DNA of 64,000 nucleotides from an uncultured Granulosicoccaceae bacterium (GTDB lineage: Bacteria; Pseudomonadota; Gammaproteobacteria; Granulosicoccales; Granulosicoccaceae): contig CALLLW010000038.1 in the NCBI GenBank assembly GCA_938007995.1, positions 1 to 64,000 of the forward strand, read 5' to 3'. Shown here one piece after another: positions 1 to 64,000 of the stretch; positions within the stretch are counted from its first letter, which is position 1; each line of letters starts with the position of its first letter. Below the pieces are notes generated by a model, which saw only the letters and a program-made list of their open reading frames with translations, was not told where the DNA came from and searched no databases. A program made the position numbers and the translations under genes.

Positions 1-96
1 AGTAGACATTATGTAGTGACCTGCCCATCTTCAACGCCTTGGGTTATCGTAGAAGATGGAACCACCACAACAGAGCCAAATTGAAGAGGACAGGTC

Positions 97-1221
97 ATGA
101 AAGAGTCTAACAAATATGTAGGTCTAGATGTACATGCAGTCAGTATTGAGGTGAGTGTAGCCGATGCGGGACGTGCAAAAGCGCGTCACTATGGTGCAGT
201 TAACCATACGCAAGCAGGGGTTAGCTCGATGCTCAAGAAGCTCAGTCCGGATGGAGAGGTAATGGAGCTTTGCTACGAGGCTGGTCCGTGTGGTTATGGG
301 CTTTACCACCAGATCATCGCCAGTGGGCACAAGTGTCACGTGGTCGCCCCCTCGTTGATCCCTAAACGTGCTGGAGATCGAGTAAAAACCGATCGCAGAG
401 ATAGCTTACGTTTAGCCGAGTTACTACGCGCTGGTGAACTGACACCCGTTTGGGTTCCCGATGCTGAGCAGGAAGCGATCAGGGATCTCGTGCGGACTCG
501 TGATGATTTTAGAAATGCAAGAAAGCAGTCCCGACAACAACTGTTGTCCTTTTTGCTTCGGCATTCACTACGGTGGACAGGTGGTAAACATAATTGGACA
601 AAGGGATTTTGGACATGGGTAGAGGCGCTACGGATGCCAAGTGTTCATCAACAATTCGTGCTCAATGAATATATTGATGCTGTTCGGCGCAGTGGAGATC
701 AGCTTCAAGCAATCGAGACACAAATGAACAAAGCCAAAGCCGGATGGGCATTGGAACCTATTGTGGATGCCTTGATGGCAATGCGTGGTATTAACCTGGT
801 GAGCGCCATGGGTATAGTCGCTGAGTTAGGAGATCTCAGCCGCTTTAGCAAACCCACACAGTTAATGGCATTTCTCGGTCTAGTACCAAGTGAGCATAGT
901 AGTGGTGATAGCCGAAGACAGGGAGGAATCACCAAAACTGGAAACGGCCATGTGAGGCGATTACTGATCGAGTCGGCCTGGTGCTATCGTTTCAGCGCTC
1001 GCAAGTCACGGGAGATAGAAAAGCGGGCGCAAAGAACAAGTAAGCAGGTACAGGCAATTGCATGGAAGGCACAGAAGCGGCTCAACGCTCGCTACCGGGC
1101 ACTCAGTGAGCGCGGAATGAGTAGCTGTAAGGTCGTTACAGCTGTAGCTCGAGAGCTTTGTGGTTTTATATGGGCAGTGGCCGAGCAGGCACGTAGCGAG
1201 CAGATGGCAGCGCGAGTTTAA
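97..1221 (+). CDS. IS110/IS1111-family transposase (DEDD recombinase)
   Basis: A 374-residue protein of normal family length. The N-terminal DEDD RuvC-like domain begins YVGLDVH (catalytic Asp near residue 11), then has CYEAGPCGYG (Glu) and VKTDRRDSLRLAELL (paired Asp). The C-terminal Transposase_20 domain carries MRGINLVSAMGIVAELGDLSRF and SSGDSRRQGGITKTGN, which holds the candidate catalytic Ser and a helix-hairpin-helix-like segment. The C-terminus (QKRLNARYRAL, then VARELCGFIWAVAEQ) resembles the IS1111 branch. GAGGACAGG precedes the ATG. The frame is complete, so the enzyme may be active. In this family the transposase acts with a guide RNA encoded in the non-coding end. Confidence 0.93.
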   Translation: MKESNKYVGLDVHAVSIEVSVADAGRAKARHYGAVNHTQAGVSSMLKKLSPDGEVMELCYEAGPCGYGLYHQIIASGHKCHVVAPSLIPKRAGDRVKTDRRDSLRLAELLRAGELTPVWVPDAEQEAIRDLVRTRDDFRNARKQSRQQLLSFLLRHSLRWTGGKHNWTKGFWTWVEALRMPSVHQQFVLNEYIDAVRRSGDQLQAIETQMNKAKAGWALEPIVDALMAMRGINLVSAMGIVAELGDLSRFSKPTQLMAFLGLVPSEHSSGDSRRQGGITKTGNGHVRRLLIESAWCYRFSARKSREIEKRAQRTSKQVQAIAWKAQKRLNARYRALSERGMSSCKVVTAVARELCGFIWAVAEQARSEQMAARV

Positions 1222-1513
1222 AAATACTTGTTAAAAGAATAAGGTAACGAAAGAAGCAGCTTAAAGGTAATTGAAAAAAGTATCGAGCTCTCTGAGTAGT
1301 GCTGGGGTAAAGCTGAGGAAAATCCCAGACCCCCCTATAGAGGCACAACCAGTGACCCTCGGCCGTAGAGAAAGGGTAACTCCGCGACGAAGCGATGAAC
1401 TGTCGGTAACCAACCCACGTATATGAGAATGTTCAACAATCGAATGAGTTATTCCAGTGCTACTTAGAGAGCTTGATAAAAACAATGGAAATTTAACGTA
1501 AACAGTCACTTGA
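1222..1513 (+). ncRNA. Candidate IS1111 guide (bridge/seek) RNA region
   Basis: This is the roughly 290-bp non-coding 3' end of the insertion sequence. IS110-family recombinases are known to use an element-encoded structured RNA that pairs with target and donor DNA. In the IS1111 subgroup it lies downstream of the transposase, as here. Small stem possibilities are visible: CTGGG at 1302-1306 with CCCAG at 1324-1328, and ACCCT at 1355-1359 with AGGGT at 1373-1377. No convincing protein frame occupies the segment. RNA ends and guide loops cannot be fixed by eye, so this is inference from element type and position. Confidence 0.4.
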
Positions 1514-1530
1514 CAGGTCACATACATATG

Positions 1531-1599
1531 AGGGGGGATAAGCCTGCGCATCCACCAATCACCCGTACCACACGGTGGATGCGCAAGCTTATCCCCCCT
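1531..1599. repeat. Hairpin repeat, copy 1
   Basis: A 69-bp palindromic unit. The arms begin AGGGGGGATAAGC and end GCTTATCCCCCCT, with an inner stem of GCGCATCCACC paired to GGTGGATGCGC. The loop is about 15 bases. It is almost identical to the unit at 1714-1782, and both are followed by ACGAATGCGCTG. It starts 3 bp after the right arm of the insertion sequence. Confidence 0.85.
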
Positions 1600-1713
1600 A
1601 CGAATGCGCTGCGTTTCACAACACAACACTGTTACCGCTTGTGAGTCACGAAGCACGCTCATAAAAACAATACACAAAAACACCTACCTGAAAAAATACT
1701 CTGAACTTCCCGT

Positions 1714-1782
1714 AGGGGGGATAAGCCTGCGCATCCACCAATCACCCGTACCACATGGTGGATGCGCAAGCTTATCCCCCCT
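1714..1782. repeat. Hairpin repeat, copy 2
   Basis: Second copy of the 69-bp hairpin unit, 183 bp downstream of the first and differing at about one base (ACATGG against ACACGG in the loop/arm junction). The same downstream flank follows, so the duplicated block is slightly longer than the hairpin. The right-arm sequence recurs at 27908-27934. Confidence 0.85.
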
Positions 1783-1941
1783 ACGAATGCGCTGTGCTAC
1801 ACAACACATTGCCGTTAATGCGGCACCAACATAGAATTAGAGAACTGACTCATCTCCAGCAAAACCAAAACAATTGATCCTGTTCAACTCGCTGATCAGG
1901 TTTTAACATGCGATCGTGCCGCCTTAGGTCGTGCTATTACG

Positions 1942-2874
1942 TTGCTCGAGTCAAGCCGAGCCGATCACCACGAGAAAGCACAGCAACTGCTTGAGTTGCT
2001 GTTACCACACAGCGGTGGTTCGATCAGAGTAGGTATCTCCGGTGTGCCCGGTGCGGGTAAGAGTACTTTCATAGAAAGTTTCGGACTTAATCTGATCGAA
2101 GACGGCAGAACCGTCGCAGTGCTTGCGGTTGACCCGACCAGTGAGCGCACCGGTGGCAGCATACTTGGCGACAAAACACGTATGCATAACCTCAGTGTGA
2201 ATCCGTCTGCTTTTATACGGCCTTCCCCAACCTCTGGTGTACTTGGCGGTGTTAACCGCTTAACCAGAGAATCAATCCTTGTTTGTGAAGCGGCAGGCTT
2301 CGATACGATACTGGTCGAGACAGTCGGTGTCGGGCAATCAGAAACCGTTGTTTCATCAATGGTAGATTTTTTTCTTGTATTAATGCTGCCCGGAGCCGGT
2401 GATGACCTACAGGGTATTAAGCGCGGTGTTATGGAAGTTGCCGATTTACTGGTCATCAACAAAGCGGACGGCAACAACGAGACACAGGCATACGCCGCAC
2501 GCAATGACTACACGCATGCATTAAGACTGTTAACGCCTGAATCTGCCAGCTGGCAACCACCAGTCCTTACCTGCAGTGCGATGTTGAACAAAGGTCTGCA
2601 GGAGGTCTGGCAAAAGATACTTGAGCACCATCAGCTACAAACTGATAACGGCCAGTTTGATAGCAAACGCCAGTCGCAGCTGGTCGATTGGCTAGAGAGT
2701 ACTGTTGAACAACAATTGATGAATGAGTTTCATAATAATCCTGCAGTGCAGAACTCACACAAATCAATACGCCAGGACGTGATGAACTCCAGACTGACAC
2801 CAGTCAAAGCTGCACAAAAATTGTTAGCACTGCACTGGGAGTCACTGCAGCGGGAGTCATTGCAGCGGGATTGA
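1942..2874 (+). CDS. meaB: MeaB/ArgK-type GTPase (methylmalonyl-CoA mutase chaperone)
   Basis: P-loop G protein of the MeaB/ArgK family, which protects and reloads the B12 cofactor of methylmalonyl-CoA mutase. Visible motifs are Walker A GVPGAGKST, the switch region AVDPTSERTGGSILGDKTRM, the family-typical FIRPSPTSGVLGGV, the Walker B-like ETVGVGQSE, and NKAD for guanine specificity. The coordinates use a TTG at 1942, but family-like sequence (DPVQLADQVL, CDRAALGRAITL) continues in frame upstream to about 1876. That frame stays open back to a TGA at 1846-1848 without any ATG, GTG or TTG. The natural start therefore appears lost or non-canonical (ATT 1873 or ATC 1852). No mutase gene is adjacent; hairpin repeats and an insertion sequence lie upstream instead. 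Confidence 0.85.
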   Translation: MLESSRADHHEKAQQLLELLLPHSGGSIRVGISGVPGAGKSTFIESFGLNLIEDGRTVAVLAVDPTSERTGGSILGDKTRMHNLSVNPSAFIRPSPTSGVLGGVNRLTRESILVCEAAGFDTILVETVGVGQSETVVSSMVDFFLVLMLPGAGDDLQGIKRGVMEVADLLVINKADGNNETQAYAARNDYTHALRLLTPESASWQPPVLTCSAMLNKGLQEVWQKILEHHQLQTDNGQFDSKRQSQLVDWLESTVEQQLMNEFHNNPAVQNSHKSIRQDVMNSRLTPVKAAQKLLALHWESLQRESLQRD

Positions 2875-3147
2875 TGAGCGCTAACATCTGATCGATTACT
2901 CAATCAGGAAGCCAACTGGCTTACAGCGTATTAATTAAATTGTTTTTATCCGGTCAAAAGTGTTAACTGCTTCATAAATTCCATGGCAAATCAGCCGCCA
3001 TGTTTTTAATGCAGGCTTTATATCAGCCTCCAGCGGAGTTGTTACATCCGCACAAAAAACCAGAATCCTGAGGTGTTAGTGGTTAACCGGAACTCAGGAT
3101 CGCCAGCACTGAAGCACAGTAGCGGCAATATCGGGGAGAGACAGCAA

Positions 3148-3690
3148 ATGATTAAGCGCCTTGTTTTACTTGCAGCGTTGGGTGTGTTCCAGCCGGCAAT
3201 TGCCGATCAGAATTCCACCGAACTCACGGAGCTTTTCGGCAAACTACAGGAAGCTGAAAGCCCACAACAGGCAGTGGTTCTGGAAACCGAGATCTGGAAA
3301 AAATGGTACGAGCGTGAAGATGAAGAAGGCGGTAAGTCCATGACGAACGCAATCGCCGCCATGGGATCCGGACGCTATACAGTTGCGCTGGCTTTGCTTG
3401 ATGAACTGGTGACCAGTGAATCCGACTTTGCCGAAGCATGGAACCGCCGTGCAACCGTGCATTTTCTGCTCGGCAACTACAAGCAGGCTCTGGCAGATAT
3501 TGAAAAAACCCTGACTCTTGAGCCACGCCACTTCGGTGCGATTTCCGGCATCGGTATGATCATGTTAAAGCTCGGTGAAACCGACAAAGCACTGCACGCA
3601 TTCGAACGCGTGCTGGATATCTCTCCCAAGAACGTTGGCGCGTCTAAAAGCGTCAAGCAACTGGAAAGCAAAATGGGGCCGAGTATTTAA
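3148..3690 (+). CDS. Secreted tetratricopeptide-repeat protein
   Basis: About 180 residues. The start is placed at ATG 3148, preceded by GGGGAGAG, because it gives a clean signal peptide (MIKRLVLLAALGVFQPAIAD); a longer frame from 3073 has no such signal. The mature part has an N-terminal helical stretch, then about three TPR units: GSGRYTVALALLDELV, then AEAWNRRATVHFLLGNYKQA, then FGAISGIGMIMLKLGETDKA. It is probably a periplasmic protein-protein interaction module; the partner is unknown. It is convergent with the ABC permease gene and shares a terminator with it. Confidence 0.85.
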   Translation: MIKRLVLLAALGVFQPAIADQNSTELTELFGKLQEAESPQQAVVLETEIWKKWYEREDEEGGKSMTNAIAAMGSGRYTVALALLDELVTSESDFAEAWNRRATVHFLLGNYKQALADIEKTLTLEPRHFGAISGIGMIMLKLGETDKALHAFERVLDISPKNVGASKSVKQLESKMGPSI

Positions 3691-3716
3691 AACAGTACTG
3701 TTGTAAAAAAAGCAAT

Positions 3717-3750
3717 AAAAAAGCCCGCTAGCTTAAAAGCGGGCTTTTTC
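3717..3750. terminator. Bidirectional rho-independent terminator
   Basis: GCCCGC at 3723-3728 pairs with GCGGGC at 3739-3744 around a 10-base loop, with A-rich sequence on the left and a T-run on the right. It can end both the TPR gene (plus) and the ABC permease gene (minus). Confidence 0.88.
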
Positions 3751-3771
3751 ATGTTCTTACATCGTCACAGC

Positions 3772-5673
3772 CTAACCTTTACCGCGCCACGGTATAGTTC
3801 TGTTGATTATCCAACGCATGATCAGGTCAAACAACAGACCAAGCAAACCAAGCAGAATAATGGTTACCCATATGATCTCGTAGTTAGACTGCTTGCGCGC
3901 TACGTTTTCAATAAACCCGATACCCGTTGTACCTGCCAGCATTTCTGCAGCCACCAGAGTACCCCAACACACACCAATCGCTATTCGTATGCCGGTCAGG
4001 ATCTCAGGTAGCGAGTTTGGCAGTATCACCTTGCGGATAATCTGCCGGTTTGACGCACCCAGCGAGTGCGCCGCATGAATTTTTGACAACTGCGTGCCAG
4101 TGGCACCAGTACGCGCTGATATCACCATGATGGCAAATGCCACCATGAACAACAAAAAGATCTTACCGTCGTCATTGATACCAAAGATTGTCAGAATCAG
4201 CGGCGCCCACGCCAATGGCGGGACTGGTCGATACAGTTCAATCAGTGGATCAAAGAAGCCCTTGGCAAATCGCGAAAGCCCCATAAAGAGCCCGAGCGGC
4301 ACACCAAGCACTATGCCGAGAAACAGACCCGCCAACACACGCATGATCGAATCCCAGAGGTGCCCGGCTGGCACTGGTATAGAAAACGATGGATAGTTAC
4401 CGGTCGCGAAATTCAGCACCTTTGTCTTCAGGTTTGCATCTATAACACCGCTTGCGGTGTGCCGGGGATACTCACCCGGGACAAGATCTGCAACCCAGTC
4501 TGGTATGAAGAAGGCCAGCATCTCACTGGCTGGCTTCCACTCGTACCACAGCAACGGCACGGTCTTAAAACCAACAGTCGGGTCGGAAATCTCAATCAGG
4601 GATGTCAATGTATCAGAAGGTTTCGGCAACCAGCGCCCCGAGCCCTGCTCTGTACACGCTGTGGATCCCGCACGTATCTCACCTCCGGGAAACGCTAACG
4701 CGTCAAGTATCTTGAGGCTGCCTTTCTGCTCACTCTGCTCCGCATTGAACCGCTTCATGGCGTTTTCTATCGGATCAAGTGCTGCTGGTGGAAAGATGTT
4801 TCCGTCATCAATGCGTTTGAGTATTTTATCAAGCGACTTGGTGAGCGTTTTGGTTTCTTCTGCATCATCACCTGAAGTCTGCAGGCCTTTCAGTTCATCA
4901 CTCAGCGACTTCACTTCTGCGATGAAATCATCATCAAGATTACGTATTTTCGTAAAGTCTGCTGTAATTGCAGACATCTCTTCGCTTATCTTGAGAAACT
5001 TGCGGCCTCGATCTGTGTTCGGGATGTCGGGAATCTCTTTCTTTACACCCTCACCCCAGGCTGGCTGCTCGGCCGCTGCTTTTATCTCGGCTTCTGTTGC
5101 AGGCCCCGGGAAAGCTGGATCGGCAAGCCTTGCTGTCGCTTCATCAATTTTTCGGGCTAACTCGTCAATCGCTGTTTTGTTTTCAGCAGAAAGTGATTCG
5201 GCAGACGCCCGTGTCAACAACATGGCTTGCACTGTGTCAGCGGCAGCCAGGTATTGATCTCGCAATGCGGGATCAATATCACTCTTGCTTATCTGACGTC
5301 TGGCGTTCTCTATCTGTGTACCTTCGCGATCCAGAAACGAGGTACTCCTTAATAAGCGTGACTGCATCGGGAAGGAGGATCGCAATGCGTTTAGCTCTGA
5401 GTCTACTCTGGCGACCTGACACATTTCATTGGCGCTGTTCGGAAAATAAGCGCGCGCGGCATCCCATGAAAAATAGAACCACAATAACAGAATACTGCAG
5501 ACACCTGTGATGACCCAATACCAACCGCCGAGCGCACGTACAGGATTGCCGAATACCGCATCAGTGACTTCAGTACGAACAACTTTGCGGCCATAAACAA
5601 TTGATCCAACAAACGATAGGACCAACAGTACGAACAGAACACCAACTATCAAACGTACGGTTTCAGGTGACAT
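3772..5673 (-). CDS. ABC transporter permease, TauC/SsuC type, with large N-terminal insertion
   Basis: Inner-membrane subunit of a taurine/nitrate/sulfonate-type importer, 633 residues against about 250-290 usual for the family. Two membrane segments lie near residues 7-28 and 50-70. They are followed by roughly 300 mostly helical, charged, coiled-coil-like residues, probably periplasmic, then a normal BPD_transp_1 domain from about residue 430. That domain carries the EAA-loop HSLGASNRQIIRKVILPNSLPEI. The start codon overlaps the stop of the upstream ATPase by one base, so the two are translationally coupled. The insertion may bind the binding protein or substrate; that is inference. The substrate is unknown. 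Confidence 0.88.
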   Translation of the reverse strand: MSPETVRLIVGVLFVLLVLSFVGSIVYGRKVVRTEVTDAVFGNPVRALGGWYWVITGVCSILLLWFYFSWDAARAYFPNSANEMCQVARVDSELNALRSSFPMQSRLLRSTSFLDREGTQIENARRQISKSDIDPALRDQYLAAADTVQAMLLTRASAESLSAENKTAIDELARKIDEATARLADPAFPGPATEAEIKAAAEQPAWGEGVKKEIPDIPNTDRGRKFLKISEEMSAITADFTKIRNLDDDFIAEVKSLSDELKGLQTSGDDAEETKTLTKSLDKILKRIDDGNIFPPAALDPIENAMKRFNAEQSEQKGSLKILDALAFPGGEIRAGSTACTEQGSGRWLPKPSDTLTSLIEISDPTVGFKTVPLLWYEWKPASEMLAFFIPDWVADLVPGEYPRHTASGVIDANLKTKVLNFATGNYPSFSIPVPAGHLWDSIMRVLAGLFLGIVLGVPLGLFMGLSRFAKGFFDPLIELYRPVPPLAWAPLILTIFGINDDGKIFLLFMVAFAIMVISARTGATGTQLSKIHAAHSLGASNRQIIRKVILPNSLPEILTGIRIAIGVCWGTLVAAEMLAGTTGIGFIENVARKQSNYEIIWVTIILLGLLGLLFDLIMRWIINRTIPWRGKG

Positions 5674-6470
5674 TATGCATTGCCTCCCATAATTTCTTCT
5701 TCCATGTTCCAGATCATGGAGAGAATCTCGTCTCGATTCGCGCTGAACTCAGGCTCTGCTTTTACATCGCGTAAATCCTTTTGCAAACCCCACTCCGCGA
5801 ACGGCAGATGATATTCCTTATGTAGACGACCCGGCCTGGGCGCCATCACAAATAGTCTTTCACCAAGTAGCAATGCCTCTTCCACCGAATGAGTGATAAT
5901 CATGATGGTCTTGCCAGTCTCTTTCCAGATCTTGAGCACCAGCGACTGCATTTTTTCCCGGGTAAGTGCATCGAGCGCACCGAGTGGCTCGTCCATCAGG
6001 ATAAGATCAGGATCGTTAATCAGACAACGTGCAAGCGCTACTCTTTGTTGCATCCCCCCTGACAGCTGATACGTTGGCGTGTCACCAAAACCCTGCAAGC
6101 CAACAATTTCAAGCCACTCTTCGACTTTGCCTCTGGTTTGCCTTTTTTTCATGCCCTTCATGCGCAGACCGAAATCTACATTTTCGGCAACCGTCAGCCA
6201 CTCGAACAGTGCGCCCTGTTGAAACACCATGCCGCGATTGACACCGGGGCCATTAATCTCCTCGCCGCCAAGCGACAGCGAGCCACCGGTTGGCAATAAA
6301 AATCCGGCGATTAAATTGAGTAAGGTGGTTTTACCGCACCCGGAGGGACCAAGCACAGACAGGAGCTCACCTTGTTTTAGTGTAAAGCTCACATCTTTAA
6401 GTGCGTGGACGCTATCCCCATCCGGCATCGGAAAGGTCATATCGAGCCCGGCGGCAACGAGATCACTCAT
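5673..6470 (-). CDS. ABC transporter ATP-binding protein, TauB/SsuB type
   Basis: A 265-residue importer ATPase with every expected motif: Walker A GPSGCGKTT, Q-loop MVFQQGALFEWLTV, signature LSGGMQQR, Walker B LILMDEP, D-loop and switch His (IITHSVEEA). The FxW-type Q-loop and MAPRPGR ending are typical of taurine/nitrate/sulfonate importers. It is the first gene of a two-gene unit with the permease. The matching periplasmic binding protein is not adjacent; the best candidate in the window is the TauA-like gene at 11739, at the far end of the same locus. Confidence 0.93.
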   Translation of the reverse strand: MSDLVAAGLDMTFPMPDGDSVHALKDVSFTLKQGELLSVLGPSGCGKTTLLNLIAGFLLPTGGSLSLGGEEINGPGVNRGMVFQQGALFEWLTVAENVDFGLRMKGMKKRQTRGKVEEWLEIVGLQGFGDTPTYQLSGGMQQRVALARCLINDPDLILMDEPLGALDALTREKMQSLVLKIWKETGKTIMIITHSVEEALLLGERLFVMAPRPGRLHKEYHLPFAEWGLQKDLRDVKAEPEFSANRDEILSMIWNMEEEIMGGNA

Positions 6471-6900
6471 CGCAAAACCCTGCAGTTGGAATTAAACGGA
6501 TCTACTTAGTGTAGCTTGATAATTGCAATTCTGATTTGTTCCGACACAGCAGAGGCATGCAAAAATGGACCAAAATGCCTTGCCATTGTGCGGTACAAAT
6601 TGAGCTGTCGATAATACAGGAATTGCCGACGCATCATTGCTCAATCCCGCCACCAAGCGTGCCGTACCGGGAGCTGACGCCCGATTAGCGCCGGTGGTTC
6701 GGCCATTCCCAGGCACGGCCACCAGGCCGAATCTGTAGCAGATCATCAACCTCAAAGGTCCAGCACCAGACTGGCATCTACTGCTCGCGATACGCAGATG
6801 CACCTCTTCTTATTTGCCTGCCTTTGTCGGGTATTGAAAAAAGTATCGCGGTGATCGGGAACGCCGGACAACACCCTGGAGCTATGTATTGATTGCATTT
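6471..6900. other. Intergenic stretch without a recognised gene
   Basis: This 430-bp gap separates the minus-strand hydroxylase gene from the ABC ATPase gene. It must hold the promoter of the ATPase-permease pair, but no convincing -10/-35 or operator stands out. A 103-codon minus-strand frame at 6492-6803 has no family resemblance and is not called. Confidence 0.5.
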
Positions 6901-7932
6901 TTACTTGCGCGCAAAGATCGATTTCTTGCGAGCCCGAATGAGCTGTGTCGCACGGCTTGTTCCATCGTGGAAGCTATGGAACCATCGATCCAGCGGAATT
7001 TCTTCTGAACCGTAGTTACACTCAAAATATCGATGATGAAGCTGATGGTGAAACGACCCCGCTTTAATTACCGGTTTGTCTTTAACTAGTAACTTGTGAA
7101 AACCCGAATGTGAAAACACGGCTCCAAGATTCAATGCAAACAGGTGAAAAATCACATGGAGTGGGTGTGATGGCAGTACAAAGTGTATAACTATTGATGA
7201 GTAGTACAGCACATGCTCCACGGGATGCATCGATAAGCCCGACCACGGGCCGACGTTAACGTTTCTATGGTGCAGGTGGTGCACTTTTTTAAACAACCAC
7301 GGCACGTGCAGCAACCGGTGTATCCAATAAAAATGAAAAGACTGCCAAAAGCGTAACACCAGAAAAAACAGCACAAACCAAATTGGCCCATCTGCAAAGC
7401 AGTTTAATACCGGCGCATAACCGTTTGCGGCACCATAAAAATAGACAATCATCCATGCCGACCAAACAGGCACACCTGATATTAATGACCAGAAGACGTT
7501 ATCTATCGTTTGATGATTAAAAGTAAAGCGAGTACTTTTTTCCATCGCTCGCACATCAAATTTTTGTTTCATCTTCTGGCCCGCGAAAACATAAAAATGG
7601 AGATGCAGCGGTACTGCCAGAATAAAAACAACCGCATAGTTGATGAATAATATTGTCAGTGCCCAGCGCCATTCAAATACCTGCATGGTTGTAATCGATG
7701 GCCACAAAAATAAATAGACAATAATCGCGTTGAGCAAATGATAAACGGGTGGCGTTAGCTTAAGCCAGGCATTGGCAACCCACGATAACGCCGCCCCCGG
7801 GCTGGGCGAAAAATCAAACACCGGCGACAGTGCAATCGGTAGCGGCGGATGATAATTCCAATCAGCCTTCTTTTTTACCGTTGGTTGACACGCCGGAGCA
7901 GGACTTGAGTCAACGCCATTTACAGGCTTCAA
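6901..7932 (-). CDS. Fatty acid hydroxylase superfamily (sterol desaturase-like) membrane protein
   Basis: A 343-residue integral membrane di-iron enzyme candidate. The superfamily histidine clusters are present in order: HFYWIHRLLH, then HHLHHRNVNVG, then HSGFHKL, then HHQLHHRYFECNYG. The last is the classic C-terminal box. Several hydrophobic segments precede and separate the clusters. The family hydroxylates or desaturates lipids; the substrate cannot be read from sequence. The gene follows the dihydroxyacetone kinase gene in the same direction after about 80 bp. A shared role with the kinase and transporter is only inferred from position. Confidence 0.85.
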   Translation of the reverse strand: MKPVNGVDSSPAPACQPTVKKKADWNYHPPLPIALSPVFDFSPSPGAALSWVANAWLKLTPPVYHLLNAIIVYLFLWPSITTMQVFEWRWALTILFINYAVVFILAVPLHLHFYVFAGQKMKQKFDVRAMEKSTRFTFNHQTIDNVFWSLISGVPVWSAWMIVYFYGAANGYAPVLNCFADGPIWFVLFFLVLRFWQSFHFYWIHRLLHVPWLFKKVHHLHHRNVNVGPWSGLSMHPVEHVLYYSSIVIHFVLPSHPLHVIFHLFALNLGAVFSHSGFHKLLVKDKPVIKAGSFHHQLHHRYFECNYGSEEIPLDRWFHSFHDGTSRATQLIRARKKSIFARK

Positions 7933-8014
7933 AGTTACTCTCTCTGTGCGTCAGTACGCGATTGTTCATAGATGCCTGTTAGCTGTACAGCTAGTCAAAA
8001 ATCTTAGTTCACGC

Positions 8015-9652
8015 TTAGGCAGACTGGCTTTTGGCAATAGCCTCAATAATGCGTGCCACCCCCTCGGCTCCCGGATCAGCAACCCCTTCAAGCGACCGAG
8101 CCTCCAGATAAGATGATCGCCCGGCCCCTGCCGCCAGCATAGCCGCCGTACCATCTGCCCCTGCTCTCGCTTGTCGCGCTGCTTCAGTTAAGCTCTTGTC
8201 AGCGACAAGTACATCAAGCGCGGGTTTAAGCGCGTCAATAAGGGTGCGGTCGCCAACTTTAGCACCACCATATTTTTGCATTGCATCCAATCCGGCAGAC
8301 AACGCTGTGCCCCAGTGAGGATTATTTCGATAAGCCTCAGAGGCGTTTTCAAACATGATGGCAAACAGCACCCCACTCGACCCGCCCATCGATTTCCCTT
8401 TCAGATCGCCAAGTACCGCCAACAGATCAGCACCGTTGGCGAGCGGAAGACGATCAAGCCCTGATTGTACTGTTCTGGCGGCAGCCGCAAAGGTTGTTCC
8501 CGTATCGCCATCACCAACCTTACTATCGAGTTTATTGAGATCGTCTTCCATCGCAGTACAGGCACCTATTGCTGCAGTTAAAACAGAGCGTACAGTGATA
8601 TCTTCAGACGCTTCGTGGTTTAGCGTGTGCAAGTCGGGGGGATCGATGCTCTCAACTGCTGTGACTGCTTCATGCTGCGGCCATACAGAACACTCAATAG
8701 ATGCCAGCAGCGCAGCGCGGTAGCTGTCTTCGAGCGGTAGCATCGTAATTGAAAAACCAGGCATATCAAGCGCTGTCATGATTGCTACTGGCCCAATCGT
8801 GAAGTCGAGTGTCGATGCAATTTCTGTCGACATAAACTCTTTAAAAAGAACCGCACACTCCAAACCATTTAAACCACCCAGGTTATTAAACAGGGCAATG
8901 TGACGCTTTGATGTATCGATCTTTTGCAGCAAACGTTTTGAACAATCCTGCATCAGCGCGGAACAACTACCGAAGCTTTCAACATCAACCCCGGGTTCAC
9001 CGTGAATTCCAAGGCCGATTTCGACGTCACAATCACCCATGCGACTTTGTTTTTCGGTACCGGGCACAGTGCAGGTGTCTCGTGCCACACCGAGTGATCG
9101 CAAGTTGTCATTGACCGCAGATGCAGCTGCAAGAACATCAACCAACGATGCACCGCTCTGGGATAAAAACCCTGCAACCTTGTGTACAAATACCGTTCCC
9201 GCAATACCACGAGGCTGTGGTGCACCATCAATGGCAATGTCATCCGCAACAATCACCATTTCAACTTTGTGCCCCATGGATTTGGCTTTTTCTGCCGCAA
9301 GACCAAAGTTTAAACGATCACCTGTGTAATTTTTGATGATCAGCAGACAACCGGCAGGTCCGGTAACTTCGAGAATTGCTGACAACACTGCATCAACACT
9401 GGGTGATGCATAAACGCCACCGCAGACTGCAGCGGTTAACAGGCCGTGGCCCACCAGCCCGGCATGGGCCGGCTCATGACCCGAACCCCCTCCGGAGATA
9501 ATAGCCACATTGCTTTTGTCCCAGTCAGATCTAACAACAACACGCGCATAGCTGTCAGGGTTAAAGCGCCGCACCCGTCCACCCGACGCGGCAATCAAAC
9601 CATCGATAGCATCCGAGACGATGTGTTCCTTATCATTGTAGAAATTTTTCAC
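8015..9652 (-). CDS. dhaK: Dihydroxyacetone kinase, fused DhaK-DhaL
   Basis: A single 545-residue polypeptide with both kinase domains, the ATP-dependent Citrobacter/eukaryote arrangement. The DhaK part has the GGGSGHEPAHAGLVG substrate loop and EIGLGIHGEPG, with the His that binds the carbonyl substrate covalently. The DhaL part has DSKVGDGDTGTTF for Mg-ATP binding, plus MGGSSGVLF and VGDRTLIDAL. It phosphorylates dihydroxyacetone or a related short ketose/aldehyde. No PTS subunit DhaM is nearby, consistent with direct ATP use. It lies between the cupin and hydroxylase genes and may handle a C3 or C4 product of the oxidoreductase; that is inference. Confidence 0.93.
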   Translation of the reverse strand: MKNFYNDKEHIVSDAIDGLIAASGGRVRRFNPDSYARVVVRSDWDKSNVAIISGGGSGHEPAHAGLVGHGLLTAAVCGGVYASPSVDAVLSAILEVTGPAGCLLIIKNYTGDRLNFGLAAEKAKSMGHKVEMVIVADDIAIDGAPQPRGIAGTVFVHKVAGFLSQSGASLVDVLAAASAVNDNLRSLGVARDTCTVPGTEKQSRMGDCDVEIGLGIHGEPGVDVESFGSCSALMQDCSKRLLQKIDTSKRHIALFNNLGGLNGLECAVLFKEFMSTEIASTLDFTIGPVAIMTALDMPGFSITMLPLEDSYRAALLASIECSVWPQHEAVTAVESIDPPDLHTLNHEASEDITVRSVLTAAIGACTAMEDDLNKLDSKVGDGDTGTTFAAAARTVQSGLDRLPLANGADLLAVLGDLKGKSMGGSSGVLFAIMFENASEAYRNNPHWGTALSAGLDAMQKYGGAKVGDRTLIDALKPALDVLVADKSLTEAARQARAGADGTAAMLAAGAGRSSYLEARSLEGVADPGAEGVARIIEAIAKSQSA

Positions 9653-9702
9653 TGACTGTTCCTCGGCAACTCGTTTCTATGGTTGCATTATTTTGCGCCG
9701 AA

Positions 9703-10068
9703 CTACTTCGCTTTCACATCAGAAATCACAAAACACTTACGAACATACGTCGGCACATGCCAGTCCATTTCCAATCCATCCTCCATCACAAAACTGTCCC
9801 CTGCACGTACTGTACGCTTTGAACCATCCGCAAGCACTGTAATCACTGCTTCACCTTCAAGAATGTGGCAGAACTCCATAAATCCATCCATCTTGGCGCG
9901 ATGATCACCGGCGGTACATTCCCATATACCGCATCGAGAACCGGTTTGCTCATCGTTGGCGTAAACCTGTGCACCCATTTCCGGGTTGCCAGCCAGAACA
10001 TGTGCATTGCTATTTATAACTTTTTCAACTTCCGGGCTACCGAACAATATAAAAGCGGGCTTAGTCAT
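9703..10068 (-). CDS. Cupin-domain protein (EutQ/DUF861-like)
   Basis: A 121-residue single-domain cupin. MDGFMEFCHILEGEAVITVLADGS and RAGDSFVMEDGLEMDWHVP look like the two cupin motifs, though the histidine pattern is weaker than in metal-binding cupins. Such small cupins commonly sit beside DAO-type amine oxidoreductases and may bind a small metabolite or metal. It lies about 50 bp downstream of the oxidoreductase gene and 50 bp upstream of the kinase gene, so all three are probably co-transcribed. Confidence 0.82.
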   Translation of the reverse strand: MTKPAFILFGSPEVEKVINSNAHVLAGNPEMGAQVYANDEQTGSRCGIWECTAGDHRAKMDGFMEFCHILEGEAVITVLADGSKRTVRAGDSFVMEDGLEMDWHVPTYVRKCFVISDVKAK

Positions 10069-10114
10069 AAAAATTTCCAGGGTTTAGTATGGTTTTTATA
10101 ATAGAAGAATCGAG

Positions 10115-11515
10115 TTATCGATTAGATGAAATTTCTCTTTGATCGAGCATCTGCATCCACCAGACTGCGGTACTTTTGCCTAGCATCTGCACATTTCTGA
10201 ATGGAATTTTTTTGATTGGTGAGACCGGAAACGGGAGGCTGTCTTGTGCTGCGCCAAGCGCGCGATCTGCCAATACCGTCCCCATCACATTAGACATCGC
10301 CACACCACGACCGTTATAGCCCATGCCTGCAATCAGGCCTTTGGCAGGTTCAAAAAAGTGCGGCAGGCGGTTATCGGTGATGGCGAGTTTTCCACCCCAC
10401 TCAAACTGCCACTCAACATCTTTGAGCGTTGGAAAAATTCTTATCGCATCTTTCTTAAGCCAGTCAAAGCCTGTTAGTGAACCATCTCTCTTCAAGTTGC
10501 CATGACTGCCAATAACAATGCGATCATCGGGTTCGCGACGCGTGTATATGATGACTCGACGAGTGTCAGATAAGGTTTGTCCACCCGGTAAAATTGAATC
10601 GATCACTTCAGCAGGCAACCTCGTGGTTGCAATTTGCACCGAAACAAATGGTATCAACGCAGACTTAAGACCCTGCCACAGACCATCTGAATAACCATTG
10701 CTCGCAAGAATGACGTATTTAGTCGTCACCGAACCATCCAGCGTTTCAATCTTCCAGCCATCAGACAGCTGAACCAAACGGCGCGCGTGCGTACTACCAT
10801 AAATCCGCGCACCTGCGCGTTTAGCAACGCTCGCTATACCGTGAGCAAGCGCAAGTGGCTGTATCGCTCCACCCGTCGGTGCAAAGATGCCAGATTGATA
10901 CACACCGGAACCCGTCAGTTTCTGTAACGCTTCACCTTCAACAAACTCTATATCGGCACCGTGATCATTCCAGGCTTGCGCATTCTTGCGAGAAGTCGTC
11001 TTCGCTTTCTCGCAATGATCCACACGCAACCACCCATTTTGGCGCGCATCACAATCTATCTGATGTTGATCGATGTAGGCGAACAAACTGTCCGCAGACC
11101 CAAGCGACACCTCAGTCAGGCGTTCAAAATAACCCGACCCTACATGCTCACGCACCTGTTGCGGACTATTGAACGGCAGAATCGGATTTACCTGCCCCCC
11201 GTTACGACCAGAAGCACCAAAGCCGACATCGCCAGCATCCAGCACCACCACGTCGGTGCCCGCCTCGGCCAATTTGTGGGCCGCACGCAAACCGGTAAAG
11301 CCGGCACCAACCACGACGACGTCGCAGCTTATGCTCCCTGCAACTGGCGGATTGGGCGCAACCGAACCCAGTTTCGCGGCCCAGAGAGAATCCGGATTAT
11401 CATGCTTTGCCAAACCAAGATCCTTATCAAATATTCGGTGGAAACATAGCCAGTCCACACATTTGGCGCTTGCCAGCTGCCGCAGTTGCAGGTTCAGTGC
11501 GTTCTGTTCAGCCAC
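10115..11515 (-). CDS. FAD-dependent oxidoreductase (DAO family)
   Basis: A 466-residue amine/amino-acid oxidoreductase of the DAO family, similar in style to gamma-glutamylputrescine oxidase and related enzymes. The dinucleotide-binding motif VVVVGAGFTGLRAAHKLAE follows about 65 N-terminal residues that include a typical PDSLWAA lead. GFGASGRNGGQVNP contacts FAD, and GLIAGMGYNGRGVAMSNVMG is the C-terminal FAD motif. It first oxidises a C-N bond in a substrate that may be imported by the neighbouring TauA-like system. It is first in the minus-strand set with the cupin, kinase and hydroxylase genes, and divergent from the binding-protein gene. Confidence 0.88.
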   Translation of the reverse strand: MAEQNALNLQLRQLASAKCVDWLCFHRIFDKDLGLAKHDNPDSLWAAKLGSVAPNPPVAGSISCDVVVVGAGFTGLRAAHKLAEAGTDVVVLDAGDVGFGASGRNGGQVNPILPFNSPQQVREHVGSGYFERLTEVSLGSADSLFAYIDQHQIDCDARQNGWLRVDHCEKAKTTSRKNAQAWNDHGADIEFVEGEALQKLTGSGVYQSGIFAPTGGAIQPLALAHGIASVAKRAGARIYGSTHARRLVQLSDGWKIETLDGSVTTKYVILASNGYSDGLWQGLKSALIPFVSVQIATTRLPAEVIDSILPGGQTLSDTRRVIIYTRREPDDRIVIGSHGNLKRDGSLTGFDWLKKDAIRIFPTLKDVEWQFEWGGKLAITDNRLPHFFEPAKGLIAGMGYNGRGVAMSNVMGTVLADRALGAAQDSLPFPVSPIKKIPFRNVQMLGKSTAVWWMQMLDQREISSNR

Positions 11516-11738
11516 TGTCCCGGCATTTTGGATAGGCTACACGGGCATTTCTACACAGATAAAGTACCAGATGCGACAAAAATACACTCCGAAGCGCGCA
11601 ATTTTGCACACTGGTTAACCGGTGTTTGTATTTGAAATCGCATCTCTGCGATACTCTACCCACTGTGAGTTTCATCCACTAGAAATCACACGCAACCGTC
11701 CCCGCTGATAACGGCGGTTTTCCAACTGGAGTCAATAC

Positions 11739-12716
11739 ATGAAATCTGTAAAAACCATACTTAAAACCATCACGGCCGCCGCTGTTGCAGCCGGAATCAC
11801 CGCACCTGCTCAAGCTGCTGACGAAGTCAACGTGGCGTTCTTCCTTGAGTGGGCAACACCAAATATGATCGCCAAAGCCGAAGGCTTGTACGAAGATGCG
11901 ATGGGCGTTCCAGTCAACTGGACTAACTTTGACGCTGGCACACAGATGACCGAAGCCATGCTTTCCGGCGACATCGACATCTCATTCAGCCAGGGCCTTG
12001 CACCATTCATCACTGCGGTAAACGCTAATGCGCCAATCAAAACGATTGGTATCGCGGTGACTTATCCTTCAAACCCTTGCGTAGTAAATGGCGACCTCGG
12101 CATCACTGCTGACAACGCGTCTGAGCTTGAAGGCAAAACCGTTGCAGTACCACTGGCGACCATGGCTGATTACAGCTTCCGCATGCAGATGCGTGCTCTT
12201 GATGTAGACATGAGCACCATGACAATCGTTGACCAGGTACCTGCTGATGCAGTTGTGTCATTGGCAGATGGCAGCGTCGATATGGCTTGCATTTTCGGTG
12301 GTGATTCAATCAAGAAAGCCGAAGAAAATGGTGAGTACATCATGTCTTATGATGCGATGGCAGAAGCTGGCATCGTAGCTTTTGACGTTGTTTCGGTAAC
12401 AGAGAAGTTTGCCCAGGAGAACCCTGATCTGGTAAAAGCGTTCATGGAAGTCACTGACGAAGCAAACGCAGCCTTCGCTGCTGACCAATCAAAGATTGGC
12501 ATCATCGAAAAAGAATCCGGCATGGATTCAGAAACTACGCTGAATCAAATGGCAGACATGGTATTCCCATCTAATGCTGATCAGCTAGGTGAGTACTTCG
12601 CAGAAGGCGGTCTTGCCGGAACTGCGTTCGGCATCGTTGGTGGCGCATTCGCTACAGACGACAACCCTGCACGTGAAGACTACAGCGATGTTATAGATAC
12701 TTCATTCTTGGAGTAA
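11739..12716 (+). CDS. TauA/SsuA-type ABC substrate-binding protein
   Basis: A 325-residue periplasmic binding protein with a signal peptide (MKSVKTILKTITAAAVAAG to AQAAD). NMT1/TauA features include VNVAFFLEWATPNMIAKAEG, then DISFSQGLAPFITAVNANAPIK and GKTVAVPLATMADYS. CTGGAG precedes the ATG. It is divergent from the FAD oxidoreductase gene with a 223-bp intergenic region, and a strong terminator follows. The cognate permease and ATPase are probably those at 3772-6470, separated by the catabolic genes. The ligand is unknown. Taurine is possible by family, but no taurine-degrading genes (xsc, tpa, tauD) are visible. Confidence 0.9.
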   Translation: MKSVKTILKTITAAAVAAGITAPAQAADEVNVAFFLEWATPNMIAKAEGLYEDAMGVPVNWTNFDAGTQMTEAMLSGDIDISFSQGLAPFITAVNANAPIKTIGIAVTYPSNPCVVNGDLGITADNASELEGKTVAVPLATMADYSFRMQMRALDVDMSTMTIVDQVPADAVVSLADGSVDMACIFGGDSIKKAEENGEYIMSYDAMAEAGIVAFDVVSVTEKFAQENPDLVKAFMEVTDEANAAFAADQSKIGIIEKESGMDSETTLNQMADMVFPSNADQLGEYFAEGGLAGTAFGIVGGAFATDDNPAREDYSDVIDTSFLE

Positions 12717-12751
12717 GGGTTTGCTGCTATTTGCAGCGCTGTAAGTAAGTT

Positions 12752-12785
12752 AAGGGGCGAGTGCAATGCACTTGCCCTTTTTTTT
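12752..12785 (+). terminator. Rho-independent terminator after the binding-protein gene
   Basis: AAGGGGCGAGTGCA pairs with TGCACTTGCCCTT with one mismatch or wobble, followed by a run of eight or more T. It closes the single-gene binding-protein transcript. Confidence 0.88.
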
Positions 12786-12827
12786 GGTGTTTTGTTGTCT
12801 TGTTTGTTGGTTTTTTATTTTGAGCTC

Positions 12828-13070
12828 TTGAGCGGCATCGCTGCCGCGGGCCTTCATTTTTAAAAAAGACTAAAAACGAAGCAAAAGTCTCTGCGCGACT
12901 ACTCTGCCCTGCGGGTACCTGCGGCATTTTGAATCTTATCGCCACAACAGGCCGCTCAGAAGGCACATCCATGTGCCCACTTCGCTAACGCGGCGTCCTG
13001 CCGCCCATCTTTTGGATAAATAAGGCCTGTCTACACGACAAGATTCAAAACAGATCAGACGCTGGTAAAA
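12828..13070 (-). repeat. Long dispersed repeat, inverted copy
   Basis: Reverse-complement copy of the units at 15286-15564 and 15584-15855. Shared blocks include GAGCGGCATCGCTGCCGCGG, the GCCGCAGG-type segment, and CAGGCCGCTCAGAAGGCACA, then the GGCGGCAGGACGCCGCG hairpin in reverse. The outer end runs into the transposase remnant at 13066 and beyond. It has no coding function of its own; the frames across it are artefacts of the repeat. Confidence 0.82.
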
Positions 13071-13496
13071 ACTGCTCGTCAGCGTGGATAGAGGTGTGCC
13101 GACTTCGATATTCTCCATCGCAAGCTTCAAAGTAGTTTTCTGACCTTCTGAGTTAGTCAGGAATACGCGAGTCTTGTCAGCACTTTTACCAGTCGCGCTA
13201 CGCTGACGAATCACAAAGATTGCCCGTTTCTTCGGGTTCTGGTTTTCAGCCTAAAGACGGTCAACACGCTGCGTGATATCGTTAGCAGGACGTACATACT
13301 TGTTCACGTAAGCCGCATCCATTTCAACGGTGCCGGATAGTTTTTCAGTGTGTACTTCAACCAGTGATTCGCGCAGTTTGTGCATCAGGACGAAAGCAGT
13401 CTTGTACTGAACATCCAGATCGCGAGACATTTGCAAAGCGCTCATGCCATTTTTAAACCTCAGATTCCCCACTATTTGGTCAAATGCTTCCAGCAG
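13066..13496 (-). pseudogene. IS1595-family (ISXO2-like) transposase remnant
   Basis: Two segments in one reading frame are split by a TAG at 13251-13253. The upstream part has NGMSALQMSRDLDVQYKTA and LSGTVEMDAAYV, and the downstream part AENQNPKKRAIFVIRQRS and TRVFLTNSEG. These match the central DDE domain of ISXO2-like transposases, where the sequence would normally run through the stop as RRLAENQ. The N-terminal zinc-ribbon half is missing, and the C-terminus dissolves into the long dispersed repeat. It is a dead, truncated element. Confidence 0.8.
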
Positions 13497-13578
13497 ACCA
13501 ATAATTGACTGGCTTCACTCCTGTGATAATCTGTTTGCGCCCGTGACATATCGGGTGTAAATACTAGAGGTGAGAAGT

Positions 13579-13802
13579 ATGAGCAGTAAATCCGAGGGGC
13601 CGTTAAATGGTTCGACAACGCGAAAGGCTACGGCTTTGCGGTCAACCCAGAAGGCGAAGATGTATTCGTTCACTACAGGTCTGTCCAGGCCGAAGGATTC
13701 AAGACACTGGCGGAAGTTCAGCTAATCAGTTGCACCCAGGTACGAACTGAGAAAGGCTGGCAAGCTACTGAGGCGGAATTGCGGGCGATGGAAACAGAAT
13801 AA
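13579..13802 (+). pseudogene. Cold-shock (CspA-like) gene with a 1-base frameshift
   Basis: ATG 13579, after GAGGTGAGAAG, starts MSSKSEG. The CspA-like sequence then continues one frame off: AVKWFDNAKGYGFAV, then EGEDVFVHYRSVQAEGFKTL, ending at TAA 13800-13802. That includes the RNP1-like KGYGFAV and RNP2-like VFVHY motifs. Restoring one G in the GGGG run at 13596-13599 would join the frames into a 74-residue protein. A clean terminator follows. It is either a recent frameshift or a sequencing/assembly error in the homopolymer. Confidence 0.8.
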
Positions 13803-13813
13803 GAAGAGAAGCA

Positions 13814-13845
13814 AAAAGGCCGCTGAATCAGCGGCCTTTTTTTTA
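13814..13845 (+). terminator. Rho-independent terminator after the cold-shock gene
   Basis: GGCCGCT (from 13818) pairs with AGCGGCC (to 13836) across a short loop, flanked by an A-run and followed by eight T. Confidence 0.9.
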
Positions 13846-13926
13846 AATACAATACCTCGGTCGTTTCATGCGCTCATGACGCAGAGGGACGGTTCCGAGG
13901 CGTACTACGATAGTGTAACACCAAAT

Positions 13927-14583
13927 ATGCCAAATTCAATGTCTTACATTTACGAACCTAGCAAAATCAACAGTTTAGAGAAATCGATATCAGTTGCTAG
14001 GTTATCGACCTACACTCAGGAAATTCAAGGGGGAGACAGAGAATTAGCTCTCAAACTGTACCTCTGGAATACCGAAATTTCATCCTCATTTCATTTTCCG
14101 CTACAAATGGCGGAAATTGCGCTTAGAAATTCACTCCATTGCCAACTTGAAGCAAAATTTGGCGTTGATTGGCCGTCGTCACCTAGAGTTCCGTTTGACC
14201 AGAGGGAAGTGGACAGCTTTGCCGCCGCACGTTCGAAAATTCAAAGGGGCAGCAAGACGGTTACGACCAGTCGCCTTGTTGCTAACCTATCTTTTGGGTT
14301 CTGGGTGGGATTACTTCGAGGGCCATACCACACTAGCCTGTGGACCCCTGTTATAAGCAGAGCTTTCCCGAGAAAAATAAGAAATAGAAAGAACATCCAA
14401 AACAGATATATCAATATTAAGGAGTTACGCAATCGAATTGCGCATCATGAACCGATCTTTAACTACCTATTGGAATTGAAGCTTAATGAGGCACTAGAAG
14501 CAATCTCATGGCACGGCAGAGAAACTAGAAATTGGGTCGAACAGCACTCCACTGTTCTTGAGGTCTTACAAAAAAAGCCTTAA
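13927..14583 (+). CDS. Abi-like HEPN-domain protein
   Basis: About 218 residues. It resembles the Abi-like family: LSTYTQEIQGGDRELALKLYLWN, a conserved PLQMAEIALRNSLH core, the FGFWVGLL segment, and a C-terminal KELRNRIAHHEPIF. RNRIAH fits the R-x4-6-H motif of HEPN ribonucleases. The family is linked to abortive infection and related RNA-cleaving defence. The start is uncertain: ATG 13876, 13927 and 13939 are in frame without a clear ribosome site, and homologous-looking sequence begins at MSYIYEP (13939). It stands alone, without an evident antitoxin, inside a decayed accessory island. Confidence 0.8.
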   Translation: MPNSMSYIYEPSKINSLEKSISVARLSTYTQEIQGGDRELALKLYLWNTEISSSFHFPLQMAEIALRNSLHCQLEAKFGVDWPSSPRVPFDQREVDSFAAARSKIQRGSKTVTTSRLVANLSFGFWVGLLRGPYHTSLWTPVISRAFPRKIRNRKNIQNRYINIKELRNRIAHHEPIFNYLLELKLNEALEAISWHGRETRNWVEQHSTVLEVLQKKP

Positions 14584-14781
14584 AGAGTTAAAGGTTTACG
14601 CTTTGGAACTCTGCTAAGTAATAACGCAATAAAGCAGAGAACAACTGGATCTGCATATTGTTAATCAGGTTTATGAATCTGACTTAGAAATTGATTACTG
14701 CACAACGGCGAGCAGATGGTAAGACAGCCAACCCTGAATATAGCGTGAGAAATAAATAGATTTTTAATTATAGTTTCGATT

Positions 14782-15162
14782 GTGGTCGCAGCATCCGGAT
14801 GCAGTAGTGACCCAAACAATACAGCGATATCATTTGCACCGGCAACCGCGGATGCAGTTAATACTTCAGATCAGGCTGAGTGGTTCGAGTATTTTGACGG
14901 ATCAAGGTACTTATCCGAAAGTTTAGGGGATGCAGGCATAGGTGAAGATGGCCCGGTCACAGCACGCTTCCCTATAAATTTTGGCAGAGGAATACTTGAC
15001 TGGTCTGTTTCAAGACTACTGCGTTCCAGTAGCTATGAGTTCCTGGATGCTGATTCAATGATCGTTTCACTGGAGAACGCAGCATTTGAAGTACCGATAG
15101 ATACAGTAGGAAATACATATGTCTGGATGGGAGAAATTTACACACACCAACAATACTATTGA
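14782..15162 (+). CDS. Small lipoprotein of unknown function, start codon probably degraded
   Basis: A GTG at 14782 gives 126 residues with a lipobox (AASGC) only seven residues in, too close for a signal peptide. The frame is open upstream from 14749. It reads INRFLIIVSIVVAASGC from an ATA at 14752, which would be a perfect lipoprotein signal if ATA were ATG. The mature part is acidic, with FEYFDGSRYLSESLGD and FPINFGRGILDWSVSRLLRS. I do not recognise a family. Either ATA/GTG initiation is used or the gene is decaying like its neighbours. Confidence 0.5.
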   Translation: MVAASGCSSDPNNTAISFAPATADAVNTSDQAEWFEYFDGSRYLSESLGDAGIGEDGPVTARFPINFGRGILDWSVSRLLRSSSYEFLDADSMIVSLENAAFEVPIDTVGNTYVWMGEIYTHQQYY

Positions 15163-15285
15163 AAGCGCAGCGTCCTGAATTTCAAGACCAACCTCATTTA
15201 CCAAAAGTCCAAACAATAAGCAATTTACAAAGCACGAGCCCTTAGGCTTTTCAACAGCGTCAGATACGTTGTCGCTCAGAAAAAA

Positions 15286-15564
15286 CAAGCAATGTGCAAA
15301 GCACGAGCTTTTAGCTTTTCGGCAGCGTTTGCTCCGTTTTGAAACTCATTGTGGAGACAGGCCTTATTTTATCTATCCAAAAGATGGGCGGCAGGACGCC
15401 GCGTTAGCGAAGTGGGCACAGGGATGTGCCTTCTGAGCGGCCTGTTGGAGTAATGAGTTTCAAAATGCCGCAGGCACCCAACGGGCGGAACTGCCGCGTA
15501 AAGACTTTTTGCTTCGTTTTTGGTCTTTTCAAAAATGAAGGCCCGCGGCAGCGATGCCGCTCAT
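15286..15564 (+). repeat. Long dispersed repeat, tandem copy 1
   Basis: Roughly 280-bp unit beginning AAGCAATGTGCAAAGCACGAG and ending at GCAGCGATGCCGCTC. It contains a strong hairpin (GGCGGCAGGACGCCGC), the CAAAATGCCGCAGGCACCC block, and an imperfect palindrome around TTTTTGGTCTTTTCAAAAA. A near-identical unit follows at 15584, about 297 bp on. A decayed piece of the same head sequence lies at 15219-15260. Frames across the repeat start at the shared ATG-like GATGTGCCTTCTGAG and are not genes. Confidence 0.85.
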
Positions 15565-15583
15565 GTCAACACGCTACGCAAAA

Positions 15584-15855
15584 CGAGCAATGTGCGAAGC
15601 ACGAGCTTTTGGCTTTTCGGCAGCGTTTGCTCCGTTTTGAAACTCTTTGCGTAGACAGGCCTTATCTATCCAAAAGATGGGCGGCAGGACGCCGCGTTAG
15701 CGAAGTGGGCACAGGGATGTGCCTTCTGAGCGGCCTGTCGGAGCAATGAGTTTCAAAATGCCGCAGGCACCCGAAGGGCGGAACTGTCGCGAAAGACTTT
15801 TTGCTTCGTTTTTGGTCTTTTCAAAAATGAAGGCCCGCGGCAGCGATGCCGCTCA
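15584..15855 (+). repeat. Long dispersed repeat, tandem copy 2
   Basis: Second unit of the tandem pair, highly similar to 15286-15564 throughout, including the head GAGCAATGTGCGAAGCACGAG and the tail GCAGCGATGCCGCTC. It abuts the 3' end of the SlyD-like gene. Confidence 0.85.
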
Positions 15856-15878
15856 AGCAACCAACAAAAACAAAAAAC

Positions 15879-16361
15879 CTAATGCTGATGGCCACCCGGC
15901 CCGTGCGCATGCCGATGCGCCACCTCTTCCATCGTGGCCTCCCGCACATCAACCACCTCAATATCAAACTTCAGCCCCTTGCCTGCCAGTGGGTGATTGG
16001 TATCAACATCGACGGTGTGCCTGCCAACTTTTACTACCGTTGCGTTGATCTTACGAGTCTCGGTATTAACCATCACAAGCTCACCGACAGCCGGCTTTTT
16101 TCCGCCAACCAGATGTTTGATCGGCACACGTTGCATGGCCTCTTCGTTGCGCAGACCATACGCCTCTTCCGGTGACACCTGTACAGTGAAAGTATCGCCT
16201 GCAACTTTACCTTTCATGGCATCTTCAAGTCCGGGAAGCACACCGCGATGCCCATGCAGGTACAATACCGGATCGCCGTCACTCGAATCCTCCCGGTAAT
16301 CACCGCCGACCTCTTCGAGCTTGTAGTGAAACGACACCACTGTGTTATTGGCAATTTGCAT
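15879..16361 (-). CDS. slyD: SlyD-like FKBP-type peptidyl-prolyl isomerase
   Basis: A 160-residue folding helper that isomerises proline bonds and can bind metal. The split FKBP domain is present (NNTVVSFHYKLEE, then VLPGLEDAMKGK) with the inserted chaperone flap (VSPEEAYG through VDTNHPLAGKGLKFDIEV). The HNPLAGK-like motif is typical of SlyD. The C-terminus is His-rich (HRHAHGPGGHQH), short compared with the E. coli metal tail. It is a cytosolic single gene downstream of the M48 protease on the same strand, separated by about 40 bp. Confidence 0.92.
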   Translation of the reverse strand: MQIANNTVVSFHYKLEEVGGDYREDSSDGDPVLYLHGHRGVLPGLEDAMKGKVAGDTFTVQVSPEEAYGLRNEEAMQRVPIKHLVGGKKPAVGELVMVNTETRKINATVVKVGRHTVDVDTNHPLAGKGLKFDIEVVDVREATMEEVAHRHAHGPGGHQH

Positions 16362-16400
16362 TTGTTTCTCACAAAATCGGGAATCTATCTATCAGGAAAA

Positions 16401-17945
16401 CTATCGTCGCGACACCGAGGCTCTTACAACATTGACCTTGATATTTCTGGCAAGCTTGGGATCAATGGTTAAGCGAAGATTGACGTTCTCGGTTTTACCC
16501 GCAGCCAATGTGCCGTTGACACGTTGAGTTTTCTCGGCAAGCCTTCCGTTCACCGGATAAACCACCCTCAGTTGCACACCGGTGATATTTTTTGGAGTTG
16601 TATTTCTTACCAGCACACTTACTGCACCATCTTTGTTAACCCGTGGCTGTGCAGCAACATACTTACCGGGATTGTTTGGCAAATCCAGATCAACCAGTGC
16701 GGCAAATGCACTTTTGCCAGCCGGGCTGTTGTGACGAGCCGCACTACTGTAGTGAGCTACCGCTTGCTGACTATTGCCGTTGATACGAGCAATATTACCC
16801 AGCGCATTCGATGCCTCTGCAGTTGGCAATAATTCAGCACTGCGGCTCAGAGATCGATTGGCAGTACGAAAATCACGCAATGATTCACTGATTAAACCTT
16901 TGCGCAAGTGATAGTAAAAGAAGTTGTCATTCTTGCTGATAGCCGTATCAAAGTGACGCAATGCGCCACGCGGATTGTTCGCCTCTAACTCTATATCGCC
17001 CAGCATGGAATGAAAGTGCCCTTCGTTTGGCTCAATACTAATTGCCCTTCGCAATAGCGCACGCGCGCCATTGGCATCATTGTCAGCAAAGGCCTTTTTT
17101 GCATCTTCGTAGGCTTCATAAGCGGGTTGGGCTTCAAGCATCCGGCTCATGGTTCTCTGATAGGCTTCGCGACCCGTTTCGCCACCGGGGCCAAACCGTG
17201 CCGCCGTTTCTTTATTCAGCGCCAGACGCTCGGCAGACGGTGGATGACTGGCAAACAAACCACTGAGAAAATCCTGACGGCGACCCTCGGACAGTTTTAA
17301 GAAGGTCGCCTGCAGATCGACTGCGCCTTGCGGGTCGTAACCAGCCTCAACCATATATTCGATGCCAAACAGATCCGACTCACGCTCGGCATCACGCCCA
17401 TAACGGGTGTTGATTAACTGTGCACCGACACTCGCACCGACTTGCGCCAGATTGGAGTACTCTTTACCAGAGGTGGCGATTGTTGCCACCGCCAGCCCAC
17501 CCTGCAGCAAAGTACCACGGGTGAAACCTTTGGCCCCATGCCGCGCTGCCGCGTGTACAACTTCATGCCCGAGCACCGCCGCAAGCTCCGCCTCGCTTTC
17601 AAGTTCTGTCAGTAGCCCACGATTGATGGCTATCTTGCCGCCTGGCAAAGCCCAGGCATTCGGCACCCCGGAGTTAATCACTTTAAATTCGTACGGTAAA
17701 TCGCGATCACTGACCGCTGCCACGCGCTGACCGACTTTATTGACGTATCGCTGAACCACCGGATCAGCCAGATAATCACCCCCCTGGGATTGCCGCGATG
17801 GACTGTATTGCTGCTGTCCGACCTGCAGCTCCCACTCTTCACCGACCAGGCTGAGTTCTTTCTTACCGGTGACCGGATTGGTCGAACAGGCTGTGCCGAT
17901 TGCCATACCCAATACCAGACCGGTAAAAATTGATACTTTTTTCAT
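16401..17945 (-). CDS. M48-family metalloprotease lipoprotein with TPR repeats (BepA-like)
   Basis: About 514 residues. ATG 17945 is chosen over 17975 because AAGGGGATT precedes it and it gives a lipoprotein signal MKKVSIFTGLVLGMAIGTAC. The zinc-protease domain has LGHEVVHAAARHGAKG (HExxH) and the downstream ligand motif RDAERESDLFGIEYMVEAG. TPR-like repeats follow from about residue 280 (ALLRRAISIEPNEGHFHSML, then HFDTAISKNDNFFYYHLRKG). This architecture matches BepA/YfgC proteases for outer-membrane protein quality control. A C-terminal beta-rich region (about residues 410-514) resembles no domain I can name. Confidence 0.9.
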   Translation of the reverse strand: MKKVSIFTGLVLGMAIGTACSTNPVTGKKELSLVGEEWELQVGQQQYSPSRQSQGGDYLADPVVQRYVNKVGQRVAAVSDRDLPYEFKVINSGVPNAWALPGGKIAINRGLLTELESEAELAAVLGHEVVHAAARHGAKGFTRGTLLQGGLAVATIATSGKEYSNLAQVGASVGAQLINTRYGRDAERESDLFGIEYMVEAGYDPQGAVDLQATFLKLSEGRRQDFLSGLFASHPPSAERLALNKETAARFGPGGETGREAYQRTMSRMLEAQPAYEAYEDAKKAFADNDANGARALLRRAISIEPNEGHFHSMLGDIELEANNPRGALRHFDTAISKNDNFFYYHLRKGLISESLRDFRTANRSLSRSAELLPTAEASNALGNIARINGNSQQAVAHYSSAARHNSPAGKSAFAALVDLDLPNNPGKYVAAQPRVNKDGAVSVLVRNTTPKNITGVQLRVVYPVNGRLAEKTQRVNGTLAAGKTENVNLRLTIDPKLARNIKVNVVRASVSRR

Positions 17946-18462
17946 GCGCGGAATCCCCTTAATGCTGAAGCACAAATGACTACGCTAATATTACATAACT
18001 GACTGACTAATAGCTGTATTTTGATGTTAAACCGTGTTGGCACAGAATACTGCTCACCATCAGCTAAAGCAGTTTTTATCAGCAGGGGTGCAGCCCGGCG
18101 ATTCTGCCGGTTGCCAATCAGTCACCGTGTTGACATGCTGCCCTTGCTACATTCAGCCTCAATTCAACAAACACACTGCTTGCCGCCCTCCAACTGCTGA
18201 TCTACCGGGACAGGCTCTTGCCATGGTCTGGTCAAATTCCGGTCGTATATCCGGTCAATTGCTGGCGTCAAAAATGCTGTTGATTCACGTTGCGTTCGTT
18301 TTGCAATTCTTCTTCCGGAGCATTCCTGCATGGCCAGCGCTATCGCCTGAATCGCGCATTGACAGCAATAACCGTCACCTTACGGCATGACGGTAAAGCA
18401 TAAACGACACCGGGCCAACTATCGGGTTCAACTTTCCTGATCAGCTTTACAAAGACTATCGC
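17946..18462. other. Intergenic region between divergent genes
   Basis: About 500 bp between the divergently transcribed M48 protease and acyltransferase genes. It must contain both promoters. A hairpin ACCGTCA/TGACGGT lies at 18371-18394 with a 10-base loop and no T-run. No gene is supported; a 118-codon plus frame at 18034 looks non-coding. Confidence 0.5.
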
Positions 18463-20316
18463 ATGAACACTTTGAAATACCGAAAAGATATAGATGGCTT
18501 ACGTGCCGTGGCGGTACTTGCTGTACTTCTGTTCCATCTTGATCCGGTTTATCTCAGTGCCGGCTACCTCGGTGTGGATATTTTCTTTGTTATATCCGGC
18601 TATCTGATTACACGAATCGTGTACACAGAAGTCATGAACAAGAAATATACGTTCACCAACTTTTATGTAAGGCGATCAAAACGGATTTTGCCACCGCTGT
18701 ATTTTATGGCCGTGCTGACGTTGATCGCTGGCTATATCATTTTACTGCCGTACGATTTTTTCAAGACAGGCATCTCTATACTGGCAGCAGTGATGTTTGT
18801 CTCTAATATGCAGTTTGCACTTCGCACCGGCGACTATTTTTCATCGGATTCTTCTGAATGGCCAATGCTGCATACCTGGTCGCTATCGGTAGAAGAGCAG
18901 TACTACTTTGTGCTTCCCATTGCACTGATCATCTGTATTCGTTTTCTAAAAAAGATTAATCTCACTATTATTCTTTGTATTGTCGCAGTGGCAAGCTTTG
19001 CACTGGCGCAGTATATGTCGGGCCAAAGTAACCTGGCAGGCCTTAGCTACTATTTTCTGTTAACCCGCATGGGCGAGCTTTTGATCGGCTCGGTACTCGC
19101 AGTTATTCATGCCAAAGGAACATTCGAGAAAAGCCAGTCTAATATTATTGTTTCAGTGGCTGTGGCGGTACTTGTCGCAACACTGCTGTTCTTTGACAAG
19201 CAATTTGTTTTTCCGGGCTTTTCTGCACTACTTGCCTGTGTGCCGATAGCAGTTATTATTCATAGCGAAAACACCTGGGCAAACAAAGCGCTGCAGAACA
19301 GCGTGGTGGTATGGATCGGGTTATTGTCATACTCGCTCTATCTGTTTCACTGGCCGGTTCTGGCGTTCGCGCGCTATATACTCAATACCACAGAGGGCTA
19401 TCTGCACCTGTCTATCATGGCTCAGGTCATTTGCCTTGCATTGATTTTTGCACTAAGCATATTGTCTTACTATGCGGTTGAAAGACCACTTCGCAGATCC
19501 AGCCTGGTCGGCATCAAAGCACTGATTTGGTACTTTGTGATACCCAGTGCAGCACTGGCGCTGCTGGCCGCAGGTGTGGTGCTGAAAAAAGGCCTGCCAG
19601 ACAGACTAAGTACCGACTCAATCAATACCGCCTTTCAGTACAGTCATATCGATAAAAGCGCCTGCCCTTCACTGGTTAATCTTGGTTGTGAAGGCGGTGA
19701 CACCAGCGGTAGCAAAGAAGTTCTGATGTACGGCAACAGCCATTCGGAACACTACTACGAGCTGGTATCATCACTGGCAAAAGACGCGGGCATGCATTTA
19801 AAAATGTACGGCGCCGGTGGTTGCGGCTTAAAGCGCGAATCGGCCAAATGTGATTCAGTCAGAGCAGCCTACACAGAAGAGTTACAGCAAGGCACTGATA
19901 TATCTATCATTGCATTTAGATGGGACAGTGACTTCGAAGACACTGAGTTCCTGACAGAGCTTGACGATGTGATCTCACTTGCACAGTCCAGATCAGATAG
20001 AGTCATTGTATTAGCGCAACCACCCTTATTGACCTTCAGTCCATCGAAGGTGGCAAACTGTGACCGGCTCGGTATAACCTGCCCCAAACCTGCTGAAACT
20101 GTAAGCGAGCTCTATCCAAGCTATAACGACGTGATCGCGCAGCGGGCAAGTTCACTGGGTGCAGAGTTTTTTGATCCTTACGCAGGTATTGAAGACACCA
20201 GTCAGCTATACGATGGTGATCGAATTCTATATTCCGATACTGATCATCTTTCTGTCTATGGTGGCAGGTGGTTATACCAGCAACTCGCCGATACCACTCC
20301 TTCACTATTACAGTAA
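18463..20316 (+). CDS. OafA/YrhL-type acyltransferase with C-terminal SGNH domain
   Basis: A 617-residue integral membrane acyltransferase 3. The N-terminal part begins YRKDIDGLRAVAVLAVLLFH (catalytic His region) and has GVDIFFVISGYLIT, RRSKRILPPLYF and HTWSLSVEEQYYF, with about ten membrane spans. The C-terminal SGNH domain (from about residue 415) has block I as YGNSHSEHYY, with Ser as nucleophile, and block V as DTDHLSVYGG. Such proteins add O-acyl groups to periplasmic or surface polysaccharide. No O-antigen genes surround it, so it acts as a stand-alone modifier. Confidence 0.93.
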   Translation: MNTLKYRKDIDGLRAVAVLAVLLFHLDPVYLSAGYLGVDIFFVISGYLITRIVYTEVMNKKYTFTNFYVRRSKRILPPLYFMAVLTLIAGYIILLPYDFFKTGISILAAVMFVSNMQFALRTGDYFSSDSSEWPMLHTWSLSVEEQYYFVLPIALIICIRFLKKINLTIILCIVAVASFALAQYMSGQSNLAGLSYYFLLTRMGELLIGSVLAVIHAKGTFEKSQSNIIVSVAVAVLVATLLFFDKQFVFPGFSALLACVPIAVIIHSENTWANKALQNSVVVWIGLLSYSLYLFHWPVLAFARYILNTTEGYLHLSIMAQVICLALIFALSILSYYAVERPLRRSSLVGIKALIWYFVIPSAALALLAAGVVLKKGLPDRLSTDSINTAFQYSHIDKSACPSLVNLGCEGGDTSGSKEVLMYGNSHSEHYYELVSSLAKDAGMHLKMYGAGGCGLKRESAKCDSVRAAYTEELQQGTDISIIAFRWDSDFEDTEFLTELDDVISLAQSRSDRVIVLAQPPLLTFSPSKVANCDRLGITCPKPAETVSELYPSYNDVIAQRASSLGAEFFDPYAGIEDTSQLYDGDRILYSDTDHLSVYGGRWLYQQLADTTPSLLQ

Positions 20317-20444
20317 AGATTGCCACATTCAACAAAAAGCGCACCGCAACAGTTGTCGTTCAAAACCCTGTAATAGCGGCAAATTACTTTTAAGAGAAGC
20401 AATGAACTGATAGCCTGTGATCAATCAGACCACGGGATAATCAG

Positions 20445-21119
20445 ATGACTTTTTCATTGGTAGCTCGCTGTATGGACACTGGCATGTTCGGCATTGCCAT
20501 CTCTTCGTCATCACCGGCAGTCGCGGCACGGTGCTCCTGGGCAAAAGCAGCAGTTGGCGCTGTTGCATCACAAAACATCACCGATCCATCACTCGGCCCC
20601 GCTGCGCTACAGTTAATGGAACAGGGGGCAACCGCCAGTGATGCGCTTGATCAACTATCAACAACAAAACACATTGAATATCGCCAGTTACTGGCAATAG
20701 ATAAGCACGGCACTACAAGCATCTATTCCGGTAGTAACGCGCTGGGTACGGTGGCCGAGCTAGCCACCGAGAATGCTGCATCGGCCGGCAATCTACTGGC
20801 CAGCACATCAATACCAGAAGCAATGATAGATGCATTCCACTCAGCAAGTGGACATCTGGGTGATCGGCTTATAACAGCGCTATCTGCAGCACTGGCAGCA
20901 GGCGGCGAGGCAGGCCCGGTTCACTCGGCAGGATTGCTGCTGGTAGATGACGTCAGCTGGCCGGTTGCAGAACTGCGTTGCGACTGGTCCGCCAGTGATT
21001 GCCCGATTAAAAATATCTCGACTGCATGGGAGGTTTATAAACCAAAACTGGCGGATTACACGCAGCGGGCGCTTGATCCAACCCGGGCACCCAGCTATGG
21101 CGTGCCCGGTGATGAGTAA
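20445..21119 (+). CDS. DUF1028-family protein (Ntn-hydrolase-like)
   Basis: A 224-residue protein matching DUF1028. It has the characteristic N-terminus MTFSLVARCMDTGMFGIAISSS, then AVGAVASQNITDPSLGPAALQLM and GNLLASTSIPEAM. The family is annotated as Ntn-hydrolase-like with no firmly established reaction. It may process peptides or amides. It sits downstream of the acyltransferase gene with a 128-bp gap and is convergent with the TM1410-type gene. Confidence 0.88.
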   Translation: MTFSLVARCMDTGMFGIAISSSSPAVAARCSWAKAAVGAVASQNITDPSLGPAALQLMEQGATASDALDQLSTTKHIEYRQLLAIDKHGTTSIYSGSNALGTVAELATENAASAGNLLASTSIPEAMIDAFHSASGHLGDRLITALSAALAAGGEAGPVHSAGLLLVDDVSWPVAELRCDWSASDCPIKNISTAWEVYKPKLADYTQRALDPTRAPSYGVPGDE

Positions 21120-21197
21120 GCATTAAAAATTTGTGCGTTCAGTCGGCACTGAACGCATAGTTTCATAAGCGACTTACCTGGCAGGATGTCACACTTG

Positions 21198-22187
21198 CTA
21201 ATCTGGCTCGTAACCTTCAGGGATAGATACGCTGTCAAGCCGGATTGAAGGCACGACCAACGGTACATAGCCACGGTCATCTCCAAACTCATAGACCTGC
21301 CGGATGTTATCGCTGTTAACCGAATAGTCCACAGTAAGCACAGGCTTACCTGCTGAAATCCACTGACTCAGATCCTGTTCGTACTGCACACTTAACTCAG
21401 GCGCTACGGCGCGATCAACTGACTCAAACCAGTGCGACTGTTTGATAATACCAGTCACACTCGACAACCAGTCTATTGAAGTATTGTTGATTTGCTCCTC
21501 GGTATTTTGCACAAACACACCAAAGTTACTGTTGCCGGTTTGCGCTATTGCATAGTCACGAATGTCTGTGATCAAACTATGCATATCAACAACAGCGTTC
21601 GGATTTTCATCAAGGAAGTCGTTGTATACATCAGCGGCGTCCAGTACTACACCATCAAAACCTGCTTCAATAATGACATCCAGACGGCTGTCTTCAGAAC
21701 CATAAATAATATTCTGCCACTCGGTGTCCCAGTAGCGAACCAGGTACTCACCTTCCCAGCCAAGGTTGGGTTTCGCTAACCAGGCAGGATTACCAAGACC
21801 CCAACCTTCCTGCCAGTAGTTTCGAAAATCTTCAGCTTTGCCAATCGGCAGATAGGCAAGTACGAGTTTCTCACCGTTACCGTCACAGCGGATTCGATCA
21901 ATAACGTTACTATTCAAAGGCACACGCGGCTCAGAATCCATGACGATCAAGTCGTACTGCGTTTGTGCGAGCTGAGCAAAGTCCATGTTCTGTAACTGAT
22001 AGTACCAGTCATCTACATCCTGCCAGTTTAGGCTATGATTGCTGCAGCTAAACGGCGTTCTTGCGAAATTCTCTGAATCGAAGGATACAACGGTATTCCT
22101 GAAGAGATTGCTATCTGCTTCCGTGCAACCACCAACTATCACTGTGGCACACAACAACATCAGCCCCTGAAAACCTAACACACGCAT
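21198..22187 (-). CDS. MJ1477/TM1410-type putative glycoside hydrolase lipoprotein
   Basis: About 329 residues. The second in-frame ATG (22187) is preferred because it gives a lipoprotein signal MRVLGFQGLMLLCATVIVGGC. The TIM-barrel-like domain has WYYQLQNMDFAQLAQTQYDL, then VLAYLPIGKAEDFRNYW, WGLGNPAWLAKPN and GFDGVVLDAADVYND. These are hallmarks of the TM1410 / endo-alpha-1,4-polygalactosaminidase (GH114-related) group. It is an outer-membrane- or periplasm-anchored protein, perhaps cutting an amino-sugar polysaccharide. Substrate assignment is by family only. Confidence 0.85.
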   Translation of the reverse strand: MRVLGFQGLMLLCATVIVGGCTEADSNLFRNTVVSFDSENFARTPFSCSNHSLNWQDVDDWYYQLQNMDFAQLAQTQYDLIVMDSEPRVPLNSNVIDRIRCDGNGEKLVLAYLPIGKAEDFRNYWQEGWGLGNPAWLAKPNLGWEGEYLVRYWDTEWQNIIYGSEDSRLDVIIEAGFDGVVLDAADVYNDFLDENPNAVVDMHSLITDIRDYAIAQTGNSNFGVFVQNTEEQINNTSIDWLSSVTGIIKQSHWFESVDRAVAPELSVQYEQDLSQWISAGKPVLTVDYSVNSDNIRQVYEFGDDRGYVPLVVPSIRLDSVSIPEGYEPD

Positions 22188-22301
22188 GGTAAAGCACCTT
22201 GTCAATTGAACTCTGTAATTGTCAATTAGCGGCCACTTGATGCTTTAATTTAGCGACCATCTTTGATATTCAAGACAAGGCGTTTTTTGAGACTAATTCG
22301 T

Positions 22302-22438
22302 TGTTTGGAAAGTTCGGTTTCGCCACTGCCGCCATAGCGGAGTTGAAAAAACTCGACGCAGGCCCTGCCTGAATTTTTTAGCCTTGCTCTGAAGACTGTG
22401 GCTGTGAAAAATTTGTTACCGAATAGCTCGCACAGCCC
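22302..22438. repeat. Palindromic intergenic repeat, family B copy 1
   Basis: Begins GTTTGGAAAGTTCGG and ends GTTACCGAATAGCTCGCACAGCCC, and includes GCCGCCATAGC, CTCGACGCAGGCCCTGCC and GACTGTGGCTGTGAAA. It shares these blocks in the same order with 48124-48294. The two ends are inverted repeats of each other. It touches the stop codon of the DUF922-like gene and may act as a terminator or MITE-like element. Confidence 0.8.
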
Positions 22439-22439
22439 G

Positions 22440-23081
22440 CTAGCGTTGCAGATAGTCACTCATTCTGGGTAGGGTGAACCCGGCTTCAGCGGCTTTATAA
22501 TCATCAATTATTGTTCTTGCCAGCGCATCCGCCTGTTGCGTCAGTAGCGCGCAGCTGCCAGACCCGGACAACTGCTGCAAGCTTGATTTTACGTCAAGCG
22601 ACGCATCGATCCCGGCTTTGCCATGCTTGCAATGGTGAGCTCGCAGCGCATCGCTGTATTGGGTCCACTGATCGGAAAGTGTTCGATTGACAGTAGTGAT
22701 TTGATCCGGCCAGAGCGGCAGGTGGTAATTCACTGCAACATCTGCCTGCACGTTTTCTGTAACGCATCCACCGGCAACAGGGGTTGTGTCGAATGACCAG
22801 CTTACCGTCCACTTCGTGTTACCCCGACCCTGATATTCTGCCGTGCTCCACAGCGACTGCATCAATGCCTGTAGCGTGTCGCCTTCAACGATAGAGTTGC
22901 TTTCACGCTCTGTGTATACCGGTTGTAAATCACGCTGAGCATCGCTGAATTCGTGGCGACAAACCAGACTCGATGGCACGGAGCTGACCTCTGGCAACAG
23001 CGCCGGCTGTGGAGAGCAACTCGACAACAGTATTATCAAAGGTACTGTCAGCTGTAGTCTGATCCAATGCATCTTTTTCAA
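22440..23081 (-). CDS. DUF922-like lipoprotein
   Basis: A 213-residue lipoprotein (signal MKKMHWIRLQLTVPLIILLSSC). The mature part has TKWTVSWSFDTTP, VNYHLPLWPDQ, QWTQYSDALRAHHCKHG and a C-terminal LARTIIDDYKA helix. The order resembles DUF922, a family of putative secreted zinc proteases in which the helix carries HExxH. Here the motif reads HHCKH, so the catalytic Glu is replaced and the two His are kept. It could bind metal without proteolysis, or the family assignment could be wrong. No partner gene is evident. Confidence 0.65.
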   Translation of the reverse strand: MKKMHWIRLQLTVPLIILLSSCSPQPALLPEVSSVPSSLVCRHEFSDAQRDLQPVYTERESNSIVEGDTLQALMQSLWSTAEYQGRGNTKWTVSWSFDTTPVAGGCVTENVQADVAVNYHLPLWPDQITTVNRTLSDQWTQYSDALRAHHCKHGKAGIDASLDVKSSLQQLSGSGSCALLTQQADALARTIIDDYKAAEAGFTLPRMSDYLQR

Positions 23082-23191
23082 TATGAGCCAGTCAGCAGGA
23101 TGTTATTTACTATCAGTAAGCCTATCAAGTCATTCGCATCTGAAATTTCAGGTGTTTAACAACAACGTTACAGGTTGTCAGCACAATCTTC

Positions 23192-24649
23192 TCACCCCGC
23201 ACTCTCTGTAAGATTAGAAAGATCCGGCGCAGGTCTCATGGTTTGCTGGTTACCGGCAAACCATTGCTCCAGCGCCGCTGCCACACTTAAAGTGCGCAAA
23301 TCCGAACCTTTCGGTCCGACCACCTGAATACCGAATGGCATGCCGTTATGGTCCACACCACATGGTATAACGCACGAGCAGCACAGCGCCATGGTGGGGG
23401 CGTACACTAGCGATAACCAGGTCATGTAGGTTGACATCTCTGCATCATTTATTTTTGTTACCGTTCGTTCTGCATGATCAAAAGCAGTAACAGATACTGC
23501 GGGACAAATTAATACATCGGTTTCAGTTCGTTCAAAAAACTCCAGTACCTGCCGGTACAAATTACTCTGTTGAATAAAGGCCTGTCCGATCTGGGCAGCT
23601 GTAAGCCCGAGCCCCAACTCAGTGTTATCGATCACGTTCTGACCAAGAATCGCGCGGTGCTGCTGGAGTCTTTCCTGATGACTTGCAACAAAGAAAACGC
23701 CTCGCAGAACTTCGAACGCATTGTGCACATTCGCAAAGTCAGGGTGTTGGTTTTCACAGGCTTTAAAAGCATGAGCGAGAGCAGAGACGCGTTGTTCAAA
23801 GCATTTTGCAATCTCACTATCCACTTCACTACAACCAAGATCAGTGGACCACGCGGCTTTGATACTCGATAGATCCGCTAACGACAGCGCTTTGTAAGGT
23901 GTTGGGGAACATTGATTGCTGTAGGGGTCGCGTTTATCGCCATGCATTAGTGCATGCAGCAACAGATGCGTATCTGCAACTGTACGACCCATTGGCCCGA
24001 GCACAACAAACGGATTTACGGCCACACCATTGTGAGCATAGGGCACTACGCCGGGTGAAGGCCTGAACCCCACCACGCCGCAATAGCCGGCGGGTGTGCG
24101 TAAACTGCCACCGTAATCCGAGCCTGTTGCCAGTGGCACCATACCGGTTGCCAGAGCAGCAGCAGCGCCGCCTGATGAGCCACCTACCGTCTTACGCAGG
24201 TTAAACGGATTACCCGTGGCACCGTATACTTTATTTACTGTGTTGGCACCTGCACCGAATTCCGGCACATTCGACTTACAAAATATATTCGCACTCATAC
24301 TCGCCAGGTGATCAACAATCGGATCACTGACCTCCGGCACATGATCTTTAAACTCCAGTGATCCGTAGGTGGTGGTTAGATCTTTTGTCGCTTCAAGGTC
24401 CTTGATTGCTACCGGCAGCCCACACAGCAAACGCTGTGTTCCTTTGGCTATTTGTTCATCCGCCTGTTGCGCCTGCAGACGGCCGGCATCGACATCTATC
24501 GCAACAATCGCGTTGACAGAGGGGTTTACCGCCTCGATCCGGTTGATACAGCTGTCAAAAAGTTCAACAGCAGTTATTTCCCGGGAGTTCAGATAAAAAA
24601 GCGCTTCCACTGCACTTAAATCACATAGGCCAGAGGCGGTTTTATTCAT
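23192..24649 (-). CDS. Amidase signature family hydrolase
   Basis: A 485-residue cytosolic amidase. The Ser-cisSer-Lys triad is visible: Lys in VAIKDLEATKD, cis-Ser in KTVGGSSGGAAAAL, and the nucleophile Ser in GSDYGGSLRTPAGYCG. Length and the C-terminal GMPFGIQVVGPKGSD are typical. The family includes GatA and many catabolic amidases. No gatB/gatC is nearby, so this is more likely a catabolic amide hydrolase; the substrate is unknown. It lies downstream of metF on the same strand, across a 168-bp gap. Confidence 0.9.
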   Translation of the reverse strand: MNKTASGLCDLSAVEALFYLNSREITAVELFDSCINRIEAVNPSVNAIVAIDVDAGRLQAQQADEQIAKGTQRLLCGLPVAIKDLEATKDLTTTYGSLEFKDHVPEVSDPIVDHLASMSANIFCKSNVPEFGAGANTVNKVYGATGNPFNLRKTVGGSSGGAAAALATGMVPLATGSDYGGSLRTPAGYCGVVGFRPSPGVVPYAHNGVAVNPFVVLGPMGRTVADTHLLLHALMHGDKRDPYSNQCSPTPYKALSLADLSSIKAAWSTDLGCSEVDSEIAKCFEQRVSALAHAFKACENQHPDFANVHNAFEVLRGVFFVASHQERLQQHRAILGQNVIDNTELGLGLTAAQIGQAFIQQSNLYRQVLEFFERTETDVLICPAVSVTAFDHAERTVTKINDAEMSTYMTWLSLVYAPTMALCCSCVIPCGVDHNGMPFGIQVVGPKGSDLRTLSVAAALEQWFAGNQQTMRPAPDLSNLTESAG

Positions 24650-24817
24650 TGAAAGTGCAGCTTGTTGATACGATATTGAAATCGTATTAGCACTGATCTA
24701 TCAAATAAGGTCAATAGATCAGTGCGACAACTGATGCTGACCTCTAACACCGCTATACAGCGCTTACCACACGAGAGTATTGCCGGTTGTCAGCAAATGT
24801 GCGATGGCCGGGGTTGC

Positions 24818-25702
24818 TCAGGCTGAGAGACTGACCGGCAGGCTGTCATCTACCGATTGTTTCAGATTGCAGCGCCTGATATTTACCATCTGATTCAGGG
24901 TATAGATATGGAAATGTCTGCAGTCATTGTCTATCAGTTTATCGATGAATGTATCGAGTTGCTGTTGAGATGCTTTTGCCAGCGCATCACTGTCATTGGC
25001 AATCGGCTCAAACTGCTCCACCAGGCTCTTCGGTACACGAGTGCCGCACTTTTCAGCAAACGATACCATGCTGGCAAAATCCCTGATGGGCAAAACACCT
25101 GCGACAATCGGTGCACTGATACCGGCTGTTGCAGCATGATCTCTAAAACGCTGATAGTCATCCGGATCAAAAAAGAACTGGCTGATAGCACGGTTTGCTC
25201 CGGCATCGAATTTTTCTTTTAGCACTCGTAAATCAGTCTGCAGATCTTTTGCTTTCGGGTGAACATGCGGGTAGCAAGCCACGCTTATATCGAACGGGTG
25301 AATCTGCAATAGTCCATCGATAAACTCTGGCACACTCTGATAACAGGCTCCGCGCTTTTTCGCAGCCTCGGATTCCGCCCTTGCATCACCACGCAGAGCC
25401 ACAATACGATCAACTCCTGCATCCCGGTACTGCATCGCAACCGCGTTAATTTCTTCAATCGTCGAGCCTTCAAAGGTCAGGTGTGCAGCGATAGGTGTTT
25501 CACATTCTTTGGCTGCATACTCTACGGTTTCAACACTTTGCGGCTGTGCGCTGCCAAGTGCACCATAGGTAATTGAAAAGAACGCCGCGTCCTGTGCTTC
25601 AAGCCTGCCCACTGTGCGCCAGAATCTTCTTTCACCCAGCTGTGTACGTGGTGGAAAAAACTCATACGAGAAAACCGGGTCAGTCATCGGGTTAGCCCTC
25701 AT
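24818..25702 (-). CDS. metF: Methylenetetrahydrofolate reductase
   Basis: A 294-residue FAD enzyme that makes 5-methyl-THF for methionine synthesis. Motifs: FSYEFFPPRT, then FFSITYGALGS, AHLTFEGSTIEEI, RIVALRGDA, DISVACYPHVHPKAKD and DAGANRAISQFFFD. It matches E. coli MetF over its whole length. ATG 25702 has AAGGA at a good distance; ATG 25687 is an alternative. It lies 40 bp downstream of an ArsR-methyltransferase regulator gene, so methionine-cycle control of the pair is likely. Confidence 0.95.
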   Translation of the reverse strand: MRANPMTDPVFSYEFFPPRTQLGERRFWRTVGRLEAQDAAFFSITYGALGSAQPQSVETVEYAAKECETPIAAHLTFEGSTIEEINAVAMQYRDAGVDRIVALRGDARAESEAAKKRGACYQSVPEFIDGLLQIHPFDISVACYPHVHPKAKDLQTDLRVLKEKFDAGANRAISQFFFDPDDYQRFRDHAATAGISAPIVAGVLPIRDFASMVSFAEKCGTRVPKSLVEQFEPIANDSDALAKASQQQLDTFIDKLIDNDCRHFHIYTLNQMVNIRRCNLKQSVDDSLPVSLSA

Positions 25703-25742
25703 TTTGCATCCTTGAATAATTGCTATTCATTATTTCCATGTA

Positions 25743-26678
25743 TTAGTGGGTCAGCTGCCGGACTGCCGGCCAGATTTTCACAGTGAGCGGATCGCCCTGC
25801 AAACCAACCGGCGTTTCTATCTGCAGGCCACACTGTTTGCACCAGCCTTCGATTTCCAGATCGTCAAAACCAAGGCGATGGTGTCGATGCTCAACCCTGA
25901 GTTGTTCTTCGTTATGGGTAAGAAAATCCACAATCACCAGGCGACCGTCGGGCCGTAACACCCTGGCCGCTTCCTCGATCACCTGCGCGGGGTCGTCGCT
26001 GTAATGAAGTACCAGATGCAGCGTTGCCAGATCCACTGATTGATCATCAACCGGCATGTTGTACATATCACCCTGCCTGACATGCACATTGCGCAGATTG
26101 GCAGCCTCAAGATTGGCCCTGGCGACAGTCAGCATTTCAGCTGATACATCGATACCCATCCCACGCTCTACCCGCTCTGCCATTAGCTCAAGAATACGGC
26201 CGGTACCTGTGCCGATATCAAGGAAGTCAGCCACAGGCCGGGCCCCTAGTATTTTCACAAACTCTTTTTCAAGCAGTGCCTCAGGCACATGCAGTGCGCG
26301 GATCCGATCCCAGCGAGCTGCGTTTTCGCTGAAGTACGCGCGCGCCAGATCCGCCCGTTTTTGCTTAACCTGATCAAGTCTCTGCAGATCACGATTGAGT
26401 TCTGAGTCATCCGGGGGCAGCAGATCCACGATAGTTCGCGCCAGATACGCCTGATCGGTGCGGTCGGCGAGTCGATAATAAACTGCTGCACCTTCCCGGA
26501 ACCGATCCAACAGACCTGCCTCAACCAACAGTTTCAAATGGCGAGAGACGCGTGGCTGGCTCTGCCCTAGAATCTGGGTAAGCTCGCTGACACTCAGCTC
26601 ACCATGCGCGCACAGGGCCACCAACCTGAGCCGGGTTGGCTCGCCAACAGCGCGTAAGCCTGAAAGTAGTTGATCCAA
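25743..26678 (-). CDS. ArsR-family regulator fused to SAM-dependent methyltransferase (SahR-like)
   Basis: A 311-residue two-domain protein. The N-terminal ArsR winged helix (residues 1-95) has LSGLRAVGEPTRLRLVALC and LGQSQPRVSRHLKLLVEAG. The methyltransferase domain (about 140-300) has DFLDIGTGTGRILELMAE (SAM-binding motif I) and VDLATLHLVLHYSDDP. The ArsR cysteine metal box is absent. Regulators of this build control methionine-cycle genes by sensing SAM or S-adenosylhomocysteine. It starts with TTG 26678, is followed by metF, and a perfect palindrome lies 24 bp upstream, suggesting autoregulation. Confidence 0.9.
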   Translation of the reverse strand: MDQLLSGLRAVGEPTRLRLVALCAHGELSVSELTQILGQSQPRVSRHLKLLVEAGLLDRFREGAAVYYRLADRTDQAYLARTIVDLLPPDDSELNRDLQRLDQVKQKRADLARAYFSENAARWDRIRALHVPEALLEKEFVKILGARPVADFLDIGTGTGRILELMAERVERGMGIDVSAEMLTVARANLEAANLRNVHVRQGDMYNMPVDDQSVDLATLHLVLHYSDDPAQVIEEAARVLRPDGRLVIVDFLTHNEEQLRVEHRHHRLGFDDLEIEGWCKQCGLQIETPVGLQGDPLTVKIWPAVRQLTH

Positions 26679-26701
26679 GATAATTCCAGAAATATTCTTT
26701 T

Positions 26702-26723
26702 CATATAAAGATATCTTTATATG
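26702..26723. promoter_or_regulatory. Perfect 22-bp palindromic operator for the ArsR-methyltransferase regulator
   Basis: Half-site CATATAAAGAT at 26702-26712 is followed directly by its exact reverse complement ATCTTTATATG. It sits just upstream of the regulator-metF unit and about 300 bp upstream of the divergent MBL gene. The AAAGATATCTTT core is what I recall for SahR-type sites; binding is inferred. Confidence 0.75.
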
Positions 26724-27018
26724 TTTATTTCTGCAAGTTTTGGGTCAACTTTTTTTAGACTGATACTCAAGTTCCGGTTGTCAAAACAACCAAACACTAA
26801 TCGAAACCGCAATCCGCTTGCCATGCAGACCTCGCCACCACTTGTGCCTCACTGATACAACTCACGATTTTACAGAGTAAAAGTCAGCCCGATCTGCCTG
26901 CGTCGCAAAGTTCAACCGGGAGGAACACCTGCGCTACAAGTCCAGCTACCTTTTTGACCGGTTACATTTACGGTGTGGACGGGTAATATGCAGCCTGACC
27001 AATAAGTACGGCACCACA

Positions 27019-27705
27019 ATGGCGAACAACCCGTTTGAAGAATATGGCTATAGTCTGCAGATAATTCCGGTCACGGATTTTCAGCAGAATGCCAGTATTT
27101 TCTGGTCTACTAAAACCATGCAGGGTGTGTTGATCGACCCAGGTGGCAGCGTTGATGAGCTGCTCGGCAAAGTCGAAGAGCTGGGCGTGTCAATACAGGC
27201 GATCTGGCTAACACATGGCCATATGGACCATACCGGAGGTGCTGCAGAATCCAGACGACGTCTGAAGTGCGACATCATCGGGCCACACAAAGATGATCAG
27301 TTTCTGCTTGATGAATTAACCTCTGGTATGTACGGAATTGCAGAGGCAGAAAGCTTCACGCCTGATCGTTACCTTAAAGAAGGCGACACGCTTGAGCTTG
27401 CCGGACTGCAGTTCCAGATCATCCATTGCCCCGGACACTCACCGGGATCAGTTGTGCTTTACCAGGCGGACTTATCATTTGCGTTTATGGGCGACGTGTT
27501 GTTCGCAGGCTCGATAGGTCGCACAGATTTACCGCGCAGCGATCACGCTGATCTGATTCACTCGATCACCAAAAAGCTATGGCCATTGCAAAAACAGGCC
27601 GGTAAAGACATCGCCTTTATCCCCGGGCACGGACCTGCATCCAGCATACTGACCGAGCGACAACACAATGCATTTGTTTCTGATGCTGTGCTCGGAGCCG
27701 GATAG
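27019..27705 (+). CDS. MBL-fold metallo-hydrolase (glyoxalase II-like)
   Basis: A 228-residue metallo-beta-lactamase-fold hydrolase. The metal-binding motif is THGHMDHTGG, with further ligands in HCPGHSPGSVVLY, FMGDVLFAGSIGRTDLPRSD and FIPGHGPAS. This set is typical of the YcbL/GloB-like branch, which hydrolyses S-lactoylglutathione or related thioesters. It is shorter at the C-terminus than classical GloB. It is divergent from the ArsR-metF unit and could share the regulatory region. Confidence 0.9.
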   Translation: MANNPFEEYGYSLQIIPVTDFQQNASIFWSTKTMQGVLIDPGGSVDELLGKVEELGVSIQAIWLTHGHMDHTGGAAESRRRLKCDIIGPHKDDQFLLDELTSGMYGIAEAESFTPDRYLKEGDTLELAGLQFQIIHCPGHSPGSVVLYQADLSFAFMGDVLFAGSIGRTDLPRSDHADLIHSITKKLWPLQKQAGKDIAFIPGHGPASSILTERQHNAFVSDAVLGAG

Positions 27706-27761
27706 TACCGAAAAGCATTTGCATCCGGCTGTTGCTTTTGACGTACCCGCGATCAAACAGT

Positions 27762-27934
27762 GGGGGGATAAGCTACTCTGCTGCATCATCAGGCCGGGAC
27801 CGTTTGTCACTACCTACGTTGTATCTACCTGCACTGACTTCAAGGGCATCCACCAAAGCCGCTCACGTCATTTCTTTTTTGAATCATCGACATAACGAAC
27901 GCACATTCGGTGGATGCGCAAGCTTATCCCCCCT
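27762..27934. repeat. Degenerate member of the hairpin repeat family
   Basis: Left arm GGGGGGATAAGCT at 27762-27774; right arm GGTGGATGCGCAAGCTTATC with a C-run at 27909-27934. The right arm is identical to the units at 1531 and 1714. About 130 bp of unrelated sequence separates the arms, so this looks like a hairpin repeat opened by an insertion or only half conserved. Confidence 0.65.
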
Positions 27935-27954
27935 CAGAAAACTGGTGCTGTTGA

Positions 27955-28145
27955 GAGGTGGGTCGTTGCGCCATGGATGGCGCAAAGAGCGCTGTTAGCC
28001 AGGGATGGCTATTAGCGCGGCTCGCCAGAATAATCACTCTCAAAATGCCGCAGGCACCCGCAGGGCTGAGTGGTCGAAAAGAGACTTTCGGTTACTTTTC
28101 GTGTTTTGAAAAGTGACTCCGCCTGAAGGTAAAGCCTGCTAGCCG
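27955..28145 (+). repeat. Diverged member of the long dispersed repeat family
   Basis: Shares CAAAATGCCGCAGGCACCC and the following GGGC...GAAAAGAGACTTT block and TTTCGTGTTTTGAAAAGT palindrome with the 12.8-15.9 kb units. Its head differs, with nested hairpins (GCGCCATGGATGGCGC and CCAGGGATGG). The CGCAGGC/ACTTTTxxxTTTTGAAAAGT arrangement is a common intergenic repeat type in gammaproteobacteria. Confidence 0.65.
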
Positions 28146-28168
28146 CCACAAAAAAGAACCCCACCCAC

Positions 28169-28624
28169 CTACTCCTCAGCTATATCCTCAGCCCATAGCT
28201 CCGGCTTCTCTTTTATAAATCGCTGCATCAGTGCAATGCATTCTTTGTGATCGGCAATAATTACTTCCACTCCGCGGCTCTTTAAAAAATCTTCATTGCC
28301 ACCGAAGGTTTGATTTTCACCAATCACTACACGCGGTATACCAAATTGCACTATGGTACCTGTACACATCATGCACGGGCTCAAGCTGGTGTACAGAGTA
28401 GTATCCCGATAGGTTTTTTGACGACCGGCTTTGCGCAGTGCGTCCATCTCACCATGAGCAATAGGATCACCTTTTTGCACACGCTGATTGCGACCGGATG
28501 ATACCAGTGATTCTCCCCGCGCAAGCACTGAACCAATCGGGCAACCTCCTTCATCGAAACCTGCTTTGGCTTCATCATAAGCGAGCTGCAGGAACTTACG
28601 GTCAACTTCTGTGAGCATAGTCAT
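28169..28624 (-). CDS. Cytosine deaminase, yeast Fcy1-like nucleoside deaminase
   Basis: A 151-residue zinc deaminase. Zinc site: AHGEMDAL (His and catalytic Glu) and SLSPCMMCTG (two Cys). The downstream part, GIPRVVIGENQTFGG, then LKSRGVEVIIADHKECIALM and RFIKEKPELWAEDI, aligns closely with yeast cytosine deaminase, more so than with TadA or bacterial CodA. It probably converts cytosine to uracil in the cytosol; guanine or other bases are possible. The gene next to it encodes a RarD-type transporter. Confidence 0.88.
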   Translation of the reverse strand: MTMLTEVDRKFLQLAYDEAKAGFDEGGCPIGSVLARGESLVSSGRNQRVQKGDPIAHGEMDALRKAGRQKTYRDTTLYTSLSPCMMCTGTIVQFGIPRVVIGENQTFGGNEDFLKSRGVEVIIADHKECIALMQRFIKEKPELWAEDIAEE

Positions 28625-28666
28625 TCACCACTGTAGAAGGATTAAATGTGCTTTTGTATGTGATTT

Positions 28667-29566
28667 TTACGAAGCTCTTATATGTGCAGAATTTTTATGC
28701 TGCTGCCTGACGCTAAAGCTGTAGATAAACAAAGCAGTCCAGATACACGTAAAACCCGCCCATGAAGAAAGTCCAACCGGCTCACGATAGTACAACCAGC
28801 CAATCAAAAACTGAATACTCGGTGTAAGAAAGACCAACACACCACTTAAACTCAGCGGCAGATTTCGCGCACCCTGGGCATAGAGTATCAAAGGTATTGC
28901 TGTGACAATTCCACCAAGCACCATCAATATCTCGGATTGCCCTAACGGGTTACTGTAATACAAGCCGCTTGAATGTTTTAACCAGAGCATGAGCATTAAT
29001 GTTGCAGGCACTAACAATAATGTTTCGATAAACAATCCGTTTATCGGACCGGTGGGCGCTTTTTTCCTTATCATTCCATACAATCCGAAGGTAGTCGCGA
29101 GTGAGATACCGATCCACGGTACAGATCCGCTCGCGATTACCATCACCAGCACCCCAACAATTGCCAGACCAATCGCAAACCACTGGCGTACGTCAATATG
29201 TTCCTTAAATACAGTTCTGCCAAGCGCCACGCTCACCAACGGCGATAAAAAATAACCGAGACTGGCATCAACGACGTGATCATTCACTACCGCCCAAATG
29301 TACACCATCCAGTTTGACGCAATCAGCGTGGCCGACAACAGATGCCGCAGCACCTCGGACAGGTTTGATAACACTGCAACAGCGACTTTCCTGCGCTCAA
29401 TTGAAAACAACACCACACACATAAGAAAAACCGCGCACCACAGGTTTCTGTGAGATAAAACTTCAAGCGAGCTGACATGTGCAAGCCATTTCCAATACAC
29501 AGGAAACAAACCCCACAATATCTGCGCTATCACGGCACTGATTAATCCAATTCTGAAGCTCGACAT
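28667..29566 (-). CDS. rarD: RarD-type EamA transporter
   Basis: A 299-residue protein with about ten membrane segments forming two EamA halves. The N-terminus IAQILWGLFPVYWKWLAHV then EVLSHRNLWCAVFL matches RarD. VDASLGYFLSPLVSVALGR and FLTPSIQFLIGWLYYREP are also typical. The TAGGAAA ribosome site supports ATG 29566. It is a member of the drug/metabolite transporter superfamily; the substrate is unknown. It is upstream of the deaminase gene with a 42-bp gap, so the two are probably co-transcribed. Confidence 0.9.
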   Translation of the reverse strand: MSSFRIGLISAVIAQILWGLFPVYWKWLAHVSSLEVLSHRNLWCAVFLMCVVLFSIERRKVAVAVLSNLSEVLRHLLSATLIASNWMVYIWAVVNDHVVDASLGYFLSPLVSVALGRTVFKEHIDVRQWFAIGLAIVGVLVMVIASGSVPWIGISLATTFGLYGMIRKKAPTGPINGLFIETLLLVPATLMLMLWLKHSSGLYYSNPLGQSEILMVLGGIVTAIPLILYAQGARNLPLSLSGVLVFLTPSIQFLIGWLYYREPVGLSSWAGFTCIWTALFIYSFSVRQQHKNSAHIRAS

Positions 29567-29928
29567 TTTCCTACCGATTTACTCGCCCATCGCACCACAG
29601 TGCCCGTTCGACTGAAATACACACTTGCGCATTGCTACACAGACCAAAGGCAAACATAAGCTCGTGCATAGACTCAGACAATGTCTGCATTCTTCGGGTA
29701 AATGTTAATCGGCAGATTTTCCAGTAAAGTCTCGGATACCACAAAGCGAATCGGCGGGTGTACCTTGCTGGAGGTCTTCTGGAGCCACCCTGGTGAGCTC
29801 CAATGTAGCCACGATAACGTGAAAGAGAACTGTAGCGAAAATTCTGTTACGGTGCTCCTGTCGGGACGACGCTTCTGCGCAACTCCGCATGGTATCTGAA
29901 CGCAGGTTCAACAACGAGGAAAACCCAA
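29567..29928. other. Intergenic region upstream of the TRAP operon
   Basis: This 362-bp divergent gap should hold the promoters of rarD and the TAXI-TRAP operon. An imperfect hairpin lies at 29780-29802 (TGGAGCCACC paired with GGTGAGCTCCA, one bulge), which could be a leader structure or operator. Short frames here show no family resemblance. Confidence 0.45.
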
Positions 29929-30891
29929 ATGCAAAAAACCGCTCTTTATCTGGCAACGGCGCTCGCTGGCACGCTAAGCGTTGGTATTGCTCAGGCACAA
30001 CAACAGTTCATCTCGATCGGCACCGGCGGTGTCACAGGTGTTTACTATCCAACCGGTGGCGCAATATGCCGCCTGGTGAATAAAGACAGAAAAGAACACG
30101 GTATTCGCTGTTCAGCTGAGTCAACCGGTGGTTCTATTTACAACATCAACACTATTCGCGCTGGCGAGCTGGAGTTTGGTGTTGCACAGTCTGACTGGCA
30201 ATACCACGCTTACAACGGTACTTCAAAATTTGAAGACCAGGGTAAATTTGAAAATCTGCGTGCTGTATTCTCGGTACACCCGGAGCCTGTCACTGTTATC
30301 GCACACCCGGATTCGGGCATCGATAGTATTGACGCAGTGAAAGGCAAACGCTTCAACATTGGTGAGCCAGGCTCCGGTATTGAGGGCACCTGGTCAGTGA
30401 TGGAAGACGCACTCGGTTGGGGCCGCGATGATCTAAAGCTCGCTGCCGAAATGAAATTTGCAGAAACAAGTTCCGCCCTTTGCGATGGCAAAATAGACGG
30501 CTACTTTGGCGTGGTAGGCCACCCTTCTGCAGCGGTACAGGAAGCAGTCGCAACTTGTGATGCACAACTGGTTGCAGTCTCTGGTGATGCCATCGACAAA
30601 CTGGTTGAAGACAATTCTTTTTATCGTAAAGCTGTCGTGCCTGCCGGCATGTACAACAACGCAGAAGATGTTGATACGTTCGGCGTGGGTGCTACCTTCG
30701 TCAGCAGCGCAGATGTGCCTGAAGAAGTGGTATATGTAGTAGTGAAAGCGATCTTTGAAAATTTTGATGCTTTCAAAAAGCTGCATCCCGCTTTCGGCAA
30801 CCTGAAAGAAGAAGAAATGATTTCTGATTCACTTTCAGCACCATTACATGACGGTGCGGCGAAGTACTACAAGGAACGCGGCTGGATGTAA
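29929..30891 (+). CDS. TAXI-family TRAP transporter solute-binding protein
   Basis: A 320-residue periplasmic protein with signal peptide MQKTALYLATALAGTLSVG to AQAQ. The TAXI motifs are clear: FISIGTGGVTGVYYPTGGAI, then TGGSIYNINTIRAGELEFGV, then GKRFNIGEPGSG. It captures an unknown carboxylate-type ligand and delivers it to the fused TRAP permease encoded next. A terminator hairpin between the two genes probably keeps binding protein in excess. Confidence 0.94.
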   Translation: MQKTALYLATALAGTLSVGIAQAQQQFISIGTGGVTGVYYPTGGAICRLVNKDRKEHGIRCSAESTGGSIYNINTIRAGELEFGVAQSDWQYHAYNGTSKFEDQGKFENLRAVFSVHPEPVTVIAHPDSGIDSIDAVKGKRFNIGEPGSGIEGTWSVMEDALGWGRDDLKLAAEMKFAETSSALCDGKIDGYFGVVGHPSAAVQEAVATCDAQLVAVSGDAIDKLVEDNSFYRKAVVPAGMYNNAEDVDTFGVGATFVSSADVPEEVVYVVVKAIFENFDAFKKLHPAFGNLKEEEMISDSLSAPLHDGAAKYYKERGWM

Positions 30892-30916
30892 TTTCGCGGT
30901 AATAAAGTAATAAAAA

Positions 30917-30942
30917 AATAGCCCGGATCTCCGGGCTATTTT
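30917..30942 (+). terminator. Intra-operon terminator between TAXI binding protein and permease
   Basis: AATAGCCCGG pairs perfectly with CCGGGCTATT around ATCT, but the T-run is short (TT then C). Partial termination would give more binding protein than permease. The permease start follows only about 30 bp later. Confidence 0.8.
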
Positions 30943-30970
30943 CATTGTGCAACAGGATTGGGGGAACGCA

Positions 30971-33589
30971 GTGGCTAAAAAAAATCTGACTCAGGAAGAG
31001 CTCGACAACTTCGTCGCCGAGATCGATTCCGGTGGTAGAAACCCTACCGGACTGGCTGGCAAACTGATTATCGCTATCGCTTTTTTATGGGCTGTTTTTC
31101 AACTATATTTCGCGTCTACCGTGCCTTTCTGGCTTTCAGATGTCACCGGTTTAAAGCTCACAGTCAACAACTCTACTGCCCGCCTTATCCACCTGTCTTT
31201 CGGTTTTATCCTCGCAGCGCTCGCATTCCCGCTGTTTAAATCCAGCCCACGTGATCGAATACCCTGGTACGACTGGCTCCTCGCCATACTGGGTGCCATA
31301 AGCTGTATGTACATGATGGTTTTTCGTGAAGACCTCTCTGCTCGCGCCGGACTACCGACCACCGAAGATTTAGTCATCGCAAGCATAGGCATGACAGTAC
31401 TGGCTATAGCCGTTTTCCGCACCCTCGGATTACCGTTGCTTATTGTCGCCGGTATTTTTGTTCTGTACGTTTTCTTTGGTGATTCACCCTCACTACCCGA
31501 AACCGTTCAATGGAAAGGCGCATCGTACGGCAAAGCCATGTGGCATTACTGGATGCAGGGCCAGGGTGTATTCGGTGTGGCACTCAGCGTATCTGCCTCT
31601 TTAATATTTTTATTTGTACTGTTCGGCTCGATACTTGAGAAAGCTGGTGCCGGTAACTTTTTTATAAAAATTGCTTTTGCTTTACTCGGTCATCTTAAGG
31701 GCGGGCCTGCCAAGGCTGCGGTTGTTGCCTCTGCGATGAGCGGTTTGTATTCCGGTTCTTCTATTGCGAATACGGTAACCACCGGTACTTTTACCATACC
31801 GCTGATGAAACGCACCGGGTTCTCGGCAGAGAAAGCCGGAGCCGTTGAAGTGGCATCATCCACTAACGGTCAGTTAACTCCACCGGTGATGGGTGCTGCG
31901 GCTTTTTTAATCGCAGAATTTACCGGCATTAGCTACACCGACATTATCAAACATGCGCTGGTACCAGCCCTGGTTTCCTATATAGCGCTGGTATATATCG
32001 TTCACCTTGAAGCCTGCAAAATGAACCTTGAAGGCCTGCCGAAACCTTCAAGCACACGAACTCTGGCAAATAAAGCCATCGGGTTTTTAAGCGGCTTTTT
32101 GGGTATCGCACTGCTCGGCATTGCCGTGTACTACGGACTTGGATGGATCAAAACAGCCATGCCTGAAAACGCATTCGCCGCAGTCATCGCACTGTGCTCT
32201 GTCGGTTACCTGATACTGTTATTTTTAGCATCCAGACACCCGGACCTTGAGGTCGATGCACCCGATGCACCCATTACCGAATTACCGCCTGCAGGTGCAA
32301 CTGCGATTACCGGCCTCTATTATATTCTGCCAATCGTCATCCTGATCTGGTGCATCATTGTTGAGAGGCTCTCACCTGCCCTGTCAGCCTTCTGGGCCAC
32401 CATTGCAATGATCGTAGTAACAATTACCCAGCATCCGTTAAAGGCGATCATGCGTGGTCAGGGTGCTTTGATCTTCCCTGGAATCAAGCGCGGTATTGGC
32501 GAATGGTTTGACGGCATGATTTCCGGTTCTCGCAACATGATAGGTATTGCAGTGGCAACTGCGGCGGCAGGCGTGATTGTCGGCACGATATCCTTAACCG
32601 GTGCACATCAGGTGATCGGCGAGTTTGTTGAAGTACTGGCGGGCGGCAATCTGATGGTGATGCTAATTCTGGTGGCCGTGATGAGCCTGATACTAGGCAT
32701 GGGGCTTCCCACCACAGCCAACTACATTGTTGTGTCAAGCTTGATGGCACCGGTCATTATTGCACTCGGGGCCAAGAGCGGTTTGATAGTGCCATTAATC
32801 GCGGTACATCTGTTTGTATTTTATTTTGGCATTCTGGCAGATGACACCCCGCCAGTAGGATTGGCAGCAACTGCAGCAGCCGCTATCTCTAAAGGTGATC
32901 CAATCAAAACAGGCGTACAGGGTTTTGCCTACGACATCCGCACAGCACTGTTGCCGTTTCTGTTTATCTTTAATACCGAGTTACTATTGATTGATGTCAC
33001 CTGGTACAAAGCGATCTTTATTTTTATTGTGGCAGTGATAGCGATGATGCTGTTTGCATCTGCCACCCAGGGATGGTTTTTAACCAAAAACCGAATTTGG
33101 GAATCAGCAGCACTGCTGCTGGTGGCATTTACCTTGTTCAGACCCGGCTACTGGCTGGATCGTGTACAAGCACCTTTCACAAGTGAAGTCGGCAACAAAG
33201 TGTATGAAGTGGTCGGTGACATTACACCCAATGGCACTGCAACATTTGTAGTTAGCGGACCAAACTTCAATACCGGTGAGGAAGATTCAACCACACTGCT
33301 TGTGCCTTTGGGTGACCCTGCCGAAGCCGCTGACCGGCTGCGCAATGCAGGACTGGATGTTCGCCTTGAAGACGGTCTTGCTATAATTGATGAGCCGCTG
33401 GTCGGCACACCATTCTTTGAAAAAATCGGCAACCTGTTCGACTTCTACGCCGATGACCCGGTAAAAATATCAGAGATCAAAAAACCGACATCACGAATGC
33501 CAAAGGAAGTTTTCTATCCACCCGCTTTGTTGTTGCTTGGCCTGGTTGTCTGGTTACAAAGAAGGCGCATTGCCAAAATTGCTCTATAG
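30971..33589 (+). CDS. TRAP transporter fused 4TM/12TM permease with DUF3394 tail
   Basis: About 872 residues. GTG 30971 is chosen because a GGGGG run precedes it by a few bases; GTG 30947 overlaps the terminator. The N-terminal DctQ-like 4TM part leads to a DctM-like part with LGHLKGGPAKAAVVASAMSG, then SSIANTVTTGTFTIPLMK, and MGLPTTANYIVVSSLMAP. The C-terminal 180 residues hold a soluble beta-rich segment (TATFVVSGPNFNTGEED) and a last membrane helix, matching the DUF3394 extension. It is a sodium- or proton-driven importer for the TAXI ligand. Confidence 0.93.
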   Translation: MAKKNLTQEELDNFVAEIDSGGRNPTGLAGKLIIAIAFLWAVFQLYFASTVPFWLSDVTGLKLTVNNSTARLIHLSFGFILAALAFPLFKSSPRDRIPWYDWLLAILGAISCMYMMVFREDLSARAGLPTTEDLVIASIGMTVLAIAVFRTLGLPLLIVAGIFVLYVFFGDSPSLPETVQWKGASYGKAMWHYWMQGQGVFGVALSVSASLIFLFVLFGSILEKAGAGNFFIKIAFALLGHLKGGPAKAAVVASAMSGLYSGSSIANTVTTGTFTIPLMKRTGFSAEKAGAVEVASSTNGQLTPPVMGAAAFLIAEFTGISYTDIIKHALVPALVSYIALVYIVHLEACKMNLEGLPKPSSTRTLANKAIGFLSGFLGIALLGIAVYYGLGWIKTAMPENAFAAVIALCSVGYLILLFLASRHPDLEVDAPDAPITELPPAGATAITGLYYILPIVILIWCIIVERLSPALSAFWATIAMIVVTITQHPLKAIMRGQGALIFPGIKRGIGEWFDGMISGSRNMIGIAVATAAAGVIVGTISLTGAHQVIGEFVEVLAGGNLMVMLILVAVMSLILGMGLPTTANYIVVSSLMAPVIIALGAKSGLIVPLIAVHLFVFYFGILADDTPPVGLAATAAAAISKGDPIKTGVQGFAYDIRTALLPFLFIFNTELLLIDVTWYKAIFIFIVAVIAMMLFASATQGWFLTKNRIWESAALLLVAFTLFRPGYWLDRVQAPFTSEVGNKVYEVVGDITPNGTATFVVSGPNFNTGEEDSTTLLVPLGDPAEAADRLRNAGLDVRLEDGLAIIDEPLVGTPFFEKIGNLFDFYADDPVKISEIKKPTSRMPKEVFYPPALLLLGLVVWLQRRRIAKIAL

Positions 33590-33610
33590 TATTTCACCGA
33601 TCGGCACTGC

Positions 33611-33644
33611 AATGCCGGGCTGCTTTTTATTGCCCGGCATTTTT
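33611..33644 (+). terminator. Rho-independent terminator after the TRAP operon
   Basis: AATGCCGGGC pairs with GCCCGGCATT around a T-rich loop, followed by TTT. It closes the TAXI-TRAP transcript. Confidence 0.88.
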
Positions 33645-34005
33645 ACTCTGCGTTTTTACGGCTGCCGATCTCATTATTGTGCACAGCCGCCATTGCCGGA
33701 CTAACCGATATCTGGCATAAGATAAGAAGGTTATTCAGGATGATATTGGGATATCATCGCACTGATGACGAGAAAATCCGGAAAATTTAGAACCTGCCAT
33801 GCAGGTACCCATAGCCGATATTCCGGCAAGATTTTTCATGCAGGATATTGTTGATACTACCTGGCGACCGATTAACTAACATAAAGACAATATCAGCCTG
33901 CTATAGCACTGCCGTTCAACTGTATTTGCCAACAACAACCATAACAAACAGCAACATGCACAATAAAATTTTCACTGACAACAATCACAGCATGATACAA
34001 GCTCA
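33645..34005. other. Intergenic region with an inverted repeat
   Basis: 361 bp without a gene. A perfect inverted repeat GATGATAT-TGGG-ATATCATC lies at 33739-33758 and could be an operator or hairpin. The 3' half is A/C-rich and should hold the promoter of the downstream transporter gene. Confidence 0.5.
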
Positions 34006-34920
34006 TTGAATAAAAACTCTCAGCTCGCCCCCAGTGTCATACTTTTTTTTACTGTAGCACTATGGGGTATCTTCTGGCTTCCTCTGCGACACATAGAAGC
34101 GGCGGGCATCACAGGCATCTGGTCCGTGGCTGCCATCAATATCGTTCCACTGCTGTTTTTACTGCCGCTGGTTTACTATCGCCGAAGAATATTTTTTGCA
34201 GATCTGAAGACCAAAGCGATCATTGGTTTTGCAATGGGCGGCGGGATGGCGTTTTACGCCATCGCGTTTTTATATACCAGCATCCTGCGCACTACCTTGC
34301 TGTTTTATATGAGCCCAATCTGGGCGACCTTTCTGGCAATGTTTTTGTTACGTGAAAAAATAAACCCGGGTCGCTGGATTGCCATTGCCACCGCATTCGC
34401 AGGTCTGTTGCTGATACTGTCTGGCAAATCTGATGGCACAGTCAGTGGCGGAATCAATCGCGGCGATCTGTTTGCACTGGCGTCAGGTCTGCTATGGGGC
34501 TACGGCACAGTGGTTATTAAACAATCAAAGGAAATGCCTGCAATTGATCTTGTACCGGGCCAATACTTCTGGGCAACAATTGTTGCCATGCTTGTATTGT
34601 TTGGCACATCCTTCACGCAAGACATTCAAGTTCCGGCATTAGAAAAATGGATCGATGCCATGCCAGTCGTGATCGGATTCTATGTACTGCTCACGTTGCC
34701 AACGATAATCATCTGTACTCGCATCGCACAAATTCTGTCGCCTGGAAGAACCTGCCTGCTAATGATGTCAGAGGTTCTGGTTGCCGGACTCAGCGCACCA
34801 CTGCTGGCAGGCGAGGTTATTTCAATCACTGAATGGTTCGCAGGATCGCTGATAATCAGCGCTACATTTATTGAAGTTTATTTCACTCCCGCTATCACAA
34901 CGGAAAGCGAAACCTCATAA
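34006..34920 (+). CDS. EamA-family DMT transporter
   Basis: A 304-residue protein with ten hydrophobic segments in two EamA repeats. FFTVALWGIFWLPLRHIEAAG opens the first, and LLFYMSPIWATFLAMFLLREK is the typical end of the first repeat. LMMSEVLVAGLSAPLLAGEVI is its counterpart in the second. The first possible start is TTG 34006, with no strong ribosome site. Substrate unknown. It is convergent with the unknown membrane protein gene at 34949 and distinct from the rarD-type protein at 28667. Confidence 0.88.
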   Translation: MNKNSQLAPSVILFFTVALWGIFWLPLRHIEAAGITGIWSVAAINIVPLLFLLPLVYYRRRIFFADLKTKAIIGFAMGGGMAFYAIAFLYTSILRTTLLFYMSPIWATFLAMFLLREKINPGRWIAIATAFAGLLLILSGKSDGTVSGGINRGDLFALASGLLWGYGTVVIKQSKEMPAIDLVPGQYFWATIVAMLVLFGTSFTQDIQVPALEKWIDAMPVVIGFYVLLTLPTIIICTRIAQILSPGRTCLLMMSEVLVAGLSAPLLAGEVISITEWFAGSLIISATFIEVYFTPAITTESETS

Positions 34921-34948
34921 CAGATATTCAACCGATACCAGTAGGTAG

Positions 34949-35779
34949 TCAATTCGCCTTACTGAAAATATCAATCACTCGACCGTTGCTGTCATCCATA
35001 AAATAGACAACTGAGCTGCCCGCATAGCCGTACTCTTTGACGTACAGATTCCACAAATTGCTGATATCGGTTTTTATATCCACACGTGTCTGGTAGCGCA
35101 CTCTTTTCCATAGACTGTTGTCGAGCCTGATTTCCATTTGGCCTTTCTGCTTGCGCCGAATGTCAATGAACATCTCGGCGCCTACCAGGTCATTTAAACC
35201 GGTAATCGCATCGTTGATTTCGCGCCACACCTTCTCACTGGAATCGGCGCTACCGGATGCCTTACTGCCAGACCCGTTCCTGTCAAATCCATCCCCAATG
35301 GATTCATCCTCGCCGAACACCGTCTGTTTGGCCGCTCCGACAAGCTGCCTGGCTTCGTCATTTGGCACCTCATCCGCCTTAGATGCAGAGGCCGATTTTT
35401 CTTCGCTGACCAGGCCCTGCGGCATCACAATCGGTGCGGGCATGACTGCAGTTTCACCAGACCGCTCAGCGGAGGCGATCACAGAATCGTTTTCAGATCG
35501 GGCAGCACTGCGCGATGAGTCGTTGCTGTGCACCAACCTGAAAGAAGCCAACACAACCAGGCCCAGCAATACAAAAGGGACAAGGTTCGACATCAGCTTG
35601 TTGAAGCGCTGTAGAAAATTGCGTGTCTCGTGTTCCAACCAGATGTTTCCGAAGTGAGTGTAAGCGTGAACGCTGCGAGTAGTTACAAAGGAGTAAGTGT
35701 AGTAAACTAAATGTTGCGCATTTTGTACAGTGACAACTGCCCCTATCGCGAGAAAAATATATAATCTCATATTATTCAA
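34949..35779 (-). CDS. Membrane protein of unknown function
   Basis: I do not recognise a family for this 276-residue protein. Membrane segments are likely at residues 5-22 and about 65-85 (LVPFVLLGLVVLASFRLV). They are followed by a Ser/Ala/Asp/Glu-rich, low-complexity linker (about residues 90-190) and a C-terminal folded part of mixed charge, including GQMEIRLDNSLWKRVRYQTR and YAGSSVVYFMDDSNGRVIDIF. It is probably anchored in the inner membrane with the C-terminal domain outside or inside depending on topology. It stands alone. ATG 35770 (MRLYIF) is an alternative start. Confidence 0.7.
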   Translation of the reverse strand: MNNMRLYIFLAIGAVVTVQNAQHLVYYTYSFVTTRSVHAYTHFGNIWLEHETRNFLQRFNKLMSNLVPFVLLGLVVLASFRLVHSNDSSRSAARSENDSVIASAERSGETAVMPAPIVMPQGLVSEEKSASASKADEVPNDEARQLVGAAKQTVFGEDESIGDGFDRNGSGSKASGSADSSEKVWREINDAITGLNDLVGAEMFIDIRRKQKGQMEIRLDNSLWKRVRYQTRVDIKTDISNLWNLYVKEYGYAGSSVVYFMDDSNGRVIDIFSKAN

Positions 35780-35970
35780 TAACTTAAATTAACAATATTT
35801 TGATCATTTGATGCTTGCTTTTTGTAACAAATATTTGCTTTTTTAGAACGATCAGATGACCGTAGACGCCTGACTGGCGTTGACCTCCTTGTTAACACAA
35901 AAGGCACACGAGGGCGCTAATGCTGCTGACGTATACTGCGCGCCAATAATCTCCTGACCGGTCTATTTCT

Positions 35971-37527
35971 GTGGACTCTTTACAACTGGAAGCGGCCTTT
36001 ACCTCTGCTCTGCCCGGTGACCCGGAAAGCGGCAACCACCCTCGCCAGGTGCATGATTCTGTCTGGTCAAAAACTTATCCCACAACGGCCGGCTCGCCGG
36101 TGTTGGTCAGTCATATCCCCGAGCTCACCTCACTGCTTGGTGTAGATGTTTCGGATCCGCAGTGCGCCGGTTTCTTTACCGGCGCTTCTATAGACAAAAA
36201 CAGCACACCCTACTCGATGCGCTACGGTGGCCATCAATTTGGCAACTGGGCCGGGCAACTTGGCGATGGCAGGGCAATCTCGCTTGGAGAGATAACAGAT
36301 AAGCAAGCGCAGCACTGGACCTTGCAACTGAAAGGCGCCGGACCCACTCCCTATTCCAGAGAGGGTGATGGCTATGCCGTTCTGCGATCGTCTATAAGAG
36401 AATATATGTGTGCCGAGGCAATGCATCATCTGGGCATTCCTACCACACGCTCACTGACGCTCTGCACCACAGGCGAAACGATAGCGAGAGATGTTTTCTA
36501 CAATGGCAATATCACGATGGAACAAGGCGCTATTGTCTGCCGCGTTGCACACTCGTTTGTACGTTTCGGTAACTTCGAAATTCACGCCGCATTTGAAGAA
36601 ACCGATTTACTCAAACAACTGGCTGACTTTGTGATTAGCCGGGACTACCCCCACCTGGGTAAACCATGCCAGGCTGTTTACCAGCAATGGTTTAGAGAAG
36701 TTCTCAATCGCACTGCCGGGCTAATAGCCAACTGGCAACGCGTCGGCTTTGTGCATGCGGTCATGAACACTGACAACATGTCTATTGTTGGTCAGACGAT
36801 AGACTATGGCCCGTACGGATGGCTGGAAGAATATGATCCGCGCTGGACCCCGAATTATATCGATCACAGTATGCGTCGATACTGCTACGGCAACCAGCCG
36901 GAGATCGCGCTGTGGAATTTATACCGACTTGCGAATGCCATACTGCCTTTGTTTGATACAACCGAACCATTACAGGAAGTGCTACAGGAGTACCGCAGCA
37001 CTTACGATCAAACCTGGAACAAGATACAGGCAAATAAAATAGGTCTGCAAACCTATGATTCAACAGATAATACGCTATACGAATCTTTATGGCTTGCACT
37101 GCAGACAGTCCCGGTCGACTTTACACTTTTCTTCAGGCAACTTGGCAGCATCACTCCTGATATGACAGAGCTTGAAGCGAAGGCACAGCTTGAACCTGCA
37201 CTGTATGAATCGGAGAATCCAAACGCTGAAAGTACCGCTGACTTAATGCAATGGATTCAACTCTGACAAAGCCGGGTAGAAAAGGAAGATCCGGCGGCGC
37301 GGATTGCTACCATACAGAAAACCAATCCCAGGTTTGTGTTGCGTAATTATCTGGCACTCAATGCAATTGAGTCTGCAGAAAACGGTGATTTCAAATTAAT
37401 GGAGTCTATGATGCAGGTATTGCAAACCCCTTATGACGAGCATCCGGAGCATGAAGACTTCGCCACACGTCGCCCGGACTGGGCTACCAGTAAACCTGGC
37501 TGTACCATGCTGACGTGCTCAAGTTAA
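35971..37527 (+). pseudogene. selO: SelO (YdiU) protein adenylyltransferase gene with in-frame TGA
   Basis: SelO is a pseudokinase-fold enzyme that AMPylates proteins. Frame from GTG 35971: YSMRYGGHQFGNWAGQLGDG, LKGAGPTPYSREGDGYAVLRSS, GFVHAVMNTDNMSIVGQTIDYGPYGW (the metal-binding core). It stops at TGA 37264-37266, then continues in the same frame to TAA 37525-37527. The continuation holds the conserved SelO C-terminus: NPRFVLRNYLALNAIESAE, RRPDWATSKPGCTMLTCSS. Full length would be about 518 residues, normal for the family. Homologues usually have Trp or Tyr at the stop position, so a TGG to TGA change is likely. Catalytic residues precede the stop; loss of the tail may or may not abolish function. 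Confidence 0.8.
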
Positions 37528-37592
37528 TTTGACTGTTTGATTGCACCAGCATCGTACGCCACCACCGGTACACTCTGCCGCAATCTTCTGTG

Positions 37593-38810
37593 CTATACCG
37601 CAGGCTTCCAGCGAGCAAAAAACCATAACGCAGTAGCAACCGCTACTGCAGACAACAAAAACGGTGCACCCGGCAGATAGATCGGTGTTTCGTCGCGAGT
37701 GAAAAAGCTGAATGCCCTGGTCATTAGAAACGGGCTGATGATGGTTGCCAGTGCCGTTAGTGAGCTCATCACTCCCTGCAGCTCACCCTGTGCATTTTCC
37801 GCTACGTTGTTACTCATTAAACCCTGCAATGCCGGCACCGCGACTGCACTAAAAACGCTTACCGGCATGTAGGCAAATACATGCCAGGTCTCTGTCATAA
37901 GCGGATAGGCCAAAAACGAAAGCAGATGAATACACATACCGAATACAGCAGTTATTTTCTCACCAAATTTTCTAAGGATTGGCCGGATCAATACTCCCTG
38001 TATTATCACTATGCCAAAGCCATAGGCCGCAAGAGACAATCCCACCATGCGTGCATCCCAGTCAAATTGCGCTCTGCCAAAAAATGCCCAGACTGACGGA
38101 TAAACAAAAAAGGCAATGCTTAGCAGCGTAAAAACAATCAACATAGGCATCATGCCCGGCAGTTTTTTCATTTGCTTAAACGCACCAAACGGATTGGCAC
38201 GTTGCCACTGAAAGCGGCGCTTGGTATTGCGGGTTAATGACTCTGGCAACACAAAGTAGCCGAACAGCATATTCGCAAATGCAATCACGGCTGCTGCAAA
38301 AAACGGCGCTCTGGAGCCGAACTCAGCCAGCAAGCCGCCGATCATCGGCCCGAGTACAAAACCCACTCCAAAGGCGGCGCCAAGCAATCCGAAGTTTTTG
38401 GCTTTATCTTCGTTGCTTGAGATATCAGCCATATAAGCTGCTGCAGTTGACTGCGTTGCTGCGGTAATACCACCGATAAACCGGCCAACAAACAGCAACC
38501 ACATGGACTGCGCAAGCCCCATGATCAGATAATCAACCGCCATCACCAACAGTGCGACCAATAACACCGGTCGCCTGCCAACCGCATCTGATAATCCACC
38601 GAGTATTGGCGAAAATAAAAACTGATTAATCGCAAAGACAACGGTAAGCAACCCACCCCACAGTGCCGCCTGGCTTAGATCAACACCCCCGACTTCGCTA
38701 ATCAGATCCGGCAACACCGGCATGATGATGCCGATGCCCATGGAATCGAGCACCACTGTGATAAAAATAAACACCACAGGCATTTTCACCGACCCGTTGC
38801 TCATAGCCAT
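37593..38810 (-). CDS. MFS transporter, TetA/multidrug-type
   Basis: A 405-residue protein with 12 membrane segments. The opening VVFIFITVVLDSMGIGIIMPVLP and the loop 2-3 motif GGLSDAVGRRPVLL are those of the TetA (DHA1) group. GAAFGVGFVLGPMIGG is the drug-antiporter motif C in segment 5. It exports a drug or metabolite by proton antiport; the substrate cannot be assigned. No TetR regulator is adjacent. It lies downstream of the carnitine-type operon on the same strand but 100 bp away. Confidence 0.9.
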   Translation of the reverse strand: MAMSNGSVKMPVVFIFITVVLDSMGIGIIMPVLPDLISEVGGVDLSQAALWGGLLTVVFAINQFLFSPILGGLSDAVGRRPVLLVALLVMAVDYLIMGLAQSMWLLFVGRFIGGITAATQSTAAAYMADISSNEDKAKNFGLLGAAFGVGFVLGPMIGGLLAEFGSRAPFFAAAVIAFANMLFGYFVLPESLTRNTKRRFQWQRANPFGAFKQMKKLPGMMPMLIVFTLLSIAFFVYPSVWAFFGRAQFDWDARMVGLSLAAYGFGIVIIQGVLIRPILRKFGEKITAVFGMCIHLLSFLAYPLMTETWHVFAYMPVSVFSAVAVPALQGLMSNNVAENAQGELQGVMSSLTALATIISPFLMTRAFSFFTRDETPIYLPGAPFLLSAVAVATALWFFARWKPAV

Positions 38811-38914
38811 TAACTCTTTAAGATTATATTGAGCAGTATTGCCAGTCTGCGCTTGCTGAATTGCTGCTATTTATCTGCGGTACAAGATAAACAAAACAGG
38901 TAGCAATGCCTTCA

Positions 38915-39700
38915 CTACCTGCCCTTCCAAACCGGATCACGCTTTTCTGCAAAGGCTCTCGCGCCCTCAAGCTGATCTTCCGAGCTGTATAGTTTGTCTA
39001 CTGTGGCGAGTTGTCGTTTTGAGACTTTATTTAAAGCATCCTGAAACTTCATGTCTTCCGCTTCCCTGACTACCTCTTTGATAGCGGCGTAAACCAGCGG
39101 TGGCCCGGATACCAGCAAGCGTGCAAGCTCCCAGGTTTTATCGAGCAACTCATCCGACTGACATATTTCTTTGATCAGTCCCCAGCGTTGCGCTTCTTCT
39201 GCATCAAACCAGCGACCGGTGAGCAGCAGATCCATTGCAACATGATACGGAATCCGCTTAGGCAGTTTTATCGATGCTGCATCAGCCACGGTACCGGAGC
39301 GAATTTCCGGTAATGCGAAGGTTGCTGTGTTTGATGCCATGATTAAATCACAAGACAACGCGAGCTCCAGCCCACCACCACAGCAGATACCATTGACTGC
39401 ACAAATCACCGGCTTATTTAGATTGCCAAGCTCCTGCAAACCACCAAATCCGCCGATGCCGTAATCACCATCTACCGCATCGCCGTCTGCCGCCGCCTTA
39501 AGATCCCAACCGGGACAAAAAAACTTCTCTCCCTCAGCACGCAGTATGGCTATACGCAATTCGTCATCATCACGAAACTGCATAAAGATCTCACCCATCA
39601 TGCGACTGGTGGCAAGATCAATGGAGTTGGCCTTGGGACGATCTATAGTGACTTCCAGTATCTGGCCTTCACGTCGAGTTCTGATTGGTGAATCTGTCAT
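38915..39700 (-). CDS. caiD: Carnitinyl-CoA dehydratase / crotonobetainyl-CoA hydratase
   Basis: A 261-residue crotonase. It aligns with E. coli CaiD over its full length: LEVTIDRPKANSIDLATSR, KFFCPGWDLKAAADGDA, KPVICAVNGICCGGGLELALS, and the identical C-terminus FAEKRDPVWKGR. It interconverts crotonobetainyl-CoA and carnitinyl-CoA. One change is that the region with the active-site Glu reads GTVADAASIKLPKR where CaiD has GIVPDSGGVLRLPK. The start follows the ligase stop by a base or so, so translation is coupled. It is the last gene of the carnitine-type operon. Confidence 0.9.
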   Translation of the reverse strand: MTDSPIRTRREGQILEVTIDRPKANSIDLATSRMMGEIFMQFRDDDELRIAILRAEGEKFFCPGWDLKAAADGDAVDGDYGIGGFGGLQELGNLNKPVICAVNGICCGGGLELALSCDLIMASNTATFALPEIRSGTVADAASIKLPKRIPYHVAMDLLLTGRWFDAEEAQRWGLIKEICQSDELLDKTWELARLLVSGPPLVYAAIKEVVREAEDMKFQDALNKVSKRQLATVDKLYSSEDQLEGARAFAEKRDPVWKGR

Positions 39701-39701
39701 A

Positions 39702-41777
39702 TCAATTTACCTTGTCATCTGCAACAGATGCTGTGGCTGTAATCAGGGCATCCGCCACGATAGTTTTATCTGTAAAGCAGAGTAGCGGATTAATCTCGAC
39801 TTCAACAATTTGCTGATGATGTTTTTCTACACACATACCCAGCTGCAAAATCGACTGCAAAATAGAATGCCTATCCGCACCCGCCTGGCCACGGTAGCCA
39901 TGCAGCATGGCAGAAATTTTAAGCTGCTCTAATTTAGACCGAAGCTCTGCCTCGGATAGCGGCAGCAACATTGAAACGGTATCATGCAACAGCTCGGTAT
40001 AAATGCCACCAGCGCCAACCGTCAGTCTGAACAAACCATCTGCCTCACGGACAACACCTACTAACAACTCTGCCACCGCACCAGAGCAAAAAGGCTCTAC
40101 CAGCAGCTCACCAGAGAGACCAAGCAGTCGACTGCAGTGCAAACGCAGATCTTTTTCAGATTGAATATCAAGCACAACCGCGTCCTGCTCTGACTTGTGC
40201 GCTATTCCCAGCGCTTTAAGCACTAACGGATAGCCGGTGACATCCGCTGCGGCCACTGCCTGCTCGGTGCTCGTGACTGTGACGAAATTTTCGACAGGCA
40301 GGCCAGAGTTTTTTAAGAACGCTTTCGCCTCTGATTCTGACAGCACCTGCGTTTGCTCTGATACAGGGTCAGATTGAAGCAACGCATTGTCACTGCTGTG
40401 ATAACTGCCAATGGCAAAAGCGGCAGCGACAGCATCAAGCGCTTCTTCCACACCGCCAAAAGCCGGCACACCGCGTTGCATTAAATAATCACATACCGGT
40501 TCTGGCAGATTTTCCGGCAAAGTTGCCAATACTGCGACTGCAGCTTCACTGCTATCGCGCGCTTTTAATAATGCTTCGATAGCTACCCACCAACTGTCAT
40601 CTTCACACAGATCACTGCGTGGGAAATCAATGACCAGGAAGGTCATCGCGGCCGGTGTTGATAACATGGCAGCAAAGGTATTCGTCATCGCCTCGGGATC
40701 ATTCCAAATATAGGTGTGGTAATCCAGCGGATTGGCCAGTGCCACCATCGGCCCGAGTGCTTCACGCAACTTATGAACTTGCTGAGCATCCAGTGGCGGA
40801 TATTCCAGAGATCGATCACCGATGGCATCAGCCATTAATCCTGCCTCTCCACCGGAACAACTCATTGATGCAATCGTGCTACTTTGCAGCGCACCATAGC
40901 AGTGCAGCAATTTCAGAGACTCAAGGAAGGATGGTATAGAGCTGACTCGTGCAAAGCCGAGCCGTTCTATCAGAGCGGAGGCCGATGCATCACTGCCTGA
41001 CAGAGAGTTGGTATGCGATACCATCGCAGATTGTGACTGTTCAGTTCTACCTGCCTTGATCACAACAACACCCACACCCTGGCCATGCGCCTTACGTGAT
41101 AGTTTCTGCAAACCCGGGATATCGGCAAAGCCTTCTATATGCAAGCCGATTGCTGTCACACGCTCATCATCAAGTAGCGCACAAGCTATCTTTGCCAGAC
41201 TCACCTTAGCCTGATTACCTGCAGTCATTACATAGGCTATAGGCAGTCCGCGACACTGCATGGTCATATTGATCGCGATATTCGATGACTGAGTGATTAT
41301 TGCAACACCACTGCTTACACGCTTACCACCGTGTTGATCCGGCCATAACAAAGCTCCATCAAGGTAGTTGATCAAACCATAGCAATTCGGACCGATAATC
41401 GGCATGCCAGATGCTGCCATCAGTAATTTTTCCTGCAGCACCTGACCAGACTCATCTTCTGCTGCAGCTTCACTAAAACCTGACGCAAAGCAGACTGCAC
41501 CACCTGCACCCATGGCAGCCAGTTCATTGACAATGTCGATTGTTAGCTTACGATTAACTCCGATAAAAGTGGCATCAGGAGGTGCAGGCAGGTCCTGCAC
41601 TGTGCGAAAACAAGGAACACCGTGAAAGTCATCAAGCTTTGGATGTATCGGCCAGATCCTGCCATCAAACTGCATACGCAGGCATTGCTCAACAACATTC
41701 CTGCCCCAGGAACCACCGATTACTGCAATGCTTTGCGGACGCAGCAGTCTGTTGAGGTTATTGGTATCGTCAGTCAT
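39702..41777 (-). CDS. NDP-forming acyl-CoA synthetase family CoA ligase
   Basis: A 691-residue single-chain ligase. The CoA-binding Rossmann domain at the N-terminus (LRPQSIAVIGGSWG) is followed by two succinyl-CoA-synthetase-like domains (PIIGPNCYGLINY, then MSCSGGEAGLMADAIGDR). The C-terminal ATP-grasp domain has YPLVLKALGIAHKSEQDAVVL and VGAGGIYTELLHDTVSMLLP. It makes acyl-CoA from an acid, CoA and ATP, giving ADP. Between caiD and an acyl-CoA dehydrogenase it most likely activates carnitine, crotonobetaine or gamma-butyrobetaine, replacing the AMP-forming CaiC; that is inference from context. Confidence 0.87.
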   Translation of the reverse strand: MTDDTNNLNRLLRPQSIAVIGGSWGRNVVEQCLRMQFDGRIWPIHPKLDDFHGVPCFRTVQDLPAPPDATFIGVNRKLTIDIVNELAAMGAGGAVCFASGFSEAAAEDESGQVLQEKLLMAASGMPIIGPNCYGLINYLDGALLWPDQHGGKRVSSGVAIITQSSNIAINMTMQCRGLPIAYVMTAGNQAKVSLAKIACALLDDERVTAIGLHIEGFADIPGLQKLSRKAHGQGVGVVVIKAGRTEQSQSAMVSHTNSLSGSDASASALIERLGFARVSSIPSFLESLKLLHCYGALQSSTIASMSCSGGEAGLMADAIGDRSLEYPPLDAQQVHKLREALGPMVALANPLDYHTYIWNDPEAMTNTFAAMLSTPAAMTFLVIDFPRSDLCEDDSWWVAIEALLKARDSSEAAVAVLATLPENLPEPVCDYLMQRGVPAFGGVEEALDAVAAAFAIGSYHSSDNALLQSDPVSEQTQVLSESEAKAFLKNSGLPVENFVTVTSTEQAVAAADVTGYPLVLKALGIAHKSEQDAVVLDIQSEKDLRLHCSRLLGLSGELLVEPFCSGAVAELLVGVVREADGLFRLTVGAGGIYTELLHDTVSMLLPLSEAELRSKLEQLKISAMLHGYRGQAGADRHSILQSILQLGMCVEKHHQQIVEVEINPLLCFTDKTIVADALITATASVADDKVN

Positions 41778-41849
41778 TGGCCAACAGGTTCGGGTTCTGG
41801 TTTGCGTTCTGGTTTGCGTTCTGGCTCGGTCTAATGTTCTGTTTAAGGC

Positions 41850-43010
41850 TTAGGCACCGAGCGGGCGCAATAACTCACGACTGATAATATGGCGCTGTAT
41901 CTCTGAAGTGCCATCCCAGATGCGCTCAACTCTGGCATCACGCCAGAACCGCGCAAGCGGTAAGTCACTCATCAGACCCATACCGCCAAAGATCTGTATT
42001 GCTTCATCGGTGACTTTAGCCAGCATCTCTGATGCATAGACTTTAGCACTGGCTATTTCACGATTGGCTGGTAGTTGTTGGTCAAGTCGCCATGCACCGG
42101 AAAGGGTTAAAAGATCTGCTGCATCGATCTCTGTGATCATGTCTGCGATCTTAAACCCGACTCCCTGAAACTTACCAATGGGCTGGCCGAACTGTTGTCG
42201 CTCTGCCGCCTGCGCCAGTGCCAGATCAAAAACGCGTCGCGCCCGACCAACACACATAGCAGCAACGGTGATCCGTGTGGCGTAAAGCCACTCGTTCATG
42301 ATATTAAAACCACCGTGTAATTCACCCAGTATTTGCGAATCAGGCAGGCGGCAATCATCAAACTGCAGACGGCAGTTCTGATAACCACGGTGCGACACTG
42401 AATCATAGCCCGGCAGTATTTCAAACCCCGGTGTACCACGATCCACCAGAAAACAGGTGATTTTCTTTTTTATGCCACGCGGTGTTTGTTCTTCTCCGGT
42501 GGCGATAAAGACAATCACAAAGTCGGCAACATCAGCATGCGATATAAAATGTTTACTACCGTTAACCACCCAGTCACCACCCTGCTTTATAGCCGTGCAC
42601 TTCATGCTTCTTACATCGGAACCTGCATCGGGTTCGGTCATTGCCAGAGCATCCATCTTTTCACCGCTTACCGCTGGCAGCAGATATTTTTCTCTCTGTT
42701 CACCGGTACATGCCATCAGTATGTTTGAAGGGCGGCCAAAAAAGTGACTCAGCGCCATCGACGCGCGACCAAGCTCTCTTTCTACCAGACAGAAATCAAC
42801 ATGGCTTAAACCGCCGCCACCGACTTCTTCAGGCATATTTGAAGCATAAAATCCGATATCGATACACTTGCGTTTGATCTGCTGCGCCAGATCCGGTGAC
42901 ACCACACCAGCACGTTCCACCTGCTCTTCATGTGGATACAATTCTTTTTCACAGAACTCTCTGACTGTTGAAACAATCAATTGCTGTTCTTCTGTAAGCG
43001 CAAAGTTCAT
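41850..43010 (-). CDS. Acyl-CoA dehydrogenase, CaiA-like role
   Basis: A 386-residue FAD acyl-CoA dehydrogenase with all three domains: AMTEPDAGSDVRSMKC, NGSKHFISHADVADFVIVF, RQQFGQPIGKFQGVGFKIADM, and FGGMGLMSDLPLARFWRDAR. The position often carrying the catalytic Glu in medium-chain enzymes reads WDGTSEIQ, with Asp. By context it would oxidise gamma-butyrobetainyl-CoA to crotonobetainyl-CoA or do the reverse. The gap to the ligase gene is 72 bp and contains short TTCTGGTTTGCG direct repeats. Length fits the family. Confidence 0.88.
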   Translation of the reverse strand: MNFALTEEQQLIVSTVREFCEKELYPHEEQVERAGVVSPDLAQQIKRKCIDIGFYASNMPEEVGGGGLSHVDFCLVERELGRASMALSHFFGRPSNILMACTGEQREKYLLPAVSGEKMDALAMTEPDAGSDVRSMKCTAIKQGGDWVVNGSKHFISHADVADFVIVFIATGEEQTPRGIKKKITCFLVDRGTPGFEILPGYDSVSHRGYQNCRLQFDDCRLPDSQILGELHGGFNIMNEWLYATRITVAAMCVGRARRVFDLALAQAAERQQFGQPIGKFQGVGFKIADMITEIDAADLLTLSGAWRLDQQLPANREIASAKVYASEMLAKVTDEAIQIFGGMGLMSDLPLARFWRDARVERIWDGTSEIQRHIISRELLRPLGA

Positions 43011-43021
43011 TGCAACACCTG

Positions 43022-44008
43022 TTATTGTTTTGTGCCTTTCAAGCGTTGGTCATGTTCGTTTAACAAGTGACCGGCACCCCAGTCTGTTTGCTTTAAACCG
43101 CGCATCATTGCAACCAGATTGTTATCACGAATTCGTTCAAGCTCTCTTATTGAGTGCATGCCGGACTGCTCATCTGACTGTGTGGCAATGGTATCGACCA
43201 GTTCATCAGTAAGCTCGGGCACGTCCGTCAGTTTGGTCCACGGCCATTGTAAACAAGGACCGAATTGCGCAATAAAATGCCCCATACCGTCTTCACCACC
43301 GGCTACACGATAAGTTTCAAACAATCCCATCTGCGCCCATCGCAAACCAAAACCGTAGCGAATGGCATCATCAATTTCTTCAGTGGTGGCGATACCATCT
43401 TTGATCATCCAGAGCCCTTCACGCCAGACAGCTTCAAGGAATCGATCTGCAATATGTGCATCAATCTCTTTGCGAACTTTTAACGGCTTCATACCCACTG
43501 ATGTCAGTAACTCGCAGGCTTGATCAACAATTGCTACCTCTGTTTGCGCACCGGCAACTACTTCAACCAATGGCAGCAGGTAAACCGGATTAAATGGATG
43601 TGCAACAAGGATCTGCTGTGGGTATATTGCATTTTCCTGCAACACGCTCGGTTTATAACCTGAAGTGGAAGAACCAAGCACGGCATGCCGTGCCGCGTGT
43701 TGTTGTACTTCTTTAAACACGCTGTGCTTGATATCTATGCGTTCCGGTACGCTTTCCTGTATCCAGTCTGCGCCAACAACAGCGGTTTTTATATCGGCAA
43801 CGAAATTCAGCGCACCTTCAGCAGGCATTGCCACATCGGCAAGACGCGGCAGTGACACTCTTGCATTCTCAAGCACGGCATTGAGTTTTCGTTCAGCATC
43901 ATCAGACGGATCATAAACGCGGACATTCCAGCCGTTTAACAAAAACCTGGCTGCCCAGCCACCACCGATAACACCACCGCCAATAACAGCTGCTGTGTTT
44001 TTTTGCAT
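43022..44008 (-). CDS. lcdH: L-carnitine dehydrogenase (3-hydroxyacyl-CoA dehydrogenase family)
   Basis: A 328-residue NAD-dependent dehydrogenase. N-terminal Rossmann motif AAVIGGGVIGGGWAARFLLNG, then SSTSGYKPSVLQ, VAHPFNPVYLLPLVEVV, and DRFLEAVWREGLWMIKDGIATTEEIDDAIRYGFGLRWAQMG. These are hallmarks of carnitine dehydrogenases (CdhA/LcdH), which convert L-carnitine to 3-dehydrocarnitine. Its neighbour encodes a BKACE enzyme that cleaves dehydrocarnitine, exactly the known cdhA-cdhC pairing. It lies 12 bp from both the BKACE and acyl-CoA dehydrogenase genes. Confidence 0.9.
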   Translation of the reverse strand: MQKNTAAVIGGGVIGGGWAARFLLNGWNVRVYDPSDDAERKLNAVLENARVSLPRLADVAMPAEGALNFVADIKTAVVGADWIQESVPERIDIKHSVFKEVQQHAARHAVLGSSTSGYKPSVLQENAIYPQQILVAHPFNPVYLLPLVEVVAGAQTEVAIVDQACELLTSVGMKPLKVRKEIDAHIADRFLEAVWREGLWMIKDGIATTEEIDDAIRYGFGLRWAQMGLFETYRVAGGEDGMGHFIAQFGPCLQWPWTKLTDVPELTDELVDTIATQSDEQSGMHSIRELERIRDNNLVAMMRGLKQTDWGAGHLLNEHDQRLKGTKQ

Positions 44009-44020
44009 TCGAAGTCGACC

Positions 44021-44938
44021 TCAGGCTTTGCTTACAGGAGACTGCTTTTTCAGCTTTAACATATCACGCACTTCCTGTGGCCCAATGACACGTGAGCCCA
44101 TGTTCTCGATGATTGTCACTGCACGTTCTACCAGCTGTGCGTTGGTTGCCAGCACGCCTTTATCAAGCCATAGATTATCTTCAAGCCCGACTCGCACATT
44201 ACCTCCGGCAAGCACTGCAGCTGCAACAAAAGGCATTTGATTGCGGCTTATTGAAAAAGCCGAAAACACCCATTTATCCGGTACATTGTTGACCATTGCC
44301 ATGAAGGTATTCATATCATCCGGTGCACCCCACGGGATACCCATACACAACTGCACCAGCGCCGGATCGTTAAGAATGCCTTCTTCGACCAGTTGTTTTG
44401 CAAACCACAAGTGGCCTGTATCGAACGCTTCAATCTCGGGGCGTACGCCAAGATCGGTCATCATCTGCCCCATCGAGCGCAGCATACCGGGGGTGTTGGT
44501 CATTACATAATCAGCTTCCGCAAAGTTCATCGTGCCGCAATCGAGGGTACAGATTTCCGGCAGACACTCTGCAATATGCGCTACGCGTTCAGTCGGCCCA
44601 ATCAGGTCTGTGCCAGTAGCCGGCGGCAATGGATTTTCTCCACCACCTAAAACCAGATCTCCGCCCATACCGGCGGTCAGGTTCAGTACAACATCAACAT
44701 CGCTGCTTCTGATGCGATCGGTGACTTCGCGATAGTATTCAAGCTTGCGCGATGGTGTGCCTGCGTCCGGATCACGCACATGGCAATGCACCACGGCAGC
44801 ACCGGCGCGCGCTGCAGCTATTGCGCTATCAGCAATTTGCCCGGGGCTGCGTGGTACGTGCGGAGAACGATCCTGCGAGCCACCGGAACCGGTCACAGCA
44901 CAGGTGATAAAAACATTTTTGTTGGGAGTCAGGCTCAT
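44021..44938 (-). CDS. cdhC: BKACE family dehydrocarnitine cleavage enzyme
   Basis: ATG 44938 is chosen because AAGGA precedes it and MSLTPNKNVFITCAVTGSGG fits the family start. 305 residues of the BKACE (DUF849) fold: AAVVHCHVRDPDAGTPS (zinc His pair), DVVLNLTAGMGGD, CTLDCGTMNF, IEAFDTGHLWFAKQLVEEG, and RVGLEDNLWLDKG. The family condenses a beta-keto acid with acetyl-CoA and cleaves it. With carnitine dehydrogenase next door the products would be glycine betaine plus acetoacetyl-CoA or an equivalent. It is the first gene of the operon. Confidence 0.9.
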   Translation of the reverse strand: MSLTPNKNVFITCAVTGSGGSQDRSPHVPRSPGQIADSAIAAARAGAAVVHCHVRDPDAGTPSRKLEYYREVTDRIRSSDVDVVLNLTAGMGGDLVLGGGENPLPPATGTDLIGPTERVAHIAECLPEICTLDCGTMNFAEADYVMTNTPGMLRSMGQMMTDLGVRPEIEAFDTGHLWFAKQLVEEGILNDPALVQLCMGIPWGAPDDMNTFMAMVNNVPDKWVFSAFSISRNQMPFVAAAVLAGGNVRVGLEDNLWLDKGVLATNAQLVERAVTIIENMGSRVIGPQEVRDMLKLKKQSPVSKA

Positions 44939-44982
44939 GCTCGCAGTCCTTGTTATCTGACTGCGATTGTATCTGCCTATGT

Positions 44983-44999
44983 ATCCGTGACACACGGAT
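44983..44999. promoter_or_regulatory. Inverted repeat upstream of the carnitine-type operon (site 1)
   Basis: ATCCGTG-ACA-CACGGAT, a perfect 7-bp inverted repeat, about 45 bp upstream of the first start codon. Candidate operator; no regulator gene is adjacent. Confidence 0.55.
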
Positions 45000-45005
45000 T
45001 ATTTG

Positions 45006-45026
45006 GTCAATGGATACCCCATTGAC
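45006..45026. promoter_or_regulatory. Inverted repeat upstream of the carnitine-type operon (site 2)
   Basis: GTCAATGG-ATACC-CCATTGAC, a perfect 8-bp inverted repeat seven bases beyond site 1. It could be a second operator, or a weak terminator for the sulfite reductase unit that ends at 45083, although no T-run follows on the minus strand. Confidence 0.55.
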
Positions 45027-45082
45027 GCCATGCTTGGTTCAACAAGTGACCCCGTGCGATGCGATCTGTCTGCCAGGGACTG

Positions 45083-45514
45083 CTACAGCCGGTTGTGACG
45101 TGCCTGCCAGATCGAATCGAGCTGGTTTGAATGTGTTTTGATATAACTCAGACCAACAGCAGGTGATAACGCGGCCTGCCATGAGTCTTCGCCATAATCC
45201 TGCCAGCGCTGCTCAGTGACCAACACTCCATCAAATCCTGCTTGAAATGCTGAGGACAATTGATCAGGATTGATGTACCCACCGGCATAGATCTTCCCGG
45301 TGTAACCAATATCACGCAACGCCTTGGCCTGTGAAAAGCCTCTGCCGTCGGCTACCCCGTTAAACACAACCATCACTGTGTCTTCGCTAAGACTGACAGT
45401 GCCCAAATCTGAAGGATCAAGCTCGCCGTCTATGCGGGTCAGTAGTTCAAGCGACTGCTGGTCAGGTTGGCTGACCGTGCCGTCGTTGCGCAACAGATGT
45501 GTTATTTCAGACAT
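45083..45514 (-). CDS. DUF934 protein of the sulfite reduction cluster
   Basis: 143 residues from ATG 45514, which overlaps the last 8 bases of the sulfite reductase gene. DUF934 hallmarks: VVFNGVADGRGFSQAKALRDIGYTG, then QLSSAFQAGFDGVLV. The family is consistently linked to cysI/cysH in Proteobacteria. Its exact biochemical role is not established; it may help assemble or partner the siroheme reductase. Longer upstream frames to 45595 only reuse cysI sequence. Confidence 0.88.
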   Translation of the reverse strand: MSEITHLLRNDGTVSQPDQQSLELLTRIDGELDPSDLGTVSLSEDTVMVVFNGVADGRGFSQAKALRDIGYTGKIYAGGYINPDQLSSAFQAGFDGVLVTEQRWQDYGEDSWQAALSPAVGLSYIKTHSNQLDSIWQARHNRL

Positions 45515-47159
45515 AAGCCACTTCCTTGAAAGCGTCTTTGCCAACGCGATCATAAGTATCGGAGAGGCTTTCACCATCAGTACGCACATCAACATAGAAA
45601 TTAACGATACGTTCTATGGTCTCTGGCACTTCGTCACCTGATACACCCGGACCCAGTCGCTCACCAATCGATGCGTTTTCATTGTGGCGGCCACCAAGTG
45701 TTAGCTGGTAGTTTTCAACACCGCCCTTGTTCAAACCTAACACTCCGATACTTGCTACATGGTGATGTGCACAGGCATTAATGCAACCGGAAATATTAAC
45801 CGAGACCCCGCTCAGATCAGTGCGCTTTTCAAGCTTGCGGATTCGAGCACTTACCGTTTGTGCAATTGGAATTGATCGGGCGGTTGCCAGTGCGCAGTAG
45901 TCAAGCCCCGGACAAGCGATAATGTCACTGGGCAAATCAATGTTACTTTCAGCAAGATCCATTTCTTGCAGTGCTTTCCAAACACTATACAGCTCGCGCT
46001 CATGGACATAAGGCAAGACCAGATTCTGCCGATGAGTCACACGCAGTTCATCATGCGAGTACCGTTTTGCTATTTCAGCAACAGCGCGCATTTGACTTGA
46101 TGTTGCGTCTCCCGGAATCCCACCCGCAGGCTTAAGCGACACCATGGCAATTGCGTACCCTGTCTGCTTGTGCGGTTTAACGTTTTGTTTTTTCCACGCT
46201 GCAAAGTTTGCGTCAACAGCAGCATCGCCTGGCAGACTGCTTATGTTGTCTGTTACATGTGTATCGTAATCCGGCCCGCTGAAATATGCGCTTATTCGCT
46301 CAAGTTCGGGCTTCACGAACTTAAAATTAGCGCGATCAATCTTTTTGTACTCTTCGTCAACTTGCTGTTGCAATGCTTCAAGCCCGGTCTCGGCAAGCAG
46401 TATCTTTATGCGCGCTTTGTACTTATTGTCTCTTCTGCCATAGCGATTATAAACGCGCATAATCGCTTCAAGGTAAGGCACCAATTCTTCTATGCTGACA
46501 TCCGCCTTAAACAATTGTGCAATTTTAGGTGTTCTGCCCTGACCACCACCGACCCAGACATCGGTGACGATTTCATTGTTCGAGCCGCGCTTTACACGTA
46601 GACCGATGTCATGCACCTTAATCGCTGCGCGATCTACCGCACTGCCTGTAACGGCAAACTTGAACTTACGCGGCAGATAGGCAAACTCCGGATGCAAGGT
46701 AGACCACTGTCTGAGAAGCTCGCACAAAGGCCGGGGATCAATATCCTCATCTGCAGCAACACCTGCAAGTGGATCGGACGTGACGTTGCGAATGCAGTTA
46801 CCACTGGTTTGAATGGCATGCATTTGGACGCTTGCCAGTTCATCCAGAATATCCGGTGTTTCCACCAGCTTTGGCCAGTTAAACTGTATGTTTTGCCGGG
46901 TAGTGAAGTGACCATAACCACGATCATATTTGTCTGCGATGTCCGCTAGCTTGATCAGCTGTTTTGAACTTAACACACCATAAGGTATGGCCACCCGCAG
47001 CATGTAGGCATGGAGTTGCAGGTACAGGCCGTTCATCAGGCGCAGCGGCTTGAACTCAGCCTCGCTCAGTTTGCCTGCAAGGCGTCGTTCAACTTGCGCT
47101 CGAAACTCCGCGCTGCGTTGTTCAACAATAGATTGATCAAAGTCATCGTAAATATACAT
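45507..47159 (-). CDS. cysI: Nitrite/sulfite reductase hemoprotein, CysI-type
   Basis: A 550-residue siroheme-[4Fe-4S] reductase. RVAIPYGVLSSKQL and YGHFTTRQNIQFNW open the ferredoxin-like halves; QTSGNCIRNVTSDPLAG and the cluster ligands in CPGLDYCALA and NISGCINACAHHHVASIG (two Cys pairs) are present. It reduces sulfite to sulfide for cysteine synthesis. Position between DUF2849 and DUF934 genes indicates the sulfite rather than nitrite role. No flavoprotein CysJ is present, so the electron donor is probably ferredoxin or an unlinked protein. Confidence 0.93.
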   Translation of the reverse strand: MYIYDDFDQSIVEQRSAEFRAQVERRLAGKLSEAEFKPLRLMNGLYLQLHAYMLRVAIPYGVLSSKQLIKLADIADKYDRGYGHFTTRQNIQFNWPKLVETPDILDELASVQMHAIQTSGNCIRNVTSDPLAGVAADEDIDPRPLCELLRQWSTLHPEFAYLPRKFKFAVTGSAVDRAAIKVHDIGLRVKRGSNNEIVTDVWVGGGQGRTPKIAQLFKADVSIEELVPYLEAIMRVYNRYGRRDNKYKARIKILLAETGLEALQQQVDEEYKKIDRANFKFVKPELERISAYFSGPDYDTHVTDNISSLPGDAAVDANFAAWKKQNVKPHKQTGYAIAMVSLKPAGGIPGDATSSQMRAVAEIAKRYSHDELRVTHRQNLVLPYVHERELYSVWKALQEMDLAESNIDLPSDIIACPGLDYCALATARSIPIAQTVSARIRKLEKRTDLSGVSVNISGCINACAHHHVASIGVLGLNKGGVENYQLTLGGRHNENASIGERLGPGVSGDEVPETIERIVNFYVDVRTDGESLSDTYDRVGKDAFKEVAYV

Positions 47160-47162
47160 CTA

Positions 47163-47483
47163 CTACGCAGCCCTGCTACCTTGCCCGATATCTTGCGTCA
47201 GTAAAGGGTGCTGTTTGAGGATCGATGGCCCCTCAACTCTGATACGCTCGCGAATCTGCAAAGCAGACTTCGCCTGACTCACTTCGATCAGGTAAGGGTC
47301 GATCACCAGATTGTTCTGCTCGCTCAGCAAGGCCGCTTGTAATCGCTCCTCTGACTGACCGTCGGTCAACACTTGTGCCTTGTCGAAGGAATCAGTCCAG
47401 CGCGCGTCATGAGTGAAATAGACGCTTCTGCCGGTTCGCAGATCGTTGGCAATGATGACTGACTGATTTTGCTTCGCTGACAT
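47163..47483 (-). CDS. DUF2849 protein
   Basis: 106 residues: VIIANDLRTGRSVYFTHDARWTDSF, then LLSEQNNLVIDPYLIEVS. This matches DUF2849, a small protein found directly upstream of cysI in many alpha- and some gammaproteobacteria. Function is not established; it is thought to assist sulfite reduction. It ends three bases before cysI, so the three genes form one unit with its promoter in the 117-bp gap to the divergent Lrp gene. Confidence 0.88.
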   Translation of the reverse strand: MSAKQNQSVIIANDLRTGRSVYFTHDARWTDSFDKAQVLTDGQSEERLQAALLSEQNNLVIDPYLIEVSQAKSALQIRERIRVEGPSILKQHPLLTQDIGQGSRAA

Positions 47484-47600
47484 GAAAATACCCTTGCATT
47501 GTGTTTCTCTACGACTAATATGGGAAATTATTCAGATATAAGCAATATTTCATGAACATATTTGTATTATGTTTTCTACTAACCAAAAAAATCAGAACTT

Positions 47601-48089
47601 ATGACAGATTCTTCAAATTCTGACAGAACAGCTGTCAAGCTCGACAAAATCGACCGCAAGATTCTGATGCAGATACAGCAGGACGCGACCTGGTCAATGG
47701 AGCGCATGGCAAAACATGTCGGCGTATCCAAAACCGCTGCGTGGAACCGGGTACAACGACTGCACGAAACTGGTGTGATTAAGCGGCAGGTAGGCGTCAT
47801 CGAGCCAGCTCATATCGGCTTGTTCGAGACCTTTTTTATCGCCATCAAGACCAACAAGCACCAGCAGGGCTGGCTGCAGCAATTCAATGAGGTGATACAA
47901 AAATACCCGCAGATAGTCGAGGCACACCGGCTTGCCGGCGATATTGACTACCTGATCAAAGTACAAGTGCCTTCAACACGGGATTTTGATGAGCTGTATA
48001 AAAAAATCGTCGCACAGGTCGATCTGTACAGTGTGACCTCGAGTCTTTCAATGGAAGTGATGAAACATGAGACCGCGCTGCCTATCTGA
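47601..48089 (+). CDS. Lrp/AsnC-family transcriptional regulator
   Basis: A 162-residue regulator. The N-terminal helix-turn-helix (LDKIDRKILMQIQQDATWSMERMAKHVGVSKTAAWNRVQRL) is followed by an AsnC/RAM effector domain (residues 75-155: VEAHRLAGDIDYLIKVQVPS). Divergent from the sulfite reductase cluster across an A/T-rich 117-bp gap, it may control sulfur or amino-acid genes. Effector unknown. A family-B palindromic repeat follows 34 bp after the stop. Confidence 0.9.
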   Translation: MTDSSNSDRTAVKLDKIDRKILMQIQQDATWSMERMAKHVGVSKTAAWNRVQRLHETGVIKRQVGVIEPAHIGLFETFFIAIKTNKHQQGWLQQFNEVIQKYPQIVEAHRLAGDIDYLIKVQVPSTRDFDELYKKIVAQVDLYSVTSSLSMEVMKHETALPI

Positions 48090-48123
48090 ATGATGAGCGC
48101 CAGGCTGCCAGTCTACTATGTGT

Positions 48124-48294
48124 GGGCTGTTTGGAAAGTTCGGTAACACTTTTCTTCGCCACAGCCGCCATAGCTGCGTTTACCATAGTTGATAAATAAT
48201 GGCTCGACGCAGGCCCTGCTATGCCTGCGTCTTTTCGCGCAAGCTCAGCCGACTGTGGCTGTGAAAGTTTGTTACCGAACTTTCCGCACAGCCC
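48124..48294. repeat. Palindromic intergenic repeat, family B copy 2
   Basis: 171 bp. The left end GGGCTGTTTGGAAAGTTCGG and right end CCGAACTTTCCGCACAGCCC are near-perfect inverted repeats, and an inner pair CGCCACAGCCGCC/GACTGTGGCTG also matches. It shares the core GCCGCCATAGC and CTCGACGCAGGCCCTGC with 22302-22438. No transposase lies inside. It is MITE-like or a large intergenic hairpin. Confidence 0.85.
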
Positions 48295-48407
48295 ACTCTA
48301 GGGTTACAAAGATTCGCTTTCGATCTCATCGACTGATCCACATTTCGCTGGCATGTTTAGTGTCGCAGTATTAGCTCGAACAGGCCTTTTGAAGCAGTGT
48401 AATTTTC

Positions 48408-50465
48408 GTGACTAAAGTCGGTACATTTTTCTCAAAGTTAGCAGACAGGCAGCGCAAGCGTAGAACGCAAAGCTCTCACCTTGTGATGGCTTATGGCATT
48501 TCAGTGGTGTGCTTACTGGCAGCTATAATCATCAGTTATTCGGTAATAGAGAATGCCATCTCGACACAAAGAACGCTGATCAGGGCCAACACGTTAGTCC
48601 GCGACATTCAGATCGCCATGACTGACTCCATCGGTGTCATCAACGATTATCGTGAAGAGTCTACAAAGAAACGACCCAACGACCGCTTACTACAACTGAT
48701 TAACCGTCGTGCCATAGCGAATTTTAAAGAGCTTGAACAGCACGTCACTCACATCAATACCGTTGAGACTGATCTTCGCACCACGCCGGTATGGCATGAA
48801 ACCCGCTGGTTTCTGGAACGGAAAGAAGACTCGCTGTCTGCAATGCTCGGCGACTACCTCAATCAAATGGAGATCATCGCGTCAAGCACTCCGGGTACAG
48901 CACCACAGAATCTCGCGCAAATTCCGGTTGAAGCAGCTGGAGCTCGAGACGGAGCACTTTTCAACGGTTATCAAAAGGCGGCAGAGTTACTCGAGGCCAA
49001 GCTTGATGAAAACTCCAATAGAGTCGAACGCATACATCGTACGCTCACCGGGCTGACAATCGCCGTAATATTATTGATTACCTGCGTTGTTGTTGCCCCC
49101 CTGTGGCGACGATTTAGAAAAGAACACAACCGTCTGGAACGAGCGCATCAGGAATTGCACGAGGTTGCTTACACAGATCGCGACACCGGCCTGCCGAATC
49201 TAAGCGGCTTGCAAATCTACTATGATCAAATGGATCCGCGTCCGGATGAACTGCATTTGCTACTGGTAAGATTCAGAAATCTCGATGAAATATATAACTT
49301 GATCGGCAGCCATAAAGTCGACGAGCTGTTGCAATCAGTGAGTCGACGACTTCAGAACTGGAACAATCAGCAACTCAAATGGTGTCGTAGTGGTGAGGCT
49401 GAATTCAGCACCCTTGTTGCAGATTCAACACTGCAGACAGAAGAAGAATGGGTTCACGCGCTGCACTACTCACTGACACGCAAACTCACGATTGAAGGAG
49501 TGATAGTCAAGCCGGACGTAAGCCTCGCTGTGTCAAAACTGGACTCTGCTGCAAACGCCAGTGCCCACAGTTTATGGGAACACCAGTCTAACGCAAGACT
49601 GGCGTCGGCAAATTTCCAGCCACCCGGCTGCTGGCTACCGGCTTACCAGGAGAGCATGAAAAACAAACTGGCCGATCAAAACAACCTGATCAATAAAATC
49701 AGTGAAGGTATTGCCGCAAACGAGTTCGTGCCCTTTTACCAGATTAAAGTCTGTGCAAAAACCGGTACGCCATGTTCCATTGAAGTACTTGCCCGATGGA
49801 TAACACCTGATGGCAACATGGTCCCCCCCGGTGCTTTTATTCCGGTAGCAGAAAGCTCGGGTCTTATCATCAAGCTCACCTATTCACTTTTTGATCAGGT
49901 ACTCAGTGACATTCAACAATGGTGTTCTTCCGGCCTGTCAATAGGTCGAGTGGCAATTAACATTGCCGGTGATGTGCTGTATCACAATGAATTACTGGAT
50001 CGACTGAAAATCATGAATGAGTCGCTACCTGTGAATTGCAAGGGCATTGAAGTGGAAATCACCGAGAATATTGCTCTGGGTGATCAGTTGGGGCAAGCCG
50101 AAGCAATTCTTCGCCATATCCGCAACATGGGAATACATGTCGCTATAGATGACTTCGGTACGGGCTATGCCTCATTGCAGACGTTGCTGGACATGCCGGT
50201 AGACGTATTAAAAATCGACCGATCCTTTGTCTTGCCTATGACCGAAGGAGGCACAGGCAACGAAGTGATATCAGCGATGATTTCACTCAGTAACAAGCTC
50301 AACAAAGTATGCGTTGTAGAGGGCGTCGAAACCCAATGGCAGTGGCGCCAACTGGCAGATTTAGGTGCAGACGAACTTCAGGGTTTTTACTTTCACAAGC
50401 CCGCAGCAGCAAAAGAAGTCTCTGCTGCTCTTTATGATAAAACCGACTGGAAAATGACAGGCTGA
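48408..50465 (+). CDS. Membrane EAL-domain phosphodiesterase with degenerate GGDEF domain
   Basis: 685 residues from GTG 48408. Two membrane helices (about 25-45 and 213-232) flank a 165-residue periplasmic helical sensor. The GGDEF domain (about 255-410) is degenerate: the active site reads RSGEAEF. The EAL domain is complete: CSIEVLARWITPDG, VEITENIALGD, IDDFGTGYASLQTLL, VDVLKIDRSFV, VVEGVETQWQW, and GADELQGFYFHKP. It should hydrolyse cyclic-di-GMP. The next gene encodes a solute-binding protein, suggesting ligand-controlled signalling; that is inference. Confidence 0.92.
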   Translation: MTKVGTFFSKLADRQRKRRTQSSHLVMAYGISVVCLLAAIIISYSVIENAISTQRTLIRANTLVRDIQIAMTDSIGVINDYREESTKKRPNDRLLQLINRRAIANFKELEQHVTHINTVETDLRTTPVWHETRWFLERKEDSLSAMLGDYLNQMEIIASSTPGTAPQNLAQIPVEAAGARDGALFNGYQKAAELLEAKLDENSNRVERIHRTLTGLTIAVILLITCVVVAPLWRRFRKEHNRLERAHQELHEVAYTDRDTGLPNLSGLQIYYDQMDPRPDELHLLLVRFRNLDEIYNLIGSHKVDELLQSVSRRLQNWNNQQLKWCRSGEAEFSTLVADSTLQTEEEWVHALHYSLTRKLTIEGVIVKPDVSLAVSKLDSAANASAHSLWEHQSNARLASANFQPPGCWLPAYQESMKNKLADQNNLINKISEGIAANEFVPFYQIKVCAKTGTPCSIEVLARWITPDGNMVPPGAFIPVAESSGLIIKLTYSLFDQVLSDIQQWCSSGLSIGRVAINIAGDVLYHNELLDRLKIMNESLPVNCKGIEVEITENIALGDQLGQAEAILRHIRNMGIHVAIDDFGTGYASLQTLLDMPVDVLKIDRSFVLPMTEGGTGNEVISAMISLSNKLNKVCVVEGVETQWQWRQLADLGADELQGFYFHKPAAAKEVSAALYDKTDWKMTG

Positions 50466-50583
50466 TTGTTTGAACCTGTTCTTGTCACAGGGCACGCTGT
50501 CTGCAAGTACTGCAACCAGTATAGGAAATTCACTTCACCAGAATGCAGGGTCGGAAAAGAAGCGCATCCGACCGGGAGTTTGC

Positions 50584-51885
50584 GTGGGCACTAAAAAATT
50601 TCGGAATTTGATCATAGCGGCGTCGATAGCTGTCAGTTGTATTGCTGACGCCAATGAAAAGCCACAGGCTGAAATTCTGCACTGGTGGTCAAGCCCTGGT
50701 GAGTCTGCGGCACTCGATGTAATCATCAATGCATTCAAGGCTCGCGGCGGTCACTACTACGATTCAACACAGGACAGTCAGATTGCCAATCGTCAGGAAG
50801 CAATTGAAAGAATGGGCAAAGGCTATCCCTCCACTCTGACACAATGGAATGCCGGCAGGGATGTACGAGAGTTCTATGACTACGGTTTAATCGATGCAAT
50901 CACTGACCCGAAGCTGATAGCCAAGCTATCAGATAGCCTACCTAAAACCATTCTTGACACAATTACCCACGAAGGCAACATTGTGGCGATGCCGGTGAAC
51001 ATTCACAGTGAAAACTGGATGTGGTACTCCACTGATCTGCTCGACTACTCCACCAAATCAATTTCCGGAGACTGGCAACAGTTCCTTGAGCTGGGGAGCG
51101 AACTTGCCAAAAAACAGATCCCGCTACTTGCAGTCGGTGATCAGCAATGGCAGATCAGGATTTTGTTCACCAGTTTATTCCTCGGTATTTCACGCGATGT
51201 ATATAAAGACTTTTATCTGACAAACCAGGGCTCCACCGCAACCATCGACAGCGCAGAGTTCAGACGAGTGCTTGAGGTATTCAATCAACTTGGAAGTTTT
51301 AGCAAATCATTTGGTGACGGCAACTGGAACACACAGGTTAAGGCCGTTGCTGACAACAAAGCTGGTGCTACGTTTATGGGTGACTGGGCCAAAGGCGAGT
51401 TTCAAACTTTGGGCAAAACTGCAGGCGAAGAATACGGTTGTGCGCTTACTGCGGGCGCTGACCCAAGCTTGTTGCTGGTGATTGATGCATTTATTCTCGG
51501 TAAGGTCACTGATCCACTTGAGAAAGCGGGCCAGTCTCTAATGCTTGATGTGATTTCGGATCCTGAAATCAATGCACGGTTCAATCAACTTAAAGGCTCT
51601 GTGTCACCTTTTGCGCATGCTGCAGAAGATACTCTTGATGTATGCAGCAAGCAGGTGCACAAAATACTCACCATTGACGACGCTGTTATTCCGCCTTACG
51701 CCTCGCACGGTCTCGGCGAATATGTGCACCAAATTGATAACGAGATCTACCGCCTCTGGAAGGCATCGCAGCAAAACAGCGACACTGCAGAAAAAATCAT
51801 CGAAACCAGTCTCAACAACTTCAAAGCAATAATGAGTGAGATTGAACAGGAAAATTCACGTTCTCTTGCCACGATCGAAGAGTAG
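50584..51885 (+). CDS. Orphan extracellular solute-binding protein (UgpB/family 1-like)
   Basis: GTG 50584 is chosen: GGGAG lies five bases before it and the signal peptide (VGTKKFRNLIIAASIAVSC) starts there. A longer frame from 50470 adds 38 non-signal residues. The mature part has AEILHWWSSPGESAALDVI, RMGKGYPSTLTQWNAGRDV, NIHSENWMWYSTDLLD, and GATFMGDWAKGEF, as in sugar/polyol family-1 binding proteins. No permease or ATPase gene is adjacent. It is 118 bp downstream of the EAL gene and could feed a ligand signal to it. The AVSC could be a lipobox. Confidence 0.88.
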   Translation: MGTKKFRNLIIAASIAVSCIADANEKPQAEILHWWSSPGESAALDVIINAFKARGGHYYDSTQDSQIANRQEAIERMGKGYPSTLTQWNAGRDVREFYDYGLIDAITDPKLIAKLSDSLPKTILDTITHEGNIVAMPVNIHSENWMWYSTDLLDYSTKSISGDWQQFLELGSELAKKQIPLLAVGDQQWQIRILFTSLFLGISRDVYKDFYLTNQGSTATIDSAEFRRVLEVFNQLGSFSKSFGDGNWNTQVKAVADNKAGATFMGDWAKGEFQTLGKTAGEEYGCALTAGADPSLLLVIDAFILGKVTDPLEKAGQSLMLDVISDPEINARFNQLKGSVSPFAHAAEDTLDVCSKQVHKILTIDDAVIPPYASHGLGEYVHQIDNEIYRLWKASQQNSDTAEKIIETSLNNFKAIMSEIEQENSRSLATIEE

Positions 51886-52085
51886 GAAAAAAGGTTGAAA
51901 CCGATCCCAGCGGCGTTTTGCGCAGCTGGACCGCGGGCTGGGTCAAGTGGGTCACACGGCGTGATAACTACAAAACAGGTCGGCCGGGTGCGGCGTTCTC
52001 ACGCATGGGAGTATTGAAACAGGCCATTAGCGAGACCCAGCATAAGGTCCGCACGGCAATTCGACCAGAAAGGTGCTTTTTGTAG
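51882..52085 (+). other. Open frame remnant after the binding protein
   Basis: One frame stays open from inside the binding-protein stop to TAG 52083-52085, reading VLRSWTAGWVKWVTRRDNY and FSRMGVLKQAISETQHK. It has no good start and no family I recognise. It may be a gene fragment or chance. The rest of the 520-bp gap before typA holds a terminator (52075-52103) and should hold the typA promoter. Confidence 0.25.
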
Positions 52086-52103
52086 TTTACAAAAAAGCTT
52101 TTT
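52075..52103 (+). terminator. Rho-independent terminator before typA
   Basis: GCTTTTTGTA pairs with TACAAAAAAGC (one extra A) around GTT, followed by TTTTT. It separates the EAL/binding-protein unit from typA. Confidence 0.75.
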
Positions 52104-52405
52104 GACTGAGAACTTAAGGTCGTCCGAACGGGTGCCATCGTCATTCACCACCTTGTAAGTTCAGCAAGTCGAACAAAACACAACTATAGTATTCACTTTA
52201 GCTGGGCATTGGGGCCTGGACCTGTATAATTCGTGCTCGCCCGCAAGCCACGCTTCAACGGGCAACATTCCGCCAGGTCAGTTCACTCCGGTCAGTAACA
52301 AATCCGGTCATGAGCGGTCTGACACAGCAGACCTGCACTTAAAAGGTCTGGACTGAAGAGCCCTGCATTGGCGCAGCCGCATTAATTAGTAACAAATACA
52401 CCATT

Positions 52406-54226
52406 ATGAATACTGACAAGTTGCGCAATATCGCGATTATTGCCCACGTTGACCATGGCAAAACCACTCTGGTCGATAAGCTCCTGAATCAATCCGGGAC
52501 ACTGGATCGAAAAAATCTGGATGCCGAGCGCATCATGGATTCCAACGATCAGGAAAAAGAACGCGGCATCACCATTCTTGCAAAAAATACCGCAATTGAG
52601 TGGCAGAACTACCGTATTAATATCGTCGACACACCAGGCCACGCCGACTTCGGTGGCGAGGTCGAACGTGTACTGTCGATGGTAGACAGTGTCTTGTTGC
52701 TGGTGGATGCAGTCGATGGGCCCATGCCACAGACCCGTTTTGTCACCTCCAAAGCCTTCGAACGCGGGCTGAAACCCATCGTTGTGATCAACAAGGTAGA
52801 CCGACCGGGTGCACGGCCTGACTGGGTTATGGATCAGGTTTTCGATCTATTCGACCGACTGGGCGCTACCGACGAACAACTCGACTTCCCGATCATATAT
52901 ACCTCGGCCATCAACGGCATAGCAGGCATGGAAGTCGACGATATGGCGGAAGACATGACTCCGCTATTTGAAATGATCACTGAAAAAGTACCGGCTCCTG
53001 CGGTCGACGTTGCAGGCACTTTCCAGATGCAGGTATCTGCTCTCGACTACGACAGCTACGTGGGTGTTATTGGAGTCGGCCGCATCACCCGTGGTGCGCT
53101 TAGCCCGAACCAGCAGGTAGTGATTAAATCTGCCAGTGGCGATCAACGCAAAGGCCGTGTGTTGAATGTCAAAGGTTACATGGGGCTCGAGCGAGTCGAC
53201 ACAGACAAGGCAACAGCCGGTGATATTGTTTGCATAAACGGTATTGACGGACTGTCGATCTCGGACACTCTTTGCGACCCGGAAAATGTAGAAGCGCTGC
53301 CACCGTTGTCGGTTGATGAGCCTACGGTCAGCATGACATTCCGCGTTAATGACTCACCCTTCGCAGGCAAAGAAGGTAAGTACGTCACATCACGCAATAT
53401 ACGTGAACGCCTTGAGCAGGAGCTGATACACAACGTTGCACTACGAGTGGAACCAGGCGATTCGGCAGACAAATTCAAAGTATCCGGACGCGGTGAATTG
53501 CATCTATCGGTACTTATAGAAACCATGCGCCGCGAAGGCTACGAGCTGGGTGTCTCAAGACCTGAAGTAATTCAAAAAGAAATAGATGGCGTGATCCAGG
53601 AACCGTTCGAACAGGTTGTGGTTGACATTGAAGATGAGCATCAGGGTCCGGTTATGGAAGAACTCGGCTTGCGCAAGGCTGAAATGACCAACATGGAGCC
53701 GGATGGCAAAGGTCGTTTGAAAATGGAATTTATAATTCCATCACGTGGCCTGATTGGCTTTCGCGGTATGTTTTTAACCATGACTTCTGGCTCAGGCATT
53801 CTGACTAGTATCTTTGATCACTACGGTGAGGTGAAATCTGCAGGGGTCGTGTCACGCCAGAACGGTGTGCTGGTATCCATGGTGACCGGTAAAACTTCGG
53901 CGTTCTCATTGTTTAATCTGCAGGATCGTGGGCGTTTGTTTCTCGGTCATGCTGTCGATATCTATGAAGGCCAGATACTCGGCATTCACTCGCGCTCGAA
54001 TGACCTGGTTGTTAATGCCACTAAAGGCAAGCAGCTGACCAACGTACGAGCATCAGGAACAGATGAAGCACTGACACTCACACCACCAATCGTACATTCA
54101 CTGGAGCAGGCACTGGAGTTCATTGAAGACGATGAGCTGGTAGAAGTGACACCGGAAAGCATCCGCATCAGAAAGAAAATGCTCAAGGAAACTGATCGCA
54201 AACGTGCTTCAAGAAGTGCCGCATAA
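52406..54226 (+). CDS. typA: GTP-binding ribosome-associated protein TypA/BipA
   Basis: 606 residues, full length. G1 [10 protein letters not shown], switch [15 protein letters not shown]4 [10 protein letters not shown], and the conserved GITILAKNT. Elongation-factor-like domains follow, and the BipA-specific C-terminal part includes [31 protein letters not shown], and [19 protein letters not shown] translational GTPase that helps ribosome assembly and stress growth. It is a single gene between two terminators. Confidence 0.97.
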
Positions 54227-54256
54227 TGTCTAGCGCTTTGCTGTACGCACTACCCG

Positions 54257-54283
54257 AAAGACCGGCAATCGCCGGTCTTTTTT
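54257..54283 (+). terminator. Rho-independent terminator after typA
   Basis: AAAGACCGGC pairs perfectly with GCCGGTCTTT around AATC, followed by further T. It lies 30 bp after the typA stop. Confidence 0.92.
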
Positions 54284-54329
54284 GTGTACCATGACCAGCT
54301 GGCCACTTGAGAACTCCGGAACAGCAACA

Positions 54330-55094
54330 ATGACTCAATTTTCAGCCAATCTCGGTTTCCTTTTCACTGAGTTGTCATTAACGGATGCAATAACGGCCTC
54401 GGCAAAGCACGGCTTTGATGCTGTGGAATGCCACTTCCCCTATGCGATGCCGGCCGCTGAGACCAAAGCAGCGTTGGATAAAACCGGCCTGAAGATGCTG
54501 GGCCTTAACACAGTCAAAGGCAATGCGGCACAAGGTGACAATGGTCTGTGCGCGCTTGCAGACAGAAAGGAACAGGCCATCGCATCCATTGATCAGGCAC
54601 TCGAATATGCCGCTGCGATCGACACACCTAACGTTCATGTTATGGCAGGCGTTGCGTCCGGGGACGCTGCGTATCAGTGCTATATTGATAATCTTCGCTA
54701 TGCAGCAGAAAAAGCGGCTGAGTTCGGTATCAATATTTTAATTGAGCCATTAAATCCGTACGATGCACCCGGCTACTTTTTACATAGTACTCAACAGGCT
54801 GAAGGTATCATCGATACCATCGCTGCAGATAACCTCAAGCTGATGTTCGATTGTTATCACATACAGATTATTGAAGGGGATGTCTGCCGCCGCCTTGCAA
54901 CGCTGCTGCCGATCGTTGGCCACATACAAATTGCCTCGGTACCGGATCGTGCAGAGCCTGACGAAGGCGAGCTAAATTATCGCTATGTGATTGATTCAAT
55001 CAAATCACTGGGCTACAAGCTGCCAATCGGTGCTGAATACAAACCTTCCGGCGCTACCGCCGACACTCTGCAGTGGATGAATAGACTCAGGTAA
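54330..55094 (+). CDS. hyi: Hydroxypyruvate isomerase-like sugar isomerase
   Basis: 254 residues from ATG 54330 (GGAA upstream); an earlier ATG at 54282 lies in the typA terminator. The xylose-isomerase-like TIM barrel has ANLGFLFTELSLTDAITASA, GFDAVECHFPY, NILIEPLNPYDAPGYFLHS, LMFDCYHIQIIEGD, and GHIQIASVPDRAEPDEGELNY. It matches Hyi/OtnI, which interconverts hydroxypyruvate and tartronate semialdehyde (or 2-oxo-tetronate). The nearby beta-hydroxyacid dehydrogenase at 58534 could act on the product, but they are not one operon. Confidence 0.9.
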   Translation: MTQFSANLGFLFTELSLTDAITASAKHGFDAVECHFPYAMPAAETKAALDKTGLKMLGLNTVKGNAAQGDNGLCALADRKEQAIASIDQALEYAAAIDTPNVHVMAGVASGDAAYQCYIDNLRYAAEKAAEFGINILIEPLNPYDAPGYFLHSTQQAEGIIDTIAADNLKLMFDCYHIQIIEGDVCRRLATLLPIVGHIQIASVPDRAEPDEGELNYRYVIDSIKSLGYKLPIGAEYKPSGATADTLQWMNRLR

Positions 55095-55120
55095 GCAGAC
55101 TCTGGTAGGCAGATTTGTGA

Positions 55121-55588
55121 TCAGGTTCTGCTGTTGCTGCCAGCCTCAAACTCTGTCACCCGTGCAATGCCCTGGCGACTGTTGATAACAAACCTGACCA
55201 GCAGAAAAAACAGCAAACCCGCCGGCCCCATAACCATCGTTAACAATAATGATATGGCAACCATGCCCTTAGGCAAAAACTCACGCCTGGCCGTTTGGAG
55301 CTGCCACCCGCCTATGAAAAGATCAAACGCCAGATAGTGAATCCAGCCAACCAGAGCGATTTCGGGCCGGGAGAACATGCTGGCAATGCCGTCGATAGAG
55401 CTAAAGCTTCCACCTTCAAACGGCAGTAGATGGAACATTAGCGTCGCGTATACGATCGATAACACCAGCGGCAGGCCGCGAAGTGCGATCACCGGCACTT
55501 TTCCCGGATTGAAAGCAAATGCGAGAAGTATTACCCAGCCGCACAGTGCGAGCAGAGTGCTCAGAACATATATTTCATTCAACGGCAT
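55121..55588 (-). CDS. DUF4281 (ABA4-like) membrane protein
   Basis: 155 residues with four membrane segments: STLLALCGWVILLAFAF, GLPLVLSIVYATLMFHLLP, ALVGWIHYLAFDLFIGGWQ, and GMVAISLLLTMVMGPAGLLFFLLVRF. The WIHYLAFDLFIG signature and the GPAGLLFF loop are those of DUF4281, related to plant ABA4 neoxanthin-synthesis protein. Role in bacteria is unknown; a pigment or lipid role is only by family. It is convergent with hyi. Confidence 0.85.
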   Translation of the reverse strand: MPLNEIYVLSTLLALCGWVILLAFAFNPGKVPVIALRGLPLVLSIVYATLMFHLLPFEGGSFSSIDGIASMFSRPEIALVGWIHYLAFDLFIGGWQLQTARREFLPKGMVAISLLLTMVMGPAGLLFFLLVRFVINSRQGIARVTEFEAGSNSRT

Positions 55589-56247
55589 GGGGCATATTAT
55601 CCAATTGAGGAAGACAGGAAGTTACGCTCTGCAGCGTTTTGTCTGGCAATCAAGGAGCTTGGCCGGCCCTCCACTGCTCCGTTACAGGACTACTGCACAC
55701 ACCTTGCCGACGATACTTCCCGCTGCGCGTGGCCAACTACACTTCCCTGCAACCCGCCACTGCTTGCACATTGCCCATGGTGTAGTTTTGCCAGTGAATC
55801 CCCGGTACTAACGCTGTGAACAAGCAGTGAACGTCACAACCTCCCCTTCCCGCAACCTACTAAAAGTTACCGCATCAGTGTTGCGGACTTGACAGTGCGC
55901 AAGTCCGAAGCGGGCGTTTTTTAAGACAGTGCGGCCGGGTACCTTTTGCCAAAAGCGCCCGGGCTGCTGCATCTTACTGTGCCGCACCCTGACTGCAACC
56001 CTTGCCTGTAATCCCTTACCTGCGAATTATGGCCTGCCAAATATGGCCTGCCAAATATGGCCTGCGAATTATGGCCTGCGAAATATGGCCAGGAGATTGC
56101 GCGGCAGAACCTCTGCTACTGCTAATGCGCCCTGACGGTTAGTTTTTATCGATCTTTTCGAACTGTTTAAATAGCTATGCGCCCCAAATAATCGTAAAGA
56201 CGCCCTTGCCATGGCACGTTCTCGCTCGCAGAGTTCTACCGCGCAGA
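55589..56247. other. Long intergenic region
   Basis: 659 bp between the DUF4281 gene and the 3' end of the DadA-like gene. It contains a five-unit 14-bp tandem repeat (listed separately) but no gene. The 55600-55870 part is C-rich and non-coding in all frames; a CCGCA-rich segment near 55900 has no clear terminator. Confidence 0.5.
56021..56090. repeat. Tandem repeat, five 14-bp units
   Basis: Units TGCGAATTATGGCC, TGCCAAATATGGCC (twice), TGCGAATTATGGCC, TGCGAAATATGGCC, contiguous. Only the third to eighth bases vary. Non-coding, no spacers, so not CRISPR; a likely length-variable locus. Confidence 0.93.
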
Positions 56248-57525
56248 CTAACTGGCTTTTTTAAGTGGCGCTGCCGATATTTGCTGATTATGCGGCATCG
56301 CCTGGCTAACGATGTCACCAATCATCTCAGCCGTCACAGGTGATAAAGTCCACCCGAGATGACCATGGCCTGTGTTGTAGAACACACCGTTTTGCTTGCC
56401 GGTGCCAATGCGCGGCATCATATTCGGCATCATTGGGCGCAACCCGGCCCACGAAATAACGTGTTCAGTATCTACCTTAGGAAAGTAGCGCCGGCACCAC
56501 TCGACCAATGGTTTGATTCGATCATCACGAATGTCTTTGTTATTGCCGTTAAACTCAGCGGTACCGGCGATACGAAAACGATCCGCACCGAGACGACTGG
56601 TAACAATTTTTGCCTCATCATCAAGAATACTGACCCATGGGGCTGCCTGCTGACTGACTTCATCTTTCAATGGCACTGTAATCGAATAGCCTTTAACCGG
56701 ATAAACGTTCACCCTGTCACCAAGCCATGAGGCAATATTGCGACTGGCAATGCCTGCACACACGACGACTCCGTCAAACTCTGCTGTTTGCAGGCTGTCT
56801 TCAGCACCCGGTGTGATATCGGCATAACTAAGCGATATACCTTTGCTGTGGTGCTCAACAGACCTTACTTCCGTATCGCAATTAAACGTTGCACCGGCTC
56901 GCACACAGGCATCAGCAAGGCCGCAACTGTACTTGTGAATATCTCCAGTGGAATCGCTGGGAGTAAAGTATCCGCCGTAAAAATCGCCTGCCAGTGAAGG
57001 CTCGATCTCTTTCATTTCGGCGTCGGTTACTGATCGTCGATCAAGTCCGCCCTTGTTCAATAACTCGTTAACGCGTGTTGCATGGTCATATTCTTTTTTA
57101 GACCCATAAATATGCAGAATGCCACGCTGCTCATAGTCGAAATCTATTTGCTCTTTAGCTGCCCATTCCTGCAAATGCTGACGCGCGGCAACGGCTAACC
57201 TTGCAGTTTCAATGGTATTGCTTTGATAATTCGGAATGTTGCCAACAAACTCTGCCATCCATGACAATTTGTGCCAGTCGGGACGTGGGTTCACCAGTAG
57301 AGGCGCATCTTTACGCATCATCCACTTGATGCCTTTCAGCACAGTAGAAAGTTGGGTCCATACTTCCGCGTTTGATGCAGAAAGTTGCCCGCCGTTGGCA
57401 AATGAAGTAGCCATAGCGGGATAGCGGTGACGATCAAAAACAGTGACGTCATAACCGCGATTAGTCAGTGCATAACAGGTGGTAACGCCGGTGATACCGG
57501 CACCGATAACAGCGATCTTTTTCAT
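56248..57525 (-). CDS. dadA: D-amino acid dehydrogenase-like FAD enzyme under glycine riboswitch control
   Basis: 425 residues from ATG 57525 (GGAG 7 bases upstream; the in-frame TTG 57531 is less likely). KKIAVIGAGITGVTTCYALT is the FAD motif, then TSFANGGQLSASNAEVWTQ, EYEQRGILHIY-like FDYEQRGILHIYGSK, and the C-terminal NTGHGHLGWTLSPVTAEM, all typical of DadA. It oxidises D-amino acids, or glycine, to keto acids. A tandem glycine riboswitch and terminator lie in its leader, which makes glycine a candidate substrate or signal; that is inference. Confidence 0.9.
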   Translation of the reverse strand: MKKIAVIGAGITGVTTCYALTNRGYDVTVFDRHRYPAMATSFANGGQLSASNAEVWTQLSTVLKGIKWMMRKDAPLLVNPRPDWHKLSWMAEFVGNIPNYQSNTIETARLAVAARQHLQEWAAKEQIDFDYEQRGILHIYGSKKEYDHATRVNELLNKGGLDRRSVTDAEMKEIEPSLAGDFYGGYFTPSDSTGDIHKYSCGLADACVRAGATFNCDTEVRSVEHHSKGISLSYADITPGAEDSLQTAEFDGVVVCAGIASRNIASWLGDRVNVYPVKGYSITVPLKDEVSQQAAPWVSILDDEAKIVTSRLGADRFRIAGTAEFNGNNKDIRDDRIKPLVEWCRRYFPKVDTEHVISWAGLRPMMPNMMPRIGTGKQNGVFYNTGHGHLGWTLSPVTAEMIGDIVSQAMPHNQQISAAPLKKAS

Positions 57526-57550
57526 TTTCAAGCTCCAATAAACAAGTGGT

Positions 57551-57582
57551 TAAAAACAGGATTGCGATCTTGAATCGCAATC
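57551..57582 (-). terminator. Leader terminator (riboswitch expression platform)
   Basis: On the minus strand, GATTGCGAT pairs with ATCGCAATC around TCAAG, followed by CTGTTTTT. It lies between the glycine aptamers and the dadA ribosome site, so glycine binding could prevent termination. Confidence 0.85.
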
Positions 57583-57594
57583 AGTAACTAACCC

Positions 57595-57769
57595 CATCTG
57601 TCACGGAACCTGAGAGTTTGTGCAGCGAACGCTGCATTACCCCTTCGGTGAACACGCATAAGCGCGCTACTCTCCAGATGTCTCTATGAAATGTGGTCCG
57701 GGTGCCTGAGAGTTTCCTGGGCGTTGCTCCTTCGGCGCCGCCAGCGTGCTGGCGATCTCTCCCACATTT
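57595..57769 (-). promoter_or_regulatory. Tandem glycine riboswitch
   Basis: Two glycine aptamers in series on the minus strand. Aptamer 1 (57769-57688): P1 AATGTGG/CCACATT, GGGAGAG, GCGCCGAAGGAGCAA, and AAACTCTCAGGCACC. Aptamer 2 (57680-57595): P1 ATCTG/CAGAT, GGAGAGTAGC, CACCGAAGGGGTAA, and AAACTCTCAGGTTCC. A 7-base linker joins them, the usual spacing. These conserved blocks are diagnostic of the glycine riboswitch. The regulated gene, a DadA-like dehydrogenase, is unusual next to the usual gcvTHP or glycine symporter targets. Confidence 0.95.
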
Positions 57770-58024
57770 CAACCATCACCTTGCCCAGACTAATCAATCG
57801 TCGGAGTCGGGTGTTGCCGAGACGCCGACACCTTGCCTTACAAAAACGAATATAGCAAGGAAATGCGGCTACTTAATCGCGAGGATCGCCCGTGTTGCGA
57901 GCTTCCCGCCGCGTGTAACGGTGAGACTACCAAAAACTTGAGGAATTCCATCGTAAGTAAATTTAGTAACTGTTTTTATATACAGTATTTGTTATCGTTA
58001 CGTCGTCAGCGCAGCCACTGATTC

Positions 58025-58468
58025 ATGGTGGTGATTTTGAACCAACAACAATCCGAATTTATCGAACGGGCTCTGCAACATCTGACCCGGGTAATGGAAC
58101 AATGCGCAGAAAATTCAGCAACTGCCAGTGCAATACTGGGCCGCAGAAAAGTTGGCAGGTATATCGTTGTTGTCAGAATTATTGCAGAGGAAGATGAAGG
58201 TTTTTCCGCACCGCTTTTATCCCATGCAAGTAGCGCACACTCTAACGCAGCTCCCGTGGGCAGCCACACCAACAAAACAAATGTGAGCGGCCCGACAGGC
58301 GAGCTAACAAACAGTGCGATAATCAATTCATCTGGTAACCCGACTGGCATTCCACCTGGAAACAACCCGGGCAGAAGCACCGCAACCGTACCAAGTTACT
58401 CTATGCATACAAAACATCACAACAGAAGCAACCGGGTTAATCGATGGCATAAGCCAGTGTTTGACTGA
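58025..58468 (+). CDS. Possible small protein of unknown function
   Basis: A 147-codon frame from ATG 58025. The N-terminal half (NQQQSEFIERALQHLTRVME, GRRKVGRYIVVVRIIAEEDE) looks like a charged helical domain. The C-terminal half is low-complexity, rich in Ser, Asn, Gly, Pro and His (HTNKTNVSGPTGEL). There is no clear ribosome site, and an overlapping minus frame at 58006-58380 competes. I recognise no family. It sits between the glycine riboswitch and the oxidoreductase gene and may not be a gene. Confidence 0.3.
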   Translation: MVVILNQQQSEFIERALQHLTRVMEQCAENSATASAILGRRKVGRYIVVVRIIAEEDEGFSAPLLSHASSAHSNAAPVGSHTNKTNVSGPTGELTNSAIINSSGNPTGIPPGNNPGRSTATVPSYSMHTKHHNRSNRVNRWHKPVFD

Positions 58469-58533
58469 TAATAATTTTACTGGAGCTTTAGAGTTAAAAC
58501 ACCATCAAACTATCATGCAGATCTTTGCATAGA

Positions 58534-59490
58534 TTAAACACGATTAGGCACAACTTCATAACCCGGCTCTTCCAGTTCATCATCAACCATCTCTGCAGGA
58601 AAGCCGGGAGCGAGAATACTCAATCCGGTTGCATCTTCAAGCCTGCGTATAATGTTTGGCGACCACTCACGCGGCCCGTATCGTTTTTCACCGTCTTTAA
58701 AAATATCTATCAGTAACGGACTTATCTCTAACGGCACATTGGCCCGATCTGCAACGGCCTGAAACAGGCCGATATCTTTACTGACGAGGTCCATGGTGAA
58801 AGAGATGTCACGCGATCCGTTCAAGATGACCTGGCTCTCGGTTTCATGTACGAAAGAAGTACCAGATGAAATCTTTATCGCTTCATAAGTTGTATTCAAA
58901 TCCATACCGGCAGCCTTGGCAGTGACCAGCGCTTCGCAACAAGATAGAAGGTTAGCGGTTGCCAGGTAGTTGGTAATCACCTTCAGAATTGATGCAGACC
59001 CGAGTGGCCCGGTGTGTAACAACCTTCTACCGAGAGACTTTAGTATCGGTACGATGCGCTCAAAGGTTTCTCTTTCACAGCCTGCGAAAATAGAAATATT
59101 ACCTGTATCTGCACGATGACAACCACCGGATACCGGACAATCAACCGCTGCCGCACCGAGTGATTCAACCATAGCGCCAAGGCGTTTTACTTCTGCCTCA
59201 TCAGTCGTGGACATTTCCATCCAGATTTTGCCGTTGGATAACCCACGCAACAAACCATCCTCTGCTTCCATTACCGCCGCTGAAGCTGCAGGCGAAGGCA
59301 GGCAAGTGATTACTGCCTCACAGGCTTTGGCCATTTGCTCAGGACTATCAGCCCATGATGCACCCTGATCAAGAAAAGGCTGTGCAATGGTTTTATCCAG
59401 ATCACGAACCATTACATCGTGACCGTTGCGTATCAGGCTGCCTGCAAGTTTTCCACCCACGTTACCAAGGCCAATAAATCCTATTTTCAT
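58534..59490 (-). CDS. Beta-hydroxyacid dehydrogenase (3-hydroxyisobutyrate dehydrogenase family)
   Basis: 318 residues from ATG 59490 (AGGT upstream). MKIGFIGLGNVGGKLAGSLI is the NAD(P)-binding motif; DCPVSGGCHRADTGN is the substrate loop, GSASILKVITNYLATANL carries the catalytic Lys, and KDIGLFQAVADRANVPLEI closes the fold. Family members reduce or oxidise 3-hydroxyisobutyrate, tartronate semialdehyde, or similar. The exact substrate is unknown. It is convergent with the doubtful frame at 58025 and follows the aminotransferase gene in the same direction after 111 bp. Confidence 0.9.
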   Translation of the reverse strand: MKIGFIGLGNVGGKLAGSLIRNGHDVMVRDLDKTIAQPFLDQGASWADSPEQMAKACEAVITCLPSPAASAAVMEAEDGLLRGLSNGKIWMEMSTTDEAEVKRLGAMVESLGAAAVDCPVSGGCHRADTGNISIFAGCERETFERIVPILKSLGRRLLHTGPLGSASILKVITNYLATANLLSCCEALVTAKAAGMDLNTTYEAIKISSGTSFVHETESQVILNGSRDISFTMDLVSKDIGLFQAVADRANVPLEISPLLIDIFKDGEKRYGPREWSPNIIRRLEDATGLSILAPGFPAEMVDDELEEPGYEVVPNRV

Positions 59491-59601
59491 GTCTGCTACC
59501 TGTTGCTTGATCACGCCACATTACGCCAATTATTTCGAATTACTTTTCTGTACCCGACTTTAACTGACCAACTTTGAATAGCCGGCTTTAAATGGCTTAT
59601 G

Positions 59602-60711
59602 CTAAACAGCACGCGAGAATATACCGGCGAGAGTGCGCAAACCTTGTCTGGCACTTGCCGCACTGGCGTGACTGAAGTTCAGCCTTATAGCCGATCCTGG
59701 TGTAAAACCCGTTGGATAAAAAGCCTCACCGGGCATAAAAGCCACGCCGTTTGCTATCGCCTCATTGAGCAGCAAGCGTGTATCGACTGAGTATTGTTGC
59801 TTAAGTTGCAGCCAGAAGAATAATCCACCATCAGGCAACTGCCAGTCTGCCAGATCACTGAATTCCTGCACAAGCACTTGCTGAAATTGATCACGGCGCT
59901 GTCGATAAAATGCTGCCAGAGCAGACTGCTGTTTAGCATCCAGCCAATTGAAAACCAGTTGCTGACTGAGTCTGCAGCTATGCAGATCTGCCGCTTGCTT
60001 AAGGCGAACCAGGTAAGGTAACAGCGCTTCAGAACACACCAGATAGCCCAGCCGCAGGCCTGGTGCGCAGCACTTGGAGAAAGACGATTGATACACCCAC
60101 TCCGACTGTTTGATATAACTACATACCGGAGTACGATCACACTCGTTATACATCAGATCACGATAGGGATCGTCTTCAAAAAGCACAGAGCCTGTCGCGT
60201 CACAATCAGAGGCCAGCTGTTTGCGTTGCGCTTGTGAATAGCAAATGCCGGTTGGGTTTTGAAAGGTGGGAACAACATAGGTAAGACGTGTGCCACTCAT
60301 ATCTGAACGCTTGCCGGTGTAGGCGCAATACTGCGCACCGAGCAGATCAAACGCCTGTAAGGCCGCAAGATAGGTTGGCACCTCAACAGCAACCTTTACA
60401 CCGGGCTCGATAAATAGTTTGGCAACCAGATCAATACCCTGCTGCGATCCGGAGAGTATCAACACCTGAGCGGCGGTGACGTTCAAGCCTCTAGCACGCA
60501 ACAGATCTGCGACTTGCTCGCGTAGATTCCAATCCCCCTCAGAGGCACCATATTGCAGGTGGGAAGAGTCGAGTGCTGTGTAATCAAGTTTCGGGAAACA
60601 CTCTTTTGCCGGCAACCCGCCAGCGAAGGAGATCATTCCCGGCTGGTCAATCACTTTCAATATTTCCCGCACTGGTGATTCAACCAGATTATTTATTCTG
60701 CCTGCATACAC
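59602..60711 (-). CDS. PLP-dependent aminotransferase (LysN/2-aminoadipate type)
   Basis: 369 residues from GTG 60711, with AAGGAG at 8 bases. Fold-type I aminotransferase: ISFAGGLPAKECFP at the N-terminus, LQYGASEGDWNLREQVADLL, VPTFQNPTGICYSQAQR (Asn for PLP), FEDDPYRDLMYN, SSFSKCCAPGLRLGYLV (Schiff-base Lys), and LPDGGLFFWLQL. It belongs with MocR-free 2-aminoadipate/valine/kynurenine-type enzymes; the amino donor is not determined. It is divergent from a MarR gene, which probably controls it through two inverted repeats between them. Confidence 0.9.
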   Translation of the reverse strand: MYAGRINNLVESPVREILKVIDQPGMISFAGGLPAKECFPKLDYTALDSSHLQYGASEGDWNLREQVADLLRARGLNVTAAQVLILSGSQQGIDLVAKLFIEPGVKVAVEVPTYLAALQAFDLLGAQYCAYTGKRSDMSGTRLTYVVPTFQNPTGICYSQAQRKQLASDCDATGSVLFEDDPYRDLMYNECDRTPVCSYIKQSEWVYQSSFSKCCAPGLRLGYLVCSEALLPYLVRLKQAADLHSCRLSQQLVFNWLDAKQQSALAAFYRQRRDQFQQVLVQEFSDLADWQLPDGGLFFWLQLKQQYSVDTRLLLNEAIANGVAFMPGEAFYPTGFTPGSAIRLNFSHASAASARQGLRTLAGIFSRAV

Positions 60712-60735
60712 TTTATATTCTCCTTGCCCAATAAT

Positions 60736-60754
60736 AGGTCAACATTAATGACCT
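60736..60754. promoter_or_regulatory. MarR operator candidate 1
   Basis: AGGTCAACATTAATGACCT, inverted repeat with AGGTCA half-sites, in the gap between the divergent aminotransferase and MarR genes, close to the aminotransferase start. A second copy lies 20 bp further on. Confidence 0.75.
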
Positions 60755-60774
60755 TTTATAGCAAGCAGAAATAT

Positions 60775-60793
60775 ATGTCAATATAATTGACCT
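60775..60793. promoter_or_regulatory. MarR operator candidate 2
   Basis: ATGTCAATATAATTGACCT, same spacing as the first site with one weaker half. Centre-to-centre distance is 39 bp, close to four helical turns, so two dimers would bind the same face. Confidence 0.72.
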
Positions 60794-60835
60794 TTGTGCA
60801 TTGACAGAGATTTGACAGAGTATTAAGTTAAAGCC

Positions 60836-61267
60836 ATGGTTAATCCCGATCGCGAACAACAACTCCGCCACGCCATCGAGCTGATTTTTTTCTCGTATCG
60901 CGCCTTCACCAGCGGACCCGACGCCATTCTTGAAAAACGCGGACTCAACCGTGTGCATCATCGTATTTTGTACTTCGTAGGACGAGACCCGGGCCTCTCA
61001 GTCAACACCCTGTTTGCCGTACTACAAATCTCAAAACAGGCTTTAAATCAGCCATTGCGCCAATTGATCACCATGGGGCTGATAAAAAACGATAAATCTC
61101 ATACAGACGGCAGAGTACGTGAGTTACGCCTGACAGCTGCAGGCAGGCGCCTTGAAGCCAGATTAACCGGTACTCAGTTACTGCAACTGGAAAGCGTGTT
61201 CAATGAGCAGGGAAGCAAAGCTGAAAAATACTGGCACAAAATCATGCAGCAGCTCGCTGATGACTAA
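60836..61267 (+). CDS. MarR-family transcriptional regulator
   Basis: 143 residues with the MarR winged helix: LNRVHHRILYFVGRDPGLSVNTL, LQISKQALNQPLRQLITMGLI, HTDGRVRELRLTAAGRRLEAR. No Cys redox switch; effector unknown. It is divergent from the aminotransferase, and the shared 124-bp gap holds two repeats of the same operator-like sequence, so it probably represses both genes. Confidence 0.9.
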   Translation: MVNPDREQQLRHAIELIFFSYRAFTSGPDAILEKRGLNRVHHRILYFVGRDPGLSVNTLFAVLQISKQALNQPLRQLITMGLIKNDKSHTDGRVRELRLTAAGRRLEARLTGTQLLQLESVFNEQGSKAEKYWHKIMQQLADD

Positions 61268-61327
61268 AAACCTTCTGACGACTTTGGCTTATACTGTCCA
61301 CCGTGAGTTAACATCTGGAGCATTCGA

Positions 61328-62197
61328 TTGAAAGACTTTGACGAGCTGCGCTCGGTTCTGGAGCTTGAACGCATTGAAGATAATCTTTATCGCGGCTTAA
61401 GCTATCGGACACCGTGGGGCCGTGTTTTCGGCGGGCAGGTTTTGGCACAGTCGATCCACGCCGCACAGCTGACCGTGCCGGACGATCGAATGCTGCATTC
61501 AATGCATGCCTATTTTTTACTCGCAGGTGATATCGATCTTCCGATAGTCTACGACGTTGAACATCTGCGAGATGGCGGCAGCTACACCACAAGACGAGTC
61601 AAAGCGATACAGAAAGGCCGCCCCATCTTTACCATGGAGGCCTCCTTCCAGATCAATGAAGAAGGATTGAGCCATTCGATACAAATGCCCGATGTTCCCC
61701 CGCCGGAGGGGCTACTCAATGACAAACAGATCGGTGAGAAACTCAAGGAAACATCTCCTGAACTGTACCGGCTAACGCGCACCGAAAGACCGATTGAATG
61801 TCGGCCGACACGCGGTCTTGAGCAATATTCAATGAATGCTGAAGAAACTCAGGAGCCAGAGCCACGGCAACATATCTGGATCAAAGCCTGCGGTTCGTTA
61901 AACGATAATGATCGCACCCATCAGGTCGCACTGACCTATGTATCAGACTACAACCTGCTGGCGACAGCATTGCTGCCACATTGGGCAATGGCATCTCGTA
62001 AAAAGGTTTTTATGGCGAGTCTTGATCATGCCATGTGGTTTCACCGGTCATTCAGACTGGACGACTGGCTGCTCTACAGCATTGAAAGCCCGAGCGCGAG
62101 TAGCGGCAGGGGATATTCAAGAGGCGATCTCTTTACCAGACAAGGCGAGTTGGTTGCCTCGGTTGCGCAGGAAGGCCTGATAAGAACACAAAGGTGA
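61328..62197 (+). CDS. tesB: Acyl-CoA thioesterase II
   Basis: 289 residues from TTG 61328 with GGAG nine bases upstream. Double-hotdog thioesterase: YRTPWGRVFGGQVLAQSIHAA, HSMHAYFLLAGDIDLPIVYDVEHLRDGGSYTTRRV, SLDHAMWFHRSFRLDDWLLY, GRGYSRGDLFTRQGELVASVAQEG. Catalytic Asp, Thr/Ser and Gln equivalents are conserved. It hydrolyses acyl-CoA to free acid and CoA in the cytosol. Its stop is followed by GCCCC/GGGGGC near 62203-62219, a possible weak terminator. Confidence 0.93.
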   Translation: MKDFDELRSVLELERIEDNLYRGLSYRTPWGRVFGGQVLAQSIHAAQLTVPDDRMLHSMHAYFLLAGDIDLPIVYDVEHLRDGGSYTTRRVKAIQKGRPIFTMEASFQINEEGLSHSIQMPDVPPPEGLLNDKQIGEKLKETSPELYRLTRTERPIECRPTRGLEQYSMNAEETQEPEPRQHIWIKACGSLNDNDRTHQVALTYVSDYNLLATALLPHWAMASRKKVFMASLDHAMWFHRSFRLDDWLLYSIESPSASSGRGYSRGDLFTRQGELVASVAQEGLIRTQR

Positions 62198-62404
62198 CAA
62201 GTGCCCCTCCCCTCGGGGGCAATAAAAAAATAAGGGTAATAAAAAAAATTAAATACACAGACCTGATGCAGAGAAGTTGCACATAGACCAGGGCGGCTGA
62301 CGGTAAGCGGGTTTGTAACTCAGAAATGACACCCACCTCACAACGACCTGGAAAGATAGTTCATTGCGCTGGCCGATTCCCTTTTGTTTTAACCAGATCA
62401 CTTG

Positions 62405-62788
62405 TCAGCAACGGCGTAAGCCAGCATTTTCAAATTCTCCATTCCAGATAAGCTTCAATTCCTCGCCCTGCAGAACCAGTCTTATTCGATAATCACGATT
62501 ATCGTCTTCACCACAAATGGCGTCAGTGACTGCATAACTAAAGTCATCCTGCTCTACAACGTTAACCCAGTTCAACCTGCACCAGGCATCGCCATGCTGA
62601 AGCCACGAAGCGCTGATTTCAAACGGTGCAAAGTGTTTGCTACCGTTTGCCACTATCAGCTCGCGAGCACATTGCGCACTGGTTCCCCACGATCCGTGAA
62701 ACAGATCACCGGCCGCAGCAGTAACCGAAGTGCTGCTTAAAAGTAGTAGCGCAGCTGATTTTAATTTTAGCAATTTGTAGCAAGGCAT
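62405..62788 (-). CDS. Small secreted protein of unknown function
   Basis: 127 residues from ATG 62788, chosen for the signal peptide MPCYKLLKLKSAALLLLSS to TAAAG. A frame open to 63160 overlaps the neighbouring barrel gene and is not used. The mature part has five Cys and FHGSWGTSAQCARELIVANG, SKHFAPFEISASWLQHGD, and FSYAVTDAICGED. This pattern (FxGxWG-x-C then an acidic C-terminus) looks like small periplasmic proteins of unknown role. It lies 38 bp downstream of the outer-membrane barrel gene. Confidence 0.75.
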   Translation of the reverse strand: MPCYKLLKLKSAALLLLSSTSVTAAAGDLFHGSWGTSAQCARELIVANGSKHFAPFEISASWLQHGDAWCRLNWVNVVEQDDFSYAVTDAICGEDDNRDYRIRLVLQGEELKLIWNGEFENAGLRRC

Positions 62789-62825
62789 TGATTTGTACTC
62801 AGGCAATTGGTTTGTGCCCTGTTTA

Positions 62826-64000
62826 TTAAAAGCGAAACACCTGACCCACTGCCGCAGACAACCGAGGGCCCGAGTTATCGCCCTGTGGCACATCAAGGGG
62901 CATGGCCAGATCGATTCTGATGACCTGCTGGCCAAGTATTGAATTGGAAGCAAGGCGCAAGCCTGCGCCGACCGAGCGATTAAAATCCGGTGTGCTTGCA
63001 CCTCTTTCACCGGCCCACCCGGCATCGGCAAAACCAATGATCCCGATATCGAGAATACCGATTCTCCAGCCGGCATGGTAACGAGCTTCAAGATTAAGTC
63101 GCAGGCGCTGGCGTCCTTGAAACTGACGAGTGTCATAACCTCTGAGCCCATTGTTCTCACCCAGTGTCAATTGCACCGGCAAATCACTTCCGTCTTCACC
63201 TGTGGTGAAGTCTGCATTGAACGCCAGAGTCGTGTTGCTGAGCGCGGTGTTGTAGGCGGCTAAGCGCAGCACCGCGTTCCACGGTCGCTCACCGGTTTCC
63301 TCAAAAACAGCGTTGCCACTCAGTGTTGTTCTCACCAGTGAATCTGATCCGGCGGCCATTGCATTATCCAACAAGACTGCAACCCGTGGATCAATGCGAG
63401 AGCCATCGTCAACATCAAAATCATCTACCAGATTAACACCCAGCTCGAGCTGTACTGTTGAGCCAAAGCGAACATCCTGTACAAAGTTGAGCGTGTCCAG
63501 TCCCTGCACTTCGCGAAACCCGCGAAGCCTGTCACTGGCGAGCAACCCTCCTATATAAGCGATCCTGGTATCGTCAGGGCGGAATACACCGGCAAGCATG
63601 CCATTGGGCGCTGAGTAAACTGATTGCTGCAAACTTGCGACCGCACCTTTTCTGAAGAATCGATCACTGTTACCGCTTCTCCAGATGTGCCTTGCGATTA
63701 ACCTGGATCGATCTTCAGGTATCTGCAGTACTGTGTTGCCATCAACAAAGTAACTGTTAAAGAATTCATCATAGTCCAGCACCAACGACCATCGTCGAGT
63801 ATCACTGAGTGACCTGAAAGGGTCTTGTAACTGCACACCAAAAGCATTTCCTTCTTCGGTGCGCTCTATCGAATAGTTCGCCTGCCACGACGTTGCAAAA
63901 AAATGCCTGTCGGTAAACTGTAGCGACCCGCGAAAGTCGTCATCCGTACTTCTGGCCAGACCAAAACGCAGGTTATTGGCAGTACCGAGAATATTTCTCT
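62826..64000 (-). CDS. Outer-membrane beta-barrel protein, BamA/TamA (D15) family, 5' end outside window
   Basis: The frame is open to the right edge, so the N-terminus (POTRA domains, signal) is missing. About 390 residues of barrel remain: NILGTANNLRFGLARSTDDDFRG, RRWSLVLDYDEFFNSYFVDG, LTLGENNGLRGYDTRQFQGRQ (the conserved RGY-type lid loop), GIIGFADAGWAGE, and a final Phe in AVGQVFRF. This fits Bacterial surface antigen/Omp85 barrels. It may insert or secrete proteins or be a phospholipid- or ligand-related Omp85 homologue; I cannot place it more finely. Confidence 0.85.
   Translation of the reverse strand, partial: RNILGTANNLRFGLARSTDDDFRGSLQFTDRHFFATSWQANYSIERTEEGNAFGVQLQDPFRSLSDTRRWSLVLDYDEFFNSYFVDGNTVLQIPEDRSRLIARHIWRSGNSDRFFRKGAVASLQQSVYSAPNGMLAGVFRPDDTRIAYIGGLLASDRLRGFREVQGLDTLNFVQDVRFGSTVQLELGVNLVDDFDVDDGSRIDPRVAVLLDNAMAAGSDSLVRTTLSGNAVFEETGERPWNAVLRLAAYNTALSNTTLAFNADFTTGEDGSDLPVQLTLGENNGLRGYDTRQFQGRQRLRLNLEARYHAGWRIGILDIGIIGFADAGWAGERGASTPDFNRSVGAGLRLASNSILGQQVIRIDLAMPLDVPQGDNSGPRLSAAVGQVFRF

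Follow-up and report, generated by a model that had tools for sequence, protein, structure and literature searches.

An inner-membrane c-di-GMP receptor gene and the solute-binding protein (SBP) gene that follows it in the window (the whole 64,000-nt stretch analyzed here, positions 1 to 64,000 of contig CALLLW010000038.1 from an uncultured Granulosicoccaceae bacterium) very probably form a single signalling module, in which the SBP would bind a carbohydrate, dock on the sensor of the receptor and change c-di-GMP hydrolysis. Specifically, the orphan SBP is predicted to act as a signal donor to the EAL receptor, a reading supported by the conservation of the gene pair and by the finding of no partner permease.

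Architecture of the receptor and its solute-binding protein

The receptor gene (48408..50465, + strand) begins with GTG and encodes 685 aa that, according to the ORF, Pfam matches, hydropathy and alignment with MorA, comprise a sensor, a degenerate GGDEF domain and an intact EAL domain. Hydropathy revealed two transmembrane (TM) helices, TM1 at residues ~24–43 (48477..48536, +) and TM2 at residues ~212–233 (49041..49106, +), separated by a periplasmic loop of ~165 residues, which is the length proposed earlier from the sequence alone. The sensor domain occupies residues ~46–211 (48543..49040, +) and is tentatively assigned to the four-helix type from AlphaFold2, Foldseek and Pfam results. Its model is helical (mean pLDDT of 80) and resembled the NarQ and Tsr/Tar sensors with Foldseek probabilities of 0.98–0.99 but with E-values above 0.1, i.e., not significantly; such E-values are usual for helix bundles in Foldseek. 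The Pfam search yielded no convincing family and no 4HB match for this domain, nor a TorS sensor match for the receptor. Four-helix sensors are known to serve SBPs as docking sites, as exemplified by Tar with maltose-binding protein and TorS with TorT.

On the cytoplasmic side, Pfam matched a GGDEF domain at residues 254–392 (34.6 bits; 49167..49583, +) and an EAL phosphodiesterase domain at residues 429–665 (196.7 bits; 49692..50402, +). The former carries RSGEAEF at 49386–49406, with the second glycine of GG(D/E)EF and the following acidic residue both substituted, and comparison of the motifs showed that it lacks the GG(D/E)EF of an active diguanylate cyclase. Two motif positions are altered in each of the 10 family receptors aligned (10/10 degenerate), the variants being GEAEF in the window receptor and GESEF, GDEEF or GDNEF in the other members. 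Only the branch comprising Rhizobium and genome G777 retains an intact motif (RLGGDEF/RIGGDEF), and thus the GGDEF domain appears, from these alignments, intact in the Rhizobium/G777 receptors and lost in the family of the window. Alignment with the EAL domain of MorA located the complete residue set of EAL-type c-di-GMP phosphodiesterases (E, N, E, DD, K, E, Q) at E459, N518, E550, D581, D582, K602, E638 and Q658, and these catalytic residues do not vary among the 10 family receptors aligned. Both the degenerate GGDEF and the intact EAL site that the sequence-only reading had described were thereby confirmed. Upstream, between the AsnC and receptor genes, we observed a nearly perfect palindrome of ~176 bp (48122–48297; fold z-score of −8.7) with ~10 copies at 85–94% identity and ~9 more diverged ones in the same genome, which points to a MITE-like element.

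The second gene (50584..51885, + strand) encodes a putative periplasmic SBP of 433 aa including the signal peptide, which Pfam, PDB matches and the alignment of homologues place in the GltB/GtsA glucose-binding family. It matched SBP_bac_8/SBP_bac_1 above the cut-offs as well as the sugar SBPs 4r2b (3.7e-41), 5dvf (2.4e-37) and 8hqq (5e-36), in agreement with the earlier description of a family-1-like binding protein. The last of these, which we take to be GltB from the title of the structure, scored 223 bits against SBP profile A1. PDB searches at E ≤ 0.001 (single sequence) and E ≤ 1e-10 (profile) returned glucose/sugar SBPs only and no PotD/polyamine SBP. The earlier choice of TTG 50470 as the start codon did not hold: GTG 50584 has GGGAG just upstream and is followed by the signal peptide MGTKKFRNLIIAASIAVSCIADA, and homologues align from about this position, while TTG 50470 would add 38 residues without counterpart. 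GTG 50584 is therefore the most likely start and TTG 50470 the less probable one, which sets the distance between the receptor stop codon and the SBP gene at ~118 nt. Removal of the signal peptide would leave a mature protein encoded by 50653–51882.

The residues that contact glucose have been given for Pseudomonas putida GltB (PMC7927077), and the window SBP retains W35, W36, E41, Q90, W250, W270, D303 and K339. The protein thus combines homology to the GltB/GtsA family with the glucose pocket, the exceptions being K92, replaced by N, and N301, replaced by V. Since most of the other SBPs sampled also have N at position 92, we rejected this change as a marker of signalling SBPs. All 16 receptor-linked SBPs, in turn, have V at position 301, compared with 6/112 others, and position 91 is W in all 16 and in 3 others; V301 and W91 discriminate the receptor-linked SBPs, yet common ancestry alone can explain both. 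Because the pocket residues are kept but positions 92 and 301 are changed, the ligand is probably a carbohydrate, not necessarily glucose. A separate observation concerns Oxalobacteraceae loci, including L102, L111, L118 and L123, in which SBPs of this family have Q at position 301 and no GtsB/C-type permease was found nearby.

Conservation of the gene pair

We searched for the SBP in 48 genomes of the family (an order-level search covers the same 48) and found identity tiers of 62–68% and 38–42%, followed by a clear drop to ≤32%. At all upper-tier loci with enough DNA, the receptor gene directly precedes the SBP gene in the same orientation; at every lower-tier locus read in the family genomes, it is absent beside the SBP. 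A search with the sensor domain revealed 12 receptor loci in the family, 11 of which have the SBP directly downstream (two of these are split by contig ends but readable on both pieces), and the twelfth, in G016, is cut by a contig end. Genome G018 contains two paralogous copies of the pair, in which each receptor has an SBP to itself, and the pair neighbourhood in G014 and G018 is the same as in the window, with TypA and a beta-keto acid cleavage enzyme in both and sulfite reductase in G018. A weak sensor match in G012 (25 bits, in a 1,423-aa ORF) was treated as chance.

The arrangement extends well beyond the family. A genome scan with the SBP profile, which returned mainly transport SBPs that we used as controls, showed the same receptor-SBP order in Rhizobium phaseoli and R. 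vallis. Rhizobium sensor domains are only ~20% identical to that of the window but give a full-length profile match (hhalign probability of 94.7). A sensor profile that included two Rhizobium sequences, searched against 399 genomes of the phylum, identified two new strong matches, one in a Rhizobium-like genome and one in a gammaproteobacterium from a different family. In each case, SBPs of the family studied here come directly after the receptor, two of them in tandem in the gammaproteobacterium (L194:7577-10482). Among PLSDB plasmids, the receptor occurred on 34 Rhizobiaceae records, 32 of which carry an intact SBP in the same orientation, starting 1.4–1.5 kb past the sensor match. One of the remaining two, from Sinorhizobium americanum CCGM7, was examined and has an intact receptor with the SBP broken into fragments (L200:7206-7819); it is a natural SBP-less receptor. 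In Rhizobium sp. N324, three co-directional TadE/TadG pilus genes come after the pair (L199:10166-14120), a possible link to attachment. A search of viral contigs found no relatives.

Collectively, the conservation that the sequence-only reading had proposed to examine held in the family (11/12 loci), in another gammaproteobacterial family and in 32/34 Rhizobiaceae plasmids. The SBP gene is downstream of the receptor in every locus read, and the pairing is kept where the SBPs are only ~30% identical. An IQ-TREE phylogeny placed the 16 receptor-linked SBPs on one side of a branch (94/86), opposite 40 other SBPs, with the reservation that two long branches come together in this tree. One further candidate, L139 in genome G107, was suggested by its FastTree placement and left out: it sits on a long branch, its GGDEF-EAL neighbour, encoded on the opposite strand, shows no obvious TM sensor, and no genuine match to the sensor was obtained in that genome. 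A mirror-tree comparison gave r values of 0.91 for SBP versus sensor and 0.98 for SBP versus the cytoplasmic domains; since the correlation is no lower for the cytoplasmic domains, the distances are consistent with co-inheritance and not indicative of contact. Gene neighbours can be co-inherited without touching.

Importer partners, rival readings and the proposed mechanism

The sequence-only reading had noted no permease or ATPase at the SBP gene, and indeed no CUT1 permease or sugar-importer-type ATPase was found from 36 kb to the end of the window. Profile searches for GtsB/GtsC-type permeases showed a CUT1 permease near 0/15 receptor-linked loci versus 70/80 other loci of the same SBP family; in this respect, the window SBP departs from GltB/GtsA, for which CUT1 permeases and an ATPase are co-encoded. 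We also sought an obvious partner elsewhere in the organism's own genome, which has 67 BPD_transp_1 matches, by searching for permeases family by family and inspecting each locus in turn, and found none: each CUT1-type cluster examined has an SBP gene of its own, with eight of nine cluster candidates matching SBP Pfam families and the ninth, an ORF located where the SBP gene would be expected, giving no Pfam match. Nor does the genome contain a close relative of GtsB (best identity of 32% over part of the protein, and 28% for the best score), a permease of the type that accompanies this SBP family in relatives. Since the genome is ~91% complete and a partner permease could be missing from it, the absence suggested by these searches is strong but not absolute. 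The same genome contains, at L164 (G000:C68:25000-34000), a separate AlgQ/Lpl-like SBP accompanied by an ATPase and two permeases; this may be an importer of alginate oligomers.

These findings bear directly on two other roles for the SBP. It might both feed an importer and signal to the receptor, as do maltose- and ribose-binding proteins and as has been found for GltB, an experimentally studied member of the family (PMC7927077); we regard this dual role as improbable, given that receptor-linked SBPs have no permease at any locus and that no unpaired permease turned up among the clusters examined. Still less probable is that the SBP works solely for an ABC importer with permeases encoded at another site, its position beside the EAL gene reflecting co-regulation only. 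In its favour, the nearest relatives of known structure are transport SBPs, the pocket for sugar is preserved, and orphan SBPs that share a distant permease exist; however, the contrast between receptor-linked and other loci, the private SBP gene of each CUT1-type cluster examined, the lack of a close GtsB relative and the persistence of the receptor pairing at only ~30% SBP identity all argue against it. That the receptor senses directly, with an SBP that only scavenges or presents nutrients and is adjacent from shared ancestry only, is likewise very unlikely: four-helix sensors can bind small ligands themselves (Tar, NarQ), but adjacent genes with unrelated functions seldom stay together across such divergence, and two lineages gained a second SBP at the same place.

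We therefore favour the signal-donor module, which would operate as follows. The SBP would be exported to the periplasm, bind a small carbohydrate there and dock onto the putative four-helix periplasmic domain of the receptor, from where the signal would pass via TM2 to the cytoplasmic EAL domain and alter c-di-GMP hydrolysis; the GGDEF domain would make no c-di-GMP and serve only as a structural or GTP-sensing element. An outside sugar would thereby decide between the attached and the swimming state of the cell. As to the sign of the effect, the most likely option, which we put at about an even chance, is that the liganded SBP holds the phosphodiesterase down, so that sugar would favour attachment, because this is what NspS-MbaA predicts (PMC8079147).

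Known systems, additional pairs and significance

Control of c-di-GMP enzymes by SBPs is already known from NspS-MbaA, from ArtI-STM1987 and from ScrB-ScrC of Vibrio parahaemolyticus. In NspS-MbaA (Vibrio cholerae and Sinorhizobium meliloti), as in the window, an orphan SBP gene adjoins that of a two-TM receptor with GGDEF and EAL domains, and the ligand is read in the periplasm (PMC8079147, PMC9993111), as we propose here. However, NspS is a PotD-type polyamine SBP and ours is of the glucose type; nspS lies upstream of mbaA, mostly overlapping it (PMC9993111), whereas our SBP gene is downstream of the receptor; and S. meliloti MbaA has ~232 periplasmic residues plus HAMP, compared with ~165 residues and no HAMP match here. 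V. cholerae MbaA has EVL instead of EAL and an altered GGDEF, SGDEF (PMC8079147, PMC9993111), which is needed for signalling, whereas two motif positions are changed in every member of the present family. Salmonella ArtI-STM1987 (PMC8846402) and ScrB-ScrC (PMC9602780, citing its reference 18) likewise couple a c-di-GMP enzyme to a periplasmic SBP or SBP-like protein that the enzyme requires or is linked to; both involve SBP families other than ours, and STM1987 has a dCache sensor domain.

Control of a receptor by the present SBP family is also known, for a kinase: P. aeruginosa GltB binds the periplasmic sensor domain of GtrS with a KD of 0.1 µM and activates it (PMC7927077). Here too an SBP of this family would act on a membrane receptor, but GtrS belongs to the histidine kinases, and GltB has a further function in glucose import. 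TorT-TorS and related pairs resemble our proposal in that the SBP contacts a helical sensor, but their output is a kinase, and the window receptor gave no TorS sensor match. We looked at ten other loci of the SBP family without a nearby permease and found one beside a TorS-type kinase: in a Desulfobacteraceae MAG (L071:5917-10102), the gene directly after that of the SBP encodes a hybrid histidine kinase whose sensor domain is of the TorS type, which makes another candidate SBP-receptor pair. The c-di-GMP receptor, the GtrS kinase and the TorS-type kinase suggest the recruitment of a single SBP family by receptors of several kinds.

A second SBP accompanies the pair in one sub-branch (L038–L041), where the next gene encodes an AlgQ1/AlgQ2-like, i.e., alginate-type, SBP (E-value of 7e-166; L038:6483-8210, L039:10964-12592, L040:8663-10273 and L041:2627-4336). 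No permease was found near these four genes. Because the AlgQ-like SBP adjoins the pair, one receptor may take signals from more than one SBP. Granulosicoccaceae live as epiphytes on kelp; Granulosicoccus has flagella and type IV pili, and alginate lyase genes occur in the family (PMC9238374).

The literature that we searched, consisting of open-licence papers, contained no paper on the receptor-SBP pair, the sensor family or the second SBP; relative to that literature, the combination of a glucose-type SBP with a c-di-GMP receptor, the putative four-helix sensor family and the second SBP appear to be new. The excerpt of a 2022 review of c-di-GMP sensing that we consulted describes sugar control by way of EIIA-Glc, a PTS protein that acts on PdeS, and gives SBP_bac_3 as the sole domain of the PBP clan to have been studied in c-di-GMP networks (PMC8846402). 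The signal of most c-di-GMP enzymes is not known, and every receptor described here is accompanied by a candidate donor of its signal. Assays of the donor's pocket with purified protein and a panel of sugars could therefore reveal the cue directly. The module is also present in laboratory strains that can be cultured, among them Rhizobium etli CIAT 652 and Sinorhizobium fredii NGR234, which makes genetics easy. More tentatively, and with rather less than even confidence, we suggest that these receptors may read carbohydrates only via dedicated SBPs, with several plug-in SBPs possible (glucose-type and, in one branch, AlgQ-like), and that sugars of algal or plant hosts may thereby determine whether bacteria associated with kelp and legumes attach or leave.
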